Source of the DNA: an uncultured bacterium
GTDB taxonomy: Bacteria > Bacteroidota > Ignavibacteria > UBA10030 > BY39
Direction: 5' to 3'
DNA: 64,000 nucleotides
Assembly (NCBI GenBank): GCA_937967455.1
Contig: CALCJK010000017.1
Location: forward strand, 1 to 64,000
Part shown: one piece after another, positions 1 to 64,000 of the stretch
How the letters are laid out: each line of letters opens with the position of its first letter
How positions within the stretch are numbered: the stretch's first letter is position 1
Program-made: the position numbers and the translations under genes
Notes under the pieces: generated by a model
What the model was told of the DNA's origin: nothing
What the model saw: only the letters and a program-made list of their open reading frames with translations
Database searches by the model: none

Positions 1-39
1 GGATAATTGGAAAGTTATCTGAAAGTGAAATAAAAAATA

Positions 40-1962
40 TCAATCAACTTTCTTACCAAATAAATATAGGAACAAAAACAAAATTCCGGAGCCAAGAATT
101 ACTGAAATATAAGGTGAAAAACCGTATGCAGTTGGAATATCTCCCACAAGCATACCCACTAATGCAACAAGTAATGCATAAGGTAATTGAGTTCTAACAT
201 GATCGATATGGTCGCAAGCCGAAGCCATTGAGCTCATAATTGTTGTATCTGAGATTGGTGAACAGTGGTCCCCAAACACAGCACCAGCAAGTACGGAACT
301 AATATTCCCGTGTAATATCAAAGTAATTTCTTGTGGCATTAAGCCAGCATCAATCGAGAGTGTATGTCCAAGTGGGATTACAAGCGGCATCATAATAGCC
401 ATAGTTCCCCAGCTGGTTCCTGTTGCGAAACTAATAATTGCAGCAATTAAAAATGTTAAGACAGGCAGGAAATGTGGATCAATTGTACCACGCAATATTT
501 GAACTAAATAATCAGCAGTGTGTAATTCTTCTGCAACATTTCCAATTGACCAGGCTAATACCAGAATCATTATCGCCAGAATCATAGAACGGATTCCATT
601 AAACCAGGCTTCTACAGCTTTTCTTAAACTCAAAATTCTTTGAAAAACGCTCAATAAAATAGCAACCAGTCCACCACTAAAAGATGCCCAAAGCAATGAA
701 GAATACGAATCAGATTTGCTTATGATTTCTCCTATTGAATATTCTTGAATGCCATTCAATTTTAAGTTCTCTGTTCCTGTAATGTACAAACCACTTAAAG
801 CAACAATTATTACAACAAAAATTGGAATAAGTCCATTATACCAGCGATTATTTTTTGCAGGTTGGTCTTCTGATATTGCTGTCAAATTAGCTGCAAGTTC
901 TGCACCATCACGGGTAACTTTTCCTTCGTTTCTTGATCTGCGTTCTGCAACTAACATTGAACCAAAATCTCGCTTGGTAAGAGCAATTAAAAAAACAAAT
1001 ATCAAAGTCAATATGGGATAGAATCTATATGGAATTGTTGCGATAAAAACTGAATAAGCATCTTCGTTTGAACCAATACTTTTTAATCCCTGTTCAATTA
1101 GACCAATTTCATAACCAATCCAGGTTGAGATAATGAAAATACTTGCAACTGTCGCAGCACCGGCATCCACGATGTAAGAAAGTTTTTCGCGAGATACTTT
1201 CAGTTTATCTGTAATTGGGCGCATCAAATTTCCTCGAATCAGGACATTCGCATAGTCGTCGAAGAAAAAAAGAAAAGCTAATGCCCATGTAGAGATTTGA
1301 CCTCTTCGAGCTGTTCTAGCGAACTTTGTTACAAGATTAGCTATACCCACACTCCCACCATTGAGTGTAATCACACCTACAATACCACCAAACAATAAAC
1401 TAAACACTATTATCTGTACATGACTTGTACTGTTGATTGCATTAATTATGAAATGATCGACCACACGAAGTAAACCGCCAAAGAGATTATAATCGTACAA
1501 TAAAAAAGCACCTAACCAGACTCCTGCAAAGAGAGAAACAACAACTTCACGTAATATTAGCGCCAAAAGAATTGCAAGTAATGGAGGAAGTATACTTAAA
1601 ATTCCATGTAATGAGGTAATATTTTTCTTAAAAATTGAATCTTTATACTGGATTATAATTTCATCTCTCCCAGTAAAATTTACTATTACATTTTCTAATG
1701 TAATCTTTCCATTATTAAACTTTGCATAAATATGATCATCAACTGAATTTAAATATGAAACATTTTTAATCAGAATTGAATCATTAAAATCTTCAAGTTT
1801 CTTCCCTAAAGAGTTGTGGGCTTCAATATTAAGCTGGAAAGGGATGTCTTTTAAAACAATTCTGGGAGATGAAATTTCAAATTTTATTGTATCTAATTCG
1901 ATAGAATAAGAAATGTTAAAAAAAAGCAAAAATAAAAATAATATTTTCGGATGCGCTTTCAA
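40..1962 (-). CDS. NhaC-type Na+/H+ antiporter with exported N-terminal domain
   Basis: Predicted inner-membrane sodium/proton antiporter of 640 residues. From about residue 120 to the end it is a polytopic membrane protein with roughly ten to twelve hydrophobic segments and the NhaC-family (PF03553) style core, including FFFDDYANVLIRG near residue 235 and ATGTSWGTMAIMMPL near residue 515. Residues 1-20 look like a signal peptide. Residues 21-118 are a polar, beta-rich stretch absent from ordinary NhaC proteins, so a periplasmic domain ahead of the transporter is inferred. The start is TTG: no ATG lies between the upstream in-frame stop and the signal-like segment. Antiporter family is well supported, but the ion and substrate are not proven because the family also holds organic-acid exchangers. 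Confidence 0.85.
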   Translation of the reverse strand: MKAHPKILFLFLLFFNISYSIELDTIKFEISSPRIVLKDIPFQLNIEAHNSLGKKLEDFNDSILIKNVSYLNSVDDHIYAKFNNGKITLENVIVNFTGRDEIIIQYKDSIFKKNITSLHGILSILPPLLAILLALILREVVVSLFAGVWLGAFLLYDYNLFGGLLRVVDHFIINAINSTSHVQIIVFSLLFGGIVGVITLNGGSVGIANLVTKFARTARRGQISTWALAFLFFFDDYANVLIRGNLMRPITDKLKVSREKLSYIVDAGAATVASIFIISTWIGYEIGLIEQGLKSIGSNEDAYSVFIATIPYRFYPILTLIFVFLIALTKRDFGSMLVAERRSRNEGKVTRDGAELAANLTAISEDQPAKNNRWYNGLIPIFVVIIVALSGLYITGTENLKLNGIQEYSIGEIISKSDSYSSLLWASFSGGLVAILLSVFQRILSLRKAVEAWFNGIRSMILAIMILVLAWSIGNVAEELHTADYLVQILRGTIDPHFLPVLTFLIAAIISFATGTSWGTMAIMMPLVIPLGHTLSIDAGLMPQEITLILHGNISSVLAGAVFGDHCSPISDTTIMSSMASACDHIDHVRTQLPYALLVALVGMLVGDIPTAYGFSPYISVILGSGILFLFLYLFGKKVD

Positions 1963-2135
1963 TAAAAAAGTTCTGAAAATAGTTTATAAATGATCACAAG
2001 AAATTTGCTAATATTATAAACATAATCCTTCAAAATAACAATTGTACAACTTTTATAAGTTTATATAAGCTAATTCTTAGTAGAAAAAAACAAAATATAA
2101 AAAACTATATTCAAGAAATAATTTTCCTTTAAAAA

Positions 2136-3029
2136 CTAAATTTCCATTTTCTCTTTCACCACCTTCCCCACAACTCCGCCTATTAAAAATACCAAACTTG
2201 TATAATAAATCCAGATAAGAAGTACAAGTATAAATGCATAAGTCCCATATAATTTGTCGAACGACTGAAAAGTTGAAATATACCATGCAAAAATTTTAGC
2301 TGCGATGAACCAGAGAATCGTTGATGTAAGAGCTGATATTATAGCTATCTTGCTTTTTATTCTCTGGTCTGGTATAAAACGATAAATCAGATAAAACATT
2401 ATAAATGTCAATATTAAAGATGCTATGATCGAAAATGCTGCTTCGAAAATTGAAAAATCAAAAGCTACGAATCCTGATATTAATTCAAGCAATGCTTCAA
2501 CTAATGAATACACCCAGGTTGTTATAATTATTGTTAAAAACAAAAATCCAATTATAATAACCCATAAAATGTCTTCAAGGATTGTTAAAATTACCAATTT
2601 AGTTGGTTGAATTTTATATACTTTATTAAGTGCAGTTCTTAAAGAACTAAATAAAAATGTTGCAGTCCATGTTAAAATCCCCAAACCTGCAAGCCCAAAC
2701 GATTTACGATAAGTTATTATATCCTTTATCATTTGCTGGATTGAGTTTTTTATATGTTGTGTGTATTGTTGATCTGGAAATGCAGCTTTAATAATTTGAT
2801 CTATTTTTTGGACTGCTAATTCGGAAGAATTAAGCACAATGCCCAAAAATGATGTGAATAATAATAAAATTGGAATCAGACACAAAACGCCGTTGAAAGC
2901 AATACCAGATGCAAGAAAAAGTACATCCTGTTCATAAATATTTTTATAAAATCTCTTAATAAAATCTACTACTTCATTTTTTATATTTGCAAGCTTATTT
3001 TTTATTGATAGGAATGATATTTTTTTCAT
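2136..3029 (-). CDS. YihY/BrkB family membrane protein
   Basis: Integral inner-membrane protein of 297 residues in the YihY (formerly 'RNase BN') family. The sequence shows the family opening, with residues 30-60 containing YEQDVLFLASGIAFN, followed by about six hydrophobic segments and a short basic tail (GKVVKEKMEI). The family has no firmly established biochemical role, and the old ribonuclease BN assignment was an error. The ATG overlaps the TGA of the upstream helicase gene by four bases, so the two are probably translationally coupled. Family assignment is firm, function is unknown. Confidence 0.85.
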   Translation of the reverse strand: MKKISFLSIKNKLANIKNEVVDFIKRFYKNIYEQDVLFLASGIAFNGVLCLIPILLLFTSFLGIVLNSSELAVQKIDQIIKAAFPDQQYTQHIKNSIQQMIKDIITYRKSFGLAGLGILTWTATFLFSSLRTALNKVYKIQPTKLVILTILEDILWVIIIGFLFLTIIITTWVYSLVEALLELISGFVAFDFSIFEAAFSIIASLILTFIMFYLIYRFIPDQRIKSKIAIISALTSTILWFIAAKIFAWYISTFQSFDKLYGTYAFILVLLIWIYYTSLVFLIGGVVGKVVKEKMEI

Positions 3030-5209
3030 AACACTTTCAGGTTAGCATATTTTAACATTAAATTTTTCCTGCCAACATTTTCAAAATCTACAACAACTTT
3101 TGTATTTTCCCCAATTCCAGAAACTTCAACTATTCTACCTCTACCAAAATAATTATGTAAGACATATGCGCCTATATCAAGGTAAGCAGGAATCTGAGAT
3201 TCATTTTCATAATCATAAAATTTATTTTTTGGAGGTTTAATTTCAGATACTGAAAAATTATCAACTTTAACTTTTCTGGAAGTCATATATTTTTCAACTT
3301 CAATCAAATCATCATCAATCTCATAAAAAAATCTTGAGAGTTGTGGATAGATTAAATCTCCCATGTAATATCTTTTAAGTGCATAGCTTAAAAACAATTT
3401 TTTTATTGTTCTTGTAATGCCAACATAGAATAATCTTCTTTCTTCCTCTAGTTCAGAATCTTCTGTTAAAGATTGATGAATAGGGAAAAGCCCTTCTTCA
3501 AGTCCGGCAATGAACACAACATTAAATTCCAATCCCTTTGCGCTGTGAAGAGTCATTAAAGTTACTGCATTACGAGAATTATCCCACTTATCTACATCAG
3601 CAACAAGGGAAACTTCTTGCAGAAAAGATTCCAGTGAACCTTCTTCGTTATTGGAACAATATTCCATAATTGCGGATAAAAGTTCCTGAACATTTTCCCA
3701 GCGTGAAATAGATTCGGGAGTTGCTTCTTCCTTGAATTCATTTAATATACCAATCTCTTCTATTAAATTCCGTGAAAGCTCGCCTGGTTTTAGCACCGAC
3801 TTCAACTTTATGTATTTATCAATAAGATTTTTAAAAATTCTTAGCTTCTCAGCAGATTTATCAGAGAAATCTATAATCTGATCCAATAAGCCGATTGCTT
3901 CAAATAAGGAGGTACCATATTTATTTGCAATTTTTTCCAGATTTTTTAAAGTAACATCTCCAATTCCTCTATTTGGATAATTCACGATTCTTCTAAAACT
4001 TATGTCATCTTTGGGGTTTACTATCAATTTTAAATAGGCTAAAACATCTTTTATTTCTTTACGCTTATAGAACTCAATTCCACCCACAATTACATATGGG
4101 ATATTATTTCTGCGCAAAGCATCTTCAAGAGAACGGGATTGGGCGTTGGTTCGATAGAGTATTGCAATATCTTTAAAATCAATTTTATATTTTTTAATTG
4201 ATGATTTTATTTTTTGAGCTATTTGCTCTCCCTCATCCATTTCATTTTCACAAGTAAGTAATGTAATAGCTTCACCTTTTGGATTGTCGGTCCACAAATT
4301 TTTTTCAATTCGGTACTTATTATTTTTTATTACCTGATCTGCAGCCGATAAGATTAGTTTTGTAGATCTATAATTTTGCTCAAGTCTAAATATTTTACAA
4401 TCAGGGAAATCTTTTTCGAAACTTAAAATATTCTGTATATCGGCACCACGAAATCTATAGATACTTTGAGAATCATCTCCAACAACACAAACATTTCTGT
4501 ACTTCCCTGCTAAAAGTTTTATCATTTCATATTGCGCTTTATTTGTATCCTGATACTCATCCACAAGTATAAATCTAAATTTTTCCTGATATTTATCGAG
4601 AACCGATGGAAAACTTTTGAACAACTCAATTGGTTTTATTAATAAATCATCAAAATCCATAGCATTGCTTTCCTTGAGCCGTTTTGTGTATTCCTGGTAT
4701 ACATCAAGTGCAACTTCATCAAAAATAGTTTTGATGTTTTTAGATGCTTTGTCGGGACTAATGAGAGTATTTTTCCATGAGCTTATTCTTGATCGTATTG
4801 CAGCTGGTTTAAAATTTTGAACTGATCTCCCAAATTTATTTAATATATTTTTGATCAAAGTGTTGCTATCGTCTGTATCATAAATCGTAAAATTACTTGT
4901 ATATCCTAATTTTTCGGCTTCAATTCTTAATAATCGAGCGAACATTGAATGGAATGTACCCATCCAAAAATTTTGACTTTTTTCACCTACCAGTTTAACA
5001 ATTCGATTTCTCATCTCCTCTGCAGCTTTATTGGTGAAGGTCAACACAATAAGTTGATAAGCTGGAACACCAATATGCATTAGATAAGCAGTTCGATAAG
5101 TTAACACGCGAGTTTTTCCACTACCAGCGCCTGCTACAATCATCAATGGACCGTTAACACATTTTACAGCCTGTTGTTGAACCTCATTTAAATCTTTTAA
5201 AAAAGACAT
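3026..5209 (-). CDS. pcrA: PcrA/UvrD-type superfamily 1A DNA helicase
   Basis: ATP-dependent 3'-5' DNA helicase of 727 residues, acting in nucleotide-excision repair, replication restart and removal of recombinase filaments. Walker A is AGAGSGKT (Lys32) and motif II is VDEYQDT near residue 220. QSIYRFRGAD (motif III), QNYRSTK (motif IV) and TLHSAKGLEF (motif V region) follow in order. The C-terminal 50 residues (AYVLHNYFGRGRIVEV) match the Tudor-like domain that lets PcrA bind RNA polymerase, which favours PcrA over Rep. Length is normal for the family. It overlaps the downstream YihY gene by four bases. Confidence 0.95.
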   Translation of the reverse strand: MSFLKDLNEVQQQAVKCVNGPLMIVAGAGSGKTRVLTYRTAYLMHIGVPAYQLIVLTFTNKAAEEMRNRIVKLVGEKSQNFWMGTFHSMFARLLRIEAEKLGYTSNFTIYDTDDSNTLIKNILNKFGRSVQNFKPAAIRSRISSWKNTLISPDKASKNIKTIFDEVALDVYQEYTKRLKESNAMDFDDLLIKPIELFKSFPSVLDKYQEKFRFILVDEYQDTNKAQYEMIKLLAGKYRNVCVVGDDSQSIYRFRGADIQNILSFEKDFPDCKIFRLEQNYRSTKLILSAADQVIKNNKYRIEKNLWTDNPKGEAITLLTCENEMDEGEQIAQKIKSSIKKYKIDFKDIAILYRTNAQSRSLEDALRRNNIPYVIVGGIEFYKRKEIKDVLAYLKLIVNPKDDISFRRIVNYPNRGIGDVTLKNLEKIANKYGTSLFEAIGLLDQIIDFSDKSAEKLRIFKNLIDKYIKLKSVLKPGELSRNLIEEIGILNEFKEEATPESISRWENVQELLSAIMEYCSNNEEGSLESFLQEVSLVADVDKWDNSRNAVTLMTLHSAKGLEFNVVFIAGLEEGLFPIHQSLTEDSELEEERRLFYVGITRTIKKLFLSYALKRYYMGDLIYPQLSRFFYEIDDDLIEVEKYMTSRKVKVDNFSVSEIKPPKNKFYDYENESQIPAYLDIGAYVLHNYFGRGRIVEVSGIGENTKVVVDFENVGRKNLMLKYANLKVL

Positions 5210-5269
5210 AAAAATGCAAACCTCTTTCTTGATAATATAAAAACAGAGGAGGGAAAATAAAAATCAATT

Positions 5270-5890
5270 TTAAATTATAATTGCACCCTCGAGGCGAAGT
5301 AAGAATTCTTTAGTTTTCACTCCAGCAGCGTAACCAATAAGCGAACCATCTGAGCCAATAACACGATGACAGGGAATAACAATTGGGATTGGGTTTGCAC
5401 CGTTTGCTCGACCTACAGCCTGGAAGCCCTTAGGTACACCAATTCTCTTGGCAAGTTGCCGATAGGTAATCGTGGTTCCATATGGTATTTTCATTAACTC
5501 TTTCCAAACCCTAATTTGAAATGGAGTACCAATCAAATCAATCGGGAATGTAAACTCCACAAGTTTACCATTTAAATAACGATTGATTTGATCGATATAC
5601 TCTTTGTTTCGTGATTTGTTTTCTACAACAGAGTCTAATTCAAAATGAGTATGTAACCATGAAAAGAAGTCACGTCGAGTTTCTTTTGGTATACTTATCC
5701 TGCATACTCCCTGTTCAGTTGAAGCAATGTAAATATGCCCAATCCTCGAATCAAACGAAGTACAATAAACTTTTCCATTATAAATTCTATCATCTTGGCC
5801 TCTCTGATGAATGGCAATATTCTCTGATTTTTTCTTCACAATGCTTATTGATGGTTTTCCAATTTCCGATAAAAATTTTTCTGTAGTCAT
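5270..5890 (-). CDS. ogt: Methylated-DNA--protein-cysteine methyltransferase
   Basis: Suicide repair enzyme that moves the methyl group from O6-methylguanine (and O4-methylthymine) to its own cysteine. The 206-residue protein carries the active-site motif IPCHRVIGSDGSLIGYAAG with Cys174, preceded by the DNA-binding helix-turn-helix (YRQLAKRIGVPKGFQAVGRA). Residues 40-110 correspond to the usual N-terminal RNase H-like lid. The first 35 residues are an extra polar leader of unknown role. It lies 60 bp upstream of pcrA on the same strand, so two repair genes are adjacent. The Ada regulatory domain is absent. Confidence 0.93.
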   Translation of the reverse strand: MTTEKFLSEIGKPSISIVKKKSENIAIHQRGQDDRIYNGKVYCTSFDSRIGHIYIASTEQGVCRISIPKETRRDFFSWLHTHFELDSVVENKSRNKEYIDQINRYLNGKLVEFTFPIDLIGTPFQIRVWKELMKIPYGTTITYRQLAKRIGVPKGFQAVGRANGANPIPIVIPCHRVIGSDGSLIGYAAGVKTKEFLLRLEGAIII

Positions 5891-6137
5891 TATCAGACTT
5901 GATTTTTAAAAGCTTTTGATTTCATTTTTTGATTAATAACTTTTGGAAGCCAGATTTATACCGTAAACCGCTGTTAATTATAATGATATTTTAAAACAGA
6001 TGCAAGAGTTTTTAAAAAAAAAATTAAAAAATTGTTTTCTACTTTTATGACTAAATTTTTATCTAATGAAATATTTTTTATTATGAAACATTGTGAAACA
6101 AATTTTAAACTTTTCTTAAAATGTTTTCTATAAGTTA

Positions 6138-9100
6138 TTAAAAAAACGCACGAACTTCACCCCTCATCTGGTGTATAATTTTGTAAAGTCCCTCTTTTCT
6201 TCCATCATAACCTAAACTTGTCTGTATAAAATTTGTAATTCGATATTCAGCTCCGAATCTCCATAAATAAGTTTTACCAATTATTCGACCTTCTGTCAAT
6301 TCATATGGTATATTTTCCCCTTTGCCTTCAAAAACAACTTCCTCACGTAAAATTTCAGATCTTAAAATCCCTTTTTCATTAAATGAATAACTAAATCTAA
6401 CACCTTGAATGTTTATATTACTCAGGTCAATTGTTGATAATTGTCTGTTTTCATATTTTCCCAACCTGATTTTAAATCCAATTTCAACTCTTCTATCTGG
6501 TTTATATAACCAATCAGATGAAATGAAATTTCCTTTTAAGTTACGAACTCTATAATTTAAAATTTCCGCACTCAGTCGATCAGTTTTATTTTCATACTCG
6601 ATAGTATTTATTATTTCTTTGATTAACTGCCAGCGAAGTCGAATGCTTCTTTCACGATAATAGTTTCTTTCAGTTGAGAGAGAATATTTAGCTAAACCTC
6701 TTCTCTGGTTAAATCTGAAACGTAGATTTATCATTTCATTATTTTCAAAAAGATAAATATCCTGTTGAAAAGAGTTATTTCCATAGATTGTCCATTGGTC
6801 ATTCTGGAAATAATTAAAATTCAATAGATAAATTTTTTTCTGATCTTGATTAGAATTTTTCTCTTCTACACGCCAGAATGTTTCTGTAGTAAGTTGTGAT
6901 AATAACTTACCTGCAATATTTTCGCTACTAAAAATCTTTGAAAACATAATTTTGAATCTCCAGTTCAACTTCAAGTCGATAACTGGATATAAAAGATCTG
7001 ATGGAATTGTAAGTAAAATATAATCACCATCATAACGAGTTGGTCTAAATTCATTTTCAGTTGCAATACCATTATTGTCAAGATCCCCTAGATAAATATA
7101 TGAACCGTTACCTTTTTGTACCTTTTGAAATACCTTTTCTAATTTTGCCGACTTTTGTGTAGATATATTGTATAACCAGTCGGCTTCAATTGCTCGTGCA
7201 GGATGCAAATATCTTGATAACCAGCGTATCAGAATTGTTTCTGCATTCCCACCAGAAATCGTTTTAAATTCCTGTGTGTAATATCTTTTCCTAAAAGTCA
7301 GATCAAGCCCATTATAAAAATTATATACTGGAGTTGTAGTTAAAGAGTAAATTTGTGTATATGTATCTGATTCTTTAAGAATAGTTCGGGTTAGAATATT
7401 ATAATCTCTGCGAAAATTATATTCAGCACTTATATTTGTGTTAAAAATATTTATTACAGATACTTTTGGTGTATATTCAAAAAATCTTAAACTCCCTATT
7501 CTTAAACTATCAGTATAATAATCTTTCAATTCTTTATTTTCCATTTCATATTTAAAACCTGCTTTTACAAACTTATAAACATATTCAATATCAAAACGTT
7601 GTCGTAACCAATTACCTCGTTCTAATATTAATTCATCCCTGCTATTAATAAATTCTATTTTATAATTTGTAACAGGTAAAGTATTTTCATTTAGACCGAT
7701 CCCACCTTCAAATCTTTCGGATTTAAAATTTCTGTTTTTATTTATATTCCCATAGCTTGAACTCAAACTAAGATAATGTTTGGGTTTGTAATTTAAATAT
7801 ATCTCTGTTGTGTTTTCCCCCTGCTGAACATTTGAAGGTAGATTCCATTTCCGATTATATTCTACATCATTTATTCTATCAATTGTGTTAAAGTTATTAT
7901 TAATAAATCTTTGCCCAATTTTAAAATCAATTGTACCTACATTATATTTAAAAATGTTTAATTTATCTGGATTAAATTGAAAATAATAACTTACAGCTTT
8001 CCCACTGTTATCCTTATCATTAATTTTTGAAAACCTATTAGCATCAAAGTTAGAAAGAGCCAATTCAGTATAAATCTTAGTATTTTGAAACGGTTTGGTT
8101 ATCAGATTAAAATCTACAATTGTGTGTTGTTGAGGGAGAGGTAAGAATTTTACAGGCAGATAATTCCCTTTTCCTGAACCAACGAATTTGAAATTACCGG
8201 AGCTAATTTTTTGATAATCACCAAGATTTTCGCCAACATAAGAAAAACTTACAGCATATTCAGCATTTGAATCAGTTGGAGCATAATGAAAAATTGATTT
8301 GGAAACGCCGTCAATTAAGGTATCTTTTTTTATGTACTGACCTTTCCCCCGACCAACATACTGAACAGCATCTTGCATTGTCTTATTTCGATCATCACCC
8401 GCATTTTTCAAAATTTCTTTTTCTTCATCACTTAATATCAGATCAATTGGATTTTTATAATCATCTGCATCAAAAAATATTGAACTATTAAGTGTAAATT
8501 TGTCATTAAAAAATGTTGTTGAATTACCTGCGGTAAAAAAATTCCTTGCATATTGACGATCAGTGTATTCGAAGTCGACCACAATTCTGGAATTCCCGTT
8601 TATCAATCTACGTGGAGCAAAAGTTATTTCTCCAGTAGAATAATCGATAATGTAGTCGTTATCATCACCCCTTTTCATTAACTCGCCATTTACATACACT
8701 CTTTCTGTTCCAGCAATAATTATAATTAATCTCTCATTATTTTTACCTGTTAATATATAAGGACCTTGCACGCCTTCAATTCCGTTAAAATAGTTTGTGT
8801 GATACTTACCCTTTGAAATTGCACCTGAAATAAGAAAATTAGATTTATTTTGTCCGAAGTCAAAGTTGGTTGTGCCAAGCACGCCCTGGAGTCTCCTGCT
8901 AATCCTGGAAAATTCACCTTGCTGCAAATTTAGATTAAAATCTCCTAGAGTTGCATTTATCTTATTTGTTTTTAATTCAATAAATATCTTGTCAACTTCC
9001 TGAAGAGTTTGAGTATTGCCTTCGGGTTGAATTGGAGTGTTTTCATCTGTAAGAGATGCATTAATATCTAAATTATCAGATAATTTTCCATTCATCTGAA

Positions 9101-9635
9101 TTCTAAAGCCAGAATTTAGAGATAGATCTCTGTTTGTACCAAAAGTAAATCCTCTCACCAAACTTCCACTTGTTTGAATTCCACTCCCAAACATATCATC
9201 AAAATAATTTTTATCAGAAATTTCCACTGATTTCATAATCATTTCGGAGCTTGTATCAGCAATTACAATTAATTCTCTATGTTTATACTCCTTCTTAAAA
9301 TCGAATGGAAGTGCAGAATAAGTTACTTTGAGATTTATTGTGTCTGACTTATCATATTTTATAAACAATCCGGGTAAAAATTTTATTAAATTCTTTTGCG
9401 AATTATAAATAAAATCTTCTCCATAAATAAGCAACAATGAATCAAGATAAATTTCAAGTGATTTCTGTATAATAAAATTATCTTTTAATTGATAGACACT
9501 ATCATCTTTACTAACATTTATGGAAAAAACTTTTTTATAGAATTGTGTTTGTGAATAAGACATATAATTAACTGTGGAGAAAATACTCAGAATAAAAAAT
9601 ATATTGAAAATTTGTACGAATTGTTTTTTTACCAT
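6138..9635 (-). CDS. Large SprA-like outer-membrane beta-barrel protein
   Basis: Exported protein of 1165 residues, with an apparent signal peptide at residues 1-29 (hydrophobic run, then SYSQTQ). Residues 150-260 contain alternating strands (GFRIQMNGKLSDNLDINASL) and TPIQPEGNTQTLQEVDKIF. That pattern recalls repeated units of SprA, the type IX secretion translocon, although SprA is about twice as long. RVYVNGELMKRGDDNDYIID followed by TGEITFAPRR (about residues 310-340) resembles beta-rich modules of usher and SprA-type proteins. The remainder is amphipathic strands ending in phenylalanine (RGEVRAFF), as expected for a barrel recognised by the Bam machinery. Outer-membrane location is well supported. 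A secretion role is only suggested. Confidence 0.65.
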   Translation of the reverse strand: MVKKQFVQIFNIFFILSIFSTVNYMSYSQTQFYKKVFSINVSKDDSVYQLKDNFIIQKSLEIYLDSLLLIYGEDFIYNSQKNLIKFLPGLFIKYDKSDTINLKVTYSALPFDFKKEYKHRELIVIADTSSEMIMKSVEISDKNYFDDMFGSGIQTSGSLVRGFTFGTNRDLSLNSGFRIQMNGKLSDNLDINASLTDENTPIQPEGNTQTLQEVDKIFIELKTNKINATLGDFNLNLQQGEFSRISRRLQGVLGTTNFDFGQNKSNFLISGAISKGKYHTNYFNGIEGVQGPYILTGKNNERLIIIIAGTERVYVNGELMKRGDDNDYIIDYSTGEITFAPRRLINGNSRIVVDFEYTDRQYARNFFTAGNSTTFFNDKFTLNSSIFFDADDYKNPIDLILSDEEKEILKNAGDDRNKTMQDAVQYVGRGKGQYIKKDTLIDGVSKSIFHYAPTDSNAEYAVSFSYVGENLGDYQKISSGNFKFVGSGKGNYLPVKFLPLPQQHTIVDFNLITKPFQNTKIYTELALSNFDANRFSKINDKDNSGKAVSYYFQFNPDKLNIFKYNVGTIDFKIGQRFINNNFNTIDRINDVEYNRKWNLPSNVQQGENTTEIYLNYKPKHYLSLSSSYGNINKNRNFKSERFEGGIGLNENTLPVTNYKIEFINSRDELILERGNWLRQRFDIEYVYKFVKAGFKYEMENKELKDYYTDSLRIGSLRFFEYTPKVSVINIFNTNISAEYNFRRDYNILTRTILKESDTYTQIYSLTTTPVYNFYNGLDLTFRKRYYTQEFKTISGGNAETILIRWLSRYLHPARAIEADWLYNISTQKSAKLEKVFQKVQKGNGSYIYLGDLDNNGIATENEFRPTRYDGDYILLTIPSDLLYPVIDLKLNWRFKIMFSKIFSSENIAGKLLSQLTTETFWRVEEKNSNQDQKKIYLLNFNYFQNDQWTIYGNNSFQQDIYLFENNEMINLRFRFNQRRGLAKYSLSTERNYYRERSIRLRWQLIKEIINTIEYENKTDRLSAEILNYRVRNLKGNFISSDWLYKPDRRVEIGFKIRLGKYENRQLSTIDLSNINIQGVRFSYSFNEKGILRSEILREEVVFEGKGENIPYELTEGRIIGKTYLWRFGAEYRITNFIQTSLGYDGRKEGLYKIIHQMRGEVRAFF

Positions 9636-9676
9636 ATCACATTTAATATAAGAAAGGGATGTAAATTTAAAAAAAT

Positions 9677-9705
9677 TTGATGGTAAGGCAAGAATTTTTT
9701 ATATT
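9677..9705 (+). promoter_or_regulatory. Sigma70-type promoter of tRNA-Leu
   Basis: TTGATG, 17 bp, then TATATT. The predicted start falls a few bases before the mature tRNA 5' end at 9719. Spacing and both boxes fit the general bacterial consensus. Confidence 0.6.
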
Positions 9706-9718
9706 GTAGTGAAAATTT

Positions 9719-9805
9719 GCCGAAGTGGCGAAATTGGCAGACGCGCTAGACTCAAAATCTAGTGGAGCTGAACCCTCCGTGCCGGTTCGAGTCCGGCCTT
9801 CGGCA
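9719..9805 (+). tRNA. tRNA-Leu (anticodon CAA)
   Basis: An 87-nt type II tRNA. The acceptor arm GCCGAAG pairs with CTTCGGC and is followed by discriminator A. The anticodon stem CTAGA/TCTAG encloses loop CTCAAAA, giving anticodon CAA (9753-9755) for TTG codons. A long variable arm and the GGTTCGAGTCC T-arm are present. The 3' CCA is not encoded. The neighbouring exonuclease gene converges 11 bp downstream. Confidence 0.97.
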
Positions 9806-9816
9806 CATAAACATTT

Positions 9817-10650
9817 CTAAAAATAATTATTTCCCCACGAATAATACTTTTCTTTAATTTTTTCAATTGTTTCCAAATCGGCATAATACGGATTTTTCTG
9901 TGTCAAAGGCTCAGGTATTCTATGAATATTTGCAAATGGAGTGTTTTGAATTTTCATGTTATACACAATTACCATCAACTTTTCAAGATTTAACACATCC
10001 TGTATATTATAAGCTAACAAGGTCTCAAGCGCTTTTTTATTATTATGTCTTTTATATTCATGCCAGAGGTAAACGGCAAACCTGCCATCTATAACTCTAA
10101 GGTCATTTCTTGAAATACCCAATTTATATTCACAAGCTTTTAATCCACCTTTATATCCTAAACTTCTTAAGAAGTACATCAAATCTATATGTACATGTTC
10201 TAAATTTATACCGAAGTAATGATTGATGAAAGGTACATCAAATCTTTTTCCATTATAAGTAACTATTATTTTGTATTTTTTAATTTCAGATGGAAATTTA
10301 TAAAGATTATCTTCGTTCACAAAGATTTTTATTTCCTGACCGTCATATAGTGCAAGTGTAGTAATGTGATCACTATAGTATGACATACCTGTAGTTTCAA
10401 TATCAAGATACACTACAGTATGTCGAAAGTCCTTAAATAGTCGCCAGTGCTCTTTAGTAGGAATTCTTTGAGCAAAAAAATATGGATCATTTTCCTGAAT
10501 TGAAATTTCTGATTGATCAATACAGTGTTTGATAAAATTATCATTGTAATAGTTTGTAATCTGTTTCCAGTTATTGATACCTTTTCCCCACAATTCATTT
10601 TCTTTTTTCAGATTAAAATTGGGTAAATGACAGAAAGTATTTTTAAGCAT
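9817..10650 (-). CDS. YprB-like RNase H-fold 3'-5' exonuclease
   Basis: Predicted DEDDy exonuclease of 277 residues (RNase_H_2 / YprB ribonuclease H-like domain). Exo I is YLDIETTG (about residue 80), Exo II is VTYNGKRFDVPF (about 132), and the region up to YNIQDVLNLEKL (about 223) supplies the final Asp. The first 70 residues are a family-specific leader with no clear domain. Substrate is unknown, but relatives are thought to act on DNA or RNA ends. It is one base downstream of msrB and probably shares its transcript. Confidence 0.8.
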   Translation of the reverse strand: MLKNTFCHLPNFNLKKENELWGKGINNWKQITNYYNDNFIKHCIDQSEISIQENDPYFFAQRIPTKEHWRLFKDFRHTVVYLDIETTGMSYYSDHITTLALYDGQEIKIFVNEDNLYKFPSEIKKYKIIVTYNGKRFDVPFINHYFGINLEHVHIDLMYFLRSLGYKGGLKACEYKLGISRNDLRVIDGRFAVYLWHEYKRHNNKKALETLLAYNIQDVLNLEKLMVIVYNMKIQNTPFANIHRIPEPLTQKNPYYADLETIEKIKEKYYSWGNNYF

Positions 10651-10651
10651 A

Positions 10652-11089
10652 TTATTTTTTTTCTGGTATAAATTCGAGTGAAATAGAATTTACACAATGT
10701 CTGATATTTTTGGGTGTAAAACCTTCACCTTCGAATACGTGACCTAAATGGGCTCCACATTTTGCGCAAACAATTTCAGTACGCAGCCCATCGGCATCAG
10801 GGATTCTTTTCACTGCACCTGGAATTTCATCGTCAAAGCTTGGCCAGCCACAGTGTGAATCAAATTTATACTCTGAGCGATATAGTGGACTTTCACAGCG
10901 TTTGCAAATATATGTACCTTTCTCTTTATGATTAACAAACTTACCAGTAAATGGATACTCAGTTCCTTTATATACTATAACTTTTTCTTCTTCGGGAGTT
11001 AGTTTTTTAAGTTTCATATCTTTATCATTTTGTGTTTGTGAAGAAATGTAAACAAATAACAGCAAGAACAATATTTTTATAATTTGCAT
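10652..11089 (-). CDS. msrB: Exported peptide-methionine (R)-S-oxide reductase
   Basis: Reduces the R-sulfoxide of methionine in proteins. The 145-residue protein holds the zinc site CKRC and CAKC and the catalytic Cys in [24 protein letters not shown] is a typical substrate-site motif. Residues 1-18 are a hydrophobic signal-like segment, so repair of envelope proteins is inferred rather than cytosolic action. No lipobox cysteine is present. No MsrA gene is adjacent. The start matches the signal segment. Confidence 0.93.
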
Positions 11090-11143
11090 AATAACTTTTT
11101 TAAATTAAATATAAACTGAAAGGATCATAGAAACAAATTATCT

Positions 11144-11173
11144 GGTGTGGTGTTCCTCCCATACACCGACACC
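11144..11173. repeat. GC-rich inverted repeat upstream of msrB and DUF362 gene
   Basis: GGTGTGGTGT pairs with ACACCGACACC, giving ten base pairs with one bulged G around a nine-base loop TCCTCCCAT. It is the most GC-rich spot in an otherwise AT-rich divergent intergenic region. Loop or operator function is unknown. Confidence 0.5.
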
Positions 11174-11195
11174 ACAGAATAATGAAATTTTCACC

Positions 11196-11218
11196 TGTAA
11201 TTTAATTATTCAATTACA
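11196..11218. repeat. Inverted repeat TGTAATT/AATTACA
   Basis: Seven-base perfect inverted repeat with a nine-base spacer in the divergent region between msrB and the DUF362 gene. It could be a regulator site or chance in AT-rich DNA. Confidence 0.35.
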
Positions 11219-11241
11219 AATTCGGGTATCATTAAATGAAA

Positions 11242-11271
11242 TTTTTTTGGGACTTGACTTTCCCAAAAAAA
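11242..11271. repeat. Perfect 11-bp inverted repeat around a -35 box
   Basis: TTTTTTTGGGA and TCCCAAAAAAA flank an eight-base spacer CTTGACTT. The spacer holds the candidate -35 hexamer TTGACT of the DUF362 gene, so the symmetry looks like an operator rather than a terminator. As RNA it would also fold into a hairpin on either strand. Confidence 0.55.
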
Positions 11272-11282
11272 TAAACTAAATT
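11254..11282 (+). promoter_or_regulatory. Candidate promoter of the DUF362/polyferredoxin pair
   Basis: TTGACT, 17 bp, TAAATT. The start would be about 20 bases before the ATG at 11309. The -35 hexamer lies in the centre of the inverted repeat at 11242-11271. Confidence 0.45.
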
Positions 11283-11308
11283 AAATCAAATTTAAGGAAT
11301 AATTAACT

Positions 11309-12220
11309 ATGAAAAGACGAGAGTTCTTAAAAACTACATATAAAATATCCGCACTTTTTGGTGCTGGATTTGTCCTGGGTAATTTAGATGATTTACTATT
11401 TGCACAAGAAACGAATTATGATTTAATTGCGATTAAAGGTGGTGAACCCGATGTTATGTTCGATATAGGTATAGAAGCCCTCGGCGGGATGAAGAAATTT
11501 ATAAATAAGGGACAAAAAGTAGTTATCAAACCTAACATCGGCTGGGACACAGTACCTGAGCGAGCAGCAAATACAAACCCAAAACTCGTAGCTCGAATCA
11601 TTGAACATTGTTACAATGCTGGTGCAAAGGAAGTTTATGTACTCGATCATACTTGTGACGAATGGCAGAGATGTTATAAAAACAGTGGAATCGAAAAAGC
11701 CGCAAAAGATACAAAGGCAAAAGTCGTTCCAGCTAACAGCGAAAGTTATTATCAGGAAATTGAGATTCCGCAAGGTAAAGTATTAAAGAAAACAAAAGAG
11801 CACGAAATTATACTTTCATCTGACATATTCATAAATGTTCCTGTGCTAAAAAATCATGGTGGAACAACACTTACAATTGCAATGAAAAATCTAATGGGCA
11901 ACGTCTGGGATAGAAGATACTGGCACAGAAACGACTTGCACCAATGTATAGCTGATTTCGCCACTTACAGAAAACCTACTCTGAACATCGTTGATGCATA
12001 TAGAGTTATGAAAACTAACGGTCCACGAGGAGTTTCAACAGACGATGTAACATTAATGAAAAGTCAGTTGATATCAACCGACATAGTTGCAGTTGATACC
12101 GCAGCTACAAAATTGTTTGGATTAAATCCAAACGATATAAGATACATAAACATTGCAGCAGAAATGAAAATTGGGAGGAAAGATATTGAAAACCTGAACA
12201 TCAAAAGAATCACAGTTTAA
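11309..12220 (+). CDS. DUF362 protein with Tat signal
   Basis: Exported DUF362 protein of 303 residues. The N-terminus has a twin-arginine signal (MKRREFLK) followed by a hydrophobic stretch and FAQ, so export in folded form, probably with a cofactor, is inferred. The body has the DUF362 pattern: GQKVVIKPNIGW (about residue 70), conserved histidines and cysteine in VLDHTCDEWQRC, and VPVLKNHGGTTLTIAMKNLMG (about 178-198, quoted in part by family pattern). DUF362 has no settled activity, and related proteins often carry Fe-S domains or sit beside them. Six bases separate it from the downstream polyferredoxin gene, so they form one redox unit. Confidence 0.8.
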   Translation: MKRREFLKTTYKISALFGAGFVLGNLDDLLFAQETNYDLIAIKGGEPDVMFDIGIEALGGMKKFINKGQKVVIKPNIGWDTVPERAANTNPKLVARIIEHCYNAGAKEVYVLDHTCDEWQRCYKNSGIEKAAKDTKAKVVPANSESYYQEIEIPQGKVLKKTKEHEIILSSDIFINVPVLKNHGGTTLTIAMKNLMGNVWDRRYWHRNDLHQCIADFATYRKPTLNIVDAYRVMKTNGPRGVSTDDVTLMKSQLISTDIVAVDTAATKLFGLNPNDIRYINIAAEMKIGRKDIENLNIKRITV

Positions 12221-12226
12221 CAGGTT

Positions 12227-13783
12227 GTGAATTTAAAATACTTAAAAAAGATTCGGGTAATTGTGTCTCTACTCTTTTTCGTTGTTATTACAATTATGAT
12301 TATTAATCCACAAAAAAATTTCCCACAAGACATAATAATCTTTTTCACCTCTTTACAACTAGTCCCCTCGATACTAAAAACTTTTTTTTATATTGGTTTT
12401 TCAACTCTGGGTTTAATTTTTGTTCTGGTAATAAGCCTGCTTTTTGGAAGAGTATACTGTTCAAGTATTTGTCCTTTAGGCACATTTCAAGATATTATAA
12501 TTTATATAAGTAGGAAAATTAAGAAAAAAAAGAAATATGAATATCAAAAACCAAATTATCTTTTTCATTATTCTTTTACAATTTTATTGTTTTCAGGAGT
12601 ATTATTAGGATTTACAAGTTTGCTAAATATCTTTGAACCATACAGTATATACTCAAGAACGATAACTAATCTCGTTGAACCAGGATTCATTTTAATTAAT
12701 AACATTATTGCTTCATTATTGGAGAAGATTTCTATCTATAATCTTTTTAATATACCTCTTCGAAATACAAATGCTTTAATTTTCTTCTTAAGTAGTTTTC
12801 TATTAGTTGTAATTGTTTATCTTTCATACTACCATGGTCGACTATTTTGCAATTCATTTTGTCCAGCTGGAGCAATTCTTGGGTTAATTTCAAGAACATC
12901 AATTTTGAAAATTGCAATTAATACAAAAACTTGCACCGAATGTGGCGCATGCGAAAAAGTTTGTAAAGCAAACTGCATTGATAGTGAAACTAAAAAAATT
13001 AATTATCCAGCTTGCATTAGTTGCTTTAACTGCTTAAAAGTTTGTCCAACAGACGCTGTAATCTACAACAAAACAAAATATTTAGAGCTGAAGGTAAACT
13101 TATCAGAAACTCCGCGACGAAATTTCTTAAAAAGTGCAATGATGCCTGTAATTGGAATGCTTGTTACCGAAATAAATCAGTTAGAAAAAAATCAAGTTGA
13201 GAAAAGCAATTATTTCAAAATTAAAAAACTTCCAATATCACCTCCAGGTTCTCAGAGTATTAAACATTTCTCAAATTTATGTACTGCATGTCATCTATGT
13301 GTTAGTGCCTGTCCAACTCAAGTTCTATATCCGACATTTTTTGAATATGGATTAGGTGGTATACTCCAACCAAGCATGAATTACACAGCAAGTTACTGTA
13401 ATTACGATTGTACAATTTGCTGCAATATATGTCCAACTGGCGCTATTTTACCACAAAATCAAGAAAACAAAAAATTAATACAGATTGGGAAAGCAGAATT
13501 TTATAAATATGATTGTGTGGTTGTAGCGAAAGAGAAGGAATGCGCTGCTTGTTCGGAACACTGTCCTACAAAGGCAGTTTATATGGTACCTTATAAAGGT
13601 AATTTAAAAATCCCAGAATTAAATAATGATATATGTATTGGCTGCGGAGCCTGTGAACATGCTTGCCCCACAACACCAAGAAAAGCAATATATATTATAC
13701 CAAATGCAGTTCATCAGAAAGCAAAGAAACCAGAAATAAAAAAGCAAGAGCAGATTGAAATACCTGAACAATTCCCATTCTGA
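12227..13783 (+). CDS. NapH/NapG-like membrane polyferredoxin fusion
   Basis: 518-residue redox protein. Residues 1-230 form a NapH-like membrane part with several hydrophobic segments and two CxxxCP motifs, CSSICPLG (78-85) and CNSFCPAG (208-215). Next comes a ferredoxin pair at 236-273 (CTECGACEKVC and CISCFNCLKVCP). Residues 296-302 read PRRNFLK, a twin-arginine-like motif followed by a hydrophobic stretch, which looks like the start of a NapG-type protein. Four more cysteine clusters follow: 352-362, 391-402, 439-446 and 470-480. The protein therefore resembles a NapH-NapG fusion. The start is GTG six bases after the DUF362 gene. No nitrate reductase catalytic subunit is nearby, so the electron acceptor is unknown. 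Confidence 0.78.
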   Translation: MNLKYLKKIRVIVSLLFFVVITIMIINPQKNFPQDIIIFFTSLQLVPSILKTFFYIGFSTLGLIFVLVISLLFGRVYCSSICPLGTFQDIIIYISRKIKKKKKYEYQKPNYLFHYSFTILLFSGVLLGFTSLLNIFEPYSIYSRTITNLVEPGFILINNIIASLLEKISIYNLFNIPLRNTNALIFFLSSFLLVVIVYLSYYHGRLFCNSFCPAGAILGLISRTSILKIAINTKTCTECGACEKVCKANCIDSETKKINYPACISCFNCLKVCPTDAVIYNKTKYLELKVNLSETPRRNFLKSAMMPVIGMLVTEINQLEKNQVEKSNYFKIKKLPISPPGSQSIKHFSNLCTACHLCVSACPTQVLYPTFFEYGLGGILQPSMNYTASYCNYDCTICCNICPTGAILPQNQENKKLIQIGKAEFYKYDCVVVAKEKECAACSEHCPTKAVYMVPYKGNLKIPELNNDICIGCGACEHACPTTPRKAIYIIPNAVHQKAKKPEIKKQEQIEIPEQFPF

Positions 13784-13784
13784 C

Positions 13785-14540
13785 TTATAATTTTAATCTT
13801 TGATTTTTAATTTCATATAATACAATACCAGCTGCAACAGATGCATTAAGAGAATCCACTCTACCGTAAAGAGGTATCTTTACCAGAAAATCACATTTCT
13901 CTTTAACAAGTCGACGTATCCCTTTACCCTCACTACCAATAACTAAAGCAACTGGAAAATCGTATTTCATTTCATTATAAAATTTATCAGCAGAGTAATC
14001 AGTTCCAACTATCCATATACCATTTTGTTTAAGTTCATCAATAGTTTGTGCAATATTGCTAACTTTTGCTACTGGAAAATATTCAGCAGCTCCAGCAGAA
14101 GCTTTAATAACAGTAGAAGTTATAGATACTGCATTATGTTTTGGGATGATAATTCCATGAACACCCACACAATCAGCAGTTCTAATAATTGCTCCAAGAT
14201 TTTGTGGATCTTGTATTTCATCTAAAATTAAAATAAAATTTTTTTCTTTCTTATTTTCTGCATACTTCAATATGAGCTCTACACTGTTAAATTTCACAGG
14301 TGCAATAATTGCGATCACTCCCTGGCTATGTTCGATTTCAGAAACCTCACTAAATTTCTTACGATCCAATTGCACAATTTTAACACCTTTTTGTTTAGCC
14401 AACCTATAAATTTCAGAAATGTTTTTCCCATGTGTTCCAAATAAGACAAAAATCTTTTCAATATCTAAATCTGAACGGAGCGCTTCTAAAACTGGTATTC
14501 TACCATAAATAAAATTATTTACTGGCATGTTTTCTATCAA
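13785..14540 (-). CDS. rlmB: 23S rRNA 2'-O-ribose methyltransferase (RlmB/TrmH family)
   Basis: SPOUT-class RNA methyltransferase of 251 residues. The N-terminal substrate-binding domain starts at YGRIPVLEAL. The knotted SAM site is shown by LDEIQDPQNLGAIIRTA (motif 1, about residue 110), LVIGSEGKGIR (motif 2, about 200) and IPLYGRVDSLNASVAAGI (motif 3, about 222). RlmB methylates G2251 of 23S rRNA in E. coli, and close relatives act on other guanosines. The ORF start overlaps the end of lgt by 26 bp. An internal Met five codons in would shorten the overlap. It converges with the polyferredoxin gene with a one-base gap. Confidence 0.88.
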   Translation of the reverse strand: MIENMPVNNFIYGRIPVLEALRSDLDIEKIFVLFGTHGKNISEIYRLAKQKGVKIVQLDRKKFSEVSEIEHSQGVIAIIAPVKFNSVELILKYAENKKEKNFILILDEIQDPQNLGAIIRTADCVGVHGIIIPKHNAVSITSTVIKASAGAAEYFPVAKVSNIAQTIDELKQNGIWIVGTDYSADKFYNEMKYDFPVALVIGSEGKGIRRLVKEKCDFLVKIPLYGRVDSLNASVAAGIVLYEIKNQRLKL

Positions 14541-15333
14541 GAATAGTTAATCCAGTAATACCAATTATGATTAAAAAAATAGATATCAGCTGAGCTTCTG
14601 ATAAACCAAACAAAATTCTTGGATTGATTCGAATAAACTCTACTAACATTCTTTCGATACCAGCAAAAATTAAATAAATCATGAATAACTTTCCATCAAT
14701 AGAAATTCTTTTCCTCAACTGCCAGAGAATTAAAAAGAGAATAACTGCCATAAGCGTTTCGTATAGTGGAGCAGGATGTACAAGAATATTATCTGGTACA
14801 ACACCATTGACCCCGTATTTTTCCACAATTTCAGGGAAATCGCGGAATGCAACAGAAGGTGGATATGTTCCGCGTTCATAGCTCATTGCCCATGGCAAAT
14901 CGGTTGGAATCCCATAATCACCATCACCCGATAAATGACAACCTATACGAGCAATACCATAACCGAGCATTAAACCTGGTGCTGCCGCATCAGTGACTTT
15001 TAAAACTTTAACTTTTTTACGCTTCAAATAGTAAATTATTACGACTGTTGCTAATATAAATCCGCCATAAAAAGTCAGTCCTGCAGCTGAGAACATCATT
15101 TCAATAGGAGCACGTAAAAAATAATCCCAATTTTCAATTAAATGAGAAAGCTTTGCACCTACGATTCCAAAGATTATGGCTAACATGGTAATGTTTGATG
15201 CTAAGTTGGGATTTAAATTTTTTCTTTTTAGCTCTTTGGTAAGAATATAACTCGCCACAATAAACGCAATACCCAGCATCAATCCATAACTATAAACTGT
15301 GAGAGGTCCAATTCTAAAAAGTTCTGGATACAT
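14515..15333 (-). CDS. lgt: Prolipoprotein diacylglyceryl transferase
   Basis: Inner-membrane enzyme that attaches diacylglycerol to the lipobox cysteine of prolipoproteins, the first step of lipoprotein maturation. The 272-residue protein has about seven hydrophobic segments and opens with the Lgt pattern FRIGPLTVYSYGLML. The signature is in its Bacteroidota-like form, ARIGCHLSGDGDYG (about residue 128), instead of the Proteobacterial GRIGNFINGE. HPAPLYETLM (about 188) is the conserved His-Tyr-Glu region. The window encodes several predicted lipoproteins that would be substrates. The TTG-proximal neighbours lie head to tail with rlmB. Confidence 0.92.
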   Translation of the reverse strand: MYPELFRIGPLTVYSYGLMLGIAFIVASYILTKELKRKNLNPNLASNITMLAIIFGIVGAKLSHLIENWDYFLRAPIEMMFSAAGLTFYGGFILATVVIIYYLKRKKVKVLKVTDAAAPGLMLGYGIARIGCHLSGDGDYGIPTDLPWAMSYERGTYPPSVAFRDFPEIVEKYGVNGVVPDNILVHPAPLYETLMAVILFLILWQLRKRISIDGKLFMIYLIFAGIERMLVEFIRINPRILFGLSEAQLISIFLIIIGITGLTILDRKHASK

Positions 15334-15334
15334 A

Positions 15335-15724
15335 TTATGATACCTGAATGTTTAAAAAAGACTCTTTAGGATATGATACAATTTTAATTAAATCACCTAC
15401 AATATTAATTTCGAAGTCATTCACTTGCTTATTAATTCCGATTATTTTGATTTTATAATTTCCTTGTAGATTTTCGAATTTTTTTTCAAAGTATGCCTTA
15501 CCACCTCCAGGCAAATAAATTTGTGACGGTTTCAAACCCCGCATTCTAAAAATTATTTCGCTTCCCTTACGCAAAACATTTACATCGATTTCATATTTAT
15601 AGTTTTCAAATTCTTGTTCTGTTTCAATTCTAAAAACGACAAAATATTTCTTCAATGTACTATCATGCAACCTGAATATATGGAGATTATAAAGAATTTC
15701 TGACGGATTTATGAGTTTATTCAT
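15335..15724 (-). CDS. Hypothetical protein between hisS and lgt
   Basis: 129-residue protein that I do not recognise. It has no signal peptide or membrane segment. Composition and periodicity suggest mostly beta strands, with a Gly-rich turn (IYLPGGGKAYFEKKFENL) near residue 70. It overlaps the 3' end of hisS by eight bases and ends one base before lgt, so it is embedded in that transcript and very likely real. It could be a small beta-sandwich protein of unknown role. Confidence 0.6.
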   Translation of the reverse strand: MNKLINPSEILYNLHIFRLHDSTLKKYFVVFRIETEQEFENYKYEIDVNVLRKGSEIIFRMRGLKPSQIYLPGGGKAYFEKKFENLQGNYKIKIIGINKQVNDFEINIVGDLIKIVSYPKESFLNIQVS

Positions 15725-17003
15725 CTAAACCTAAAAAGTAATTTTCTAAATTTTCAATACCAACTTTCTGGATCTCTCCAGTCCTCATATTTTTAACTTG
15801 TAACCAATTAGAGTTTATTTCTTCTTCACCTATAACTATAACATAATCAGAATTTTGTCTATTAGCTTCTCTCATTTGAGATTTCAAACTCCTTTTTAAG
15901 AAATCGAACTCACATGATATTCCATTGGATCTTAATTTATGAGCCAGATTAAAAGTTATCTTTTCAAAAGACTGATCGGTATAAGCGATAAATACTTTTG
16001 GTTTTGGAGCTTGAAATTTATTTTGATTTTGCTTTTGAAGTACCATTAATAATCTTTCCATACCGGCTGCAAATCCAACCGCCGGTGTATCCTTGCCTCC
16101 AAGTTCTTTGATTAATAAATCGTATCTTCCTCCACCAGCAAGAGCATCTTGAGAACCAAGTTCAGTACTTATTATTTCGAAGGCGGTTTTTGTATAATAA
16201 TCCAATCCACGAACTATTCTACCATCCACTTCAAATTTTATATCTAAAAAGTTAAGTAATTCTTCAAGTTGATTGAAATGATTTTTGCAATCATCGCACA
16301 AATAATTCAATATAAGCGGTGCATCTTTTGTGGCTTTTATATCATCTTCATCTTTTGAATCCAGTATTCTCATTGGATTAACATTAATTCGCTTTTGACT
16401 TTCTGGACTAAGTTTATCTGAGATCTCGAATAAAAATTTTTTTAAAATAGTTTTATATTCATTTCTGCAAACTTCGCATCCAACAGAGTTTATTTTTATT
16501 TTATAATTTTTTATTCCAAAGCTTTCATAAATTTTTGAAGAGAGGGATATAATTTCAGCATCCACAATCGGATATTTACTGCCAATTGCTTCTGCGCCAA
16601 ATTGATGGAATTGCCGCAATCTACCAGCTTGAGGCCGTTCTTGGCGAAAGGCAGGGCTTATATAATAAACTTTGGTTAAAGGTTGCTTCTCTCCTAAATT
16701 ATGCTGAATATAAGCACGGATCACTGAGGCAGTTAATTCAGGTTTTAAAGTTAAACTATCACCTCCTCGATCAACAAAAGTATACATTTCTTTACCTACA
16801 ATATCAGTGAATTCGCCAATACCACGTGCAAAAAGTTTTGTTTCTTCAAAAATTGGTGTACGAATTTCTTTGTAATTGTAGGTATGCATTATATTACGAA
16901 TTCTGTTTTCTACTTCTATCCAGATATACGACTCATCTGGTAGGATATCTTTTGTACCTTTTATTGATTTGTATTTCAACTTATCCCTTTTAGAATTAAT
17001 CAA
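15717..17003 (-). CDS. hisS: Histidyl-tRNA synthetase
   Basis: Class II aminoacyl-tRNA synthetase of 428 residues that charges tRNA-His. The N-terminal KGTKDILPDES is typical. Motif 2 appears as FRQERPQAGRLRQFHQFG (about residue 115), the histidine-specific loop as GRIVRGLDYYTKTAFE (about 258) and motif 3 as AGMERLLMVL (about 310). The C-terminal 95 residues form the anticodon-binding domain. The start is TTG, whose last two bases join the TGA stop of the upstream PTS IIA gene, indicating translational coupling. Confidence 0.95.
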   Translation of the reverse strand: MINSKRDKLKYKSIKGTKDILPDESYIWIEVENRIRNIMHTYNYKEIRTPIFEETKLFARGIGEFTDIVGKEMYTFVDRGGDSLTLKPELTASVIRAYIQHNLGEKQPLTKVYYISPAFRQERPQAGRLRQFHQFGAEAIGSKYPIVDAEIISLSSKIYESFGIKNYKIKINSVGCEVCRNEYKTILKKFLFEISDKLSPESQKRINVNPMRILDSKDEDDIKATKDAPLILNYLCDDCKNHFNQLEELLNFLDIKFEVDGRIVRGLDYYTKTAFEIISTELGSQDALAGGGRYDLLIKELGGKDTPAVGFAAGMERLLMVLQKQNQNKFQAPKPKVFIAYTDQSFEKITFNLAHKLRSNGISCEFDFLKRSLKSQMREANRQNSDYVIVIGEEEINSNWLQVKNMRTGEIQKVGIENLENYFLGLDE

Positions 17004-17479
17004 ATGTCAAAATAAGATGATTCTTCGCTATTGAATGTTTCCAAGATTTCCGCTGGTGAGGACAATGTTAAAAGTTTTTGCCTGAACTCTTCTTTATTCA
17101 TTAATCTTGAAATTCTGCTTAGTAATTTGATGTGAGGACCAACCATGTTTTCGCGTGCAACCAACAAGAACACCAATCTTACAGGTTTTTCATCAAGTGC
17201 TTGATAATCGATTGGTTTTTCAGTTATTCCAAATGCTGCTACTATATCAGTTACAGCATCGGTTTTGCCATGCGGTATAGCAAAACCATTTCCCACACCT
17301 GTTGACATTATTTTTTCTCTTTCGAAAATACAATTTCTGACTTTCTCTTTATCAATGATTTTATCAGAAACTGAAGATTTAATTAACAAATCTATCATTT
17401 CGTTAATTATTTCTTCTTTTGTATTTCCTTTTAAGTTGGTACTAATTAAATCTTCCTTTAAAATTTCTGATATTCTCAT
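17000..17479 (-). CDS. PTS EIIA(Ntr/Fru)-type protein
   Basis: 159-residue phosphotransferase domain of the PtsN/fructose IIA fold. The phosphorylatable His70 lies in GFAIPHGKTD, preceded by the family motif REKIMSTGVGNG. No EI, HPr, IIB or IIC gene is in the window, so a regulatory role like PtsN is more likely than sugar import. It starts 24 bp after the stop of the sugar-nucleotide gene and overlaps hisS by four bases. Confidence 0.85.
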   Translation of the reverse strand: MRISEILKEDLISTNLKGNTKEEIINEMIDLLIKSSVSDKIIDKEKVRNCIFEREKIMSTGVGNGFAIPHGKTDAVTDIVAAFGITEKPIDYQALDEKPVRLVFLLVARENMVGPHIKLLSRISRLMNKEEFRQKLLTLSSPAEILETFNSEESSYFDI

Positions 17480-17503
17480 CAGTTTTTTCCTTGAATGATT
17501 TTT

Positions 17504-20014
17504 TTATTCATCTCGCCATTTTTCAATTAATTTTGAGTATTCTGCTGCGAGATAGAGAGCTTTTGTTTCTGATTTAGCTTCTGCTTTTATGTGAAAAAGT
17601 GGTCTTTCCTTATCCGGTATAACTTGTACTGCAATCGCATCATCAATTTCATGAAACTTAATTTTTACACCATCTACAATTTCTCTATCCATATTTTCTG
17701 TTTCGATGCTGAGGTTGCGCATAACTTTTCCCTTTAAATTCCATGGACAGAGCACATCTTGCTCAACTGAATAATATCGAATCAGTTCTTTATTCAGGTC
17801 GCCCAACTTCTTACCAGATATTGCCAGAAGTTCCAACAATTTTGCAAGAGAAAACATTGCGTCAGAGGCAAAGAAGAAATCTGTAAAAATAAATCCACCC
17901 TTTGTACCACCTACAAAAGAAACGGATTTATCTGAAGCCGCCTCCATCATTGCTAAATGAGAATTTTTTGTTTTTGTAACAGAACATCCACTGGCAATAA
18001 TATCAACTTCGGATGGCGCAATTATTGGAACTGCAATTCTTTTTGTTTCAGGATAAACATCAAGATACAATTTTACAAACAGTGTAAGCAGTCTATCACC
18101 ACTTAAAATTTCTCCTTTTTCATCCACAATTGTTATTCGTTCAGCTCCGGCATCAAACATACAACCGAGGTCATACTGAAGAGAAGTAACGATATGCGAA
18201 ATTTGTTTTAGTGATTCGTTTATTTCATTTTCCTCGCGAGTTAATTTTCTTGGGTCCAGATGAGAATTCAAAGCAACAGATTGGCATTCGAACGAACCAA
18301 GCAGATTTGGAAAAATTGTAGCTGCAACACCGTTTGAATAGTCAAGCACAATTTTAAATTTTGCTTTTCTTATGGCATCTAATTTCAAATTAGATAAAAA
18401 TTTCTGCCTGTAAATTTCTGTGGTTCTTTCAGTAAAAAATATACCACCCACTTTTTGGGCGGGTGCTCTCATATAATCTTCACCAAAAAATATTCTTTCA
18501 ATTGATTTAGTTTTCCGAACGGGCAAATCCCTACCATTAGAGTCAAAAAATATAATATCAGTCATAGCTTTATTATATGGAGATTTTCTAACATGAATAC
18601 CACCAGCTTCGTTACCGGTACTCAATTCGTGTCTAACTAATGGAATTGGCATAGTACGCAAATCATTAACATTTACACCAGCTGAAATCAATCCACAAAT
18701 TAAAGCTCTGTTCATCATCCTGGATACATTATCGGAATCTCGGCTGGTTACAACTGTTTTACCTTCACCAATAAAAACACCAAATGCAGCACCTAATTTG
18801 GCTCCAAACTCAGGGTTCATTTCAATATTGGATATACCACTGACTCGCGCATCTGTAAACAACTCTTTTAACCAACGATCTTCTAAAACCAGACTCCGAT
18901 TTAATACAGCAGAATTTTCAATAGTTTTCTCAGGCCAGAGTTTTATGTTTGCAAATAAACGAGCTCCATCACCAATAACACATCTATCGCTAATGAATAC
19001 ATTATCCCCAATCATTACATTATCACCAATTTTGCAATTATATCCAACCACGTCTGCTGAAAGCTCACAATGATTTCCTATTGTAGTTCCATCCCATATT
19101 ACACAATTTTTTAATATAGTTCCAGAATGAATTATACAATTATTTCCAATTACAGTATTCGAGAGCTTAACATTTTCTTCAATAATTGTTCTCTTACCAA
19201 TAATGTTCATTCCGTGTAAGTTTTCGTGATGTGTTTTTAGTACTGAGTTCTCACCAAAAATTATGTTATTTTCTTTTTTACCTTCGACTTCAATTCCAAC
19301 ATTTTGAGAAAGAATATCCAGGTGGGCTTCCTGATAGTCATACAAACTGCCAATATCTCGCCAATAACCATCACTGATATAACCAAGCAAATTCATACCT
19401 TTACGTAACATTAAAGGAAAAAGGTCTTTACTAAAGTCAAATTCTTCTCTAAAAGGTACAAGCTCGAGAACTTTTGGTTCGAGTATATAAATCCCTGTAT
19501 TAATAGTATCAGAAAACACTTCACCCCAGGTAGGTTTTTCTAAAAATCGTGTGATTCTACCATCATCATTTGTAATAACAACCCCATATTGAAGTGGGTT
19601 ACTCACACGGGTTAAAACTAATGTAGCATCTGCCTTTTTGGAATTGTGGAAATCTATAGCTTTTGTGAGATTTACATCCGTTAAAACATCACCACTTATA
19701 ATTAATAACTGATCGTTTATCAATCCTAATGTTACAGTGGCATTTTTAACACTGCCAGCAGTTCCATAATCAGCTTCAGCTCTTACATAATTCATTGAAA
19801 CACCAAATTTTTCACCATTTTGGAAATATTCTGATATTACCTCTGGATGGTAGAAAAGAGATGCTATTATTTCTTTTATGTTATGTTCCTTTAATAATTT
19901 TACAATATGATACATCATTGGTTTGTTAACCATTGGAACCATGGGTTTCGGGATGTTGGCAGTAAGAGGTCTGAGCCGTGTACCAAATCCTCCTGCCATT
20001 ATGATGGCTTTCAT
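17504..20014 (-). CDS. Nucleotidyltransferase / phosphomannomutase-like fusion
   Basis: 836-residue fusion. Residues 1-235 are a sugar-1-phosphate nucleotidyltransferase with AGGFGTRLRPLT and PKPMVPMVNKPMM. Residues 250-375 are left-handed beta-helix hexapeptide repeats. From about 395 the fold follows phosphomannomutase. Such fusions are annotated as mannose-1-phosphate guanylyltransferases making GDP-mannose. The mutase catalytic features are altered: the TASHNP serine loop reads HVRKSPYN (about 476), the DGDxDR metal loop reads FDAGAER (about 620), the sugar loop GGExSGH reads GGTKGGF (about 702), and the phosphate loop reads AEAKSETKAL. Mutase activity is therefore doubtful, while the transferase half looks intact. 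Confidence 0.85.
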   Translation of the reverse strand: MKAIIMAGGFGTRLRPLTANIPKPMVPMVNKPMMYHIVKLLKEHNIKEIIASLFYHPEVISEYFQNGEKFGVSMNYVRAEADYGTAGSVKNATVTLGLINDQLLIISGDVLTDVNLTKAIDFHNSKKADATLVLTRVSNPLQYGVVITNDDGRITRFLEKPTWGEVFSDTINTGIYILEPKVLELVPFREEFDFSKDLFPLMLRKGMNLLGYISDGYWRDIGSLYDYQEAHLDILSQNVGIEVEGKKENNIIFGENSVLKTHHENLHGMNIIGKRTIIEENVKLSNTVIGNNCIIHSGTILKNCVIWDGTTIGNHCELSADVVGYNCKIGDNVMIGDNVFISDRCVIGDGARLFANIKLWPEKTIENSAVLNRSLVLEDRWLKELFTDARVSGISNIEMNPEFGAKLGAAFGVFIGEGKTVVTSRDSDNVSRMMNRALICGLISAGVNVNDLRTMPIPLVRHELSTGNEAGGIHVRKSPYNKAMTDIIFFDSNGRDLPVRKTKSIERIFFGEDYMRAPAQKVGGIFFTERTTEIYRQKFLSNLKLDAIRKAKFKIVLDYSNGVAATIFPNLLGSFECQSVALNSHLDPRKLTREENEINESLKQISHIVTSLQYDLGCMFDAGAERITIVDEKGEILSGDRLLTLFVKLYLDVYPETKRIAVPIIAPSEVDIIASGCSVTKTKNSHLAMMEAASDKSVSFVGGTKGGFIFTDFFFASDAMFSLAKLLELLAISGKKLGDLNKELIRYYSVEQDVLCPWNLKGKVMRNLSIETENMDREIVDGVKIKFHEIDDAIAVQVIPDKERPLFHIKAEAKSETKALYLAAEYSKLIEKWRDE

Positions 20015-20085
20015 TCGTAATTTATCAATTTGGTTTTTAGTTTTTTCTAAAATTTAATAAAATTTCAGATATGTTGCAATAGTTT

Positions 20086-20115
20086 AAAAAACTCCCTTAA
20101 ACTTTTTTGGGGAAT
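20086..20115 (-). terminator. Possible weak terminator after the sigma54 regulator
   Basis: On the minus strand a short TTCCC/GGGAG stem with a 13-base loop is followed by six T residues, just past the stop of the NtrC-like gene. The stem is short and includes a G-T pair. Confidence 0.3.
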
Positions 20116-20118
20116 ATT

Positions 20119-21498
20119 TTAATCTACCTTAATACCGTATTTTTTTATTTTTAGATAGAGTGCCTTTTGACTGATACCAAGTGCTTCTGCAGTTTTTGAT
20201 CTGTTACCATTCATAAGTTTCAGAACATGTTCAATATGTATTTTCTCCAGCTCATCCATAGAAAGCAATTTCCCAAACTTAGTATCAGCTTCCATCTGTT
20301 TTTCTTCTAAATTATTTCGACTGGTTGGATATAAATTAGGTTGTGCAATTTTTAAATCCTGCGGTTGAATAATGTCGCTATTTGATAAAATTATTGCGCT
20401 TTCAATAACATGTTCAAGCTCCCTAACATTTCCTGGCCAGTCGTATTCCAGAAGAATCTGGAGTGCCTCCTGTGATAAAATTTTGGGTTCCTTCGATTTC
20501 TTCCTCAAAAAATAATCCGCAAGTAAAGGAATATCATCTTTTCTTTCCTTAAGCAGAGGCATTTTTAGTGTAACAACATTTATACGATATAATAGGTCCT
20601 GTCTGAATTTACCATTATTGACTTCTGATAAAAGATTTTTATTTGTAGCCGAAATCACTCTAACATCTACATGTAATTCACTTGTACCGCCAACTCTTCT
20701 AAAATTTCCTGTTTCAAGAAACCTGAGTAACTTGGGTTGAATATGCATACTTATATCACCAATCTCATCCAGAAAGAGAGTACCTCCATTTGCTACTTCA
20801 ACAAGACCTGGTTTCAGTGTATGTGCATCTGTAAAGGCTCCCTTTTCATGTCCAAAAATTTCACTTTCGATTAAAGTATCTGGAATTGATGCACAATTTA
20901 CAGCAACGAATGGATAATTTTTTCTTGGACTTTCTCTATGTATCAGGTGTGCAATTAATTCCTTTCCTGTACCACTTGAACCTTCGATTAAAACATAAGA
21001 ATCCTCAGCTGCAATTCTTTTTGCGTCGTCAAGCAACTTTTTAAATATAGGGCTTTCACCGATAATCTCAGTACTAGAAATTCTAGCAAGTTCATTTTCC
21101 ATAACCTTGCTTTTAATAAGCAATTTTTTTCTTTCAATTGCTCTTTCTATAGCATTAAAAAGTTCATCAATATCATAAGGTTTACCTATAAAATCGTATG
21201 CGCCTAAGCGAATAGTCTCAACGACAGTTTTAACATCGCTATATCGGGAGAGTATAATAACTTGAGAGTCGGGTGATTTTTCTTGAATAAACTTCAGTAC
21301 TTCCAAGCCTCCAATTCTTGGAAGTTTAATATCCAACAAAATTACATCATAAATTTTTTTTTGAATTAAATTTATTGCCTCCACACCATCATATGCCAAA
21401 TCCACATCATATTTTCCTGTATCCTGTAGTTCATCCTGTAAAAGATCAATCAACTGAACTTCATCATCTACAATAAGAATTCTATCTCTTTGTAACAT
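20119..21498 (-). CDS. NtrC-family sigma54-dependent response regulator
   Basis: 459-residue regulator with three domains. A receiver spans residues 1-120 (acidic DD at 11-12, phosphoacceptor Asp56, Lys in GKPYD). An AAA+ domain spans about 145-380 with Walker A EGSSGTGKEL, Walker B GGTLFLDEIGD and an arginine-finger region. A Fis-type helix-turn-helix is at the C-terminus (NRSKTAEALGISQKALYLKI). The sigma54-contact loop reads GAFTDA instead of GAFTGA. It lies 17 bp downstream of a CheY-like gene, so a shared operon is likely. The cognate kinase and target are not visible nearby. Confidence 0.92.
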   Translation of the reverse strand: MLQRDRILIVDDEVQLIDLLQDELQDTGKYDVDLAYDGVEAINLIQKKIYDVILLDIKLPRIGGLEVLKFIQEKSPDSQVIILSRYSDVKTVVETIRLGAYDFIGKPYDIDELFNAIERAIERKKLLIKSKVMENELARISSTEIIGESPIFKKLLDDAKRIAAEDSYVLIEGSSGTGKELIAHLIHRESPRKNYPFVAVNCASIPDTLIESEIFGHEKGAFTDAHTLKPGLVEVANGGTLFLDEIGDISMHIQPKLLRFLETGNFRRVGGTSELHVDVRVISATNKNLLSEVNNGKFRQDLLYRINVVTLKMPLLKERKDDIPLLADYFLRKKSKEPKILSQEALQILLEYDWPGNVRELEHVIESAIILSNSDIIQPQDLKIAQPNLYPTSRNNLEEKQMEADTKFGKLLSMDELEKIHIEHVLKLMNGNRSKTAEALGISQKALYLKIKKYGIKVD

Positions 21499-21515
21499 AA
21501 TCCGTTTTAATATTG

Positions 21516-21884
21516 CTACTCACTTAGTACTCTTTCAATTGTTGATAACAGGTCTACCAGATCATAAGGTTTGCTTACGAAATCTTCAGCTCCCAATTTT
21601 TTTGATTCAATTGCATTTTTTAAATCAGCAAAACCAGTTAGCATTATGACTTTTAAATTTTTGTAATTTTCCTTAATAAACTTTAACACTTCAAAGCCAT
21701 CTTTTTTTGGCATCCTGATATCGAGTAGTACTAAATCAAATGGCTTTTGTTGAATTACTTCTAGAGCCATTTCGCCATCAGCAGCTGTTTCAACTTCGTA
21801 CCCCTCCCCTCTCAGTTCCTGACTTAAAACAGTTCTTAATGGGTCTTCATCGTCAACAACTAAGATTCTGGTTTTTTCAGTCAT
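21516..21884 (-). CDS. Single-domain response regulator (CheY-like)
   Basis: 122-residue stand-alone receiver. The acidic pair DD (11-12), phosphoacceptor Asp55 in LLDIRMPK, switch Thr in MLTGFAD and Lys in SKPYD are all present, so it should be phosphorylatable. It has no output domain and must act by protein contact or as a phosphorelay step. It is 17 bp upstream of the sigma54 regulator and divergent from the receiver-DHp gene at 22130. Confidence 0.9.
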   Translation of the reverse strand: MTEKTRILVVDDEDPLRTVLSQELRGEGYEVETAADGEMALEVIQQKPFDLVLLDIRMPKKDGFEVLKFIKENYKNLKVIMLTGFADLKNAIESKKLGAEDFVSKPYDLVDLLSTIERVLSE

Positions 21885-22077
21885 ATAAACTCCTTATATA
21901 TTATTAAAATCAACAATAAATTTTTTCTTAAATTAAGAAATTCATATCAGAAAATCAAATTGCTAATATTTTTTTGAAAAAAGTTGAAGACATAAAGTTT
22001 AATCAAAATTCTAAGACTTTAAGGATACATCAAAAATATAATATTAAAGCGCTTAATTAGGATTTTAACCATGCAAT

Positions 22078-22106
22078 TTGCAATTTAAATTTTTATATGC
22101 TATAAT
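22078..22106 (+). promoter_or_regulatory. Sigma70-type promoter of the receiver-DHp gene
   Basis: TTGCAA, 17 bp, TATAAT, with the start predicted about 17 bases before the ATG at 22130. An 11-bp palindrome TGCAATTTGCA (22072-22082) overlaps the -35 box and could be an operator. Confidence 0.55.
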
Positions 22107-22129
22107 TTAAAAAGTAACATGAGAAAGAT

Positions 22130-22783
22130 ATGGAAATTGAAACTTTAGACATACTGTTAGTTGATGATGATCCTGTATATGCGAATGTTGCACGACATCA
22201 TCTCAGTAAGTATCCAAGTAAAAAATTTAATTTAATCTGGAAAGATAATGGGGAAGCAGCAATCCAGGAATTAAAAAATAACCCCAATATTAAACTTATA
22301 TTAATAGATTATTACTTACCAGATAAAGACGGGTTAGAAATCGTAAAAGAAATTGCAAATTTACATATTTCAATTCCAATAATTTTTCTTACAACTCAAA
22401 AAAACTTTAAAATAGCAATTGAAGCTATGAAATTAAATGTGGAGGATTTTCTTATTAAGGAAGAAGCCATAGATACTATGTTACCACGCACAATTGTGAC
22501 AGTGCTGGAAAGATTTAAAATTAAAAAACAACTTGAAAAAGCAGAAAAGGAAAAGATAATATCGGAAGGCAAAGCAAATGCGATAAAAGAATTAATTGTG
22601 ACTATAAGTCATGAATTTAACAATCCACTTGCAGCAATAAAAATTAGTACCGACATTTTAGCAAAACAGAATTTACCACCCGAAATCAAAATAACTTTGG
22701 AAGAATTGGTAGAAAATTTAAGAAAGATTGAGAAGGAAATTTCAAAATTGAAAGATTTAGATATTCCGGGATTAGCAATATAA
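22130..22783 (+). CDS. Receiver-DHp protein without ATPase domain
   Basis: 217-residue signalling protein. Residues 6-125 are an intact receiver: acidic cluster VDDD (11-14), phosphoacceptor Asp60 in LILIDYYLPD, Thr in FLTTQ and Lys110. A helical linker (125-150) leads into a DHp/HisKA helix with His161 in TISHEFNNPLAAI, then a second helix to about residue 208. The protein ends there, so the HATPase domain of a histidine kinase is missing. The stop lies two bases before the convergent atpG stop, and no remnant of an ATPase follows. It could be a phosphotransferase between receivers or a partner of kinases. See also 44912. Confidence 0.8.
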   Translation: MEIETLDILLVDDDPVYANVARHHLSKYPSKKFNLIWKDNGEAAIQELKNNPNIKLILIDYYLPDKDGLEIVKEIANLHISIPIIFLTTQKNFKIAIEAMKLNVEDFLIKEEAIDTMLPRTIVTVLERFKIKKQLEKAEKEKIISEGKANAIKELIVTISHEFNNPLAAIKISTDILAKQNLPPEIKITLEELVENLRKIEKEISKLKDLDIPGLAI

Positions 22784-22785
22784 AA

Positions 22786-23673
22786 TTACTTAAGTGCTTC
22801 CGCACCACCCACAATCTCAAGTAATTCTTTTGTAATGGATGCCTGCCTTGCTTTATTGTAAATTAATTGTAAATCTCTAATTAATTCATTCGCATTAGTT
22901 GTTGCATTATCCATAGCTGTCATTCTGGCGCCCTGTTCAGCTGCGTTTGATTCAAGTAATATTCTCCACATTTGAAAATTCAAATGCTTTGGAATCAAAG
23001 ATTTAAAAATAGTAATTAGAGATGGCTCAAAAATGTAATTTTTTTCTACATGTTTGATTTTACTCTGTGAACCGATCAACTCTGATGGAGGTATTGGCAA
23101 CAACTGCTCTATTACTACCCTTTGTTGAATCACCGATTTAAATTCATTATAAATAACTTCTACTTTATCATATTTCCCATCCAAATAATCTTTTGTTAAT
23201 TCAGCCATTATTTTTTTTGCAACACCAAAATTTAATGTGTGGAAAATGTTAATATGTTTATAATCAATTTTATATTTATGTTTTAATAAAAAATCATATC
23301 CTTTTTTACCTATTGAGATAACATGAATTCTCTTTGCAGATATATCCTGTTCATATTGTTGAATATAATTAAGTGTAGTACGGAGTATATTTGCATTAAA
23401 AGCTCCACATAATCCACGATCGGAAGTAACAACCACTATTGCAATATTATTAACTTCTCGGGCTGGATTAATATATGGATTTTCAGAGTCTTTTTGATTA
23501 TCAGCAAGATTTTGAATTAACTCTTTAATCTTCCTGGCATATGGCCGAGCTGCAATTATAGCATCTTGAGCTCTGCGCAGTTTTGCAGCTGCAACCATTT
23601 TCATAGCTTTGGTAATTTTTTGAGTACCTTTTACTCCGGAGATTCTACTTCTTATTTCACGCAGCGTTGCCAT
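22786..23673 (-). CDS. atpG: F1Fo ATP synthase gamma subunit
   Basis: Central rotating shaft of F1, 295 residues. The N-terminal helix starts MATLREIRSRISGVKGTQKI and the C-terminal helix ends in NKARQASITKELLEIVGGAEAL, both hallmark gamma regions. VTSDRGLCGAFN (about residue 82) is the conserved loop of the Rossmann-like part. It is the last gene of the atp operon, two bases after atpA. No atpD follows, unlike the usual order A-G-D-C. Confidence 0.97.
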   Translation of the reverse strand: MATLREIRSRISGVKGTQKITKAMKMVAAAKLRRAQDAIIAARPYARKIKELIQNLADNQKDSENPYINPAREVNNIAIVVVTSDRGLCGAFNANILRTTLNYIQQYEQDISAKRIHVISIGKKGYDFLLKHKYKIDYKHINIFHTLNFGVAKKIMAELTKDYLDGKYDKVEVIYNEFKSVIQQRVVIEQLLPIPPSELIGSQSKIKHVEKNYIFEPSLITIFKSLIPKHLNFQMWRILLESNAAEQGARMTAMDNATTNANELIRDLQLIYNKARQASITKELLEIVGGAEALK

Positions 23674-23675
23674 TT

Positions 23676-25223
23676 TTATTCAACCTTGAACGATGCAACG
23701 AACTCTTTTAATATTGAATGCAATTTATATGTTAAATCCTCAGTCAGATCCTTTTTCTCCGCAATTTCATCTAAAACATTTCGATATTTAAGTATTAACA
23801 TTTCAAGAAATTCACTTTCAAATCTTTTCACATGTTCAATAGGTATTTCATCGAGATAACCATTTGTTCCAGCAAATATAACAGCAACTTGATTTTCCAC
23901 AGGCATAGGATCGAACTGATTTTGTTTCAGGAGTTCAACAAGTCTTGAACCTCTTCTAAGTTGTGCTTGTGTGCTTTTATCCAAATCAGATCCGAATTTT
24001 GCAAACGCTTCAAGTTCGCGATACTGGGCAAGATCAAGTCGCAATCTCCCCGCTACTTTTTTCATTGCTTTAATCTGAGCATTTCCACCAACTCTGGATA
24101 CAGATATTCCAACATTAATTGCAGGTCTAACACCGGAATTGAAAAGTCCAGACTCAAGATAAATTTGCCCATCAGTAATTGATATAACATTTGTAGGTAT
24201 ATATGCAGATACATCACCAGCCTGAGTTTCAATGATAGGAAGTGCGGTCAAACTTCCGCCGCCTAATTCTTCGTTTAATTTAGATGCTCTTTCAAGCAAT
24301 CGTGAGTGCAGATAGAAAACATCACCAGGGTAAGCTTCTCTACCAGGTGGTCTACGCAACAAGAGCGAAACTTGGCGATATGCTTGAGCGTGCTTTGAAA
24401 GATCATCGTAAATTACAAGAGCGTGCCTTCCACTATCTCTAAAATATTCCCCAAGTGTGGCACCTGAATAAGGAGCAATGAATTGCATAGGGGATGGTTC
24501 GTTTGCATTAGCAACTATCACAGTGGTATAATCCATTGCACCGGTTTCTTCAAGCTTGGCTACAACCTGAGCTACAGTTGAACCCTTTTGACCAATTGCT
24601 ACATAAATGCAATATACTGGTTTAATTCCAAGTTCATGTGCTCTCTCTGTGTGTGTAAATTTTTGATTAATAATTGTATCGACAGCAATAGCTGTTTTAC
24701 CAGTTTGCCTATCACCGATAATTAATTCGCGTTGACCACGGCCAATTGGAATCATTCCATCTACTGCTTTTATTCCTGTCTGTAAAGGTTCTTTAACAGG
24801 TTGTCGCTGAATTACTCCCAATGCTTTTCTTTCTATTGGTAAGTATTTTTCAATTGTAATCGGACCTCGTCCGTCTATAGGCTGACCAAGTGGATTTACT
24901 ACACGCCCGAGCATTTGCTCGCCAACTGGTATGGATGCAACACGACCGGTACGCTTAACAATATCACCTTCTTTTATATATTGGCTTTCCCCGAACAATA
25001 TTGCACCAACATTATCTTCTTCAAGGTTCAATACCATTCCAAAAACACCGTGAGGGAATTCTACCAGTTCACTTGCCATCACTTTCTGAAGTCCATATAT
25101 TCTGGCTATACCATCACCAACCTGTAAAACAGTGCCAACTTCATAAGTATCAACTTCTTTTTCAAAATCAGAAAGTTGTTTACGAAGTATTGCAGAAACT
25201 TCATCTGGTCTAATTTCTACCAT
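23676..25223 (-). CDS. atpA: F1Fo ATP synthase alpha subunit
   Basis: Non-catalytic nucleotide-binding subunit of F1, 515 residues. The P-loop is [13 protein letters not shown] (about residue 170), with the DELSEED-equivalent region and the C-terminal helical domain in place. It begins [17 protein letters not shown], the usual alpha N-terminus that contacts delta. A Shine-Dalgarno-like AAAGGAAA lies upstream of the ATG. It lies between atpH and atpG. Confidence 0.98.
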
Positions 25224-25243
25224 ATTTTCAATTTCCTTTTATA

Positions 25244-25807
25244 TTAAATTTTACTTTTTAAAGAAACATGTGCTGTAAGAAATTTCTTTTTTAAAACATT
25301 AAATTGATTCAAAACACTGGCATCAAAAATTTTATCTTCAATCTTTATAACAAAGCCACCAATTAATGAAGAATCTATTCTGTTAATCAATCTAATCTTT
25401 CTTTTTGTTATCAGCTCGAGTTGCTTTTTAATTTTTTGTATCTGCTCATCAGTAGGTGTAACTACTGTGGTAAGTTCAGCATTGACTATACCATTTTTTT
25501 CATCAAGTAATGTCCAGAAGTTTTCAATTACCGACGGAATCAAAGATTCTCTATTTTTAGTAACCAGCAACAGCAAAAATTTTAAAGTTAGATCATCAAC
25601 CTTATCTTGAAATATGGAAATAATTGTCTTTTTCTTTTTTTCAGTGTTGATAATCGGACTTTTTAGGAATAGAAGAAAATCTCTGGACTTTTTAATTACT
25701 TTTTCAATATTTCTGAGATCAGCTTCTACCACATCTATTTTGTGAATTTCTTCAGCAATTTGCAGCAATGCTAAAGCGTATCTATGTCCAGCTTTAGAGT
25801 TTCTCAT
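25244..25807 (-). CDS. atpH: F1Fo ATP synthase delta subunit
   Basis: Peripheral-stalk delta subunit of 187 residues connecting the b stalk to alpha. The N-terminal helical domain starts at AGHRYALALLQIAEE. The C-terminal part holds the family signature IDSSLIGGFVIKIEDKIFDA (about residue 144). It starts six bases after atpF and ends 20 bp before atpA. Confidence 0.95.
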   Translation of the reverse strand: MRNSKAGHRYALALLQIAEEIHKIDVVEADLRNIEKVIKKSRDFLLFLKSPIINTEKKKKTIISIFQDKVDDLTLKFLLLLVTKNRESLIPSVIENFWTLLDEKNGIVNAELTTVVTPTDEQIQKIKKQLELITKRKIRLINRIDSSLIGGFVIKIEDKIFDASVLNQFNVLKKKFLTAHVSLKSKI

Positions 25808-25813
25808 ACCAAG

Positions 25814-26299
25814 TTAATTTTTTGGAAGTTCATTTAAATACGCGTCAATTAACTTTCTATTTATTTCATCGTTTAAAGAATCACCAATAACTTTTTTGGC
25901 TGCCAAAATTGCTAAATCAGCTACTTCGCCTCTAAGTCGAAGCAGAGCTGCTTCTTTTTCTCTTTCAATTTCTGCTTTTGCCTGTTCCAGCATATGTCGG
26001 GCCTGATGATGAGCTTTATCAAGGATTTCATTTTTCATTTTTTCACCCAGTTCTCTGGCTTCTTTAATAATAGTTGCTGATCTAATTTCTGCTTCTTCAA
26101 TTTTCTTTCTGTTTTCAAGTGCTAGTTGTTCAGCTTCCTGAGCGGATTTTTCAGCTCTTTCGATTGAGCTGCGGATTCTTTCTTCCCTTTTTTCAAGTGC
26201 ATCAAGCAATGGTTTCCAGGCAAATTTTTTAAGCAGAGCAAGTAATAACAAAAAGGTTATAATTGTCCAGATTACTAATCCGGGGTTTATTTCTAACAT
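25814..26299 (-). CDS. atpF: F1Fo ATP synthase b subunit
   Basis: Peripheral-stalk subunit of 161 residues. One N-terminal membrane helix (residues 7-25, [20 protein letters not shown]) is followed by [15 protein letters not shown] and a long Glu/Lys/Ala-rich coiled coil. Only one b gene is present here, so a b2 homodimer is expected rather than the b/b' pair of phototrophs. Confidence 0.96.
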
Positions 26300-26314
26300 T
26301 TCAGTAATTCCAGG

Positions 26315-26542
26315 TTATTTTGTTGCTAAAATTATACAAATTGCCAGAGCAAAAAAAGTAGCACCTTCGATAAGAGCTGCTGCAATAAGCATAGAAGTTC
26401 TAACTTGTCCAGCGACTTCAGGTTGGCGACCACTTGCTTCCATAGCTGCAGCGGCAAGTTTACCAATTCCGAGCCCTGCACCTATTACTGTTAAGGCAGC
26501 TCCAATACCGGCTGCTAAATAACCTAATGCATTTGCTTCCAT
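26315..26542 (-). CDS. atpE: F1Fo ATP synthase c subunit
   Basis: 75-residue hairpin of two membrane helices forming the rotor ring. The ion-carrying Glu is in ALIEGATFF of helix 2. The polar loop is EASGRQPE. The residue after the Glu is Gly, not the Ser/Thr of sodium-binding rings, so proton coupling is inferred. It lies 51 bp after atpB and 15 bp before atpF. Confidence 0.97.
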   Translation of the reverse strand: MEANALGYLAAGIGAALTVIGAGLGIGKLAAAAMEASGRQPEVAGQVRTSMLIAAALIEGATFFALAICIILATK

Positions 26543-26593
26543 TTTATATCTCCAATTTTGTTTTTAGATTTTATTTACAATTATTTAATTTAA

Positions 26594-27472
26594 TTAATGC
26601 TCACTTGATTGCATTCCAAGTCCCATAAAAAGTGAAGTTAGCATAGTGAAAATATAAGCCTGAAGGAAAGCTACAAAAAGTTCCAGAATGTTTATTCCAA
26701 CTGCAAAAGCAACAGGAATTGGAGCAATCCAAACTGTTTTAAAGATAAATATCAAACCAATCAAAGAAACTATAACTATATGTCCTCCAGTCATATTCGC
26801 AAACAAACGAATACAAAGTGCGAATGGTTTAGTAAACAATCCTAAAATTTCAATGGGAATCATTATAGGCCATAGAGTCCAGTGAACCCCACCAGTAAGA
26901 TGAGCCAGGTAATGTTTTAAACCTTGTTTTCTAATAGCTGCGACCTGAATCATAATAAATGCAATTAAAGCTAAACCTCCAGTCACACTTACATTACTAG
27001 TTGATGTAGCTCCATATGGTACAAGTCCTATCAAGTTCATCACAAGTATAAAAAAGAATGTTGTTAAAAGATAAGGCATGTATTTAATTCCATCTCTTCC
27101 CATATTTGGTATTACTATCTCATCACGAATATACTCGACAAATACTTCAACTAAATTGCCGATTCCTTTAGGTACTTTAGATTTTACATTTTTCCTAGCC
27201 GCAACAATAGTAATTATCGCAACAATAATCGCTGATACCCAGAGAAAGAAAACATGACGTGTGATTGTCAAATCTATTTGAATACCAAAAATATTTATTG
27301 TAGGAATTGGAGGAAATTCAAAATGAGCAAAAGGAACTTCAATAGTTTTAGAATCCCTTATATGATGAAGTAATTCAACAAACACATTTTCAGAATGTTG
27401 AGCATGTGCACCTGTTGAATCTATAAATGCGTTTGAATGTTGTTCAAAATTATTTAAAATAGAACTATCCAA
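26594..27472 (-). CDS. atpB: F1Fo ATP synthase a subunit
   Basis: Stator channel subunit of 292 residues. The essential Arg is in LCIRLFANMTGGH (helix 4) and the last two helices match the family. Residues 1-75 are a longer than usual N-terminal region with several histidines before the first membrane helix. The start is TTG. An internal start would delete the His-rich leader, so the exact N-terminus is uncertain. It follows the AtpI-like gene by two bases. Confidence 0.95.
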   Translation of the reverse strand: MDSSILNNFEQHSNAFIDSTGAHAQHSENVFVELLHHIRDSKTIEVPFAHFEFPPIPTINIFGIQIDLTITRHVFFLWVSAIIVAIITIVAARKNVKSKVPKGIGNLVEVFVEYIRDEIVIPNMGRDGIKYMPYLLTTFFFILVMNLIGLVPYGATSTSNVSVTGGLALIAFIMIQVAAIRKQGLKHYLAHLTGGVHWTLWPIMIPIEILGLFTKPFALCIRLFANMTGGHIVIVSLIGLIFIFKTVWIAPIPVAFAVGINILELFVAFLQAYIFTMLTSLFMGLGMQSSEH

Positions 27473-27474
27473 TA

Positions 27475-27861
27475 TTATGATAACTTTGATTTTAGCTTTT
27501 TTTCGATATAAACAATTTCAAAAATAAGAAAAATTAAATAAAAAACAAAAAGTGCCAGAATGAATGGCAGGGTATTAAACTTTAAAACATTAATAAAAAT
27601 AAACAAACATGAAATTAGAATTACCAATCGAATGCCCATTGTTCCAATTAAAATTTTCATAAATTTAGTTATTGATTCATTTTTAGCATATTCAATTGAA
27701 ATATAGCCCATAACAACATTTAAAAATCCAAGAAAAAAACCAGCTAATATAGCTTTTGTTATTGAATTATCATTATAATACATAAGAAGAATTAGAGTTA
27801 AGCACAAACATACCAGCGAAATTATTAATAAATTTTTGAAAAAATATTTATCTAATTTCAT
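27475..27861 (-). CDS. AtpI-like small membrane protein
   Basis: 128-residue protein with about four hydrophobic segments in the position of AtpI/UncI, directly upstream of atpB. I chose the ATG at 27861 (MKLDKYFFKN) because a longer reading frame to 27945 would overlap the upstream AtpZ-like gene almost completely in its extension and gives an atypical polar leader. With this start the overlap is 14 bp. AtpI is thought to help assemble the c ring. Sequence similarity is weak, so the call rests mostly on position and topology. Confidence 0.65.
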   Translation of the reverse strand: MKLDKYFFKNLLIISLVCLCLTLILLMYYNDNSITKAILAGFFLGFLNVVMGYISIEYAKNESITKFMKILIGTMGIRLVILISCLFIFINVLKFNTLPFILALFVFYLIFLIFEIVYIEKKLKSKLS

Positions 27862-28114
27862 CTGAGTTATCTTCTTTTTTATTAGATTTTTTTGCAAGCG
27901 CATTAGTTTGTTTGAAAAAATGATAAAATCCAGCTGAGATACCAAAGAAAATACAAAGTAACATCAACCACGGATATGTACCGAATTTTTCATCAGCCCA
28001 TTTACCCAAGAGAAACATTATCACCACCATTGCAGCCATTTGGACACCAACAGCAAGATACGGCATAGCTTCGCGATAAGCCTTGACAAGCCCATTCAGA
28101 TCACCAAGTTTCAT
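27848..28114 (-). CDS. AtpZ/AtpI family (Fo gene cluster-2-like) protein
   Basis: 88-residue protein with two membrane helices (residues 18-36 and 49-67). The pattern WADEKFGTYPWLMLLCIFFG followed by HFFKQTN matches the AtpZ-like group of F0F1 accessory proteins, reported to aid magnesium transport or assembly. It is the first ATP-synthase-associated gene of the cluster, ten bases after bactofilin. Confidence 0.75.
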   Translation of the reverse strand: MKLGDLNGLVKAYREAMPYLAVGVQMAAMVVIMFLLGKWADEKFGTYPWLMLLCIFFGISAGFYHFFKQTNALAKKSNKKEDNSDEIR

Positions 28115-28124
28115 TCAAAATATC

Positions 28125-28502
28125 TCAACTCTGTTTTTGTTCAGCAGATTGAACAGAAGTTTTTGCGTTTGTCATTGAGCAATTTCCATCAAAAATTGCA
28201 CCCTCATCAATTACCAATCTAGCTGCTTTGATATCTCCTTGAACCACTGCTTTATTTTCAAATATTAATTTTTCCTGAGCATTAATACTTCCACGAACTT
28301 TTCCACCAATTGAAACATTTTTTGCAGAAACTGAACCTTCAACCTCACCAGATAATCCAACAGATATTGTTTCGCTGGCATAAAGTTCTCCAACAACTTT
28401 TCCATCAATTCGTATATTTCCCCGACTTCTCAATTTACCTTCTATTATTGTTCCAGGTCCTATTAAATTTAATTCATTCGATATTTCACTTTTTTGTGCC
28501 AA
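28125..28502 (-). CDS. Bactofilin
   Basis: Cytoskeletal polymer-forming protein of 125 residues. The central 90 residues are a regular beta-helix, with the opening IGPGTIIEGKLRSRGNIRI and evenly spaced Gly-Val-Gly motifs. Short disordered tails flank it. Bactofilins position cell-wall enzymes, and the next gene upstream, 12 bp away, is an M23 peptidase. That pairing is a known arrangement. Confidence 0.93.
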   Translation of the reverse strand: MAQKSEISNELNLIGPGTIIEGKLRSRGNIRIDGKVVGELYASETISVGLSGEVEGSVSAKNVSIGGKVRGSINAQEKLIFENKAVVQGDIKAARLVIDEGAIFDGNCSMTNAKTSVQSAEQKQS

Positions 28503-28514
28503 ATTTCATCTCCT

Positions 28515-29402
28515 TTAATTGTTTATATTTAATAAAAATTTTTCAGGATCTAATGGATTCCCGTCCTTCCAAACTTCAAAGTGTAAGTGAGGTCCAGTGC
28601 TTTCAGTGCCCGTATTACCCATAACAGCTATCGGATCACCTCTTTTAACAAATTCTCCTTCACTTTTTAATAAATGCTGATTATGTTTATATACTGTTCT
28701 ATAACCCGAACTATGTGCAATGATCATCGTGTATCCATAATTAAATGTCCAGTTAGCAAAGATAACAGTTCCAGGGGCAGGAGCATAAATCATTGTACCA
28801 ATCTTTCCGGATATGTCAATTCCAAGATGTCCATCCTGGGGATTAAAATTTCTTGTCACTATTCCAAATGCAGGTCTAGTTAAGGGTAATTCTACCTCTA
28901 TAATCGAAAAATAAGGTTGTCGTATTCTCTCATTATTTTTTCTGTTATCATTAGATTTGGAATCAAACGCTTCTATCTCGATATTGGTATCAATTTGTTT
29001 CTGCAAATCACTTGCTATTATGGCTTTAGACGATATTCTTGGTGTTAATGTATCAAGCTCATCTACTTTCTCACCTAACGCTTTTCGAAGTTGTATATTA
29101 TATTGCCTCAAGAGAATAATCTCGTTTATAAGTTTATTCAATTTTTCTTGGACTTGAACAATTTGTTTGTTGTATTTATTTTCGAGTTCTACATTTGCTA
29201 TTGGAAATAATTGGCCAACAGGTGTATATATTAAAATAAAAAATGTGATTGAAAATATTAACAAAAAAGCTATTAAAAAAATTAATATTAAACCAAGCTT
29301 CCCAAAAATATAACTTTTTGTACGATCAGATTCATCTCCAGGAACAATAATAACTGTAAATTTTTTCTTTTCTCTTTTACGTGAGTTTTTTTTATTTAAC
29401 AT
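28515..29402 (-). CDS. Membrane-anchored M23 (LytM) peptidase
   Basis: 295-residue peptidoglycan hydrolase or activator. A basic cytoplasmic tail (1-30) and one membrane helix (about 32-54) precede a coiled coil (about 75-120). The M23 domain occupies about 165-290. Zinc ligands are in DGHLGIDISG (His and Asp) and GPHLHFEVW (HxH), so it looks catalytically intact. The cytoplasmic tail could meet the bactofilin encoded next in the operon. Cleavage of peptide crosslinks in the wall is expected. Confidence 0.9.
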   Translation of the reverse strand: MLNKKNSRKREKKKFTVIIVPGDESDRTKSYIFGKLGLILIFLIAFLLIFSITFFILIYTPVGQLFPIANVELENKYNKQIVQVQEKLNKLINEIILLRQYNIQLRKALGEKVDELDTLTPRISSKAIIASDLQKQIDTNIEIEAFDSKSNDNRKNNERIRQPYFSIIEVELPLTRPAFGIVTRNFNPQDGHLGIDISGKIGTMIYAPAPGTVIFANWTFNYGYTMIIAHSSGYRTVYKHNQHLLKSEGEFVKRGDPIAVMGNTGTESTGPHLHFEVWKDGNPLDPEKFLLNINN

Positions 29403-29475
29403 TTAAAATCATTAGGTAATGCTTAAATTTGTGGAAAATATAAGGAAATTTAAAACTATTTACAAAATAATGGAT

Positions 29476-30912
29476 TTATGAATTAGCTATTTTCAACCAG
29501 AAGCTAAAAGTACTTCCTTTGTTAACTTCACTCTCAACTTTTACATTACTTCCATGGGCTTCAACAATGTGTTTTACAATAGCTAATCCTAATCCAGTGC
29601 CTCCAACTTTACGGGAACGATCTTCATCGACCCTATAAAATCTTTCAAAAATACGATCAAGATGTTGTGGTGGAATTCCACAACCTGTATCCTTAACAAA
29701 AATATATGCTTTAAAATCTTTAATTTCTGTATAAACAATTATCTGGCCGCCTTCGGGTGTGTATTTCAATGCGTTTGATAATAAATTTACAATTACCTGT
29801 TTCAATCTTTCAGTATCACCAATAACTAATATCTCGTTATCTCCAGGAATAAATTTTATCTCAACTCCACTTTTCAAAGCTTCTTCTTTAAATTCATCAA
29901 CTATATTTAAAAGGAAGTTATTTAAATAAAAAGTTTTAAAGTCCATTTTCATTTCACCAGATTCAATTCTGGATATATCTATTAAATCGCTTAATAAGCG
30001 ATCCAATCTCTGAGTATTATTAAGGGCTTTTTCTAAAAATACACGATTAACAGATTTGTCATCTACAGCACCATTTAATAAAGTTTCTAAAGCAGTTTGA
30101 AGTGCAAAAATTGGTGTTTTCAATTCATGTGATACATTTCCTAAAAATTGTTTTCTTATTAATTCAAGTTTCTCTAACCTAACGATGTCATGATTGAGTT
30201 TTTCGATCATACCATTTAATGATTCGGCTAATTTACCTATTTCATTTTTTGATTGGATATCTATTCTGTAGTGTAGATTACCATTTTTAATTTTTTCAAC
30301 TACATTTACAATATGGGTAATTGGATTAGTAAATTTCTTGGCAGCTATGACTGTAATTATTATCATAAACAAGATTAGACTGATACTAAAATATATAATC
30401 CTTGATTGAAGCCATACAACTTTTTCTTGAAAAATATCTTTTGGTATACTTACTCTAATGAATGAAGCTCCTACAAATTTACTATTTTGATTAATATTTA
30501 ATACAATTTTTTTCACAAAATAAAGCATATTGCAATTAAGTGTTTTACTATATCTTTCTACTATAGCTGAATCGTATAATATTGCTTTCTGTATTTCAGG
30601 GCGATTTAAATGGTTATCCATTTTTACTAACTCATTTTCCTGAAAACCTGATTCAAAAATTACTTTCCCGTCATCTTTAATAAGTGTAGTCCTAACATTT
30701 GAAATTGAAGAATACTTTCTAAGACTTTCATAATCCAAATCATTTACAGTTGATAGAATAAATTCTATCCCATTTGCCTTCAATTTCATTTCCTGAATTA
30801 TACTCTGTTTAAAAAAATTTTCAGAGAAGCGATATATAAAGATAATACCACTTAAGGTTATAACTAATCCTAAAGAAAAAATAATAATGGAGAGTTTAAT
30901 CCAGAGCTTCAT
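29476..30912 (-). CDS. Sensor histidine kinase (PhoR-like)
   Basis: 478-residue inner-membrane kinase. Membrane helices at about 5-27 and 170-190 enclose a periplasmic sensor of about 140 residues. HAMP (190-243) is followed by HisKA with the phosphorylated His in NVSHELKTPIFAL (about 265). The ATPase domain has N box NLLSNALKYTPEGG, G1 DTGCGIP and G2 GGTGLGLAIV. The start codon overlaps the stop of the upstream response regulator by one base, so they are a cognate pair. The lack of a PAS domain leaves the phosphate-sensing label tentative. Confidence 0.93.
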   Translation of the reverse strand: MKLWIKLSIIIFSLGLVITLSGIIFIYRFSENFFKQSIIQEMKLKANGIEFILSTVNDLDYESLRKYSSISNVRTTLIKDDGKVIFESGFQENELVKMDNHLNRPEIQKAILYDSAIVERYSKTLNCNMLYFVKKIVLNINQNSKFVGASFIRVSIPKDIFQEKVVWLQSRIIYFSISLILFMIIITVIAAKKFTNPITHIVNVVEKIKNGNLHYRIDIQSKNEIGKLAESLNGMIEKLNHDIVRLEKLELIRKQFLGNVSHELKTPIFALQTALETLLNGAVDDKSVNRVFLEKALNNTQRLDRLLSDLIDISRIESGEMKMDFKTFYLNNFLLNIVDEFKEEALKSGVEIKFIPGDNEILVIGDTERLKQVIVNLLSNALKYTPEGGQIIVYTEIKDFKAYIFVKDTGCGIPPQHLDRIFERFYRVDEDRSRKVGGTGLGLAIVKHIVEAHGSNVKVESEVNKGSTFSFWLKIANS

Positions 30913-31595
30913 TACACTTCTTTTAATCTATAACCAACACTTTTAATGGTTTCTATATAATCAGCATATTTCCCAAGTTTTTCTCTAATTTTTCTTATGT
31001 GAACATCTACGGTTCTATCAACTACATAAACATCATTTCCCCAAACTGCATTGAGTAAAGTCTCGCGATTAATTACCTTTCCTTGATTCATTGCGAGGTA
31101 TAACAAAATTTTAAATTCTTTATTAGGGAAATAAACCTCTTCATCTTCGATTTTTACTTTATAAGAATCAGGAATAATTTCAATTTTACCCACTGTTATC
31201 TTTTGAGTTTTTGTATCAGTATGAATTTCTTTTTTTCTAAAAACTGTATTTATACGAGCAAATAATTTAGGTATACTGATGGGCTTGACTATATAATCAT
31301 CCGCACCTAGTTCTAAACCAAGTACTTCATCTATTTCACTACCTTTGGCGGTAAGAAAAATTACAGGTATCTCGGAAGTAGATTTATTCTTTTTCAAACT
31401 TTTTAAAACCTCCCATCCATTAATATTTGGTATCATTATATCAAGTAATATTAAATCTGGTTTAGAATTGGCTAATTCAATTGCCTCGCTGCCAGTATAT
31501 GCCACGAGTGTTTTATATCCTTCTTTTTTTAGGTTGTATTCTAATAACTCTACAATATCTTGTTCATCATCTACGATTAGTATAGTTTTTTTCAT
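30912..31595 (-). CDS. OmpR/PhoB-family response regulator
   Basis: 227-residue regulator with a receiver (DD at 9-10, phosphoacceptor Asp52, Lys in VKPISI) and a winged-helix DNA-binding domain ending VDVHIRKIREKLG and IETIKSVGYRLKE. I chose the ATG at 31595 (MKKTILIVDDE) because GGTGGG lies seven bases upstream. An in-frame ATG at 31610 would add five residues. It is followed by its kinase and preceded by ruvA with a short gap. Confidence 0.93.
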   Translation of the reverse strand: MKKTILIVDDEQDIVELLEYNLKKEGYKTLVAYTGSEAIELANSKPDLILLDIMIPNINGWEVLKSLKKNKSTSEIPVIFLTAKGSEIDEVLGLELGADDYIVKPISIPKLFARINTVFRKKEIHTDTKTQKITVGKIEIIPDSYKVKIEDEEVYFPNKEFKILLYLAMNQGKVINRETLLNAVWGNDVYVVDRTVDVHIRKIREKLGKYADYIETIKSVGYRLKEV

Positions 31596-31619
31596 ATTCA
31601 ATCCCACCATTTTAAAATT

Positions 31620-32219
31620 TTACTTTAATGTATGTCTTAATGATAATCTTATTAATTCTTCCAGATTTAGCTTATCCGAGTTTGTTTCTTTTAGAACTGC
31701 TTTAACTGCGTTTTCAGCATTTAATCTATTATAACCAAGTGAAACTAAAGCATTAACCGCATCAATTAGAAGCTTAGATCCTTGAGAAGATATTATCATC
31801 GAAATTTCAACATCATTTTTACCAAGTTTATCTTTAAGCTCAAGTACGATTCTCTCTGCTGTTTTTTTACCTATTCCTTGCAATGATGTGAGTGCTTGAA
31901 TATCAGCATTCAGGATAGCGTTTTTTAATTCAATTGGAGTCATTCCAGAGAGCATACCCTGCGCAATTTTAGGTCCAATACCTGAAACAGAAATTAACAG
32001 ACGAAACATTTCCCTCTCAGCTTCATCCGCGAAACCATATAATTGAAGGACATCCTCTCTAACATGAAGATAAGTGTATATCTTTAAATCACCGTTTGTT
32101 GAAGAAAATTTTTCATAACTTGTAAGTGAAATATTTAAACTATACCCCACACCATTTACATCAATTATTATTTCTGTTGGTGATTTATGAACTATTTTAC
32201 CTATCAAGTAGGAGATCAT
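31620..32219 (-). CDS. ruvA: Holliday junction DNA helicase subunit RuvA
   Basis: 199-residue tetrameric junction-binding protein. The N-terminal OB fold begins MISYLIGKIVHKSPTEIIID. Two helix-hairpin-helix motifs follow (LLISVSGIGPKIAQGML and LTSLQGIGKKTAERIV). Domain III, which binds RuvB, closes the protein. ruvB is not in the window. Its start overlaps the stop of ruvC by four bases. Confidence 0.97.
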   Translation of the reverse strand: MISYLIGKIVHKSPTEIIIDVNGVGYSLNISLTSYEKFSSTNGDLKIYTYLHVREDVLQLYGFADEAEREMFRLLISVSGIGPKIAQGMLSGMTPIELKNAILNADIQALTSLQGIGKKTAERIVLELKDKLGKNDVEISMIISSQGSKLLIDAVNALVSLGYNRLNAENAVKAVLKETNSDKLNLEELIRLSLRHTLK

Positions 32220-32815
32220 TGGATTTTACAATTTGATTTTTTTATAAAATCTTTCCAGTCTTTATACCGGTTTGTACTTCTAATACTTTTTTTAAAATCT
32301 TTATTCATAGGTAAATTTTTAAACATAAAATTTTTGTATGAATGGCACAAAGCTACTGCGAGAGCATCTGTAGTATCGTAATATTTTGGTAGACTTTTTA
32401 GTGAGAGGATGGTTTTAACCATTTTCATTACCTGTAATTTTGATGCAGCACCATTACCAGTAACAGCTTTCTTTACCTCTCTGGGGGAATACTCGCTCAT
32501 GGGAACAGAATTTAAGAAACCAGCTAGCATCACAGCACCTCGGGCATGTCCAAGCTTTAATGCTGATTGTGCATTCTTTCCATAAAATGCAGTTTCAATA
32601 GCAATTTCATCCGGATGATATTTTTGTATTAACTTATCCAGGGTTTGGAAAATCAAACCCAATCGATCAGATAGTTTTGTGCTACTTTTACAAATTATTG
32701 CGTCGCTTTTTAAAATTTTGATTTTACCTTTTTTAATTTGTATAATACCATAACCTGTTATAAGTGTACCTGGATCAATACCCATTAAAATAATTTCGTT
32801 GTTGTTCAATTTCAT
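32216..32815 (-). CDS. ruvC: Holliday junction endonuclease RuvC
   Basis: 199-residue resolvase of the RNase H fold. The first catalytic Asp is in MGIDPGTLITGYGII, and Glu in IAIETAFYGKNAQSALKLGH follows. The region YYDTTDALAVALCH carries the last acidic residues. The C-terminus is about 25 residues longer than typical, with a Lys-rich tail. It overlaps both yebC and ruvA by four bases, the common yebC-ruvC-ruvA order. Confidence 0.97.
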   Translation of the reverse strand: MKLNNNEIILMGIDPGTLITGYGIIQIKKGKIKILKSDAIICKSSTKLSDRLGLIFQTLDKLIQKYHPDEIAIETAFYGKNAQSALKLGHARGAVMLAGFLNSVPMSEYSPREVKKAVTGNGAASKLQVMKMVKTILSLKSLPKYYDTTDALAVALCHSYKNFMFKNLPMNKDFKKSIRSTNRYKDWKDFIKKSNCKIQ

Positions 32816-33561
32816 CCCTGGAAGTTAGCCATAATTTTTTCATCAATATCGAAATTTGGATAAACATTCTGTACATCATCATGTTCTTCTAGAGCCTCAA
32901 TTAGTTTTAACACCTGTTCAGCTTCTTTGCCTTCGACTTTTACAAGATTCTCTGGAACAAGTTGTAATTCTGCTGACTCTATTTTAATATTGTTCGCTTC
33001 TAATGCTTTCTTAACATTTTCAAATGACTCTGGAGGAGTTTTTATTTCGAAAATATCATCTTCCAATTTCATATCTTCTGCTCCTGCTTCAAGGATAATT
33101 GCAAGTATATCATCTTCAGAATAATTACCTTTTGAAATTTGAATAATACCTTTTTTATGAAAGCTCCAAGCCACAGAACCAGTTGTAGCTAACTTTCCAC
33201 CATTTCTTTCAAGTAAATGTCTTAATTCTGAAACTGTTCTATTCTTATTATCAGTAACTGATTCAATGATGAGCGCAACGCCACCGGGAGCATAGGCTTC
33301 ATATGTAACTTCTTCATAATTTACGCCAGGTAATTCACCCGTGCCTTTCATAATTGCTCTTTTAATATTATCCGCAGGCATATTATTAGCTTTAGCTTTT
33401 TCAATAGCTAGTCTGAGGCGTGGATTACCTTCTGGATCACCACCGCCCATTTTTGCTGCAACAGTTATTTCTTTAATTATTTGTGTAAAAATCTTTCCTC
33501 TTTTTGCATCAGCTGCAGCTTTTTTACGCTTAATAGTTGCCCACTTCGAATGTCCTGACAT
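32812..33561 (-). CDS. yebC: YebC/PmpR family regulatory protein
   Basis: 249-residue protein with the signature MSGHSKWATIKRKKAAADAK and the three-domain YebC organisation (GGDPEGNPRLR, NMPADNIKRAI, YEAYAPGGVALIIE). YebC proteins were called transcription regulators, and more recent work links relatives to translation of difficult peptides. It is translated from an ATG four bases into ruvC overlap and sits 22 bp downstream of recJ. Confidence 0.96.
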   Translation of the reverse strand: MSGHSKWATIKRKKAAADAKRGKIFTQIIKEITVAAKMGGGDPEGNPRLRLAIEKAKANNMPADNIKRAIMKGTGELPGVNYEEVTYEAYAPGGVALIIESVTDNKNRTVSELRHLLERNGGKLATTGSVAWSFHKKGIIQISKGNYSEDDILAIILEAGAEDMKLEDDIFEIKTPPESFENVKKALEANNIKIESAELQLVPENLVKVEGKEAEQVLKLIEALEEHDDVQNVYPNFDIDEKIMANFQG

Positions 33562-33583
33562 AATTTTTTCCTTTTTTGATTTT

Positions 33584-35308
33584 TTAACGTAAATCTTTTA
33601 CTTTAAGTTGTGGAAACATTTCACCTGCAGGTGCACTTCCCTGCCAGTTTGTTTCGTTAATTGAAAACACAATATCTAAACCTTCTTGGGTTAAAACTGC
33701 ATTTTCAACTTTTTCTTTGAGATGACCTAAATTAAAACCAATAGCGTCAAACGTAATGTTGTTTTGTCTTACCTTAAATCTAAGATGGGAATCACCCACA
33801 ATTTTGGGAGGAGAAATAACCTTCACCTCTTTAACAAGAAAAACTGGACGAAGATTTTCTGGACCAAAAGGAGCAAATTCTTTGAGGATTTTCTGAAACC
33901 TTGGTGTAATTTCTGAAAGTTCTATTTCACTATCGATTTTTATTTCGGGTTTTAGCAATTCATCCTTCATTAACTCTTTAACTGCATTATTAAATGCTTC
34001 TTTAAATTCTTCAAGTTTATCTATTTCTACAGATACACCAGCAGCATACTTATGGCCACCAAATTGTAACAATTTATCTTCAACTTTTTTTAAAGCTTTA
34101 TAAATATCAAAGCCAGCTATACTTCGAGCTGAACCTTTGATAACCCCATCCACAGTTGTCATCATCACAGTAGGTAAATAATACTTTTCGACGAGTCGAG
34201 ATGCTACAATTCCAATCACTCCAGGATGCCAGTTTTCTTGATGCAATACTATTGATAAATTATTCTCAAGGTCCAGATAATTTTCTACAAGTTCCTGTGC
34301 ATGTAGAAATGTTTCTTCATCAATTTTCCTTCTGGCTTTATTTTCTTCTTCTAAAATACTTGCTAATTGATCTGCTTCAGTTTGATTTGAACTTATCAAT
34401 AGTTGAACTGCACGTTGAGCATCTCCCAGCCTTCCAACTGCATTAATTCTCGGAGCAAGGATAAAAACAATTTGACTCGAATTTAATATTTCATTTTTTA
34501 ATCCGGAACTATTAATTAAAGCTTTTATACCTGGTCTGGGATTTTCATTAATCATCTTTAGACCTAATTTCACAATTGTTCTATTTTCATCAACTAAAGG
34601 TACAATATCTGCAGTGGTTGCTAATGTCACAAAATCAAGAAACTGATATGCAATATCTACTTTATTTAACTTACTGGAAATTGCTTGAATTAGCTTAAAT
34701 CCCACGCCACTTCCACTTAGATATTTAAATGGATATTTACAACCTGGTAACAATGGATCAAGTACAGCAACAGCATCTGGAACATCAGAAGTTGGTTCAT
34801 GATGATCTGCAATGATTACATTAATACCAAACTTTTTTGCATATTCAACTTCATCTATTGCAGTGATACCGCAATCAATTGCAATTAACAGTTTTACGCC
34901 TTGATCTTTTGCAAGATTGATACCATATTCAGAAATTCCATACCCTTCTTTAATCCTATCTGGCACATGATAACATACATCAGCATCAAAATGTTTTAAA
35001 AACAGATACAGCATTGCAATTCCATTAGTACCATCTACATCGTAATCGCCATAGATTAAAATTTTTTCTTTATTTTTAATAGCACTTATAATTCTGTCTA
35101 CTGCTTTTTCCATATCATTCATAATGAACGGATCATTAAGATAGCTTATATTAGGTTTGAAATAAATTTTAGCTTTTTCATATGTATCCACACCCCTATT
35201 TATTAAAATTCTAGCTATTGTATGTGGTACATTGATTTCTTTAGCTAGTCGTTCAACTTTTTCATAATTTGGGGGATTTACAATTGTCCATCTATTCTCT
35301 TTTACCAT
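33584..35308 (-). CDS. recJ: Single-strand DNA 5'-3' exonuclease RecJ
   Basis: 574-residue DHH-family nuclease for mismatch repair and RecF recombination. The metal motifs are IYGDYDVDGTNG (about 82) and IADHHEP (about 160), with SGSGVGFKLI nearby. The DHHA1 domain shows HPGVIGIVASRL and GGHKYAAGVS. The C-terminal OB-like domain (about 455-570) is present. It begins about 40 bp downstream of the RNase P RNA and leads the yebC-ruvC-ruvA group. Confidence 0.95.
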   Translation of the reverse strand: MVKENRWTIVNPPNYEKVERLAKEINVPHTIARILINRGVDTYEKAKIYFKPNISYLNDPFIMNDMEKAVDRIISAIKNKEKILIYGDYDVDGTNGIAMLYLFLKHFDADVCYHVPDRIKEGYGISEYGINLAKDQGVKLLIAIDCGITAIDEVEYAKKFGINVIIADHHEPTSDVPDAVAVLDPLLPGCKYPFKYLSGSGVGFKLIQAISSKLNKVDIAYQFLDFVTLATTADIVPLVDENRTIVKLGLKMINENPRPGIKALINSSGLKNEILNSSQIVFILAPRINAVGRLGDAQRAVQLLISSNQTEADQLASILEEENKARRKIDEETFLHAQELVENYLDLENNLSIVLHQENWHPGVIGIVASRLVEKYYLPTVMMTTVDGVIKGSARSIAGFDIYKALKKVEDKLLQFGGHKYAAGVSVEIDKLEEFKEAFNNAVKELMKDELLKPEIKIDSEIELSEITPRFQKILKEFAPFGPENLRPVFLVKEVKVISPPKIVGDSHLRFKVRQNNITFDAIGFNLGHLKEKVENAVLTQEGLDIVFSINETNWQGSAPAGEMFPQLKVKDLR

Positions 35309-35345
35309 ATTGTTATTTATTTTTAGTTATTTCGGTAATAACTGA

Positions 35346-35790
35346 GGATGGCTTCAAGTAAATCTATAAGCCGAATTCTGTATCCCTGACGGGATTGCAA
35401 TCATTTCTCTAATGCGACCCACCCGAGACTATTTTCCACAATAAGTGGAAATTGGTGCGGACCACACCGTTCGTCTCTTATTTGGTCTTGCTCCGGATAG
35501 GGTTTGCCGTGTCCTGAAGCAGGTCTAAACCTGATTCAAGATCTCAAAAAGAGACCTCCGTTATTACTAACGGAGCGGTGAGCTCTTACCTTCTCTCAAA
35601 AGAGAGACCCTTACGGGACGCCTTTTCACCCTTATCCGCCAGAGGCGGACGGTATATTTTCTGTGGCACTTTCCGTTATTATAAGTTTTCACTTATAATA
35701 CCCTTGCTTTCGCAAGGTATCCTGTCCTGTGGAGTTCGGACTTTCCTCCCCGCTTAAAGCGGGGCGATTGCACGATTTACCTGGCCATCC
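35346..35790 (-). ncRNA. rnpB: RNase P RNA, bacterial class A
   Basis: Catalytic RNA that trims tRNA 5' leaders, about 445 nt. On the minus strand the conserved core is clear: GAGGAAAGTCCGAACTCC, AGTGCCACAGAAAA, AAGGGTGAAAAGGCG, AGCAAGACCAAATA and ACAGAATTCGGCTTATAG in the right order. Helix P1 joins GGATGGC and CAGGTAAATC at the 5' end with GATTTACTTG and GCCATCC at the 3' end. GAAA-capped hairpins (for example CCTTGC-GAAA-GCAAGG) are visible inside. A small GTTATT/AATAAC hairpin follows the 3' end without a clear T tract. The 5' end lies about 28 bp beyond the rnhA stop, so its promoter probably overlaps rnhA. Confidence 0.96.
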
Positions 35791-35817
35791 AGCACAGTTT
35801 TACCGAATGGATTTATG

Positions 35818-36237
35818 TTAATTAAACTTTATTTTAGACCGGTTGTCGATACCGGTATTTGCCAGTCGATCAGCTTCCTGGTTTTCTTCTCGACTTATAT
35901 GCTTTATCTTAAACTGAAAATTCACTTCATTCAACAATTTTCTCACATTCTCAAAAAGCAGTTTTAAACGAGCATTCCTTACTTTATATTTACCTTGAAT
36001 TTGCCGGACTAGAAGTTCACTGTCAGAATATACAGTTAAGCTATCTAAATTTAATTCTTTTACTCTTTTTAAGCAAGTAATTAACGCAGTATATTCTGCG
36101 ATATTGTTAGTTGCTTTGCCTATATAACCCGAAATAGTATCTATAATGTTCCTGTTTTCATCTTTAATAATTATACCAATTCCACTCTCTCCTGGATTTC
36201 CCCGAGAAGCACCATCAATATAAGCCACTAAATTCAT
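35818..36237 (-). CDS. rnhA: RNase HI-type ribonuclease
   Basis: 139-residue RNase H fold enzyme that cleaves RNA in RNA-DNA hybrids. The four acidic residues are all present: Asp8 (AYIDGASRGNPG), Glu48 (NNIAEYTAL), Asp72 (VYSDSELLV) and Asp123 (EENQEADRLAN). It lacks the basic handle region of E. coli RNase HI and resembles the short YpdQ/plant-type group. The start overlaps the stop of the zinc-ribbon gene by four bases. It directly precedes rnpB. Confidence 0.9.
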   Translation of the reverse strand: MNLVAYIDGASRGNPGESGIGIIIKDENRNIIDTISGYIGKATNNIAEYTALITCLKRVKELNLDSLTVYSDSELLVRQIQGKYKVRNARLKLLFENVRKLLNEVNFQFKIKHISREENQEADRLANTGIDNRSKIKFN

Positions 36238-36965
36238 ATTATCTTCTTGCTTTCATCAACTATAAAGTCCGACACCAGAATTCTTCCGCATTGTTCACAT
36301 GTAAATATTTTTTTATTCTGCCGTAACTCAACTAATTTTTGAATTGGTACAGTATTGAAGCATCCACCACATGAGTTTTTCTTAATTCCTACAACTGCCT
36401 TCCCGTCTTTTGCTTTGCGTATTTTTTCATACAAAGCTAAATCAGCTTTTGAGATTTTAACCAAAATCTTCTCTCTTTTATGCTTGTACATCAGTTCTTC
36501 TTCTTCATTCTCTTTAGATATTTTAGCTAACTCTTCCCTTTTTTCACCTAATTCTTCCTCAAGTTCACTTAACTCTTTCTTAAATGATTCCAAATCATTC
36601 TTTGCGTTTTGAATGTTACCTTCATAGATTACAATCTGTCTGGTTAACTCTTCGATATTCTTTTCAGCATTATCAATTTCTATGGTCAAAGCATCATATT
36701 GCTTGTTTGTTTTTACCTGAAACAATTGCTTTTTATATTTTTCGATTTTTTCGGCTAGAGTTATCATTTCTAGATCCGCCTCATCACTCTTAAGCTGTAA
36801 ATTTTTTATTTCCTGTTCCTTTTCACTTATTCTTTTTTTTAAGTTATCTACTTTTTCGGTTAATTCTCTTACTAATTGTGGCAAATCACCTTTAAAATAT
36901 TCAAGCTCATCTAAGTGTGAATCGATGAGTTGAAGAGTATACAAATTAATTAATCGCGTTTCCAA
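36234..36965 (-). CDS. Coiled-coil C4 zinc-ribbon protein (COG1579)
   Basis: 243-residue cytoplasmic protein. Residues 20-175 form a long antiparallel coiled coil rich in Glu, Lys and Leu. The C-terminus has a C4 zinc ribbon with CGGC and CEQC about 23 residues apart. This is the zf-RING_7 / COG1579 architecture, predicted to bind nucleic acids but of unclear function. It is nine bases downstream of the Nif3-like gene and overlaps rnhA by four bases, a linkage common in many bacteria. Confidence 0.88.
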   Translation of the reverse strand: METRLINLYTLQLIDSHLDELEYFKGDLPQLVRELTEKVDNLKKRISEKEQEIKNLQLKSDEADLEMITLAEKIEKYKKQLFQVKTNKQYDALTIEIDNAEKNIEELTRQIVIYEGNIQNAKNDLESFKKELSELEEELGEKREELAKISKENEEEELMYKHKREKILVKISKADLALYEKIRKAKDGKAVVGIKKNSCGGCFNTVPIQKLVELRQNKKIFTCEQCGRILVSDFIVDESKKII

Positions 36966-36974
36966 GAATATCTC

Positions 36975-38081
36975 CTAAAATATTTTTATTGGATTTCGAA
37001 TTTTTGTAGAAATAATAAGCTGAATATTTTCTTTTATTTCAGCAAACTTTGACCTAAGTGTGCTTGCTAAAGATTCAAGAATTATTATTTCTGTTTCATA
37101 ATGGCCGGCATCAACTAACATTATTTTGCCTGCAAATTCTTGAAAGTCATGATATCCAATATCGCCAGTAACAAAAGCATCAGCTTTAGCATTTATTGCA
37201 TCCTGTACCAAACTACTTCCTGAACCGCCACATACTGCAACTGATTTGATTTTATCCTGACTACCTTCAACATACTTTAATACTTCACATTGTAGATTAT
37301 CTTTTACAATTTGTAAAAATTTTTTTTGTGTTATAGAGTTTTCATATTCACCAATAGCACCAGCTCCATATTCTGTTAGCGTGTTAGTTAGTGGATATAT
37401 ATCAAATGCTGGTTCTTCATAAGGATGAGCAAGACGCATAGCATTTACTACATCAATTAGTCTCCACTCTGGGAATATCATTTCTAATCTTACTTCTTCA
37501 ACCTTTTCAAGTTCTCCAGGTTTTCCAATGAATGGTTTACTAAATTGGCTACCTTTGAAAGTCCCTATGCCAGATGTCCTGAATGAACAATAGTCATACT
37601 CACCAATTTTACCTGCACCAGCTACAGCCATAGCTTCTATAATTTTTTCGACATAATCCACGGGTACAAAAACTATAATTTTCTTTAAGAATTCTTCAGC
37701 AGGTTTCAATACTTTGATTTTTTTCAGTTCGAGTTTTTCCGCAAGTGCGTAACTAACTCCATGCTTTGTAAAATCTAAATTTGTATGTACACTAATCAAA
37801 GAAATATTATTTGAAACAAGCTTAAAAACTAGTTTACCTTTTGTATCGTTTGAGTTTATTGATTTTATTGGTACATAGATTAAAGGGTGATGAGAAATAA
37901 TCAAATCAATATTTTTGTTAATACATTCATCAATAGTATCTTCAGTTAAATCAAGTGTTAATAAAATTTTATGGACTGGTTTTTCAGGACTCCCAACCTG
38001 TAATCCAACATTGTCCTTTTCCCAAGCCAATCTCTTTGGTGCTATATCTTCAAGTATTTTTTCAATCTCTTTTACTATCAT
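36975..38081 (-). CDS. Nif3-like dinuclear metal-centre protein
   Basis: 368-residue protein of the Nif3/YqfO family (also annotated as GTP cyclohydrolase I type 2-like). Metal ligands are in IISHHPLIY (about residue 64), VHTNLD (about 99) and VDAGHYETE near 330. Its length shows the inserted PII-like middle domain (about 130-235) of the YqfO subtype. The biochemical role is unsettled. The start codon is preceded, with only five bases between, by the T tract of a strong terminator hairpin, and no ribosome-binding site is visible. Confidence 0.88.
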   Translation of the reverse strand: MIVKEIEKILEDIAPKRLAWEKDNVGLQVGSPEKPVHKILLTLDLTEDTIDECINKNIDLIISHHPLIYVPIKSINSNDTKGKLVFKLVSNNISLISVHTNLDFTKHGVSYALAEKLELKKIKVLKPAEEFLKKIIVFVPVDYVEKIIEAMAVAGAGKIGEYDYCSFRTSGIGTFKGSQFSKPFIGKPGELEKVEEVRLEMIFPEWRLIDVVNAMRLAHPYEEPAFDIYPLTNTLTEYGAGAIGEYENSITQKKFLQIVKDNLQCEVLKYVEGSQDKIKSVAVCGGSGSSLVQDAINAKADAFVTGDIGYHDFQEFAGKIMLVDAGHYETEIIILESLASTLRSKFAEIKENIQLIISTKIRNPIKIF

Positions 38082-38085
38082 TTAT

Positions 38086-38121
38086 AAAAAAAATGTCCTG
38101 AATTTTTTCTTCAGGACATTT
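38086..38121 (-). terminator. Strong intrinsic terminator at the Nif3 gene start
   Basis: On the minus strand AAATGTCCTGAA and TTCAGGACATTT form a perfect 12-bp stem with a seven-base loop, followed by eight T residues. It lies about 150 bp beyond the stop of the DHOD-like gene, and its T tract ends five bases before the ATG of the Nif3-like gene. Confidence 0.85.
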
Positions 38122-38274
38122 AAAATTTTAGTTCTTTTTATTCTGTTTTTTGGATTGGTCTTCGAATATTTCAAATTTAAGAAGAAATTTTAAATAACTC
38201 ATTTTCATGCTATATCAATATAGAAATTAGTCTGAATAAATGCAAATTTCTAAATAGATTTTATTGATGATATA

Positions 38275-39264
38275 TCATCTATAACTATTTAACACTTTCA
38301 TATAATTAGCTCTTTCAAATGCAGCAGGTTCGCGAACAGATTTATGACTCATACTTCCAATCATCTGACGCACAGATTCGTATTCATGCTCTTCCATCCA
38401 TTTTTGCATCTCATCCAGTACCTTAGTGATATGTGAAGCTCCATTTTTTAAGAGCGCTGAACACATCATTGTTACACTTGAGCCAACCATTAACATTTTC
38501 AATACATCCTCAGCGTTATGAATACCACTTGTAGCTGCGATATCAGCTTTAATCTTTCCATATAAAATTGCTATCCATCTGAGCGGCAGGCGCATAGCTT
38601 GTGGAGTACTTAAAAATATATTTGGGACAACATCTAATGTTTCCAAATCAATATCTGGTTGATAAAATCTATTGAAAAGAACTAAAGCATTTGCACCATT
38701 TTGATCAAGCTTATATGCAATATTTGCTATTGAGCTAAAAAATGGAGAAAGTTTGATTGCAACTGGTATTTTAACTTCACTTTTAACTATCCTTAATATA
38801 TCAACATAAAGTTGTTCAACTTCAACACCACTTTGATTCGGATTTGTTGGGATGAAATAGATATTTAATTCCAAACCGTCAGCACCAGCTTGTTCAATTT
38901 TCTTAGCATATTCCAGCCAACCCCCAGTTGTGACACCATTTAAACTTGCAATAACTGGAATATCGATTGCATCTTTAGCAGCTCGAATGTGATTTAAATA
39001 TTCATCGGGACCAAGGTGATAAACTTCAGGTTCAGGAAAATATGTTAGTGCTTCAGCATAGCTTTCGCTTCCTTGAGTTGTCAAATAATTAAGTTCAAGT
39101 GCTTCGTGAGTGATCTGCTCTTCAAACAACGAGTGAAGCACAACAGCAGATGCACCAGCATCCTCAAGTGCTTTAATAGTTGATATTTCATACATTAATG
39201 GTGAAGCTGAAGGTACTATGGGATTTTTTAATTTCAAACCCATATAGTTAGTTGATAAATCCAT
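38275..39264 (-). CDS. Dihydroorotate dehydrogenase-like flavoprotein
   Basis: 329-residue TIM-barrel protein of the DHOD/PreA superfamily. The opening LSTNYMGLKLKNPIVPSASP and SLNGVTTGGWLEYAKKIEQA are typical. The catalytic-base region of true DHOD is not obvious, and the C-terminal helix differs. It is 25 bp downstream of pyruvate:ferredoxin oxidoreductase, a linkage seen in many anaerobes. A role in electron transfer or a side reaction with PFOR is possible, and pyrimidine synthesis is less likely. Confidence 0.85.
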   Translation of the reverse strand: MDLSTNYMGLKLKNPIVPSASPLMYEISTIKALEDAGASAVVLHSLFEEQITHEALELNYLTTQGSESYAEALTYFPEPEVYHLGPDEYLNHIRAAKDAIDIPVIASLNGVTTGGWLEYAKKIEQAGADGLELNIYFIPTNPNQSGVEVEQLYVDILRIVKSEVKIPVAIKLSPFFSSIANIAYKLDQNGANALVLFNRFYQPDIDLETLDVVPNIFLSTPQAMRLPLRWIAILYGKIKADIAATSGIHNAEDVLKMLMVGSSVTMMCSALLKNGASHITKVLDEMQKWMEEHEYESVRQMIGSMSHKSVREPAAFERANYMKVLNSYR

Positions 39265-39289
39265 AACTTTCCCTTTCTAAATTAAAATT

Positions 39290-42200
39290 TTATTTTTGTT
39301 CGCCATTTCCACCATTATAGCGGATTGTAGCAAGTTGTTCATATAAATGGTATTTCAGCTTTGCATCTTTATTTGCTAATTCTATTAATCTTTTCGCTTC
39401 TTCTGGTTTACTCTTAGTTAACATTTTGTAACGAGTTTCGAGATATGCATAATCTTTAAATGAGATAGTTGGCGCCTTTGAATCCAATTTTAATGGATTC
39501 TTTCCTTCTTTTAATAAAACAGGATTATACCGGTACAATGGCCAGTGTCCACTCTCTACAGCAGCTTTTTGATTTTCAAGTGCTTTTGTCATATTAATTC
39601 CGTGTGCAATACAGTGACTGTATGCAATAATCAGAGATGGACCGTCATATGCTTCGGCTTCAATAAATGCTCTAACAGTTTGTAGATCATTAGCACCGAA
39701 AGCTACCTGTGCAACATAAACATTTCCATAGCTCATTGCCATCATACCTAAATCTTTTTTTGCAACGGGTTTTCCACCGGCTGCAAATTTTGCAACCGCA
39801 GCACGAGGTGTCGCTTTAGACATCTGTCCACCAGTATTTGAATACACTTCAGTATCCAAAACTAAAAGATTAACATTTCTATTTGAAGCAATAACATGAT
39901 CAAGTCCTCCGTAACCAATATCGTATGCCCATCCATCGCCACCAACTATCCACACACTTTTCTTAATTAGGAAATCAGCAATAGCATCAAGTTGTTTTGC
40001 TTCTGGAGAATTAATACTAACCAGTCTTTGTCTAAGCAATGTTACTCTTTGGCGTTGTTCTGCGATACCAGCTTCTGTTGACTGATCAGCATTTATAATT
40101 GCATCAATTAGTTCTGAACCAATTTCATTAGCAAGTTTTTGCATTAATTCAATTGCGAATTCATGTTGCTTATCTATAGTCAGTCTAAATCCATAACCAA
40201 ATTCAGCATTATCTTCAAAAAGTGAATTCGACCAAGTTGGTCCCCTACCTTCTTTGTTTTTAGCGTATGGAGTTGTCGGTAGATTTCCACCATATATTGA
40301 AGAGCATCCGGTTGCATTTGCAATATAAGTTCTATCACCAAACAATTGAGTTAATAATTTAATGTATGGCGTTTCGCCACAGCCACTACATGCTCCTGAA
40401 TATTCAAATAGTGGTTCTAGTAATTGGCATCCTTTAACTGTATTGATCTGAACTTTTGCTCTATCATATTCAGGTAGCTCGAGGAAGAAATCGTAATTCG
40501 ATCTTTCAGTTATACGAAGTGGAATTTGATCAGCCATATTAAGTGCTTTAAGTCGAGTCTCAGTTTTGTTTTTAGCCGGACAAACTTCAACACATAATCC
40601 ACAACCTGTACAATCTTCTGGAGCAATTTGAATTGTGTAAACCATATTTGGCTCGAATTCTTTACCTTTTACTCTTGTCCACTTAAATGTAGGTGGTGCT
40701 TGTGCAGTATATTTTTCATCATAAACTTTAACTCTGATAGCCGCATGTGGACAGACAAGTATACATTTGTTACATTGAATACAAACTTCCGGATCCCAAA
40801 CAGGTATTTCGAGTGCAATATTTCTTTTTTCCCACCGAGCAGTATCAGTCATAAATGTACCGTCCGGTGCAAAAGCACTCACAGGTAATGTGTCCCCAAG
40901 TCCACCATAAATCTTAGCCAAGACATTGCGAACATATTCAGGGGCTCTTGGATCCGACATTACAGGTTCGAGTTCAATGTTGCTTGTGACTTTATTTGGA
41001 ACTTTAATCTCATGTAAATTGGCAAGAGTTTGATCCACAGCTTGATAATTCATTTTAACAATTTGTTCACCTTTTGAGCCATATGTTTTCTTGATGGCAT
41101 CTTTAATTTTTTGAATTGCTTCATCTTTGGGCAATACATTAGAAATAGCAAAGAAGCAAGTTTGCATTATGGTATTTACTCTTTCACCCATTCCTGCTTG
41201 CTCAGCAACTTTATATCCATCAATTACATAAAACTTCAATTTTTTATCAATAATTTGTTGTTGAACAGTTTTGGGTAATTTATCCCACACCTCATCTGGG
41301 CCGAATGGACTATTGAGTAAGAAAGTAGCACCAGGAAGAGCATTCTTTAACATATCATATCGTTCGAGAAAGACCCATTGATGACAGGCTACGAAATTTG
41401 CTTTATCAATTAAATATGTTGATTTAATTGGTTTTGGTCCAAAACGTAAATGTGAAACAGTTACTGCACCAGATTTTTTTGAATCGTAAACAAAATAACC
41501 CTGAGCATAAAAATCAGTCTCCTCACCAATTATCTTTATAGAATTTTTATTTGCACTAACAGTACCATCAGCGCCCAGACCGTAGAAAAGAGACCTTATT
41601 ACATCTTCTCTCTCTATAGAAAATTCTGGATCGTATTCAATAGATGTATGTGTAACATCGTCAAAAATACCAACTGTAAAAGAATTTTTTGGTTTATCTT
41701 TCTTAAGTTCATCCAAAACGCCTTTTACCATCGCCGGAGTAAATTCCTTAGAAGCAAGTCCGTATCTACCACCAATAATTTTTGGATAATTTTTTAAGCT
41801 TAAAATTCCTGAAGAAAAAGCTTCACTAATTGCAGTTACTACGTCTTTATATAATGGTTCACCACCAGCTCCTGGCTCTTTTGTGCGATCCAAAACCGCA
41901 ATTGATTTTACAGTAGCAGGAATTGCCTGTAAGAAATGTTTTACTGAAAAAGGTCTATATAATCTTACTTTTATTAATCCAACTTTTTCACCTTTACTGG
42001 TTAAATAATCAACCGTTTCTTCAGCAGTTTCGGCACCTGAACCCATCATAACAATTATTCTTTCTGCATCTGGTGCACCGAAATAATCAAAAAGATGATA
42101 TTGACGCCCCACAAGATTTGCAAATTTTTCCATAACCTTTTGAACTATATCAGGAACCTTTAAATAGAAAGGGTTTACAGTTTCGCGTGCCTGGAAAAAT

Positions 42201-42871
42201 ACATCTGGATTTTGAGCAGTCCCACGAATAACTGGACGATCAGGTGATAGTGCTCTTTTTCGATGAGCAATTACTAATTCCTCATCTATCATTGTTCTGA
42301 TATCTTCAAGAGATAATTGTTCTATCTTCATAACTTCGTGTGATGTTCTGAATCCATCGAAAAAGTGAACAAAAGGAATTCTGGCTTCTAATGTAGCTGC
42401 TTGAGCAATAAGTGCGTTATCCATCACTTCTTGAACAGAATTTGATGCGAGCATTGCCCATCCAGTAGAACGCACAGCCATTACATCACTATGATCACCA
42501 AAAATTGATAAAGCATGAGTTGCTACTGTTCTCGCAGATATATGAAATACTGTAGGTGTTAATTCACCTGCTATTTTAAACATATTGGGAATCATCAAAA
42601 GCAAGCCCTGAGATGCAGTGAAAGTTGTTGTTAATGAACCAGCCTGCAAAGCACCGTGTACTGCACCAGCGGCGCCACCTTCACTTTGCATCTCAACAAC
42701 AGTAGGGACTGTGCCCCATATGTTCTTCTCACCTGCTGCCGACCAGGCGTCTGCCCACTCACCCATATTTGAAGAGGGCGTAATTGGGTAAATTGCTATT
42801 ACTTCATTGGTTTTATGAGCAACATACGCAGCTGCTTCATTACCATCAATTGTAACTTTTTTACGTGCCAT
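39290..42871 (-). CDS. nifJ: Pyruvate:ferredoxin (flavodoxin) oxidoreductase
   Basis: 1193-residue single-chain enzyme making acetyl-CoA, CO2 and reduced ferredoxin from pyruvate, or the reverse for carbon fixation. Domain I begins MARKKVTIDGNEAAAYVAHK. Two [4Fe-4S] clusters are in CIQCNKCILVCP and CTGCGLCVEVCP (about 700-770). The proximal cluster cysteines are in SGACSGCGETPY and ATGCSSIYGGN. The TPP site is GDGWAYDIGYGG with SNTGGQMSKATP (about 970-1010). A GGAG ribosome-binding site precedes the ATG. It shows a capacity for anaerobic metabolism. Confidence 0.97.
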   Translation of the reverse strand: MARKKVTIDGNEAAAYVAHKTNEVIAIYPITPSSNMGEWADAWSAAGEKNIWGTVPTVVEMQSEGGAAGAVHGALQAGSLTTTFTASQGLLLMIPNMFKIAGELTPTVFHISARTVATHALSIFGDHSDVMAVRSTGWAMLASNSVQEVMDNALIAQAATLEARIPFVHFFDGFRTSHEVMKIEQLSLEDIRTMIDEELVIAHRKRALSPDRPVIRGTAQNPDVFFQARETVNPFYLKVPDIVQKVMEKFANLVGRQYHLFDYFGAPDAERIIVMMGSGAETAEETVDYLTSKGEKVGLIKVRLYRPFSVKHFLQAIPATVKSIAVLDRTKEPGAGGEPLYKDVVTAISEAFSSGILSLKNYPKIIGGRYGLASKEFTPAMVKGVLDELKKDKPKNSFTVGIFDDVTHTSIEYDPEFSIEREDVIRSLFYGLGADGTVSANKNSIKIIGEETDFYAQGYFVYDSKKSGAVTVSHLRFGPKPIKSTYLIDKANFVACHQWVFLERYDMLKNALPGATFLLNSPFGPDEVWDKLPKTVQQQIIDKKLKFYVIDGYKVAEQAGMGERVNTIMQTCFFAISNVLPKDEAIQKIKDAIKKTYGSKGEQIVKMNYQAVDQTLANLHEIKVPNKVTSNIELEPVMSDPRAPEYVRNVLAKIYGGLGDTLPVSAFAPDGTFMTDTARWEKRNIALEIPVWDPEVCIQCNKCILVCPHAAIRVKVYDEKYTAQAPPTFKWTRVKGKEFEPNMVYTIQIAPEDCTGCGLCVEVCPAKNKTETRLKALNMADQIPLRITERSNYDFFLELPEYDRAKVQINTVKGCQLLEPLFEYSGACSGCGETPYIKLLTQLFGDRTYIANATGCSSIYGGNLPTTPYAKNKEGRGPTWSNSLFEDNAEFGYGFRLTIDKQHEFAIELMQKLANEIGSELIDAIINADQSTEAGIAEQRQRVTLLRQRLVSINSPEAKQLDAIADFLIKKSVWIVGGDGWAYDIGYGGLDHVIASNRNVNLLVLDTEVYSNTGGQMSKATPRAAVAKFAAGGKPVAKKDLGMMAMSYGNVYVAQVAFGANDLQTVRAFIEAEAYDGPSLIIAYSHCIAHGINMTKALENQKAAVESGHWPLYRYNPVLLKEGKNPLKLDSKAPTISFKDYAYLETRYKMLTKSKPEEAKRLIELANKDAKLKYHLYEQLATIRYNGGNGEQK

Positions 42872-43136
42872 TAAATATAATCTCCATTTTATTAATAATT
42901 TTTAAATTCTTTTGGAAAGTAACGATTGGAAAATTAAACTTGATCAGTCTAATTGATTGGTTTTTTAATATAAAAAAATTCACACAAATATAAAATATAT
43001 AAATTTTTAAAATTAATAATTTCTATAAACATTTTCTCAAAATATAGAATCTCGCTGTCGAATAATTTTTTGTAATTATCAAATTTACATATAATAAAAG
43101 ATATTAATGCAAGAATTATGCCTCTTTAGGAGAAAA

Positions 43137-43706
43137 TCATAGAGAAAATTTAGATATACTAAATACAAAAGTCTGTGCAGCAGAATACAATTCAGTTAAA
43201 TCTTTTTCATACCAAACACCTGAAAGGGGAACTGCTGAACATTCATAATATCTATTATTTATTTCAAATATTATAACTCGGATTTTCTTACTTGTCCAAT
43301 CAGAAAAATATTCATATGCACAATAATTTTTATTTCCCATTTTGAATATTTCTGGTTTTCTACTCAATTTGAAATCTTGTGAGATTTCAGACTTAAAAGC
43401 TAAACTAATATTAGCAACCAGAATTAATCCACCTTGTTGAATTTTCATCACAGTTGCACTATCTAAAATTATTTCTTCCACTATTATAGAACTGGAATAA
43501 TCCTCTTTTAACAACCAAAAAAGATAGTTCGGAGATTGAGCATTATCATTTGGTACAAACCAACCCTGAGGGATAAATGCTGATAATGATCCATCTTTTG
43601 TAGATACATACTCAGAACTTAATGGGTAATCGTATGAATAATGAAAAGATGCTGTACAAGCAAAAAAAAATATGAATAAAATAAAATAAAATAAATTTTT
43701 TAACAC
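43137..43706 (-). CDS. Putative lipoprotein of unknown function
   Basis: 189-residue protein with a lipoprotein-like signal (hydrophobic run ending FFACTAS, Cys17). The body has a PsbP-like feel (SAFIPQGWFVPND, a beta-rich domain with a conserved Trp region) but I cannot assign a family. It starts three bases downstream of the PorV-like gene on the same strand, so both probably belong to one envelope operon. The lipobox is imperfect (Phe at -3). Confidence 0.65.
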   Translation of the reverse strand: MLKNLFYFILFIFFFACTASFHYSYDYPLSSEYVSTKDGSLSAFIPQGWFVPNDNAQSPNYLFWLLKEDYSSSIIVEEIILDSATVMKIQQGGLILVANISLAFKSEISQDFKLSRKPEIFKMGNKNYCAYEYFSDWTSKKIRVIIFEINNRYYECSAVPLSGVWYEKDLTELYSAAQTFVFSISKFSL

Positions 43707-43709
43707 AAA

Positions 43710-44738
43710 TTAATCTAATTTACGTGAAAATTTTTCACTTTCAAATGTAAATGTAATTGAAACTCTGTGAGTATCATCAAATCTATTATCAGTGAGTTTT
43801 GAAGTAGCAAAAGTGTAATCTATATCAAATTTTGGCAGGTGAATCCCAGCTCCGAAATTGGTTGTACCTATCTCGCTATAGCCTGCTCTCAGTGCGATAA
43901 TATTTTTATAATCAAATTCGAGACCTGAATGTAAGTCAAAACTTATACCACCAATATTAAAATTAGATGCATACTTTCTATTTTCAAACCTGATATCAAA
44001 ATCTAACACTGGAATAAATCTTCCACCTAATGCCTCAATAAAATAAGAAGAGCCTATCTTTAAAGTTGGACTGATTAATTCATTTGTACCGTTATTCCAT
44101 GCAATTAAGGTTGTTGTAGCATCTTGTAAATTTATTCCAAAAAATAAATTTCTGTAGGGAGAAAATTGCATACCTATATCAAATCCGATACCTACTGCAT
44201 TACCTACACTCATATTTCGATGGATAAACTTCAAATTTGCACCATATGACAATAAATCAGATTGTTTTATTGAATAACTTAAATAAAAAGCATAATCGAC
44301 TGCATTGAAATATGTAATTTTATCTTTGTCAAGTCTTTCATTCTCATCAAAAATTCCATTTCCATTCTCATCAATTAAAGCATTTCTGGTATCTGCAATT
44401 CCATCTATACCAAGTCTTATAATCCCTAAACCAATACTTGCGTTGGAGTAGACTGGAAAAGCAATTCCGGCATAATCATAATTTACAATTCCGCCAAACT
44501 GTTCGGTATGCATCAACGACATTTGTGGATAGTTTATTCTCGAGAGGCCAGCTGAGTTCCAGTAAATAGAATTGACATCATTTGCAATGGCTGTATATGC
44601 ACCACCTAAAGCTAAAGCTCTACCCCCCACACCAATAGCTAAAAATTCACCAGCATATTTACCTATCCCGGTACTGGAAAAAGAAGTGCTTATACTCACA
44701 ATTAAAATCAACAAAATCTTATAAATTCTTATTATCAT
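43710..44738 (-). CDS. PorV/PorQ family outer-membrane barrel
   Basis: 342-residue exported protein. A signal peptide (1-21) precedes GKYAGEFLAIGVGGRALALG and GAYTAIANDVNSIYWNSAGL, the typical opening of PorV/PorQ-type FadL-fold barrels (UPF0164). An insertion at about 125-140 (DENGNGIFDENERLDKD) is an Asp/Asn-rich calcium-loop-like motif. The rest is amphipathic strands ending FTFESEKFSRKLD. PorV works in type IX secretion, but this broad family has many members with other roles. The gene is divergent from the receiver-DHp gene at 44912. Confidence 0.78.
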   Translation of the reverse strand: MIIRIYKILLILIVSISTSFSSTGIGKYAGEFLAIGVGGRALALGGAYTAIANDVNSIYWNSAGLSRINYPQMSLMHTEQFGGIVNYDYAGIAFPVYSNASIGLGIIRLGIDGIADTRNALIDENGNGIFDENERLDKDKITYFNAVDYAFYLSYSIKQSDLLSYGANLKFIHRNMSVGNAVGIGFDIGMQFSPYRNLFFGINLQDATTTLIAWNNGTNELISPTLKIGSSYFIEALGGRFIPVLDFDIRFENRKYASNFNIGGISFDLHSGLEFDYKNIIALRAGYSEIGTTNFGAGIHLPKFDIDYTFATSKLTDNRFDDTHRVSITFTFESEKFSRKLD

Positions 44739-44871
44739 AAAAATCCTTTTATTTTCTATGTTCTAACAAAAATTCCGAAAAATTAATTTAAAAAGCAAAT
44801 ATTTTATCATACACCCTAGAACTTAATTTAAATAAAAATTATCAGTATTTAAGAATTTACTTTAAACTTTC

Positions 44872-44900
44872 TTGATATTTAATTAAAATTTATGCATATT
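44872..44900 (+). promoter_or_regulatory. Candidate promoter of the second receiver-DHp gene
   Basis: TTGATA, 17 bp, CATATT. The -10 box is only a partial match. Transcription would start so close to the ATG at 44912 that the second ATG (44924) may be the real start, or the mRNA has a very short leader. Confidence 0.35.
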
Positions 44901-44911
44901 TTAGTGTTAAA

Positions 44912-45598
44912 ATGAATAATTTTATGGAAACAATTTCAATTTTAATTATTGAGCCAACTGAATTGGCGTTCGAAACTTTAAGTAATCAATTTAAAAAAGC
45001 TTTAAAAAACAATATTATACTGGATAAAGTCAATTATCAAACAATACAAGATTTCATAAAAGATAAGATTCCAATTTATGATCTGGTATTAATTGGTGAA
45101 TTGATAGAACCCAAGGAAACTATAAAAATTTCAGGTTTACTCAGACAAAGTGGTTTCTATATGCCATTGATCTTATTAACACAAGTGCAAGATACAAAAT
45201 TAACAATCCAACAAATTGAAGCTGGTATTGATGATTGTCTAAATGTTTACGAATTCGAATCAGAAACATTTGCATGGAGCCTTACAAGTTTAATTCAGAA
45301 ATCTGAGATAAAACAGAAGGCTGAAGAATTTGAAACCATTAGAGCAAAAATTTTATCACTTTATACAGCTTTAGCTAAAATAACTCATGAAATAAATAAT
45401 CCGCTTGGAGTTATGAGATTAGCAATTTTTCAAATAAAAAATAAATCAAATAATGATGAATCCTTAAATAAATACATTCAAATGATCTCTGATAACATAG
45501 ATAAAATTGAAAGCCAAATCACCGATCTAAGAAAAGTAAGAGAAGAAATGCAGGTCGAACAAACAATACTTCGCAAAATTTTATCTTTAAAAGAATAA
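44912..45598 (+). CDS. Pseudo-receiver-DHp protein without ATPase domain
   Basis: 228-residue protein with the same architecture as the one at 22130. Residues 7-128 follow the receiver fold, but the acidic pair is replaced by IEPTE, the phosphoacceptor position by IGEL (about residue 62), and the Lys is lost, so it should not be phosphorylated there. A coiled-coil linker leads into a DHp helix with His159 in KITHEINNPLGVMRL and a second helix to about residue 212. There is no HATPase domain, and the next gene starts 27 bp later. That gene is a giant hybrid kinase, a likely partner. A second ATG four codons in is an alternative start. Confidence 0.78.
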   Translation: MNNFMETISILIIEPTELAFETLSNQFKKALKNNIILDKVNYQTIQDFIKDKIPIYDLVLIGELIEPKETIKISGLLRQSGFYMPLILLTQVQDTKLTIQQIEAGIDDCLNVYEFESETFAWSLTSLIQKSEIKQKAEEFETIRAKILSLYTALAKITHEINNPLGVMRLAIFQIKNKSNNDESLNKYIQMISDNIDKIESQITDLRKVREEMQVEQTILRKILSLKE

Positions 45599-45625
45599 AT
45601 TAATATACCATTAAAAAAAAGAAAA

Positions 45626-48600
45626 ATGAGTAAAATACTTTTTATCACAGAGAATCATGAAGAAATAGATATTGTAAAAAATTTTTTAGAAAATCATAAC
45701 ATCAAAGTAAACATTATAACTTCAAATTATTGTTCCTGTCAGCAATTGATAGAAAACAATTCCTTTCAATTAATCATTGCATCAGTTCCATCCCAACCCG
45801 AATACCTGGATAACCTCCTAAACATCAACCCAGACCATCCTATTTTTCTATTAGCAGATGACGAATCAGAAATTATGAATTTTACACCTGCACTAAATAC
45901 AAAAGTACTCAACAAAAAATCAGATTATCTCTCTACTATAAAAGATTTTATAATTTCTCAAACAGAACAGATTGACAACTCAATTATTAAAAATTTACTC
46001 ATAGATATAATAGATGATGCAATATGTATCCTTGATAAAGATCACATAATTAAATACTGGAACAATGCAGCAGAAAATTTATTTGGATGGTATAAGAACG
46101 AAACCTTAAACAAAAAATTCAATTCTATTATTAAATTAAAATTCAGCAATAACGGAGAGAACTTAACCTTTGATGAAATCATAAATAATAATAAAACAGT
46201 ATCCGTTGAAAGTAAAATAACAACAAAATATAACACCACAATTTTCGTAGAATTAAAAATCACAAAAGTTTATCTTGAAAAAGTAAATTCAACATTCATT
46301 TTATTAAAGTTTAGAGAAATAACAGCATATAAAGAAGTTCAAAAGCAGCTTCATATTCTTTCCGACATAGTACTTAATACTTCTGATGGAATTATTTTGT
46401 CAGACTTAAACAAAAATATTATTTTTGTGAATAAGGCTAAAGCGGATATGTTGGGCTATGATGTAAATGAATTGATAGGTAAAGATGTTTCGGTGTTATC
46501 AGGAAATGATCCAGCTATAATAAACGAAATTCAAAAAGTACATAAACAAGTTCTAACAGAAGGTATATGGAGTGGTGAAATAAATGAACTGAAAAAAGAT
46601 GGAACCCAAATTACTATACATCTAACAAGTAAGCTACTCAAAACTGACGACGGGCGCCCATATGCAATACTAGGCACTTCTCAGGACATTACAAATAAAA
46701 AAGGACTTGAAAAAAAACTAATAGAATCAGAAGAATGGTACAGAACACTTATTACAAGTATTAATGGAATATTAATATTCTTTGATCCTTTTGGCAAGAT
46801 CAAATTTGTTAATCAGGCTACAGAGAAAATCCTGGATTACACTTTCGACGAACTTGTAAATGTTGATTTTTTCCAGCTCTTTAATTTTGAAGATCAACTT
46901 CAACAAGATTACATTATGGATAAAATCCTATCTGGTATATCACTTCAGGGCATTAACTCAACAATTAAAACCAAATCAGGAAATGAACGCAACATTGTTT
47001 GTAACTTAAGCCCAAGATACGACTCAGAAAGACTCATTAACGGTATAATATGCAATGGAATTGACATTACCGAATTAAAATCATTAGAGAAGAAGCTTGC
47101 TGAAACATATAATTACATTGAGAACATTATTAAAAATTCAGCTGATGGAATTGCAACATTTGATCTTGATGCAAAGGTAGTAACTTGGAACAAAGCATGT
47201 GAAAAAATTTATGGCTATAAATATGAAGAAGTTCTAGGTAAAACAATTCTAAACACTGTTCCTGAAAAACATTTACCTGAATGGAAAAAAATTTACCATG
47301 GCGTTCTACAAGGAAAAACATATGAAAATATTGAGGTTGAAAGAATCAGAAAAGATGGGAAAATTATTAATCTACTTTTAACTGTATCTCCAATACAAAA
47401 TTTAGAAGGAAAAGTTATTGGAATATCATCATTTATCAGGGACATTACTGAAAAGAAACTTCTTGAAAAACAAGCTTACCTATCAGAGGCAAAATACAGA
47501 CAACTTTTTGAGGAATCAAAGGATTTTATATTTGAAACTTCAGCTGATGGAAAATTCATTTCAATTAATCAGGCTGGTGTCGAAATTCTGGGTTATGATT
47601 CAAAAGAAGAAATTCTAAAAATAGATATTGCAAAAGATTTATATATCAATCCAGAGGAAAGAGAAAAATTCAAGTCCGAAATAGAAAAGTTTGGATATGT
47701 TATAGATTTCGAAGTTCATCTTAAAAGGAAAAACGGCGATAAGATCACTTTGATGGAAACTGCAACAGCTGTTTACGACGATAATAATCAAATTATTGGA
47801 TACAGAGGTATAGGAAGAGATTTAACAGAAAAGAAACAACACCAGGAAAGAATTTTATCTCTTTTAATCGCTTCCCAGGCATTTTCAAGAACAACCACTG
47901 AAGAAGAAATTTTTGACACAATTGCAAAAGCAATTAAAAGATTAGCATATAATTTAATCATATTAATGCGGCAAGGTAATAGTTTAAAAATTGCAAGAAG
48001 TACATTCGATGAAAATATGGCTCGTGCTCTCGAAAAAATGTACAACTTTAGATTTTCAACTTACTTAATTCCATACAAAAAATTTGCAGGATTAAAAAGT
48101 GTTATTGATGAGAAAAAGACCGTTCTCAACGAAAAATCGATCGAAAGATTAATAGAAATTTTACCGGGACATATACCACGTAACGAAATTGAAACTTTTA
48201 TAAATGAAATCGGTTATAAAAATCGATCCATCTCTTTACCACTTGTTGTTTTTAATGATGTAATTGGGGTTTTAATAATAAATTCAGACGAATTTAAACA
48301 AGATGATATTCCTATCTTTAACCTTTATGCGGCACAATTAAATGCAGCTTTAGAAAATGCTCGACTTTACAAACGTCTCACCCAGGCGAATGAAGAACTC
48401 AGGAACGCCTATGAGAAATTACACGAATCACAAACAATGCTTATTCACAGTGAAAAAATGAAAGCCATTGGAGATTTAGCCAGCGGTGTTGCACACGACT
48501 TCAATAATTTGTTGGGCATAATTTCTGGACGTGCTCAACTTTTACAACTAAGAACTACTGATCAAAAAACAAAAAACGATCTGGATGTTATTCTTAAAGC

Positions 48601-49567
48601 TGCGATGGATGGAGCTGAGACAGTCAGAAGATTACAGGATTTTGCCAAGAAAAAAGTGGACGACAACGCTTCAGCTATAGATGTAAATTTGATAATTGAA
48701 GATGTAATACAATTAACACAAACGAAATGGAAAGATATTGCACATCAAAAAGGTATAAATATTGAAATAATTAAAGAATTCGATAATTTGCCAATAATCT
48801 TTGGCAGCGGTTCAGAGTTAAGAGAGATACTTACAAATTTAATATTAAATGCAGTCGATGCTATGCCTAAAGGTGGTACAATTAAAATTACTACAAAAAA
48901 CTTAGACAGATTGTATAGCATAATAGTCGAAGATACAGGAGTTGGAATTCCTGAGGAAGCACTTCCTAAGATATTCAATCCATTCTACACAACAAAAGGG
49001 GAAAGAGGCACAGGATTAGGCCTTGCAATGGTAAAAACACTTGTTGCAAAAAGACAAGGAGATATACAGGTTCAAAGCCAGGTCGGTGTTGGTACAAAAT
49101 TCACAATTACATTCCCAAAATTAAACGTTGAGAAAAACTTATCAAACGATAAAATATATACCACAGAAATCCGTAAAGTAAGCAGTACAAATCCATATAA
49201 TGTGTTAATTATTGATGATGAAGAAGAAATACGCTTATTACTATCAGAAATTTTACAACAGGCAAACTATGGTGTAGTTATAGCAAAGGACGGTAAAGAA
49301 GGAATAGAAAAATTCAAAAACAATAAGATAGATATTGTATTTACTGACTTGGGAATGCCAGATGTTAATGGTTGGGAAGTGGCAAAAGAAGTAAAGAAGA
49401 TTAATCCAAATACACCAGTAATATTAATCTCTGGTTGGGGCAGAGATTTAAAAGATCAAGATTTGACAAATACTGGAGTGGACTTTCTTGCATCCAAACC
49501 TTTTCATATCGACGAGATATTCCAGATACTTGTACACGCCAAACACATGATAGAAAACAAAGAATAA
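45626..49567 (+). CDS. Giant five-PAS hybrid histidine kinase
   Basis: 1313-residue soluble hybrid kinase. Residues 1-115 look like another pseudo-receiver without phosphoacceptor Asp. Five PAS domains begin at about 128, 244, 365, 491 and 618. A GAF-like domain covers about 745-910. The DHp His is in SGVAHDFNNLLGIISG (about 956). The ATPase has NLILNAVDAMPKGG, EDTGVGIPEEA and GTGLGLAMV. A C-terminal receiver starts at about 1191 with IIDDEEE and an Asp in VFTDLGMPD (about 1241). No membrane segment is seen, so it senses cytoplasmic signals such as redox or ligands. It is co-directional with and 27 bp after the pseudo-receiver-DHp gene. Confidence 0.92.
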   Translation: MSKILFITENHEEIDIVKNFLENHNIKVNIITSNYCSCQQLIENNSFQLIIASVPSQPEYLDNLLNINPDHPIFLLADDESEIMNFTPALNTKVLNKKSDYLSTIKDFIISQTEQIDNSIIKNLLIDIIDDAICILDKDHIIKYWNNAAENLFGWYKNETLNKKFNSIIKLKFSNNGENLTFDEIINNNKTVSVESKITTKYNTTIFVELKITKVYLEKVNSTFILLKFREITAYKEVQKQLHILSDIVLNTSDGIILSDLNKNIIFVNKAKADMLGYDVNELIGKDVSVLSGNDPAIINEIQKVHKQVLTEGIWSGEINELKKDGTQITIHLTSKLLKTDDGRPYAILGTSQDITNKKGLEKKLIESEEWYRTLITSINGILIFFDPFGKIKFVNQATEKILDYTFDELVNVDFFQLFNFEDQLQQDYIMDKILSGISLQGINSTIKTKSGNERNIVCNLSPRYDSERLINGIICNGIDITELKSLEKKLAETYNYIENIIKNSADGIATFDLDAKVVTWNKACEKIYGYKYEEVLGKTILNTVPEKHLPEWKKIYHGVLQGKTYENIEVERIRKDGKIINLLLTVSPIQNLEGKVIGISSFIRDITEKKLLEKQAYLSEAKYRQLFEESKDFIFETSADGKFISINQAGVEILGYDSKEEILKIDIAKDLYINPEEREKFKSEIEKFGYVIDFEVHLKRKNGDKITLMETATAVYDDNNQIIGYRGIGRDLTEKKQHQERILSLLIASQAFSRTTTEEEIFDTIAKAIKRLAYNLIILMRQGNSLKIARSTFDENMARALEKMYNFRFSTYLIPYKKFAGLKSVIDEKKTVLNEKSIERLIEILPGHIPRNEIETFINEIGYKNRSISLPLVVFNDVIGVLIINSDEFKQDDIPIFNLYAAQLNAALENARLYKRLTQANEELRNAYEKLHESQTMLIHSEKMKAIGDLASGVAHDFNNLLGIISGRAQLLQLRTTDQKTKNDLDVILKAAMDGAETVRRLQDFAKKKVDDNASAIDVNLIIEDVIQLTQTKWKDIAHQKGINIEIIKEFDNLPIIFGSGSELREILTNLILNAVDAMPKGGTIKITTKNLDRLYSIIVEDTGVGIPEEALPKIFNPFYTTKGERGTGLGLAMVKTLVAKRQGDIQVQSQVGVGTKFTITFPKLNVEKNLSNDKIYTTEIRKVSSTNPYNVLIIDDEEEIRLLLSEILQQANYGVVIAKDGKEGIEKFKNNKIDIVFTDLGMPDVNGWEVAKEVKKINPNTPVILISGWGRDLKDQDLTNTGVDFLASKPFHIDEIFQILVHAKHMIENKE

Positions 49568-49624
49568 ATTTTTGCGCTTATCACATTTTTTTCTATATTA
49601 CTCAAAGATATAACATAATTTTAA

Positions 49625-50431
49625 GTGAATTTGTCAAATAATAATGTAAAAATACTTTTTATTGGTGATATAATCGGTAAACCAGGCATTGAGCTTACAG
49701 AAAATCTTCTAAAAAATTATATCCAAAAATATCAAATTGATGTTTGCATAGCAAACGGTGAAAATCTTTTTGAGGGAAAAGGTATTTCTTCCGATAGTAT
49801 CAATAAAATTTTAAACATTGGAGTTAATATTATAACTGGTGGTAACCATCTGTGGGATAGGTGGGAAGCTAGGAAAATATTATCAGAAAATAAAAATGTA
49901 CTTAGGCCACTCAACTATCCGAAAGAAAATCCAGGTAATGGTTATATAATTTATGATACAGCCCAAAAAGGAAAAATTGCCGTTATGAACTTGCAGGGCA
50001 GAGTTTATATGCAACCGATTGACGATCCATTCAGGACAGCTGATTGGGCTTTAACCAAAATTTCTGAACACACAAAAGTAATTATTGTGGATATGCATGC
50101 TGAAGCAACAGCTGAAAAATTGGCATTAGCTTATTACTTGGATGGAAGGATAAGTGCACTAATAGGTACCCATACACATATTCCAACTGCAGATGGAAGA
50201 ATTTTACCTAATGGCACAGCATTTATTTCTGATGTAGGTATGACAGGTCCTTACGATTCTGTTATTGGAATGAAAAAAGAAGTAGCCATTAAACGGTTCT
50301 TACATGGAGTACCTTACAAATATGAAATGGCAAGTCATGATATAAGATTCTGTGCAGCTTTTATTGAAGTCGATCCTGTTACAGGTAAAGCAGTTAAGTT
50401 TGAAAGTATAGTTTTCCCAAATTTTTCGTAA
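49625..50431 (+). CDS. YmdB-like metallophosphoesterase
   Basis: 268-residue member of the TIGR00282/YmdB family of cyclic-nucleotide phosphodiesterases. The metal motifs are FIGDIIGKPG, ANGENLFEGKGI, GGNHLWDR, DMHAEATAEK and GTHTHIPTADGRIL, in order. B. subtilis YmdB acts on 2',3'-cAMP and affects biofilm and motility. A GTG start at 49625 is used, and a TTG two codons later is possible. folD starts 11 bp downstream. Confidence 0.92.
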   Translation: MNLSNNNVKILFIGDIIGKPGIELTENLLKNYIQKYQIDVCIANGENLFEGKGISSDSINKILNIGVNIITGGNHLWDRWEARKILSENKNVLRPLNYPKENPGNGYIIYDTAQKGKIAVMNLQGRVYMQPIDDPFRTADWALTKISEHTKVIIVDMHAEATAEKLALAYYLDGRISALIGTHTHIPTADGRILPNGTAFISDVGMTGPYDSVIGMKKEVAIKRFLHGVPYKYEMASHDIRFCAAFIEVDPVTGKAVKFESIVFPNFS

Positions 50432-50442
50432 GGCTGAAGAAT

Positions 50443-51336
50443 ATGCCAGCTATTATACTTGACGGAAAAAAAATTGCCGAAGAAATAAAAAAAGAAATTA
50501 AAGCTGAAACCGAATTACTGAAAACACAATTTGGAATAAACCCTGGACTTGCTTTTATACTAATTGGTAGTAATCCTGCATCAGAGTCTTATGTTAAAGC
50601 AAAAAATAGAGCATGCAATGAAATTGGATTCTTCTCAATAACAGAAAAACTTCCAGAAAATATAGAACAAAATGTTCTCATTAATTTAATAGAAAAATAT
50701 AATAAAGATAAATTCATTCATGGAATTCTTGTACAGCTACCATTACCAGAGCATCTGGACACAAACAAGATAATTGAGATGATTGACTACCGCAAAGATG
50801 TAGATGGTTTCCATCCAATAAATGTAGGTAAATTAGTAATAGGTCAAGACTGCTTAAAACCTTGTACCCCTGCTGGTATTCAGGAATTATTAAAGAGATA
50901 TAACATAAAAACAACAGGAAAGCATATTGTAATTTTAGGTAGGAGCAATATTGTTGGTAAACCAGCAGCAAACATTTTTTTACAAAAAGAAAATTTCGCA
51001 AATGCAATTGTCACAATTGTACACAGCTCTACAGATGACATCACGAAATATACAAAACAGGCAGACATCCTAATCTGTGCGATGGGAAAAGCTGAATTCA
51101 TAAATGGCGATATGATTAAAGAAGGCACAATAGTAATTGATGTTGGCATTAATAAAATACCCGATTCAAAATCCAAAACTGGATATAGAATTGTTGGAGA
51201 TGTACAATTCGAATCAGTTTCAAAGATCGCTTATGCTATTACTCCAGTACCAGGAGGAATTGGACCAATGACAATTGCAATGCTTTTATCAAACACACTA
51301 AAAGCGGCAAAAAATATTCTATATGCAAACAATTAA
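50443..51336 (+). CDS. folD: Bifunctional methylene-THF dehydrogenase/cyclohydrolase
   Basis: 297-residue folate enzyme that oxidises 5,10-methylene-THF to methenyl-THF and hydrolyses it to 10-formyl-THF. The family motifs are YVKAKNRACNEIG (with the catalytic Lys), QLPLPEHLD, GRSNIVGKPAA and PGGIGPMTIAMLL. It overlaps the following cyclase-family gene by 14 bases. Confidence 0.97.
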   Translation: MPAIILDGKKIAEEIKKEIKAETELLKTQFGINPGLAFILIGSNPASESYVKAKNRACNEIGFFSITEKLPENIEQNVLINLIEKYNKDKFIHGILVQLPLPEHLDTNKIIEMIDYRKDVDGFHPINVGKLVIGQDCLKPCTPAGIQELLKRYNIKTTGKHIVILGRSNIVGKPAANIFLQKENFANAIVTIVHSSTDDITKYTKQADILICAMGKAEFINGDMIKEGTIVIDVGINKIPDSKSKTGYRIVGDVQFESVSKIAYAITPVPGGIGPMTIAMLLSNTLKAAKNILYANN

Positions 51337-52036
51337 GTATAGAAAAATCATAGAATTATCTCAACCACTCGATGAAAATGTAACAAGCTGGCCTGACGAC
51401 AAAACTCCAGAAAAACCTTTTTTAAAGAAAATCCTATCAAGATATAAAGAAAATGGTTTCTATTATAATCTAATAAGCTTCCCAGAACACACAGCCACAC
51501 ACATAGATGCTCCAGTTCACTTGTGTGAAGGGAAATATTCTATAGACCAGATACCGGTAGAAAATTTTATCATGAATGCTTGTGTTATTGACACAACAAA
51601 AAAGGTTAAAAAAGATCCAGATTATCAATTACTAATAGATGATATATTATTCTGGGAAAAAATAAACGGCAAAATTAAAAGTAACTCATTTATAATAATG
51701 AGAACCGATTGGAGCGAATACTGGCATAAACCAGCTCAATATCTTAACATGGATAACTCAGGTATTATGCATTTCCCAGGTTTTTCACCTGATTCAGTGG
51801 AATTTTTAGTGAGGGAAAGAGCCATTTGTGGAATAGGGGTTGAAACTTTGAGCATTGATCCAGGATACTCAAGGGATTTTTTAGTTCATAAAATATTATT
51901 TGAAAACAATAAATTTGCAATTGAAAACCTTACAAATATTAAATTTTTACCATTAAAGAATTTTAAAATGATCGCACTTCCGCTAAAAATTGTTGAGGGC
52001 TCAGGTAGCCCTGTAACAGTTATTGGCTTAATTTAA
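51323..52036 (+). CDS. Cyclase / kynurenine formamidase-like hydrolase
   Basis: 237-residue metal-dependent hydrolase of the Cyclase (PF04199) family. The metal motif HxxTHxDxPxH is visible as EHTATHIDAPVHL (about residue 55), with VGIETLSIDPGYS downstream. Family members include kynurenine formamidase, isatin hydrolase and polyketide cyclases. No tryptophan-degradation genes are near, so the substrate is unknown. The start is inside folD. Confidence 0.85.
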   Translation: MQTIKYRKIIELSQPLDENVTSWPDDKTPEKPFLKKILSRYKENGFYYNLISFPEHTATHIDAPVHLCEGKYSIDQIPVENFIMNACVIDTTKKVKKDPDYQLLIDDILFWEKINGKIKSNSFIIMRTDWSEYWHKPAQYLNMDNSGIMHFPGFSPDSVEFLVRERAICGIGVETLSIDPGYSRDFLVHKILFENNKFAIENLTNIKFLPLKNFKMIALPLKIVEGSGSPVTVIGLI

Positions 52037-52038
52037 TA

Positions 52039-52650
52039 TTATGGAAACTTATTTGCTTTTTTAAGAGCATTCCCTAAAATTTTTAAATAGTTTTCTTTGG
52101 GGATTTCTATTGCCCCGAATTGCCTTAGATGGGGAGTAATATATTGTATGTCCAAAAGTAAATATCCATTATTTTTTAGAATATTTACAAGAGCATTAAG
52201 AGCAACTTTCGATGCATTTTTCATTCGGCTGAACATTGATTCACCAAAAAATGCTGAACCAACAGCTACACCATAAAGACCTCCTACAAGTTCATCATTA
52301 TACCACGATTCCACACTATGTGCATAACCCAATTTATATAAATTAATATAGCTACCAATAATTTCGTCTGAAATCCAGGTTTCCTTTCTAGCAGCACAAG
52401 CATTTATTACATCCTCGAACCTGGTATTAATTTTTATCACATAAATATTTTTTTTAATAACCTGTTTTAAACTTCGGGATATTTTAAAATCTTCCAATGG
52501 AATAATTGCTCTTGGATCAGGTGAATACCAATAAATTTTATTATCTTCTGGATCTGCCATTGGAAAATAACCAGTAGTATAGGCAGCAAGTAATAAATTA
52601 GATGGAATAATATTTAATTTGTTTCTTTTTGTTTCCAAGTTAATCACCAA
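52039..52650 (-). CDS. aat: Leucyl/phenylalanyl-tRNA--protein transferase
   Basis: 203-residue enzyme of the N-end rule that adds Leu or Phe to N-terminal Lys/Arg of proteins for ClpAP-type degradation. Motifs are GYFPMADPED, IYWYSPDPRAIIPL and SVESWYNDELVGGLYG with GESMFSR. It overlaps the 3' end of pfkA by 11 bp and converges with the cyclase gene with a two-base gap. Confidence 0.95.
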   Translation of the reverse strand: MVINLETKRNKLNIIPSNLLLAAYTTGYFPMADPEDNKIYWYSPDPRAIIPLEDFKISRSLKQVIKKNIYVIKINTRFEDVINACAARKETWISDEIIGSYINLYKLGYAHSVESWYNDELVGGLYGVAVGSAFFGESMFSRMKNASKVALNALVNILKNNGYLLLDIQYITPHLRQFGAIEIPKENYLKILGNALKKANKFP

Positions 52651-53725
52651 AACATGTTCCTACAGATTTTGCAGCAAAAATTAATTGTGAATCTGGTGAC
52701 ACAAGACGTAATTTACCTATTGCTTTTTCGATAGGAACAGTTACAACTTCTCTTCTTTGTAAACTAACCATTACACCAAATTTTCCCTGAGAGGCTGTTT
52801 GCAGTGCAATTGAACCAAATCTTGTTCCTAAAATTCTATCATATGGTGTAGGACTTCCACCTCTTTGAACGTGTCCAAGTACAGTTACACGGGTTTCAAG
52901 TCCTGTTTCCTGAGAAATTTTTTCTCCAACCAATTCACCTATTCCACCTAATCGGACTGGGTCAGTTCTTTTTTTATCTAATTCTTTGACTACTATATCA
53001 CCACCAACAGGTTTTGCCCCTTCAGCTACACACACGATACTGAACCTTGCACCTTTACTTCTTTGTAGCACTGCTTTATAAACATTTTCCCAGTGGAAAG
53101 GAATTTCTGGAATTAAAATAATATCAGCTCCACCAGCGACACCAGCTCCAAGTGCAATCCAACCAGCATATCGTCCCATAGTTTCAACTACCATAACTCT
53201 ATGATGAGATGAAGCTGTCGTTTGTAATCTATCAATTGCTTCGGTGGCGACTGCCCTTGCAGAGTCGTGGCCAAATGTTATATCAGTCGCATCTAAATCA
53301 TTATCAATTGTTTTGGGAATACCAATTATGTTCATACCAATTTTGCCAAATTTATGAGAAATATGCATAGTTCCATCGCCGCCTACAGCAAAAAGCACAT
53401 CGAGTTGCCAGTTACGATAATTTTCAAATGCCTGTTCCGACGCATCAATAATTCTAACTCCTGTTGGTCCTTCAACTGGATAGTTAAAAGGATCACCTTT
53501 ATTAGACGTTCCCAAAATTGTTCCCCCTACATTTATTATACCTGTTACATCAAGTGGTGTAAGTACACGCATTCTGCCTTCGACAAGTCCCTCAAAACCA
53601 TCCAATATTCCAATGACAGTGGCATTAAAATAATTCATAGCAGGTTTTGCAATGCTTCTTATTACAGCATTTAAACCAGGACAATCCCCACCACCAGTTA
53701 GAATACCAACTCTTCTTAATTGCAT
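52640..53725 (-). CDS. pfkA: 6-phosphofructokinase
   Basis: 361-residue glycolytic enzyme phosphorylating fructose 6-phosphate. The N-terminal GILTGGGDCPGLNAVIR and AVGGDGTMHISH contact the phosphoryl donor. PKTIDNDL is the catalytic loop. The Gly after GGD fits ATP enzymes, while the Lys in PKTIDNDL is typical of PPi-dependent or mixed group III enzymes. ATP use is more likely but not certain. Upstream is the baeRF-like gene, with a 16-bp gap. Confidence 0.93.
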   Translation of the reverse strand: MQLRRVGILTGGGDCPGLNAVIRSIAKPAMNYFNATVIGILDGFEGLVEGRMRVLTPLDVTGIINVGGTILGTSNKGDPFNYPVEGPTGVRIIDASEQAFENYRNWQLDVLFAVGGDGTMHISHKFGKIGMNIIGIPKTIDNDLDATDITFGHDSARAVATEAIDRLQTTASSHHRVMVVETMGRYAGWIALGAGVAGGADIILIPEIPFHWENVYKAVLQRSKGARFSIVCVAEGAKPVGGDIVVKELDKKRTDPVRLGGIGELVGEKISQETGLETRVTVLGHVQRGGSPTPYDRILGTRFGSIALQTASQGKFGVMVSLQRREVVTVPIEKAIGKLRLVSPDSQLIFAAKSVGTCFGD

Positions 53726-53741
53726 TTTTCACCTTTATGTT

Positions 53742-54920
53742 TTAATAACGCCATAGTACACCAATCCCATGCTTTGAAAATTTATCAGATATACTATTTG
53801 AGACAATATTCATAGATACTTTATATTTTCTTAAAAGCGGAGGAAGTAATGTTCTAATAGAACCGACTCTTAAATTTTTTGACAGACACTGACTGCATTC
53901 CTTTGCGTCTTTGGTCATAACATAACCACAGTTTGCACACTCAATCAATATTTTATCAGTATTATCAGTTAAAGCTACAATTCCGGCTCTTCCTTCCTGA
54001 ATAACTTTCAAAGCATTTTTAATACCTAAACTTGCATTTGTATTTTTTTCAGATCTTTCCAAAATTTCTGTAATAAGCTTCATTTCTATATTGCGTTCAT
54101 ATTTTTTAAATACATCCTGTGCTGCAGCAATCATATCATTAATAGATGTTTCTTTAGAAACATGTATACTGCCAATAATTCTTACTTGATCAGTATGAAT
54201 ATTCTTTTGATATAATTCTGTTTGAGAATCTAAACCAGCGAGAACAATTTCTTTAATATAATAATTTCTCTGCATATTTTCGAGCGAAGTTAAACTTTCT
54301 TTCCAGAATTTTTGTATTTCTTCATTAATATGTCTTTCTATTATTTCTTTTGTATCTCCACCACGTAAGCCAGGAATTGCTTTTTCCCTTAACACTTTTT
54401 CCGGTGGTGAGTGCTTGATCTGCCATAACAAAGTATTCTCTGAAATACGCTCTTCCCATTCCTTAACAACCTCATTCATTGAAACAACATAATAATGTAT
54501 TTTTTCCGCTTCAACTTTAATTATCCCAATATTTCGGTATTCTTCTAAAAGCCAATCAAGTTGTCCCAAACTCGGTTTCCCCCACCATACTTCATTAATA
54601 ACATTTACCCTTGGATGTGCTATTTCAAAAAATTCAAGAGAGAGAAAAGCAATAAATGATTTACCATGTAGATCACCATACTCAACTTCATCCAATATTT
54701 TTCTCTCAAGTTGTTCAAATTTCTTCAATGTATCCTGAGCAATACTCTTCTTTATCTCCTTCAAAGAATCTTTTAACCAGATTAAAGCAATCGATCTATT
54801 GTTTTTACCGAACTGTGATGGGTCCATATTAAGATAAACACTGAGAACTTCCTGTGATTGTTCATTTAACATTTTTTTAAATATTGAATGTAATTTTAAC
54901 ATAACAACCTCTTCTGACAT
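53742..54920 (-). CDS. baeRF-like (eRF1-related) protein with zinc ribbon
   Basis: 392-residue protein resembling bacterial archaeo-eukaryotic release factor-like (baeRF/VLRF1-type) proteins. Residues 1-130 are a helical and beta N-domain (VLSVYLNMDPS). RGGDTKEIIERHINEEIQKF (about 187) marks the middle domain, and KEIVLAGLDSQTE starts a Rossmann-like region. The C-terminus has a zinc ribbon, CANCGYVMTKDAKECSQC (about 331-348). I do not see a canonical GGQ. Relatives may rescue stalled ribosomes or release tRNA, but this is untested. Confidence 0.65.
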   Translation of the reverse strand: MSEEVVMLKLHSIFKKMLNEQSQEVLSVYLNMDPSQFGKNNRSIALIWLKDSLKEIKKSIAQDTLKKFEQLERKILDEVEYGDLHGKSFIAFLSLEFFEIAHPRVNVINEVWWGKPSLGQLDWLLEEYRNIGIIKVEAEKIHYYVVSMNEVVKEWEERISENTLLWQIKHSPPEKVLREKAIPGLRGGDTKEIIERHINEEIQKFWKESLTSLENMQRNYYIKEIVLAGLDSQTELYQKNIHTDQVRIIGSIHVSKETSINDMIAAAQDVFKKYERNIEMKLITEILERSEKNTNASLGIKNALKVIQEGRAGIVALTDNTDKILIECANCGYVMTKDAKECSQCLSKNLRVGSIRTLLPPLLRKYKVSMNIVSNSISDKFSKHGIGVLWRY

Positions 54921-54939
54921 TTAATATTATTATTTAAAT

Positions 54940-55560
54940 TTATACTAAAAATTTTCTCCATACCATCAATAATTGATTGAACTCATTTTCTGGTTTTGGA
55001 GTTGGTTTAGGTTTTGATTCGATCAATTTGAAATTTTCCTTCAAATGATTTTCTAATTTTTGAATATCGACAGGATAAGGTGGTCCATCGTTTTTAAAAT
55101 TTTTACTTATTTGTAAGAAAATAATCAAAAAACCACCAGGTTTTATTAGCTTTTGAATGTTATCAAAATATTCCAGCTGCCTATCAGGATGAATTTCTGT
55201 ACTTAAAGAATATTCTACCAAATAATCAAATTTATGCAATAATCTGCCAGGTAAATCAAAAAGGTCTAAATAAATTGTTTCAATTACTGACTTCAATTTT
55301 CTGACTTTTTTGCGTGTCTGATTAATCACACTTTGAGAAGGAGTAATGACTGTAACAAGATAATTATTTTGTGCAAACCGCGTGACATCCTGACACAATA
55401 CACAACCAATTATTGCAATTTTACCAGTTTCCGAGAAATACTCACTTCCCAGAAGTTCCTTTAAAGAAGGAGTAGGATTATTTGTATCCAACTCGGATAA
55501 TTTTTCTTTATATCTCTTTTCCCAGTATTCGGGAGTGTAATCGATAATTTGTTCTGTCAT
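54940..55560 (-). CDS. Class I SAM methyltransferase-like protein
   Basis: 206-residue protein of the TPMT-like methyltransferase group. EYWEKRYKEK at the N-terminus and the strand-helix order fit the fold. Motif I is unusual: IAIIGCVLCQDVTRFA instead of the glycine-rich GCGxGxD, so SAM binding is uncertain. LIKPGGFLIIFLQ is a typical motif III. Target unknown. It is co-directional with DUF971 (4 bp) and the baeRF-like gene. Confidence 0.65.
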   Translation of the reverse strand: MTEQIIDYTPEYWEKRYKEKLSELDTNNPTPSLKELLGSEYFSETGKIAIIGCVLCQDVTRFAQNNYLVTVITPSQSVINQTRKKVRKLKSVIETIYLDLFDLPGRLLHKFDYLVEYSLSTEIHPDRQLEYFDNIQKLIKPGGFLIIFLQISKNFKNDGPPYPVDIQKLENHLKENFKLIESKPKPTPKPENEFNQLLMVWRKFLV

Positions 55561-55564
55561 ATTT

Positions 55565-55882
55565 TTATAAATTTAAATTTTCTCTAACAATTTCACAATT
55601 GGTACATTCGCAAATGCTCCTAAGATATTCAAATGAATAAATGCCCGTATCGTGCCCATCCATCCAGATTATTTTTATTGCATATAATCCGACCTGTTCT
55701 ATATCAGCTATATCATATTTTTTATCATCAGTAAGCTGTTCTAACTTTTCTTTTTCAAGTTTGCAATATGCACATGGGCATGAATCTCTGAGTCTTCTAT
55801 ATGTATGTTTTCCATAATGTCTATCGTCCCATTCCACAGTTAGTTCATTTACATCAGACTTATATATTTTTAATGGTTGCAT
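55565..55882 (-). CDS. DUF971 protein
   Basis: 105-residue protein of the DUF971 family, also the N-terminal domain of gamma-butyrobetaine hydroxylases. LTVEWDDRHYGKHTYRRLRD and the Cys pairs CPCAYC and CECTNC are conserved and may bind zinc. The longer frame back to 55999 is rejected because it only translates the end of the upstream nuclease gene in another frame. With the ATG at 55882 it begins one base after the nuclease stop. Function unknown, possibly linked to Fe-S proteins. Confidence 0.82.
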   Translation of the reverse strand: MQPLKIYKSDVNELTVEWDDRHYGKHTYRRLRDSCPCAYCKLEKEKLEQLTDDKKYDIADIEQVGLYAIKIIWMDGHDTGIYSFEYLRSICECTNCEIVRENLNL

Positions 55883-55883
55883 T

Positions 55884-58800
55884 TCAAAATTCTTTCTCAA
55901 GTTGTTTTCTACAAATTTTATCATAATCACAAAATTTACAAGCAATTTTTGAATTCTTATCAACAGCAAGAGGAAATTTCCCCAGCGAGATTTCGTCAAT
56001 ATATCTTTTTACATAATTAATTGATTGATCTATAATTTCCTTCATTTCATTTTCCTTTTTTAGGATCCCATACCTCTGTTTTGTTTTTGGATACGCTTTA
56101 TCGATATAGCGATCGCATGCTACTAATATTGTTTCGCTAACTTTATCACTCAAAGTATAATAGATAGCTGCTGATGGAGTATATTTTTTATTATATTTTA
56201 AACTTAATATTTTTTCAATTGCATAAAGATATATCGGAAGCTGTAGTGCCAGACCTTCTAAGATATCTTTAAACTTTGCTAAATTACTGCCTGTTTTATA
56301 ATCAATAATTACAAAAAAATCATCTCCCATATCGATCCTATCAACTTTTCCTCGAATTTTATATCCATCGATTTCAATTGGCTCTGGTATACTAATTCTT
56401 GTATCAAACCTTTTACTACCTCCGACTTTTGTTCCAAAAGCAGCTTCAAAATATGTCGGCTTAACCTCAACATTTCTTCCCTGTTCATAATAAATAAATT
56501 TTTCCAATATTCCACCCCGATCGACTCCACCAATTATTAATTCTTTATCTAAAAATACAAGCAAATCCTCTGTTTGAATTGCCTCTAATTTTTTCCTTGC
56601 GATTTCTTTAATTTCTTGAATTGCTAAACTTATCTCAACATCATTGCAATCTCTTAGTATTGGCAAATTATTTTGAACTCTTTTTTTATAGAATTCAAAT
56701 AAAATTTCATGCAAAATACTTCCCCTTTCAAGTGGAGTTATCCCCTCTTCTGGTTCTTTTATCGCACTTACCTTCAGAAGATTATTCAAAAAATAATTAA
56801 ATGGGCATTTTGCATATTGTTCTAATTGTGTTATAGAGTATATTTTATTTTTTTGTGAACTTAACTTCTTTAGAGCAGGTTGATTTAATTTATTCTGTAT
56901 AAATCCATTATATTCAAACTCAATATCATCAGAATATCTATTCTTTTCCACATTCATTGCATTTTTAATATATTCGATAACACTTCTCAATCCATCATCA
57001 AACTCATTGAGTACTATTGATTCAGGATTTATCCCAACATTAAAACCAATTTTACTTAATAAATCTTCGTAGTTAAATTCAATATCATTTAATTTCTGCT
57101 TTAATCCATCTTCATAATTTTGTATATCAACAACTTCAAGTAAATCATCTAAAAAAGGTGATCTGACAAGCTCCACATCTTCATCCTGTTTTGGATAACT
57201 CAAATAAAGTTGTTCATCAAAATTTGTTAAACATTGATAGAAAAGATAACGATGTTCGGTTAAGTAATATTTCTCTTTTAATTTTTGCCTTTCTTTACTA
57301 AAAAATATTTCGGGTGTGTATGCTTGTGGAAACTCCCCATCAACTAAACCTATAATAAACATTGTGTCAAATTTCAAACCTCGTGTTTCCTCAAATGAAG
57401 TAACATAAACACCATAACCATACTTCTGCCGAATGTTATATCTTGTTTGTGAAATAGCAGCTTTCAACTTATCTATATAGAAACTTAAATTATATACTTC
57501 ATCCTTACCGTTTTCTAAAATCAACAATCCTGTTAATTCATCCAAAATGTTAATAAATTTTTGATATGCTCGTGTATCTTTTTCAAGTAAATCGATATTA
57601 TCATAATTATAATTCAAGATGTTTTCTGATATTTTTAAACTTTCCAAAGTGTTTAAAAGACTAACTCTAAATTCTAATGGTGTAAATTCATGCTTTAAAT
57701 TTCTTAAGTATCTATCGAATATTTCAAAATCTCTTTTTGCTTTTTTTAAGATTTCTATTTCTTTCTGATAACTTATTAGTGTAATTTCATCATCAACTTC
57801 ATTCAATTCTATTTCAATTTGAGAAATCCTTTTATCAATTTTTTCTGTCCAGAGATTTTTTCCATAAATAATTTTTAGATTTGAGGAAACAGTGATAAGA
57901 TTACCAGAGCTTATTTTAACTCCATCATCCTCAAACGTAAAATAAGGGCTTGAGAGAGTTCTCATCAAATCTCGCCGTAAATAATTATTTTGCAGAACAT
58001 TTAGCAAAGAAATTATTGAAACTACTACAGGTGATTGATCAAGTGCAAATCTGTCCGTAATGTTAGCGGGTATACCATAACGACTAAAAATTTCATGGAA
58101 AAGATTTGTGTAAAGTTGAGGCTGATACATGCAAACGCATATTTTACTTAAATCTTTTTGAGGATTCTCATTTATGATGAATTTAATAATTTTCGCAATA
58201 GTTTCAACTTCTTCTTGACGAGTTTCTGCAGTAATTAATGTAATTTTACTCTTGAATTCTGTATTCTGTATTACATTGTTTTCTCTAAATAAACTTTTTA
58301 TTATATAACTTCTGAATTTTTCCGAATTCTCGGTGGTCTTTGTGACCAGATTAAATCCCATTTTTCTGAATTTTTCATAATTTTCTTTTAAATGACCGAA
58401 TAATTCATCATTATCAAAGTGATAATCAAAAGAAATTATAGTTTCAACATTTCGAGTGTTGAATGAAAATTTAGAAACATTATCAATTAATGTGATTTCT
58501 GGATCAGTAAACTCATCAAAGCCAGTTATTATTATTTTCTCCAGCTCTGGAAAAGTATCAAAAAATTTCTCGATTATCGAATGATCAAAAACTAATTCAT
58601 TTAACTTTTTATAAATTCCACCTAAATCAATAAAAGAATTATCAAGCAACTTTTCATATTCTTGATAAATCAACAGTATATCATTTAACTTTTCCCTTTC
58701 ACTCTCTTCAGCATTATCAAGTTCAGAATATAAATTTGAAATATAAACTCCAGATTCTTTTAAATAATTGATAACCGATATAATCTTATTAAAAGTACCT

Positions 58801-59150
58801 TTAGGTATTGAAATTTTATGAGTTGCTGAAATAAAATATTTTAAATCATTTCTACAATTTTTTATTGCCTGTTCAAATAAAATAGCCTGAGTTGTGGTAT
58901 TAAGAAATTTTAATGGAGGGAAAAATATTTCAAATAATTTTATAGCAAAAGTTTCTAATGTATACAAATTAAAAGCAGGTGCGGCTGTATTATTTGAAAT
59001 CTTTAATAATTCTCTTTGAAGTTCTCTTACCTTTCTTCGAGTTGGTACAATTAATATAAAATTATTATACTTACCATTTTTTACATTCAGGTATACCTCA
59101 TTATATACATCCTCAATTGGTGCGCAATTTTTGTATAAAATAATCGGCAT
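55884..59150 (-). CDS. AddB-like PD-(D/E)XK nuclease
   Basis: 1088-residue protein of the AddB/RexB type. Residues 1-700 are a UvrD-like helicase fold with FILIVPTRRKVRELQRELL but without a P-loop, so the helicase half looks inactive. RecB-family nuclease motifs at about 945-975 are GKVDRIDM and IIDYKTGS. The four cysteines of an Fe-S clamp are visible: one in YAKCPFNYF (about 781) and three in CKFCDYDKICRK near the C-terminus. It should work with an AddA-type helicase, which is not in the window. Start and length match Bacteroidota homologues I know in outline. Confidence 0.8.
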   Translation of the reverse strand: MPIILYKNCAPIEDVYNEVYLNVKNGKYNNFILIVPTRRKVRELQRELLKISNNTAAPAFNLYTLETFAIKLFEIFFPPLKFLNTTTQAILFEQAIKNCRNDLKYFISATHKISIPKGTFNKIISVINYLKESGVYISNLYSELDNAEESEREKLNDILLIYQEYEKLLDNSFIDLGGIYKKLNELVFDHSIIEKFFDTFPELEKIIITGFDEFTDPEITLIDNVSKFSFNTRNVETIISFDYHFDNDELFGHLKENYEKFRKMGFNLVTKTTENSEKFRSYIIKSLFRENNVIQNTEFKSKITLITAETRQEEVETIAKIIKFIINENPQKDLSKICVCMYQPQLYTNLFHEIFSRYGIPANITDRFALDQSPVVVSIISLLNVLQNNYLRRDLMRTLSSPYFTFEDDGVKISSGNLITVSSNLKIIYGKNLWTEKIDKRISQIEIELNEVDDEITLISYQKEIEILKKAKRDFEIFDRYLRNLKHEFTPLEFRVSLLNTLESLKISENILNYNYDNIDLLEKDTRAYQKFINILDELTGLLILENGKDEVYNLSFYIDKLKAAISQTRYNIRQKYGYGVYVTSFEETRGLKFDTMFIIGLVDGEFPQAYTPEIFFSKERQKLKEKYYLTEHRYLFYQCLTNFDEQLYLSYPKQDEDVELVRSPFLDDLLEVVDIQNYEDGLKQKLNDIEFNYEDLLSKIGFNVGINPESIVLNEFDDGLRSVIEYIKNAMNVEKNRYSDDIEFEYNGFIQNKLNQPALKKLSSQKNKIYSITQLEQYAKCPFNYFLNNLLKVSAIKEPEEGITPLERGSILHEILFEFYKKRVQNNLPILRDCNDVEISLAIQEIKEIARKKLEAIQTEDLLVFLDKELIIGGVDRGGILEKFIYYEQGRNVEVKPTYFEAAFGTKVGGSKRFDTRISIPEPIEIDGYKIRGKVDRIDMGDDFFVIIDYKTGSNLAKFKDILEGLALQLPIYLYAIEKILSLKYNKKYTPSAAIYYTLSDKVSETILVACDRYIDKAYPKTKQRYGILKKENEMKEIIDQSINYVKRYIDEISLGKFPLAVDKNSKIACKFCDYDKICRKQLEKEF

Positions 59151-59169
59151 ATAACAAGTTTACAATTAA

Positions 59170-59361
59170 TTAATATCTAAAACGAGCAGGTACATACTTT
59201 TCATATAATTCAAGCAACTTTTTCAAAGAAATTGAATCAAGATCTTCATCGTCACGATCCCTTTTTCTAAACATTTCATAATCTTCAAGTTCATACCTAT
59301 CCATTTTATGAGTATAATCTCTTAAAGTTTCAATTATTTTATGTTGTTCAGATTTTGTCAT
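59170..59361 (-). CDS. Small charged hypothetical protein
   Basis: 63-residue protein rich in Asp, Glu, Lys and Arg (RKRDRDDEDLD), with two amphipathic helix-like stretches and an aromatic C-terminus. A GGAAGGAAA Shine-Dalgarno-like site lies just upstream of the ATG, which supports a real gene. It lies 19 bp before the AddB-like gene on the same strand. I do not recognise a family. It may be an accessory of the nuclease or independent. Confidence 0.5.
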   Translation of the reverse strand: MTKSEQHKIIETLRDYTHKMDRYELEDYEMFRKRDRDDEDLDSISLKKLLELYEKYVPARFRY

Positions 59362-59419
59362 AGATATTTCCTTCCGAAATATTTTTTATTGAATGAAGAG
59401 ATAATTCTTGGTTACAAAA

Positions 59420-59929
59420 TTAGGCTTTTTCATAATTAGAAGTTAAGTTAGACTTATTAATTTTGTATGTGATCGATATATATGTGTAATATTGTAATGG
59501 TATTTGGAGAATCCAATTTAAAATTCCTCCATATAAAAAAATTACATATTGCCTTGTCCATGTTATTAAATCAACCAACTGAAGTTTATACACAATTAAA
59601 GACGACGCTGACAGAGCCACTCCACCAGAAATAAACCAAAACGGAATCCTTGATAGGAATGCTTTCATAGAAAATGGATCATTAAAAATTGGAGAAATGA
59701 AAGCATACCACAATCGTTCTGCACCCCATCCTAAATAAAAAATAAAACAGGATATGACTAATATAGAATAAAAATATTTTAAGCTAATTTCAACTGGGAA
59801 AAAGAGTGTTAACATGAATACCAACAATGTAAAAATTAAGCTGTAAAAAAAATTTCTCAAAATACCTTTTATTGGGCGTTGGGATTTACTTTTCAAAAGA
59901 TAATTTGCTATATATCTACCATCAATCAT
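59420..59929 (-). CDS. Hypothetical four-helix membrane protein
   Basis: 169-residue inner-membrane protein with about four hydrophobic segments (around residues 28-47, 52-72, 95-115 and 122-142) and polar ends. The motif GWGAERLWYAFISPIFNDPF in a loop may be functional. It follows the YciO-like gene by two bases. No family is recognised. Confidence 0.6.
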   Translation of the reverse strand: MIDGRYIANYLLKSKSQRPIKGILRNFFYSLIFTLLVFMLTLFFPVEISLKYFYSILVISCFIFYLGWGAERLWYAFISPIFNDPFSMKAFLSRIPFWFISGGVALSASSLIVYKLQLVDLITWTRQYVIFLYGGILNWILQIPLQYYTYISITYKINKSNLTSNYEKA

Positions 59930-59931
59930 AA

Positions 59932-60555
59932 TTACGCAACAGCTAATATTTTACTAACATCACCAGCACCTTCTCGCAAAACAACTGGTGGTTCTTCAGT
60001 AAAATCAATTATAGTAGATAAATCAGATACTTGCATACCACTATCCAAAATTAGATCTACCTTGTTTTCATATTGGTTTTTAATAATTTCGGGATCTTGC
60101 AACACATTTCCTGATTGATCAGTAACACTGGCACTTAAAACTGGATGTCCAAGTTCCCTTATAATCATTTGTGAAACTATATTATTCGGTACCCTTATAC
60201 CAACCGTTTTTCGTTTAGAGATTAAACTTTTGGGTAACTGTTTAAGCCTGCTGGCTGGCAATATAAATGTATATGGTCCAGGAATTAAATGTTTCATAAC
60301 TCTATAGGCTGTATTCGAAACCACAGCATATTCAGCTATATGACTTAAATCTGAACAAATAAAGCTGAAAGGTTTGGAAGGGTCTTGATTTTTTATCTGA
60401 TAAATTTTTTCAATAGCTTTCTTACTGAAAATGCTACAACCTATTCCATATACTGTATCTGTTGGGTAAATTATTATACCATCATTTTGTAAGATTTCCA
60501 CAGCACGTTTGATATGTCTGCCCTGTGGATTTTGAGGGTGAATTTTTAGATACAT
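59932..60555 (-). CDS. YciO/YrdC/Sua5 family protein
   Basis: 207-residue protein of the Sua5/YciO/YrdC family. Its opening YLKIHPQNPQGRHIKRAVEI and KRKTVGIRVPN match the YciO subgroup more than the threonylcarbamoyl-AMP synthase TsaC/Sua5. PTDTVYGIGCS and LILDSGM are shared core motifs. TsaC makes t6A in tRNAs, and the YciO activity is less clear. No second TsaC is visible in the window. An AGGAG site precedes the ATG. Confidence 0.87.
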   Translation of the reverse strand: MYLKIHPQNPQGRHIKRAVEILQNDGIIIYPTDTVYGIGCSIFSKKAIEKIYQIKNQDPSKPFSFICSDLSHIAEYAVVSNTAYRVMKHLIPGPYTFILPASRLKQLPKSLISKRKTVGIRVPNNIVSQMIIRELGHPVLSASVTDQSGNVLQDPEIIKNQYENKVDLILDSGMQVSDLSTIIDFTEEPPVVLREGAGDVSKILAVA

Positions 60556-60787
60556 TCTATTATCTCCTGGTTAATTTTTTGATTATTAGTTAAAGTTGTA
60601 ACTAATGTAAGTCCCGATCCACCTCCTTCCTTTAAGTTCTTTGATGTGCTTGATGATTTTCAGCAAATTCTCTATTAAACATTTCAAAACTGTTTTCAAA
60701 TTAATAAACTAGCTACAATTATATTAAACATTTTTTTGGAAATACACAAGTTTAATTATTTCGTCTATTTGATAGATAAACGGAATT

Positions 60788-60816
60788 TTGTTAATAAATG
60801 CTAAATTTGATATATT
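60788..60816 (+). promoter_or_regulatory. Sigma70-type promoter of the TPR-DUF4292-EnvC operon
   Basis: TTGTTA, 17 bp, TATATT. The start would be about 13 bases before the ATG at 60836. It occupies the region that a longer TTG-initiated reading of the TPR gene would need as coding. Confidence 0.6.
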
Positions 60817-60835
60817 TTATAAAAATTCAGTTTAT

Positions 60836-62545
60836 ATGAAAAAACTCCATTTCAAATATTTTTATGCACTTATAATTCTTCTTCCCCTCCTTGGGTGTAC
60901 AGGTTCGAAACAGACAACTGAACAAACTGCAATAGAAAACAAAGTTGAAAACCGGGAACGCGCTCTCGATCACTTTGTAAACGGTTCGATATATGATCAA
61001 CAAGGCGACTATGCCAGAGCAATTCTGGAATACCAGGATGCCTTGCGTTATGATAATGACCCTGCAATCTACTATGCTCTATCAAAAAGTTACGCTGCAT
61101 TAGGTAAACTTGATTTAGCAATCGATGCTGCAAATTCAGCAGTTAAACTTGATCCAAAGAAAAAAGAATATTACTTTAATCTTGCGGACCTCTACTTGAA
61201 TTCGGGTAATTCGACAAAACTAATCAGCACTTACCAACAAATTATAGCCCTTGATTCATCTGATTATAAAGCTTGGACTAATCTTGCCAGAATTTATCAG
61301 ATATTCAGAGATTACCAAAATGCAGTTAAGACTTACCAACAAATTTTAAATCGATTTGGTCCTGAAACCGAAGTGCTTTCTCAATTATCTTTTTTGTATT
61401 CTTTACAGAAAAAAACAGAAGAATCTATAAAACTAATGCGTCTCGCTTTAGATATCGAACCAGGTAATATTGACTTCAAAAAACAACTGGGAGCATTATA
61501 TATCTCTATTGGAAATTTAGATTCAGCACTCATCATTTACGAGGATATAGTAGAACAACTCCCAACCGATGTAGAATCCAGAGCTTCTTTATCACATATT
61601 TATTTATTGAAACAAAATTATGAAAAAGCATCTGAACAATTTGATTTTATACTGAAAGATGAACTAATCCCACTGGAATCTCAATTAAGGTATGGACAAC
61701 TTATTGCATCTTTCATTCAAAAAGACTCAGCAGTTGCACCTTATGCATTAAAACTTTTCGAGAAAATAAAATCTCAATATCCAGATGACTGGAGATCCTA
61801 TTTTTTCATAGGACTGATTGCCTCAAGCATGAAAAACAATGAATTGGCTATCCAAAATTTTGAAAATGCACTCAAACTTGAAAAAACCAATACTGATCCA
61901 TGGGTTTACTTAGCCTCATTATATTTCGAAAAACAAGAATATCAAAAAGTAATAGATTTGCTAGTCCTATCTCAGAATTATATTCCAGAAGATTTAAGAA
62001 TATATTTATTAATGGGAATTTCATATCAAAGAATTAATATCCTAGATAGTGCTGCTATTACTCTCGAAAAAGCATATCAAATAGATGAAAAAAACCTAGA
62101 TGTAATTATTTCCCTGGCTCTTGTTTATGACGACTTAAAAAATTATGAAGAATCTGATAGCTTATATGAAAAGGGGTTAAGATTTTATCCCGATAGTCAT
62201 TTGTTATTAAATAATTATGCATACAGTTTAAGTGTAAGAGGTTTACAACTGGATCGAGCTTTAAAAATGGCACAGCAAGCTCTCAAACAACAACCCAAAA
62301 ATCCATCTTACCTTGATACATACGGCTGGATCTACTTCCAACTTGGCAATTACTCAGAAGCATTAAAATATATAAAATCAGCAGTTGAAGAGGGTGAAGT
62401 AAGTTCTGTAGTGCTGGAACACCTTGGTGATGTGTATTATAAATTGGGTGAGCCTGAAAATGCTTTGAAATACTGGAAAGAAGCATATACAAAAGATAAA
62501 AACAACGAAGATTTAAGAAAAAAAATTGAAAAAGGGAGTTTGTGA
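60836..62545 (+). CDS. TPR-repeat lipoprotein
   Basis: 569-residue exported lipoprotein. The signal ends in a clean lipobox LPLLGCTGS. The remainder is a solenoid of about a dozen tetratricopeptide repeats (for example GDYARAILEYQDALRYDN and ALKQQPKNPSYLDTYGWIYF) that bind partner proteins. I use the ATG at 60836, not an upstream TTG at 60788, because the lipobox and promoter fit that start. It overlaps the next gene by four bases. The operon arrangement is common in Bacteroidota-like bacteria. Confidence 0.9.
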   Translation: MKKLHFKYFYALIILLPLLGCTGSKQTTEQTAIENKVENRERALDHFVNGSIYDQQGDYARAILEYQDALRYDNDPAIYYALSKSYAALGKLDLAIDAANSAVKLDPKKKEYYFNLADLYLNSGNSTKLISTYQQIIALDSSDYKAWTNLARIYQIFRDYQNAVKTYQQILNRFGPETEVLSQLSFLYSLQKKTEESIKLMRLALDIEPGNIDFKKQLGALYISIGNLDSALIIYEDIVEQLPTDVESRASLSHIYLLKQNYEKASEQFDFILKDELIPLESQLRYGQLIASFIQKDSAVAPYALKLFEKIKSQYPDDWRSYFFIGLIASSMKNNELAIQNFENALKLEKTNTDPWVYLASLYFEKQEYQKVIDLLVLSQNYIPEDLRIYLLMGISYQRINILDSAAITLEKAYQIDEKNLDVIISLALVYDDLKNYEESDSLYEKGLRFYPDSHLLLNNYAYSLSVRGLQLDRALKMAQQALKQQPKNPSYLDTYGWIYFQLGNYSEALKYIKSAVEEGEVSSVVLEHLGDVYYKLGEPENALKYWKEAYTKDKNNEDLRKKIEKGSL

Positions 62546-63297
62546 AAAGAATCTGGATATACTTTACTCTCACATTATTTCTATTTATTGGATCATGTGC
62601 ACCAACTAGGGAAACTTCGATGAAATTTATAAAAGCCACTGATTTTGAAGAGTATTTTAAACAAAAGATGCAAAACATAAAAACTTTTTACGGTACTGGA
62701 AGCATCACAATTGAATCGCCAGAGTTATCAAATAGCGCAAAATGTAAAGTTAAAATTATATACCCGGATACGCTCTTTATAGAACTTAAAGGAATATTTG
62801 GAATATCAATCGGAATGTTTCTCTTAACAAATGAAACATACATCTTTTACAATCAAATGGAGAACGAAATTGTAAAAGGCAATTTTGATAAATTCAATGA
62901 AAAACAGTACTTAAATTTGAACTTATCCTCCAGAGAAATTATTGATTTCTTTGCAGGAAAATTTTTTTACAATTACATAAACTATAAATCATCAGAACTT
63001 ATAACCGACAATGAGAGCATCATTATTGAAACAATTACAAATCACCCTAAAAAAAGAATGTGGATTGATTCTAAAAATTTGTATATTAAAAAGATCATTG
63101 AATACAATGATGTAGGTGAAAATATTTTCGAGGGAATTGCAAAATCTTACGATAATAAATTAAATATACCTACCTGGATGCGTATTATTCTAAACCCAAA
63201 AAGTAGCAGCCTAACTCTTACATATAATGATATTCAAATAAACAAAACAATTGATCTTGAACTCCCTCAAATAATAAAAGAAAAACTTTCAGAATGA
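62542..63297 (+). CDS. DUF4292 lipoprotein (LolA/LolB-like fold predicted)
   Basis: 251-residue lipoprotein with a signal ending FIGSCAPT (Cys19). The body matches the DUF4292 family, rich in beta strands (SAKCKVKIIYPDTLFIELKG), which by pattern could be LolA/LolB-like. The GTG start overlaps the TGA of the TPR gene, with a GGGAG ribosome-binding site seven bases upstream. It overlaps the EnvC-like gene by four bases, so these three genes are tightly coupled. Confidence 0.8.
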   Translation: MKRIWIYFTLTLFLFIGSCAPTRETSMKFIKATDFEEYFKQKMQNIKTFYGTGSITIESPELSNSAKCKVKIIYPDTLFIELKGIFGISIGMFLLTNETYIFYNQMENEIVKGNFDKFNEKQYLNLNLSSREIIDFFAGKFFYNYINYKSSELITDNESIIIETITNHPKKRMWIDSKNLYIKKIIEYNDVGENIFEGIAKSYDNKLNIPTWMRIILNPKSSSLTLTYNDIQINKTIDLELPQIIKEKLSE

Positions 63298-64000
63298 AAC
63301 TTTTGATTAGATACATAATTATCACCATTCTATGTTTGAATTCTTATGCAGGGGATAATGATATTAAAAAAAAACAGAATGAATTACAAAAACTCCAAAA
63401 AGAAATTGATTTGTGGGAACAGAAACTAGAAAACCGACAAAAGAAAGAAAAAGCCACACTCGAACTTCTAGATTCCTATGATCAGCAATTACTTACATTG
63501 AGGAAGTTGCTAAAAAATTTAAGGGATGATCAAAAATCTATTGAAAAAGAAATTGATAAGACAAAACTAAAAATAGATGAAATTGAGAAGAAGCTTGGTT
63601 ATATTAAAAAACAATATACAAAGTATGTAATCAATGCTTATAAACATGGGAAAATTTACGATTTAGAACTTTTAGTTACAGCCAAATCGTATAATCAATT
63701 ATTGGTAAGATCAAAATATTTACAAAAATTTTCTGAATACAGAAAAAGAGACATTCAAAAAATTGGAGAAAAGTTTGAAGAACTTCAAACACAGCAAAAT
63801 ATACTTGAAAATCAACTTGTGGAATTGAATCGGATTCTTCAAAGCAAAGCAATGGAAGAAAAACGACTGTTAGCCAGATCTGAAGAGCGGAAAAAAATAT
63901 TAGCACAAATAAAACGAGACAAACAAAACTTCCAAAAGGAACTCGAAAGGAAAAAGAAAGCTGTTAAAGATTTAGAAAACTTAATAGCGAAGTTAATCGA
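63294..64000 (+). CDS. EnvC-like murein hydrolase activator (partial)
   Basis: The first 235 residues of an exported coiled-coil protein; the frame remains open at the window end, so the C-terminus is missing. A signal peptide (about 1-19, LCLNSYAG) is followed by long charged coiled coils (QKLQKEIDLWEQKLENR). The motif KSYNQLLVRSKYLQKFSEYR is typical of EnvC-like proteins, whose C-terminal LytM domain usually activates amidases during cell division. The LytM domain should lie beyond position 64000. The ATG overlaps the DUF4292 stop (ATGA). Confidence 0.85.
   Translation, partial: MKLLIRYIIITILCLNSYAGDNDIKKKQNELQKLQKEIDLWEQKLENRQKKEKATLELLDSYDQQLLTLRKLLKNLRDDQKSIEKEIDKTKLKIDEIEKKLGYIKKQYTKYVINAYKHGKIYDLELLVTAKSYNQLLVRSKYLQKFSEYRKRDIQKIGEKFEELQTQQNILENQLVELNRILQSKAMEEKRLLARSEERKKILAQIKRDKQNFQKELERKKKAVKDLENLIAKLI

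Follow-up and report, generated by a model that had tools for sequence, protein, structure and literature searches.

The gene at positions 44912-45598 of the window (the whole 64,000-nucleotide stretch of DNA that was analysed) encodes a protein in which a degenerate receiver precedes a DHp hairpin with an invariant His, and in which the CA domain is missing. Its sequence and its conserved gene neighbours suggest that it is probably a DHp-only histidine phosphotransferase, similar to Spo0B and ChpT, which would relay phosphate from a hybrid kinase to a DNA-binding receiver protein, a task that normally falls to another type of protein. The features of the gene are as follows.

44912..45598, forward strand: CA-less pseudo-receiver-DHp protein, 228 aa (ORF, Pfam, orthologue alignment, omega)
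44927..45262, forward strand: pseudo-receiver domain, residues 6-117, (beta-alpha)5 (AlphaFold2 model and PDB receiver matches; no Pfam Response_reg)
44951..44956, forward strand: E14-P15 where the acidic pair would be, with one acid remaining (alignment)
45095..45097, forward strand: codon of G62, at the place of the phospho-acceptor Asp (alignment)
45245..45247, forward strand: codon of V112, at the place of the conserved Lys (alignment)
45263..45331, forward strand: alpha5/linker helix that runs on into DHp helix 1 and carries the invariant W122, S126 and K136 (alignment, AlphaFold2 model)
45332..45550, forward strand: DHp/HisKA helical hairpin (PF00512 at residues 153-207; AlphaFold2 model)
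45386..45388, forward strand: codon of His159 in THEINNPL, candidate phospho-acceptor (invariant in 16 aligned orthologues and in the L055 sister DHp)
45575..45592, forward strand: C-terminal tail KILSLK, common to family f1 and some members of family f2 (see below)

The open reading frame is complete, and neither an upstream nor a downstream continuation was seen; translation probably starts at M5 (44924), since the orthologues begin there. A Pfam search of the protein returned HisKA (PF00512, residues 153-207, E 3.4e-8) as the sole curated domain above the cut-off, with no Response_reg or HATPase match, and Hpt (PF01627) was absent from the matches with E up to 1. The protein stops directly past DHp helix 2, and no degenerate CA-like domain follows the DHp. 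A scan for promoters and terminators at the locus gave results no better than shuffles.

We ran AlphaFold2 on the window protein with six relatives. In the model of 44912 (mean pLDDT 81, pTM 0.59), residues 7-117 adopt a receiver-type (beta-alpha)5 fold, and an unbroken helix (118-177) joins this fold to the DHp hairpin (182-224). With this model as query, Foldseek ranked LvrB, a Rec-DHp-CA kinase, first, followed by many receivers. The matches of a VIA-align comparison covered almost solely the receiver part, and the comparison bears on that part rather than on the DHp. An earlier note on this DNA had described the acidic pair and the phosphoacceptor of the receiver as lost and had placed His159 within THEINNPL. 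The His is where it was said to be and the phospho-Asp is indeed gone (G62), but the acidic pair is only half lost, with E14 left next to P15; the alignment also showed V112 in place of the Lys, and Thr90 retained. Judged by these residues, the receiver is dead and its phosphorylation site is gone.

Something similar to 44912 was found in 115 of 150 related genomes, and a tree separated orthologues from paralogues. There were 16 true orthologues, belonging to the families f1 (five genomes, 43-83% identity) and f2 (11 genomes, 21-30% identity over the whole protein). His159, N162, N163, P164, R169, L170, L206 and R210 are invariant in the alignment of all 16, and the linker-helix residues W122, S126 and K136 are likewise unchanged. 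The receiver site is lost in every orthologue: the place of the phospho-Asp (residue 62) is taken by Gly in 15 and by Ser in one, and none has a Lys at residue 112. Orthologues lacking the His, which the earlier note had named as counting against its reading, were not seen: all 17 members of the clade keep it. An E or D at position +1 from the His and an Asn at +4 are retained throughout this clade (clade A, the 44912 type).

Within the pseudo-receiver, the beta4-alpha4-beta5-alpha5 side, which is the dimer and output face of ordinary receivers, is the most conserved region, about equal to the DHp. For the whole gene, omega was 0.05 between G000 (the genome of the window) and G001, a rough value as dS was near saturation, and 0.09 between G003 and G004, and purifying selection was stronger on the DHp part than on the pseudo-receiver. 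We rejected a truncated or frameshifted full kinase as the identity of 44912 on the grounds of the clean open reading frame, selection and conservation. A search for viral relatives found none.

The earlier note had also reported a five-PAS hybrid kinase 27 bp downstream, and the kinase does begin there. Its features are as follows.

45626..49567, forward strand: hybrid kinase of 1313 aa, consisting of pseudo-REC, five PAS, GAF, HisKA, HATPase and REC (Pfam, motifs)
45626..45955, forward strand: degenerate N-terminal receiver (AlphaFold2, Foldseek)
48470..48652, forward strand: HisKA, VAHDFNNLLG (domain and motif search)
48812..49120, forward strand: HATPase_c (domain search)
49202..49528, forward strand: C-terminal receiver with intact active site, Asp1241 in FTDLGMP, LISGWG motif (Pfam, motifs)

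This kinase retains intact HisKA, HATPase and receiver motifs in each of the five f1 genomes. While the giant hybrid kinase was correctly recognised before, its own degenerate N-terminal receiver had been overlooked. This domain was modelled with a pLDDT of 79 and matched PDB receivers in Foldseek. It evolves fast: here G000 and G001 are 59% identical, compared with 93% in the DHp-CA part. The Lys97 of this receiver is kept, and its Asp is lost except in G002. Outside f1 no orthologue of the kinase above 41% identity was found, and f2 lacks it. FxSGY/FATGUY has been described as a motif of intermediary receivers (PMC9981736). It failed as a discriminator here: the C-terminal receiver of the f1 kinase has LISGWG, yet some receivers of the HTH-REC proteins described next have LSGY.

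In f1, the DHp gene is followed by the hybrid kinase gene in five of five genomes, with gaps of 15-27 bp and constant flanking genes, so the pair is conserved across this family. The f2 arrangement is different: in 11 of 11 genomes the DHp gene lies directly after an HTH-REC regulator gene (gap 22-38 bp in nine measured cases), and there is no adjacent kinase. This regulator combines an excisionase/MerR-type HTH (HTH_17) with an intact receiver. Four searched f2 genomes without the DHp orthologue were also without HTH-REC (Fisher p 7e-4, with three of the four belonging to one genus). The description of 44912 as a dedicated partner of the 45626 kinase thus applies to f1 but not to f2, where the kinase orthologue is absent and the HTH-receiver regulator is linked instead.

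An HTH-REC search found the regulator in 27 of 391 class members, all in the families f2, f5 and f12. There was no orthologue in f1, where two HTH-REC proteins and HTH_17 as queries recovered just a 316-aa frame in G000 and a 305-aa frame in G001. Five f5 genomes carry an operon in which a hybrid kinase (PAS-GAF-HisKA-HATPase-REC-REC) is followed by HTH-REC and then by a stand-alone DHp of 93-114 aa, which has HEINNPLG and no receiver at all; in two further f5 genomes the same hybrid kinase is followed directly by the DHp, and in another two the kinase and HTH-REC are present but no DHp could be located. The DHp proteins of f1, f2 and f5 form one clade in the tree (support 99/95). In f12, the HTH-REC gene immediately precedes a hybrid kinase gene without any DHp. 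Among these f12 loci, L168-L176 have the HTH_17-receiver directly before the kinase, and a 911-aa frame follows the block in most. A six-frame look and an inspection of short frames revealed no DHp ORF beside the kinase/HTH-REC pairs of G057 and G038.

Taken together, the layouts of f1, f2, f5 and f12 show that the hybrid kinase with its terminal receiver, the CA-less DHp and HTH-REC are found either as a full set or in every possible pairing. The f12 pairs and those of G057 and G038 also indicate that some such circuits can do without the DHp.

A hybrid kinase leaves its phosphate on an Asp, and a His carrier is needed for the phosphate to reach another Asp. No Hpt domain was found in the three f1/f2 genomes tested (G000, G005 and G020), and the other HisKA domains of G000 each share a frame with a HATPase, which makes the 44912-type DHp the evident carrier candidate. 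HPt domains are present in f5 and f12 genomes. The small CA-only frames of G000 (C3:99204, C3:96483, C3:89400 and C10:16299) are all on contigs other than that of 44912. Three of these HATPase frames, those on C3, lie near each other and are probably anti-sigma-type kinases.

We infer phosphotransfer, its direction, the dimer and the f1 target from these data, and the gene pairings point to a shuttle role. The hybrid kinase (45626 in f1) would autophosphorylate and pass the phosphoryl group from its His to Asp1241 of its C-terminal receiver, from where it would move to His159 of 44912 and on to the Asp of a DNA-binding receiver protein, which in f2 and f5 would be the adjacent HTH-REC. The target in f1 may be an unlinked regulator that replaced HTH-REC. 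Flow in the reverse direction, draining phosphate, is also possible. Two 44912 chains are expected to pair through a DHp four-helix bundle. The dead receiver would most likely serve as a fixed cap for dimerisation or docking that feeds into the DHp helix; this is suggested by the retention of the linker helix and of the best conserved face, and by the f5 DHp, which manages without a receiver.

The main alternative is that the protein is a dedicated phosphatase, whose DHp helix with HE..N would dephosphorylate an adjacent receiver (the C-terminal receiver of the 45626 kinase, or HTH-REC in f2 and f5) and never carry phosphate. The H-box HE..N is also a phosphatase motif, and sequence therefore cannot separate a transferase from a phosphatase; the clade-wide acid at +1 and Asn at +4 fit a phosphatase too, and such a function was suggested earlier for HisKA proteins without HATPase (PMC5847659, PMC3591291). 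However, no member has lost the His itself, and the f5 operon, with a two-receiver kinase, a DHp and a separate HTH-REC, has the layout of a relay. Neither point is decisive, and we regard a dedicated phosphatase as unlikely but worth serious attention. We consider it improbable that 44912 contributes the DHp to a split kinase of two chains, with His159 phosphorylated from ATP by the CA domain of 45626 or by a CA-only protein. The DHp and CA of EnvZ function as separate chains (cited in PMC3591291), a CA-bearing kinase adjoins the DHp in f1, and G000 has its few small CA-only frames. However, these lie on other contigs and have a size typical of anti-sigma kinases, the 45626 kinase has an intact DHp of its own, and no kinase is found beside the f2 DHp.

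Slimmer still is the chance that the DHp of 44912 pairs with that of the kinase in a RetS-like manner and blocks or tunes it, the His being merely structural. The adjacency of the genes in f1 and the degenerate receiver with which both proteins begin would fit such a heterodimer, but the H-box types differ (THEINNPL versus AHDFNNLL), the same DHp clade pairs in f2 with HTH-REC and no kinase, and the acid, the Asn and the Pro around the His, which pairing alone does not need, are retained. The dead receiver and the missing CA could finally mark a decaying, functionless remnant of a Rec-DHp-CA kinase. We give this reading almost no credence, as it is already contradicted by omega values of 0.05-0.09, orthologues in 16 genomes and the invariant His. 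A phosphotransferase that shuttles phosphate between the hybrid kinase and a regulator remains our preferred explanation.

The tree of the CA-less receiver-DHp family has three clades, which differ in what was lost. The receiver is dead and the His kept in clade A, both are kept in clade B (the 22130 type), and in clade C the receiver is kept and the His mostly lost (kept in only 3 of 23 members). G000 has one member of each, namely 44912 (A), 22130 (B) and C3:220636-221307 (C). The clade B paralogue also lies in the window.

22130..22783, forward strand: clade B paralogue, in which an intact receiver is joined to a His-bearing DHp; it lacks a CA and is divergent from the REC and NtrC-type genes

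As the earlier note stated, 44912 and 22130 have the same domain plan, REC and HisKA without HATPase. It took them for two independent copies and argued from this against a one-off truncation. The conclusion is borne out by the conserved gene, with its 16 orthologues under purifying selection, but the premise is not: placed by the tree in different clades of one family and having separate neighbours, the two are old paralogues rather than independent inventions.

In f1 (window 20119-22783), the clade B gene adjoins a divergent gene for an NtrC-type sigma54 regulator, together with a small receiver gene. Clade B genes were also seen directly before an NtrC-sized regulator in L125 (f12) and before an NtrC-type regulator in L126 (f20). 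From these neighbours, clade B proteins may likewise transfer phosphate to such a regulator or act as its phosphatase. Clade C genes follow giant PAS/GAF kinases, with a single-receiver gene intervening in f9; that of G000 (C3:220636-221307, L179) comes directly after a giant kinase frame. In the clade C loci L179, L124, L122, L115, L046 and L049, the H-box His is replaced in nearly all by S, Q, T, G, K, D or N. Similar proteins were noticed elsewhere. Two loci encode CA-less receiver-DHp proteins in which neither site is lost: L066:1614-2273 (another Bacteroidota MAG) and L076:1280-1951 (a Latescibacterota signalling cluster). At L061:415-2185 (Cloacimonadota), a DHp without HATPase (HDINNPLSI), probably membrane-anchored, lies directly before a receiver protein with an apparent fusion to a cyclic-nucleotide-binding-like domain.

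HisKA proteins without HATPase account for 1556 of 42417 in SMART, or 3.66% (PMC3591291), and archaeal REC-HisKA proteins of this kind, for example AF_1472, were reported as unstudied, with partners unknown (PMC5847659). For DHp-only phosphotransferases, our literature search turned up nothing beyond the archaeal census and the split-kinase paper. With its conserved His and no HATPase, 44912 fits the 'HisKA, no HATPase' class, the 'possible incomplete histidine kinase' of P2CS. The novelty lies in a family that combines a dead or missing receiver, an invariant His and conserved, informative partner genes. The conserved pairings name the partners of a CA-less DHp, and its function can be tested directly with three purified proteins of one f5 operon. 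Within the family, the receiver can also be followed through natural stages of decay (live, dead, absent), and a paralogue shows the mirror image, having lost the His instead.

The regulators of the AF_1472 type have a functional receiver, as does the paralogue 22130, whereas 44912 has none. LvrB of Leptospira, the prototype Rec-controlled histidine kinase, resembles 44912 in that alpha5 extends as a signalling helix into the DHp, but differs in its CA domain and in a receiver that can be phosphorylated, neither of which is found in 44912 (PMC13269768). An HPt domain (PF01627) would occupy the same place in a relay as that proposed for 44912, but belongs to a different domain family. The closest parallels are proteins such as ChpT (PMC3433190) and PhyT (PMC5898713), which are derived from histidine kinases, have a DHp but no kinase activity and act as phosphate shuttles. 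Like ChpT, Spo0B and PhyT, 44912 has a DHp hairpin with one conserved His and no expected kinase activity, and its type would sit between a hybrid kinase, or a stand-alone receiver, and a regulator. Unlike them, it has a dead receiver in front of the DHp (absent in f5). The literature describes all three as degenerate kinases, and in ChpT the DHp is still followed by a CA-like domain (PMC3433190), whereas 44912 has none. The odds seem to us evenly balanced that, in HPt-poor Ignavibacteria-type bacteria, a CA-less receiver-DHp protein became the phosphotransferase of a small relay module of hybrid kinase, DHp and HTH-receiver, its receiver being lost stepwise, from alive (22130) through dead (f1 and f2) to gone (f5), while a sister paralogue retained the receiver and lost its His instead; this would be a second route from kinase to phosphotransferase, besides that through a degenerate CA domain.
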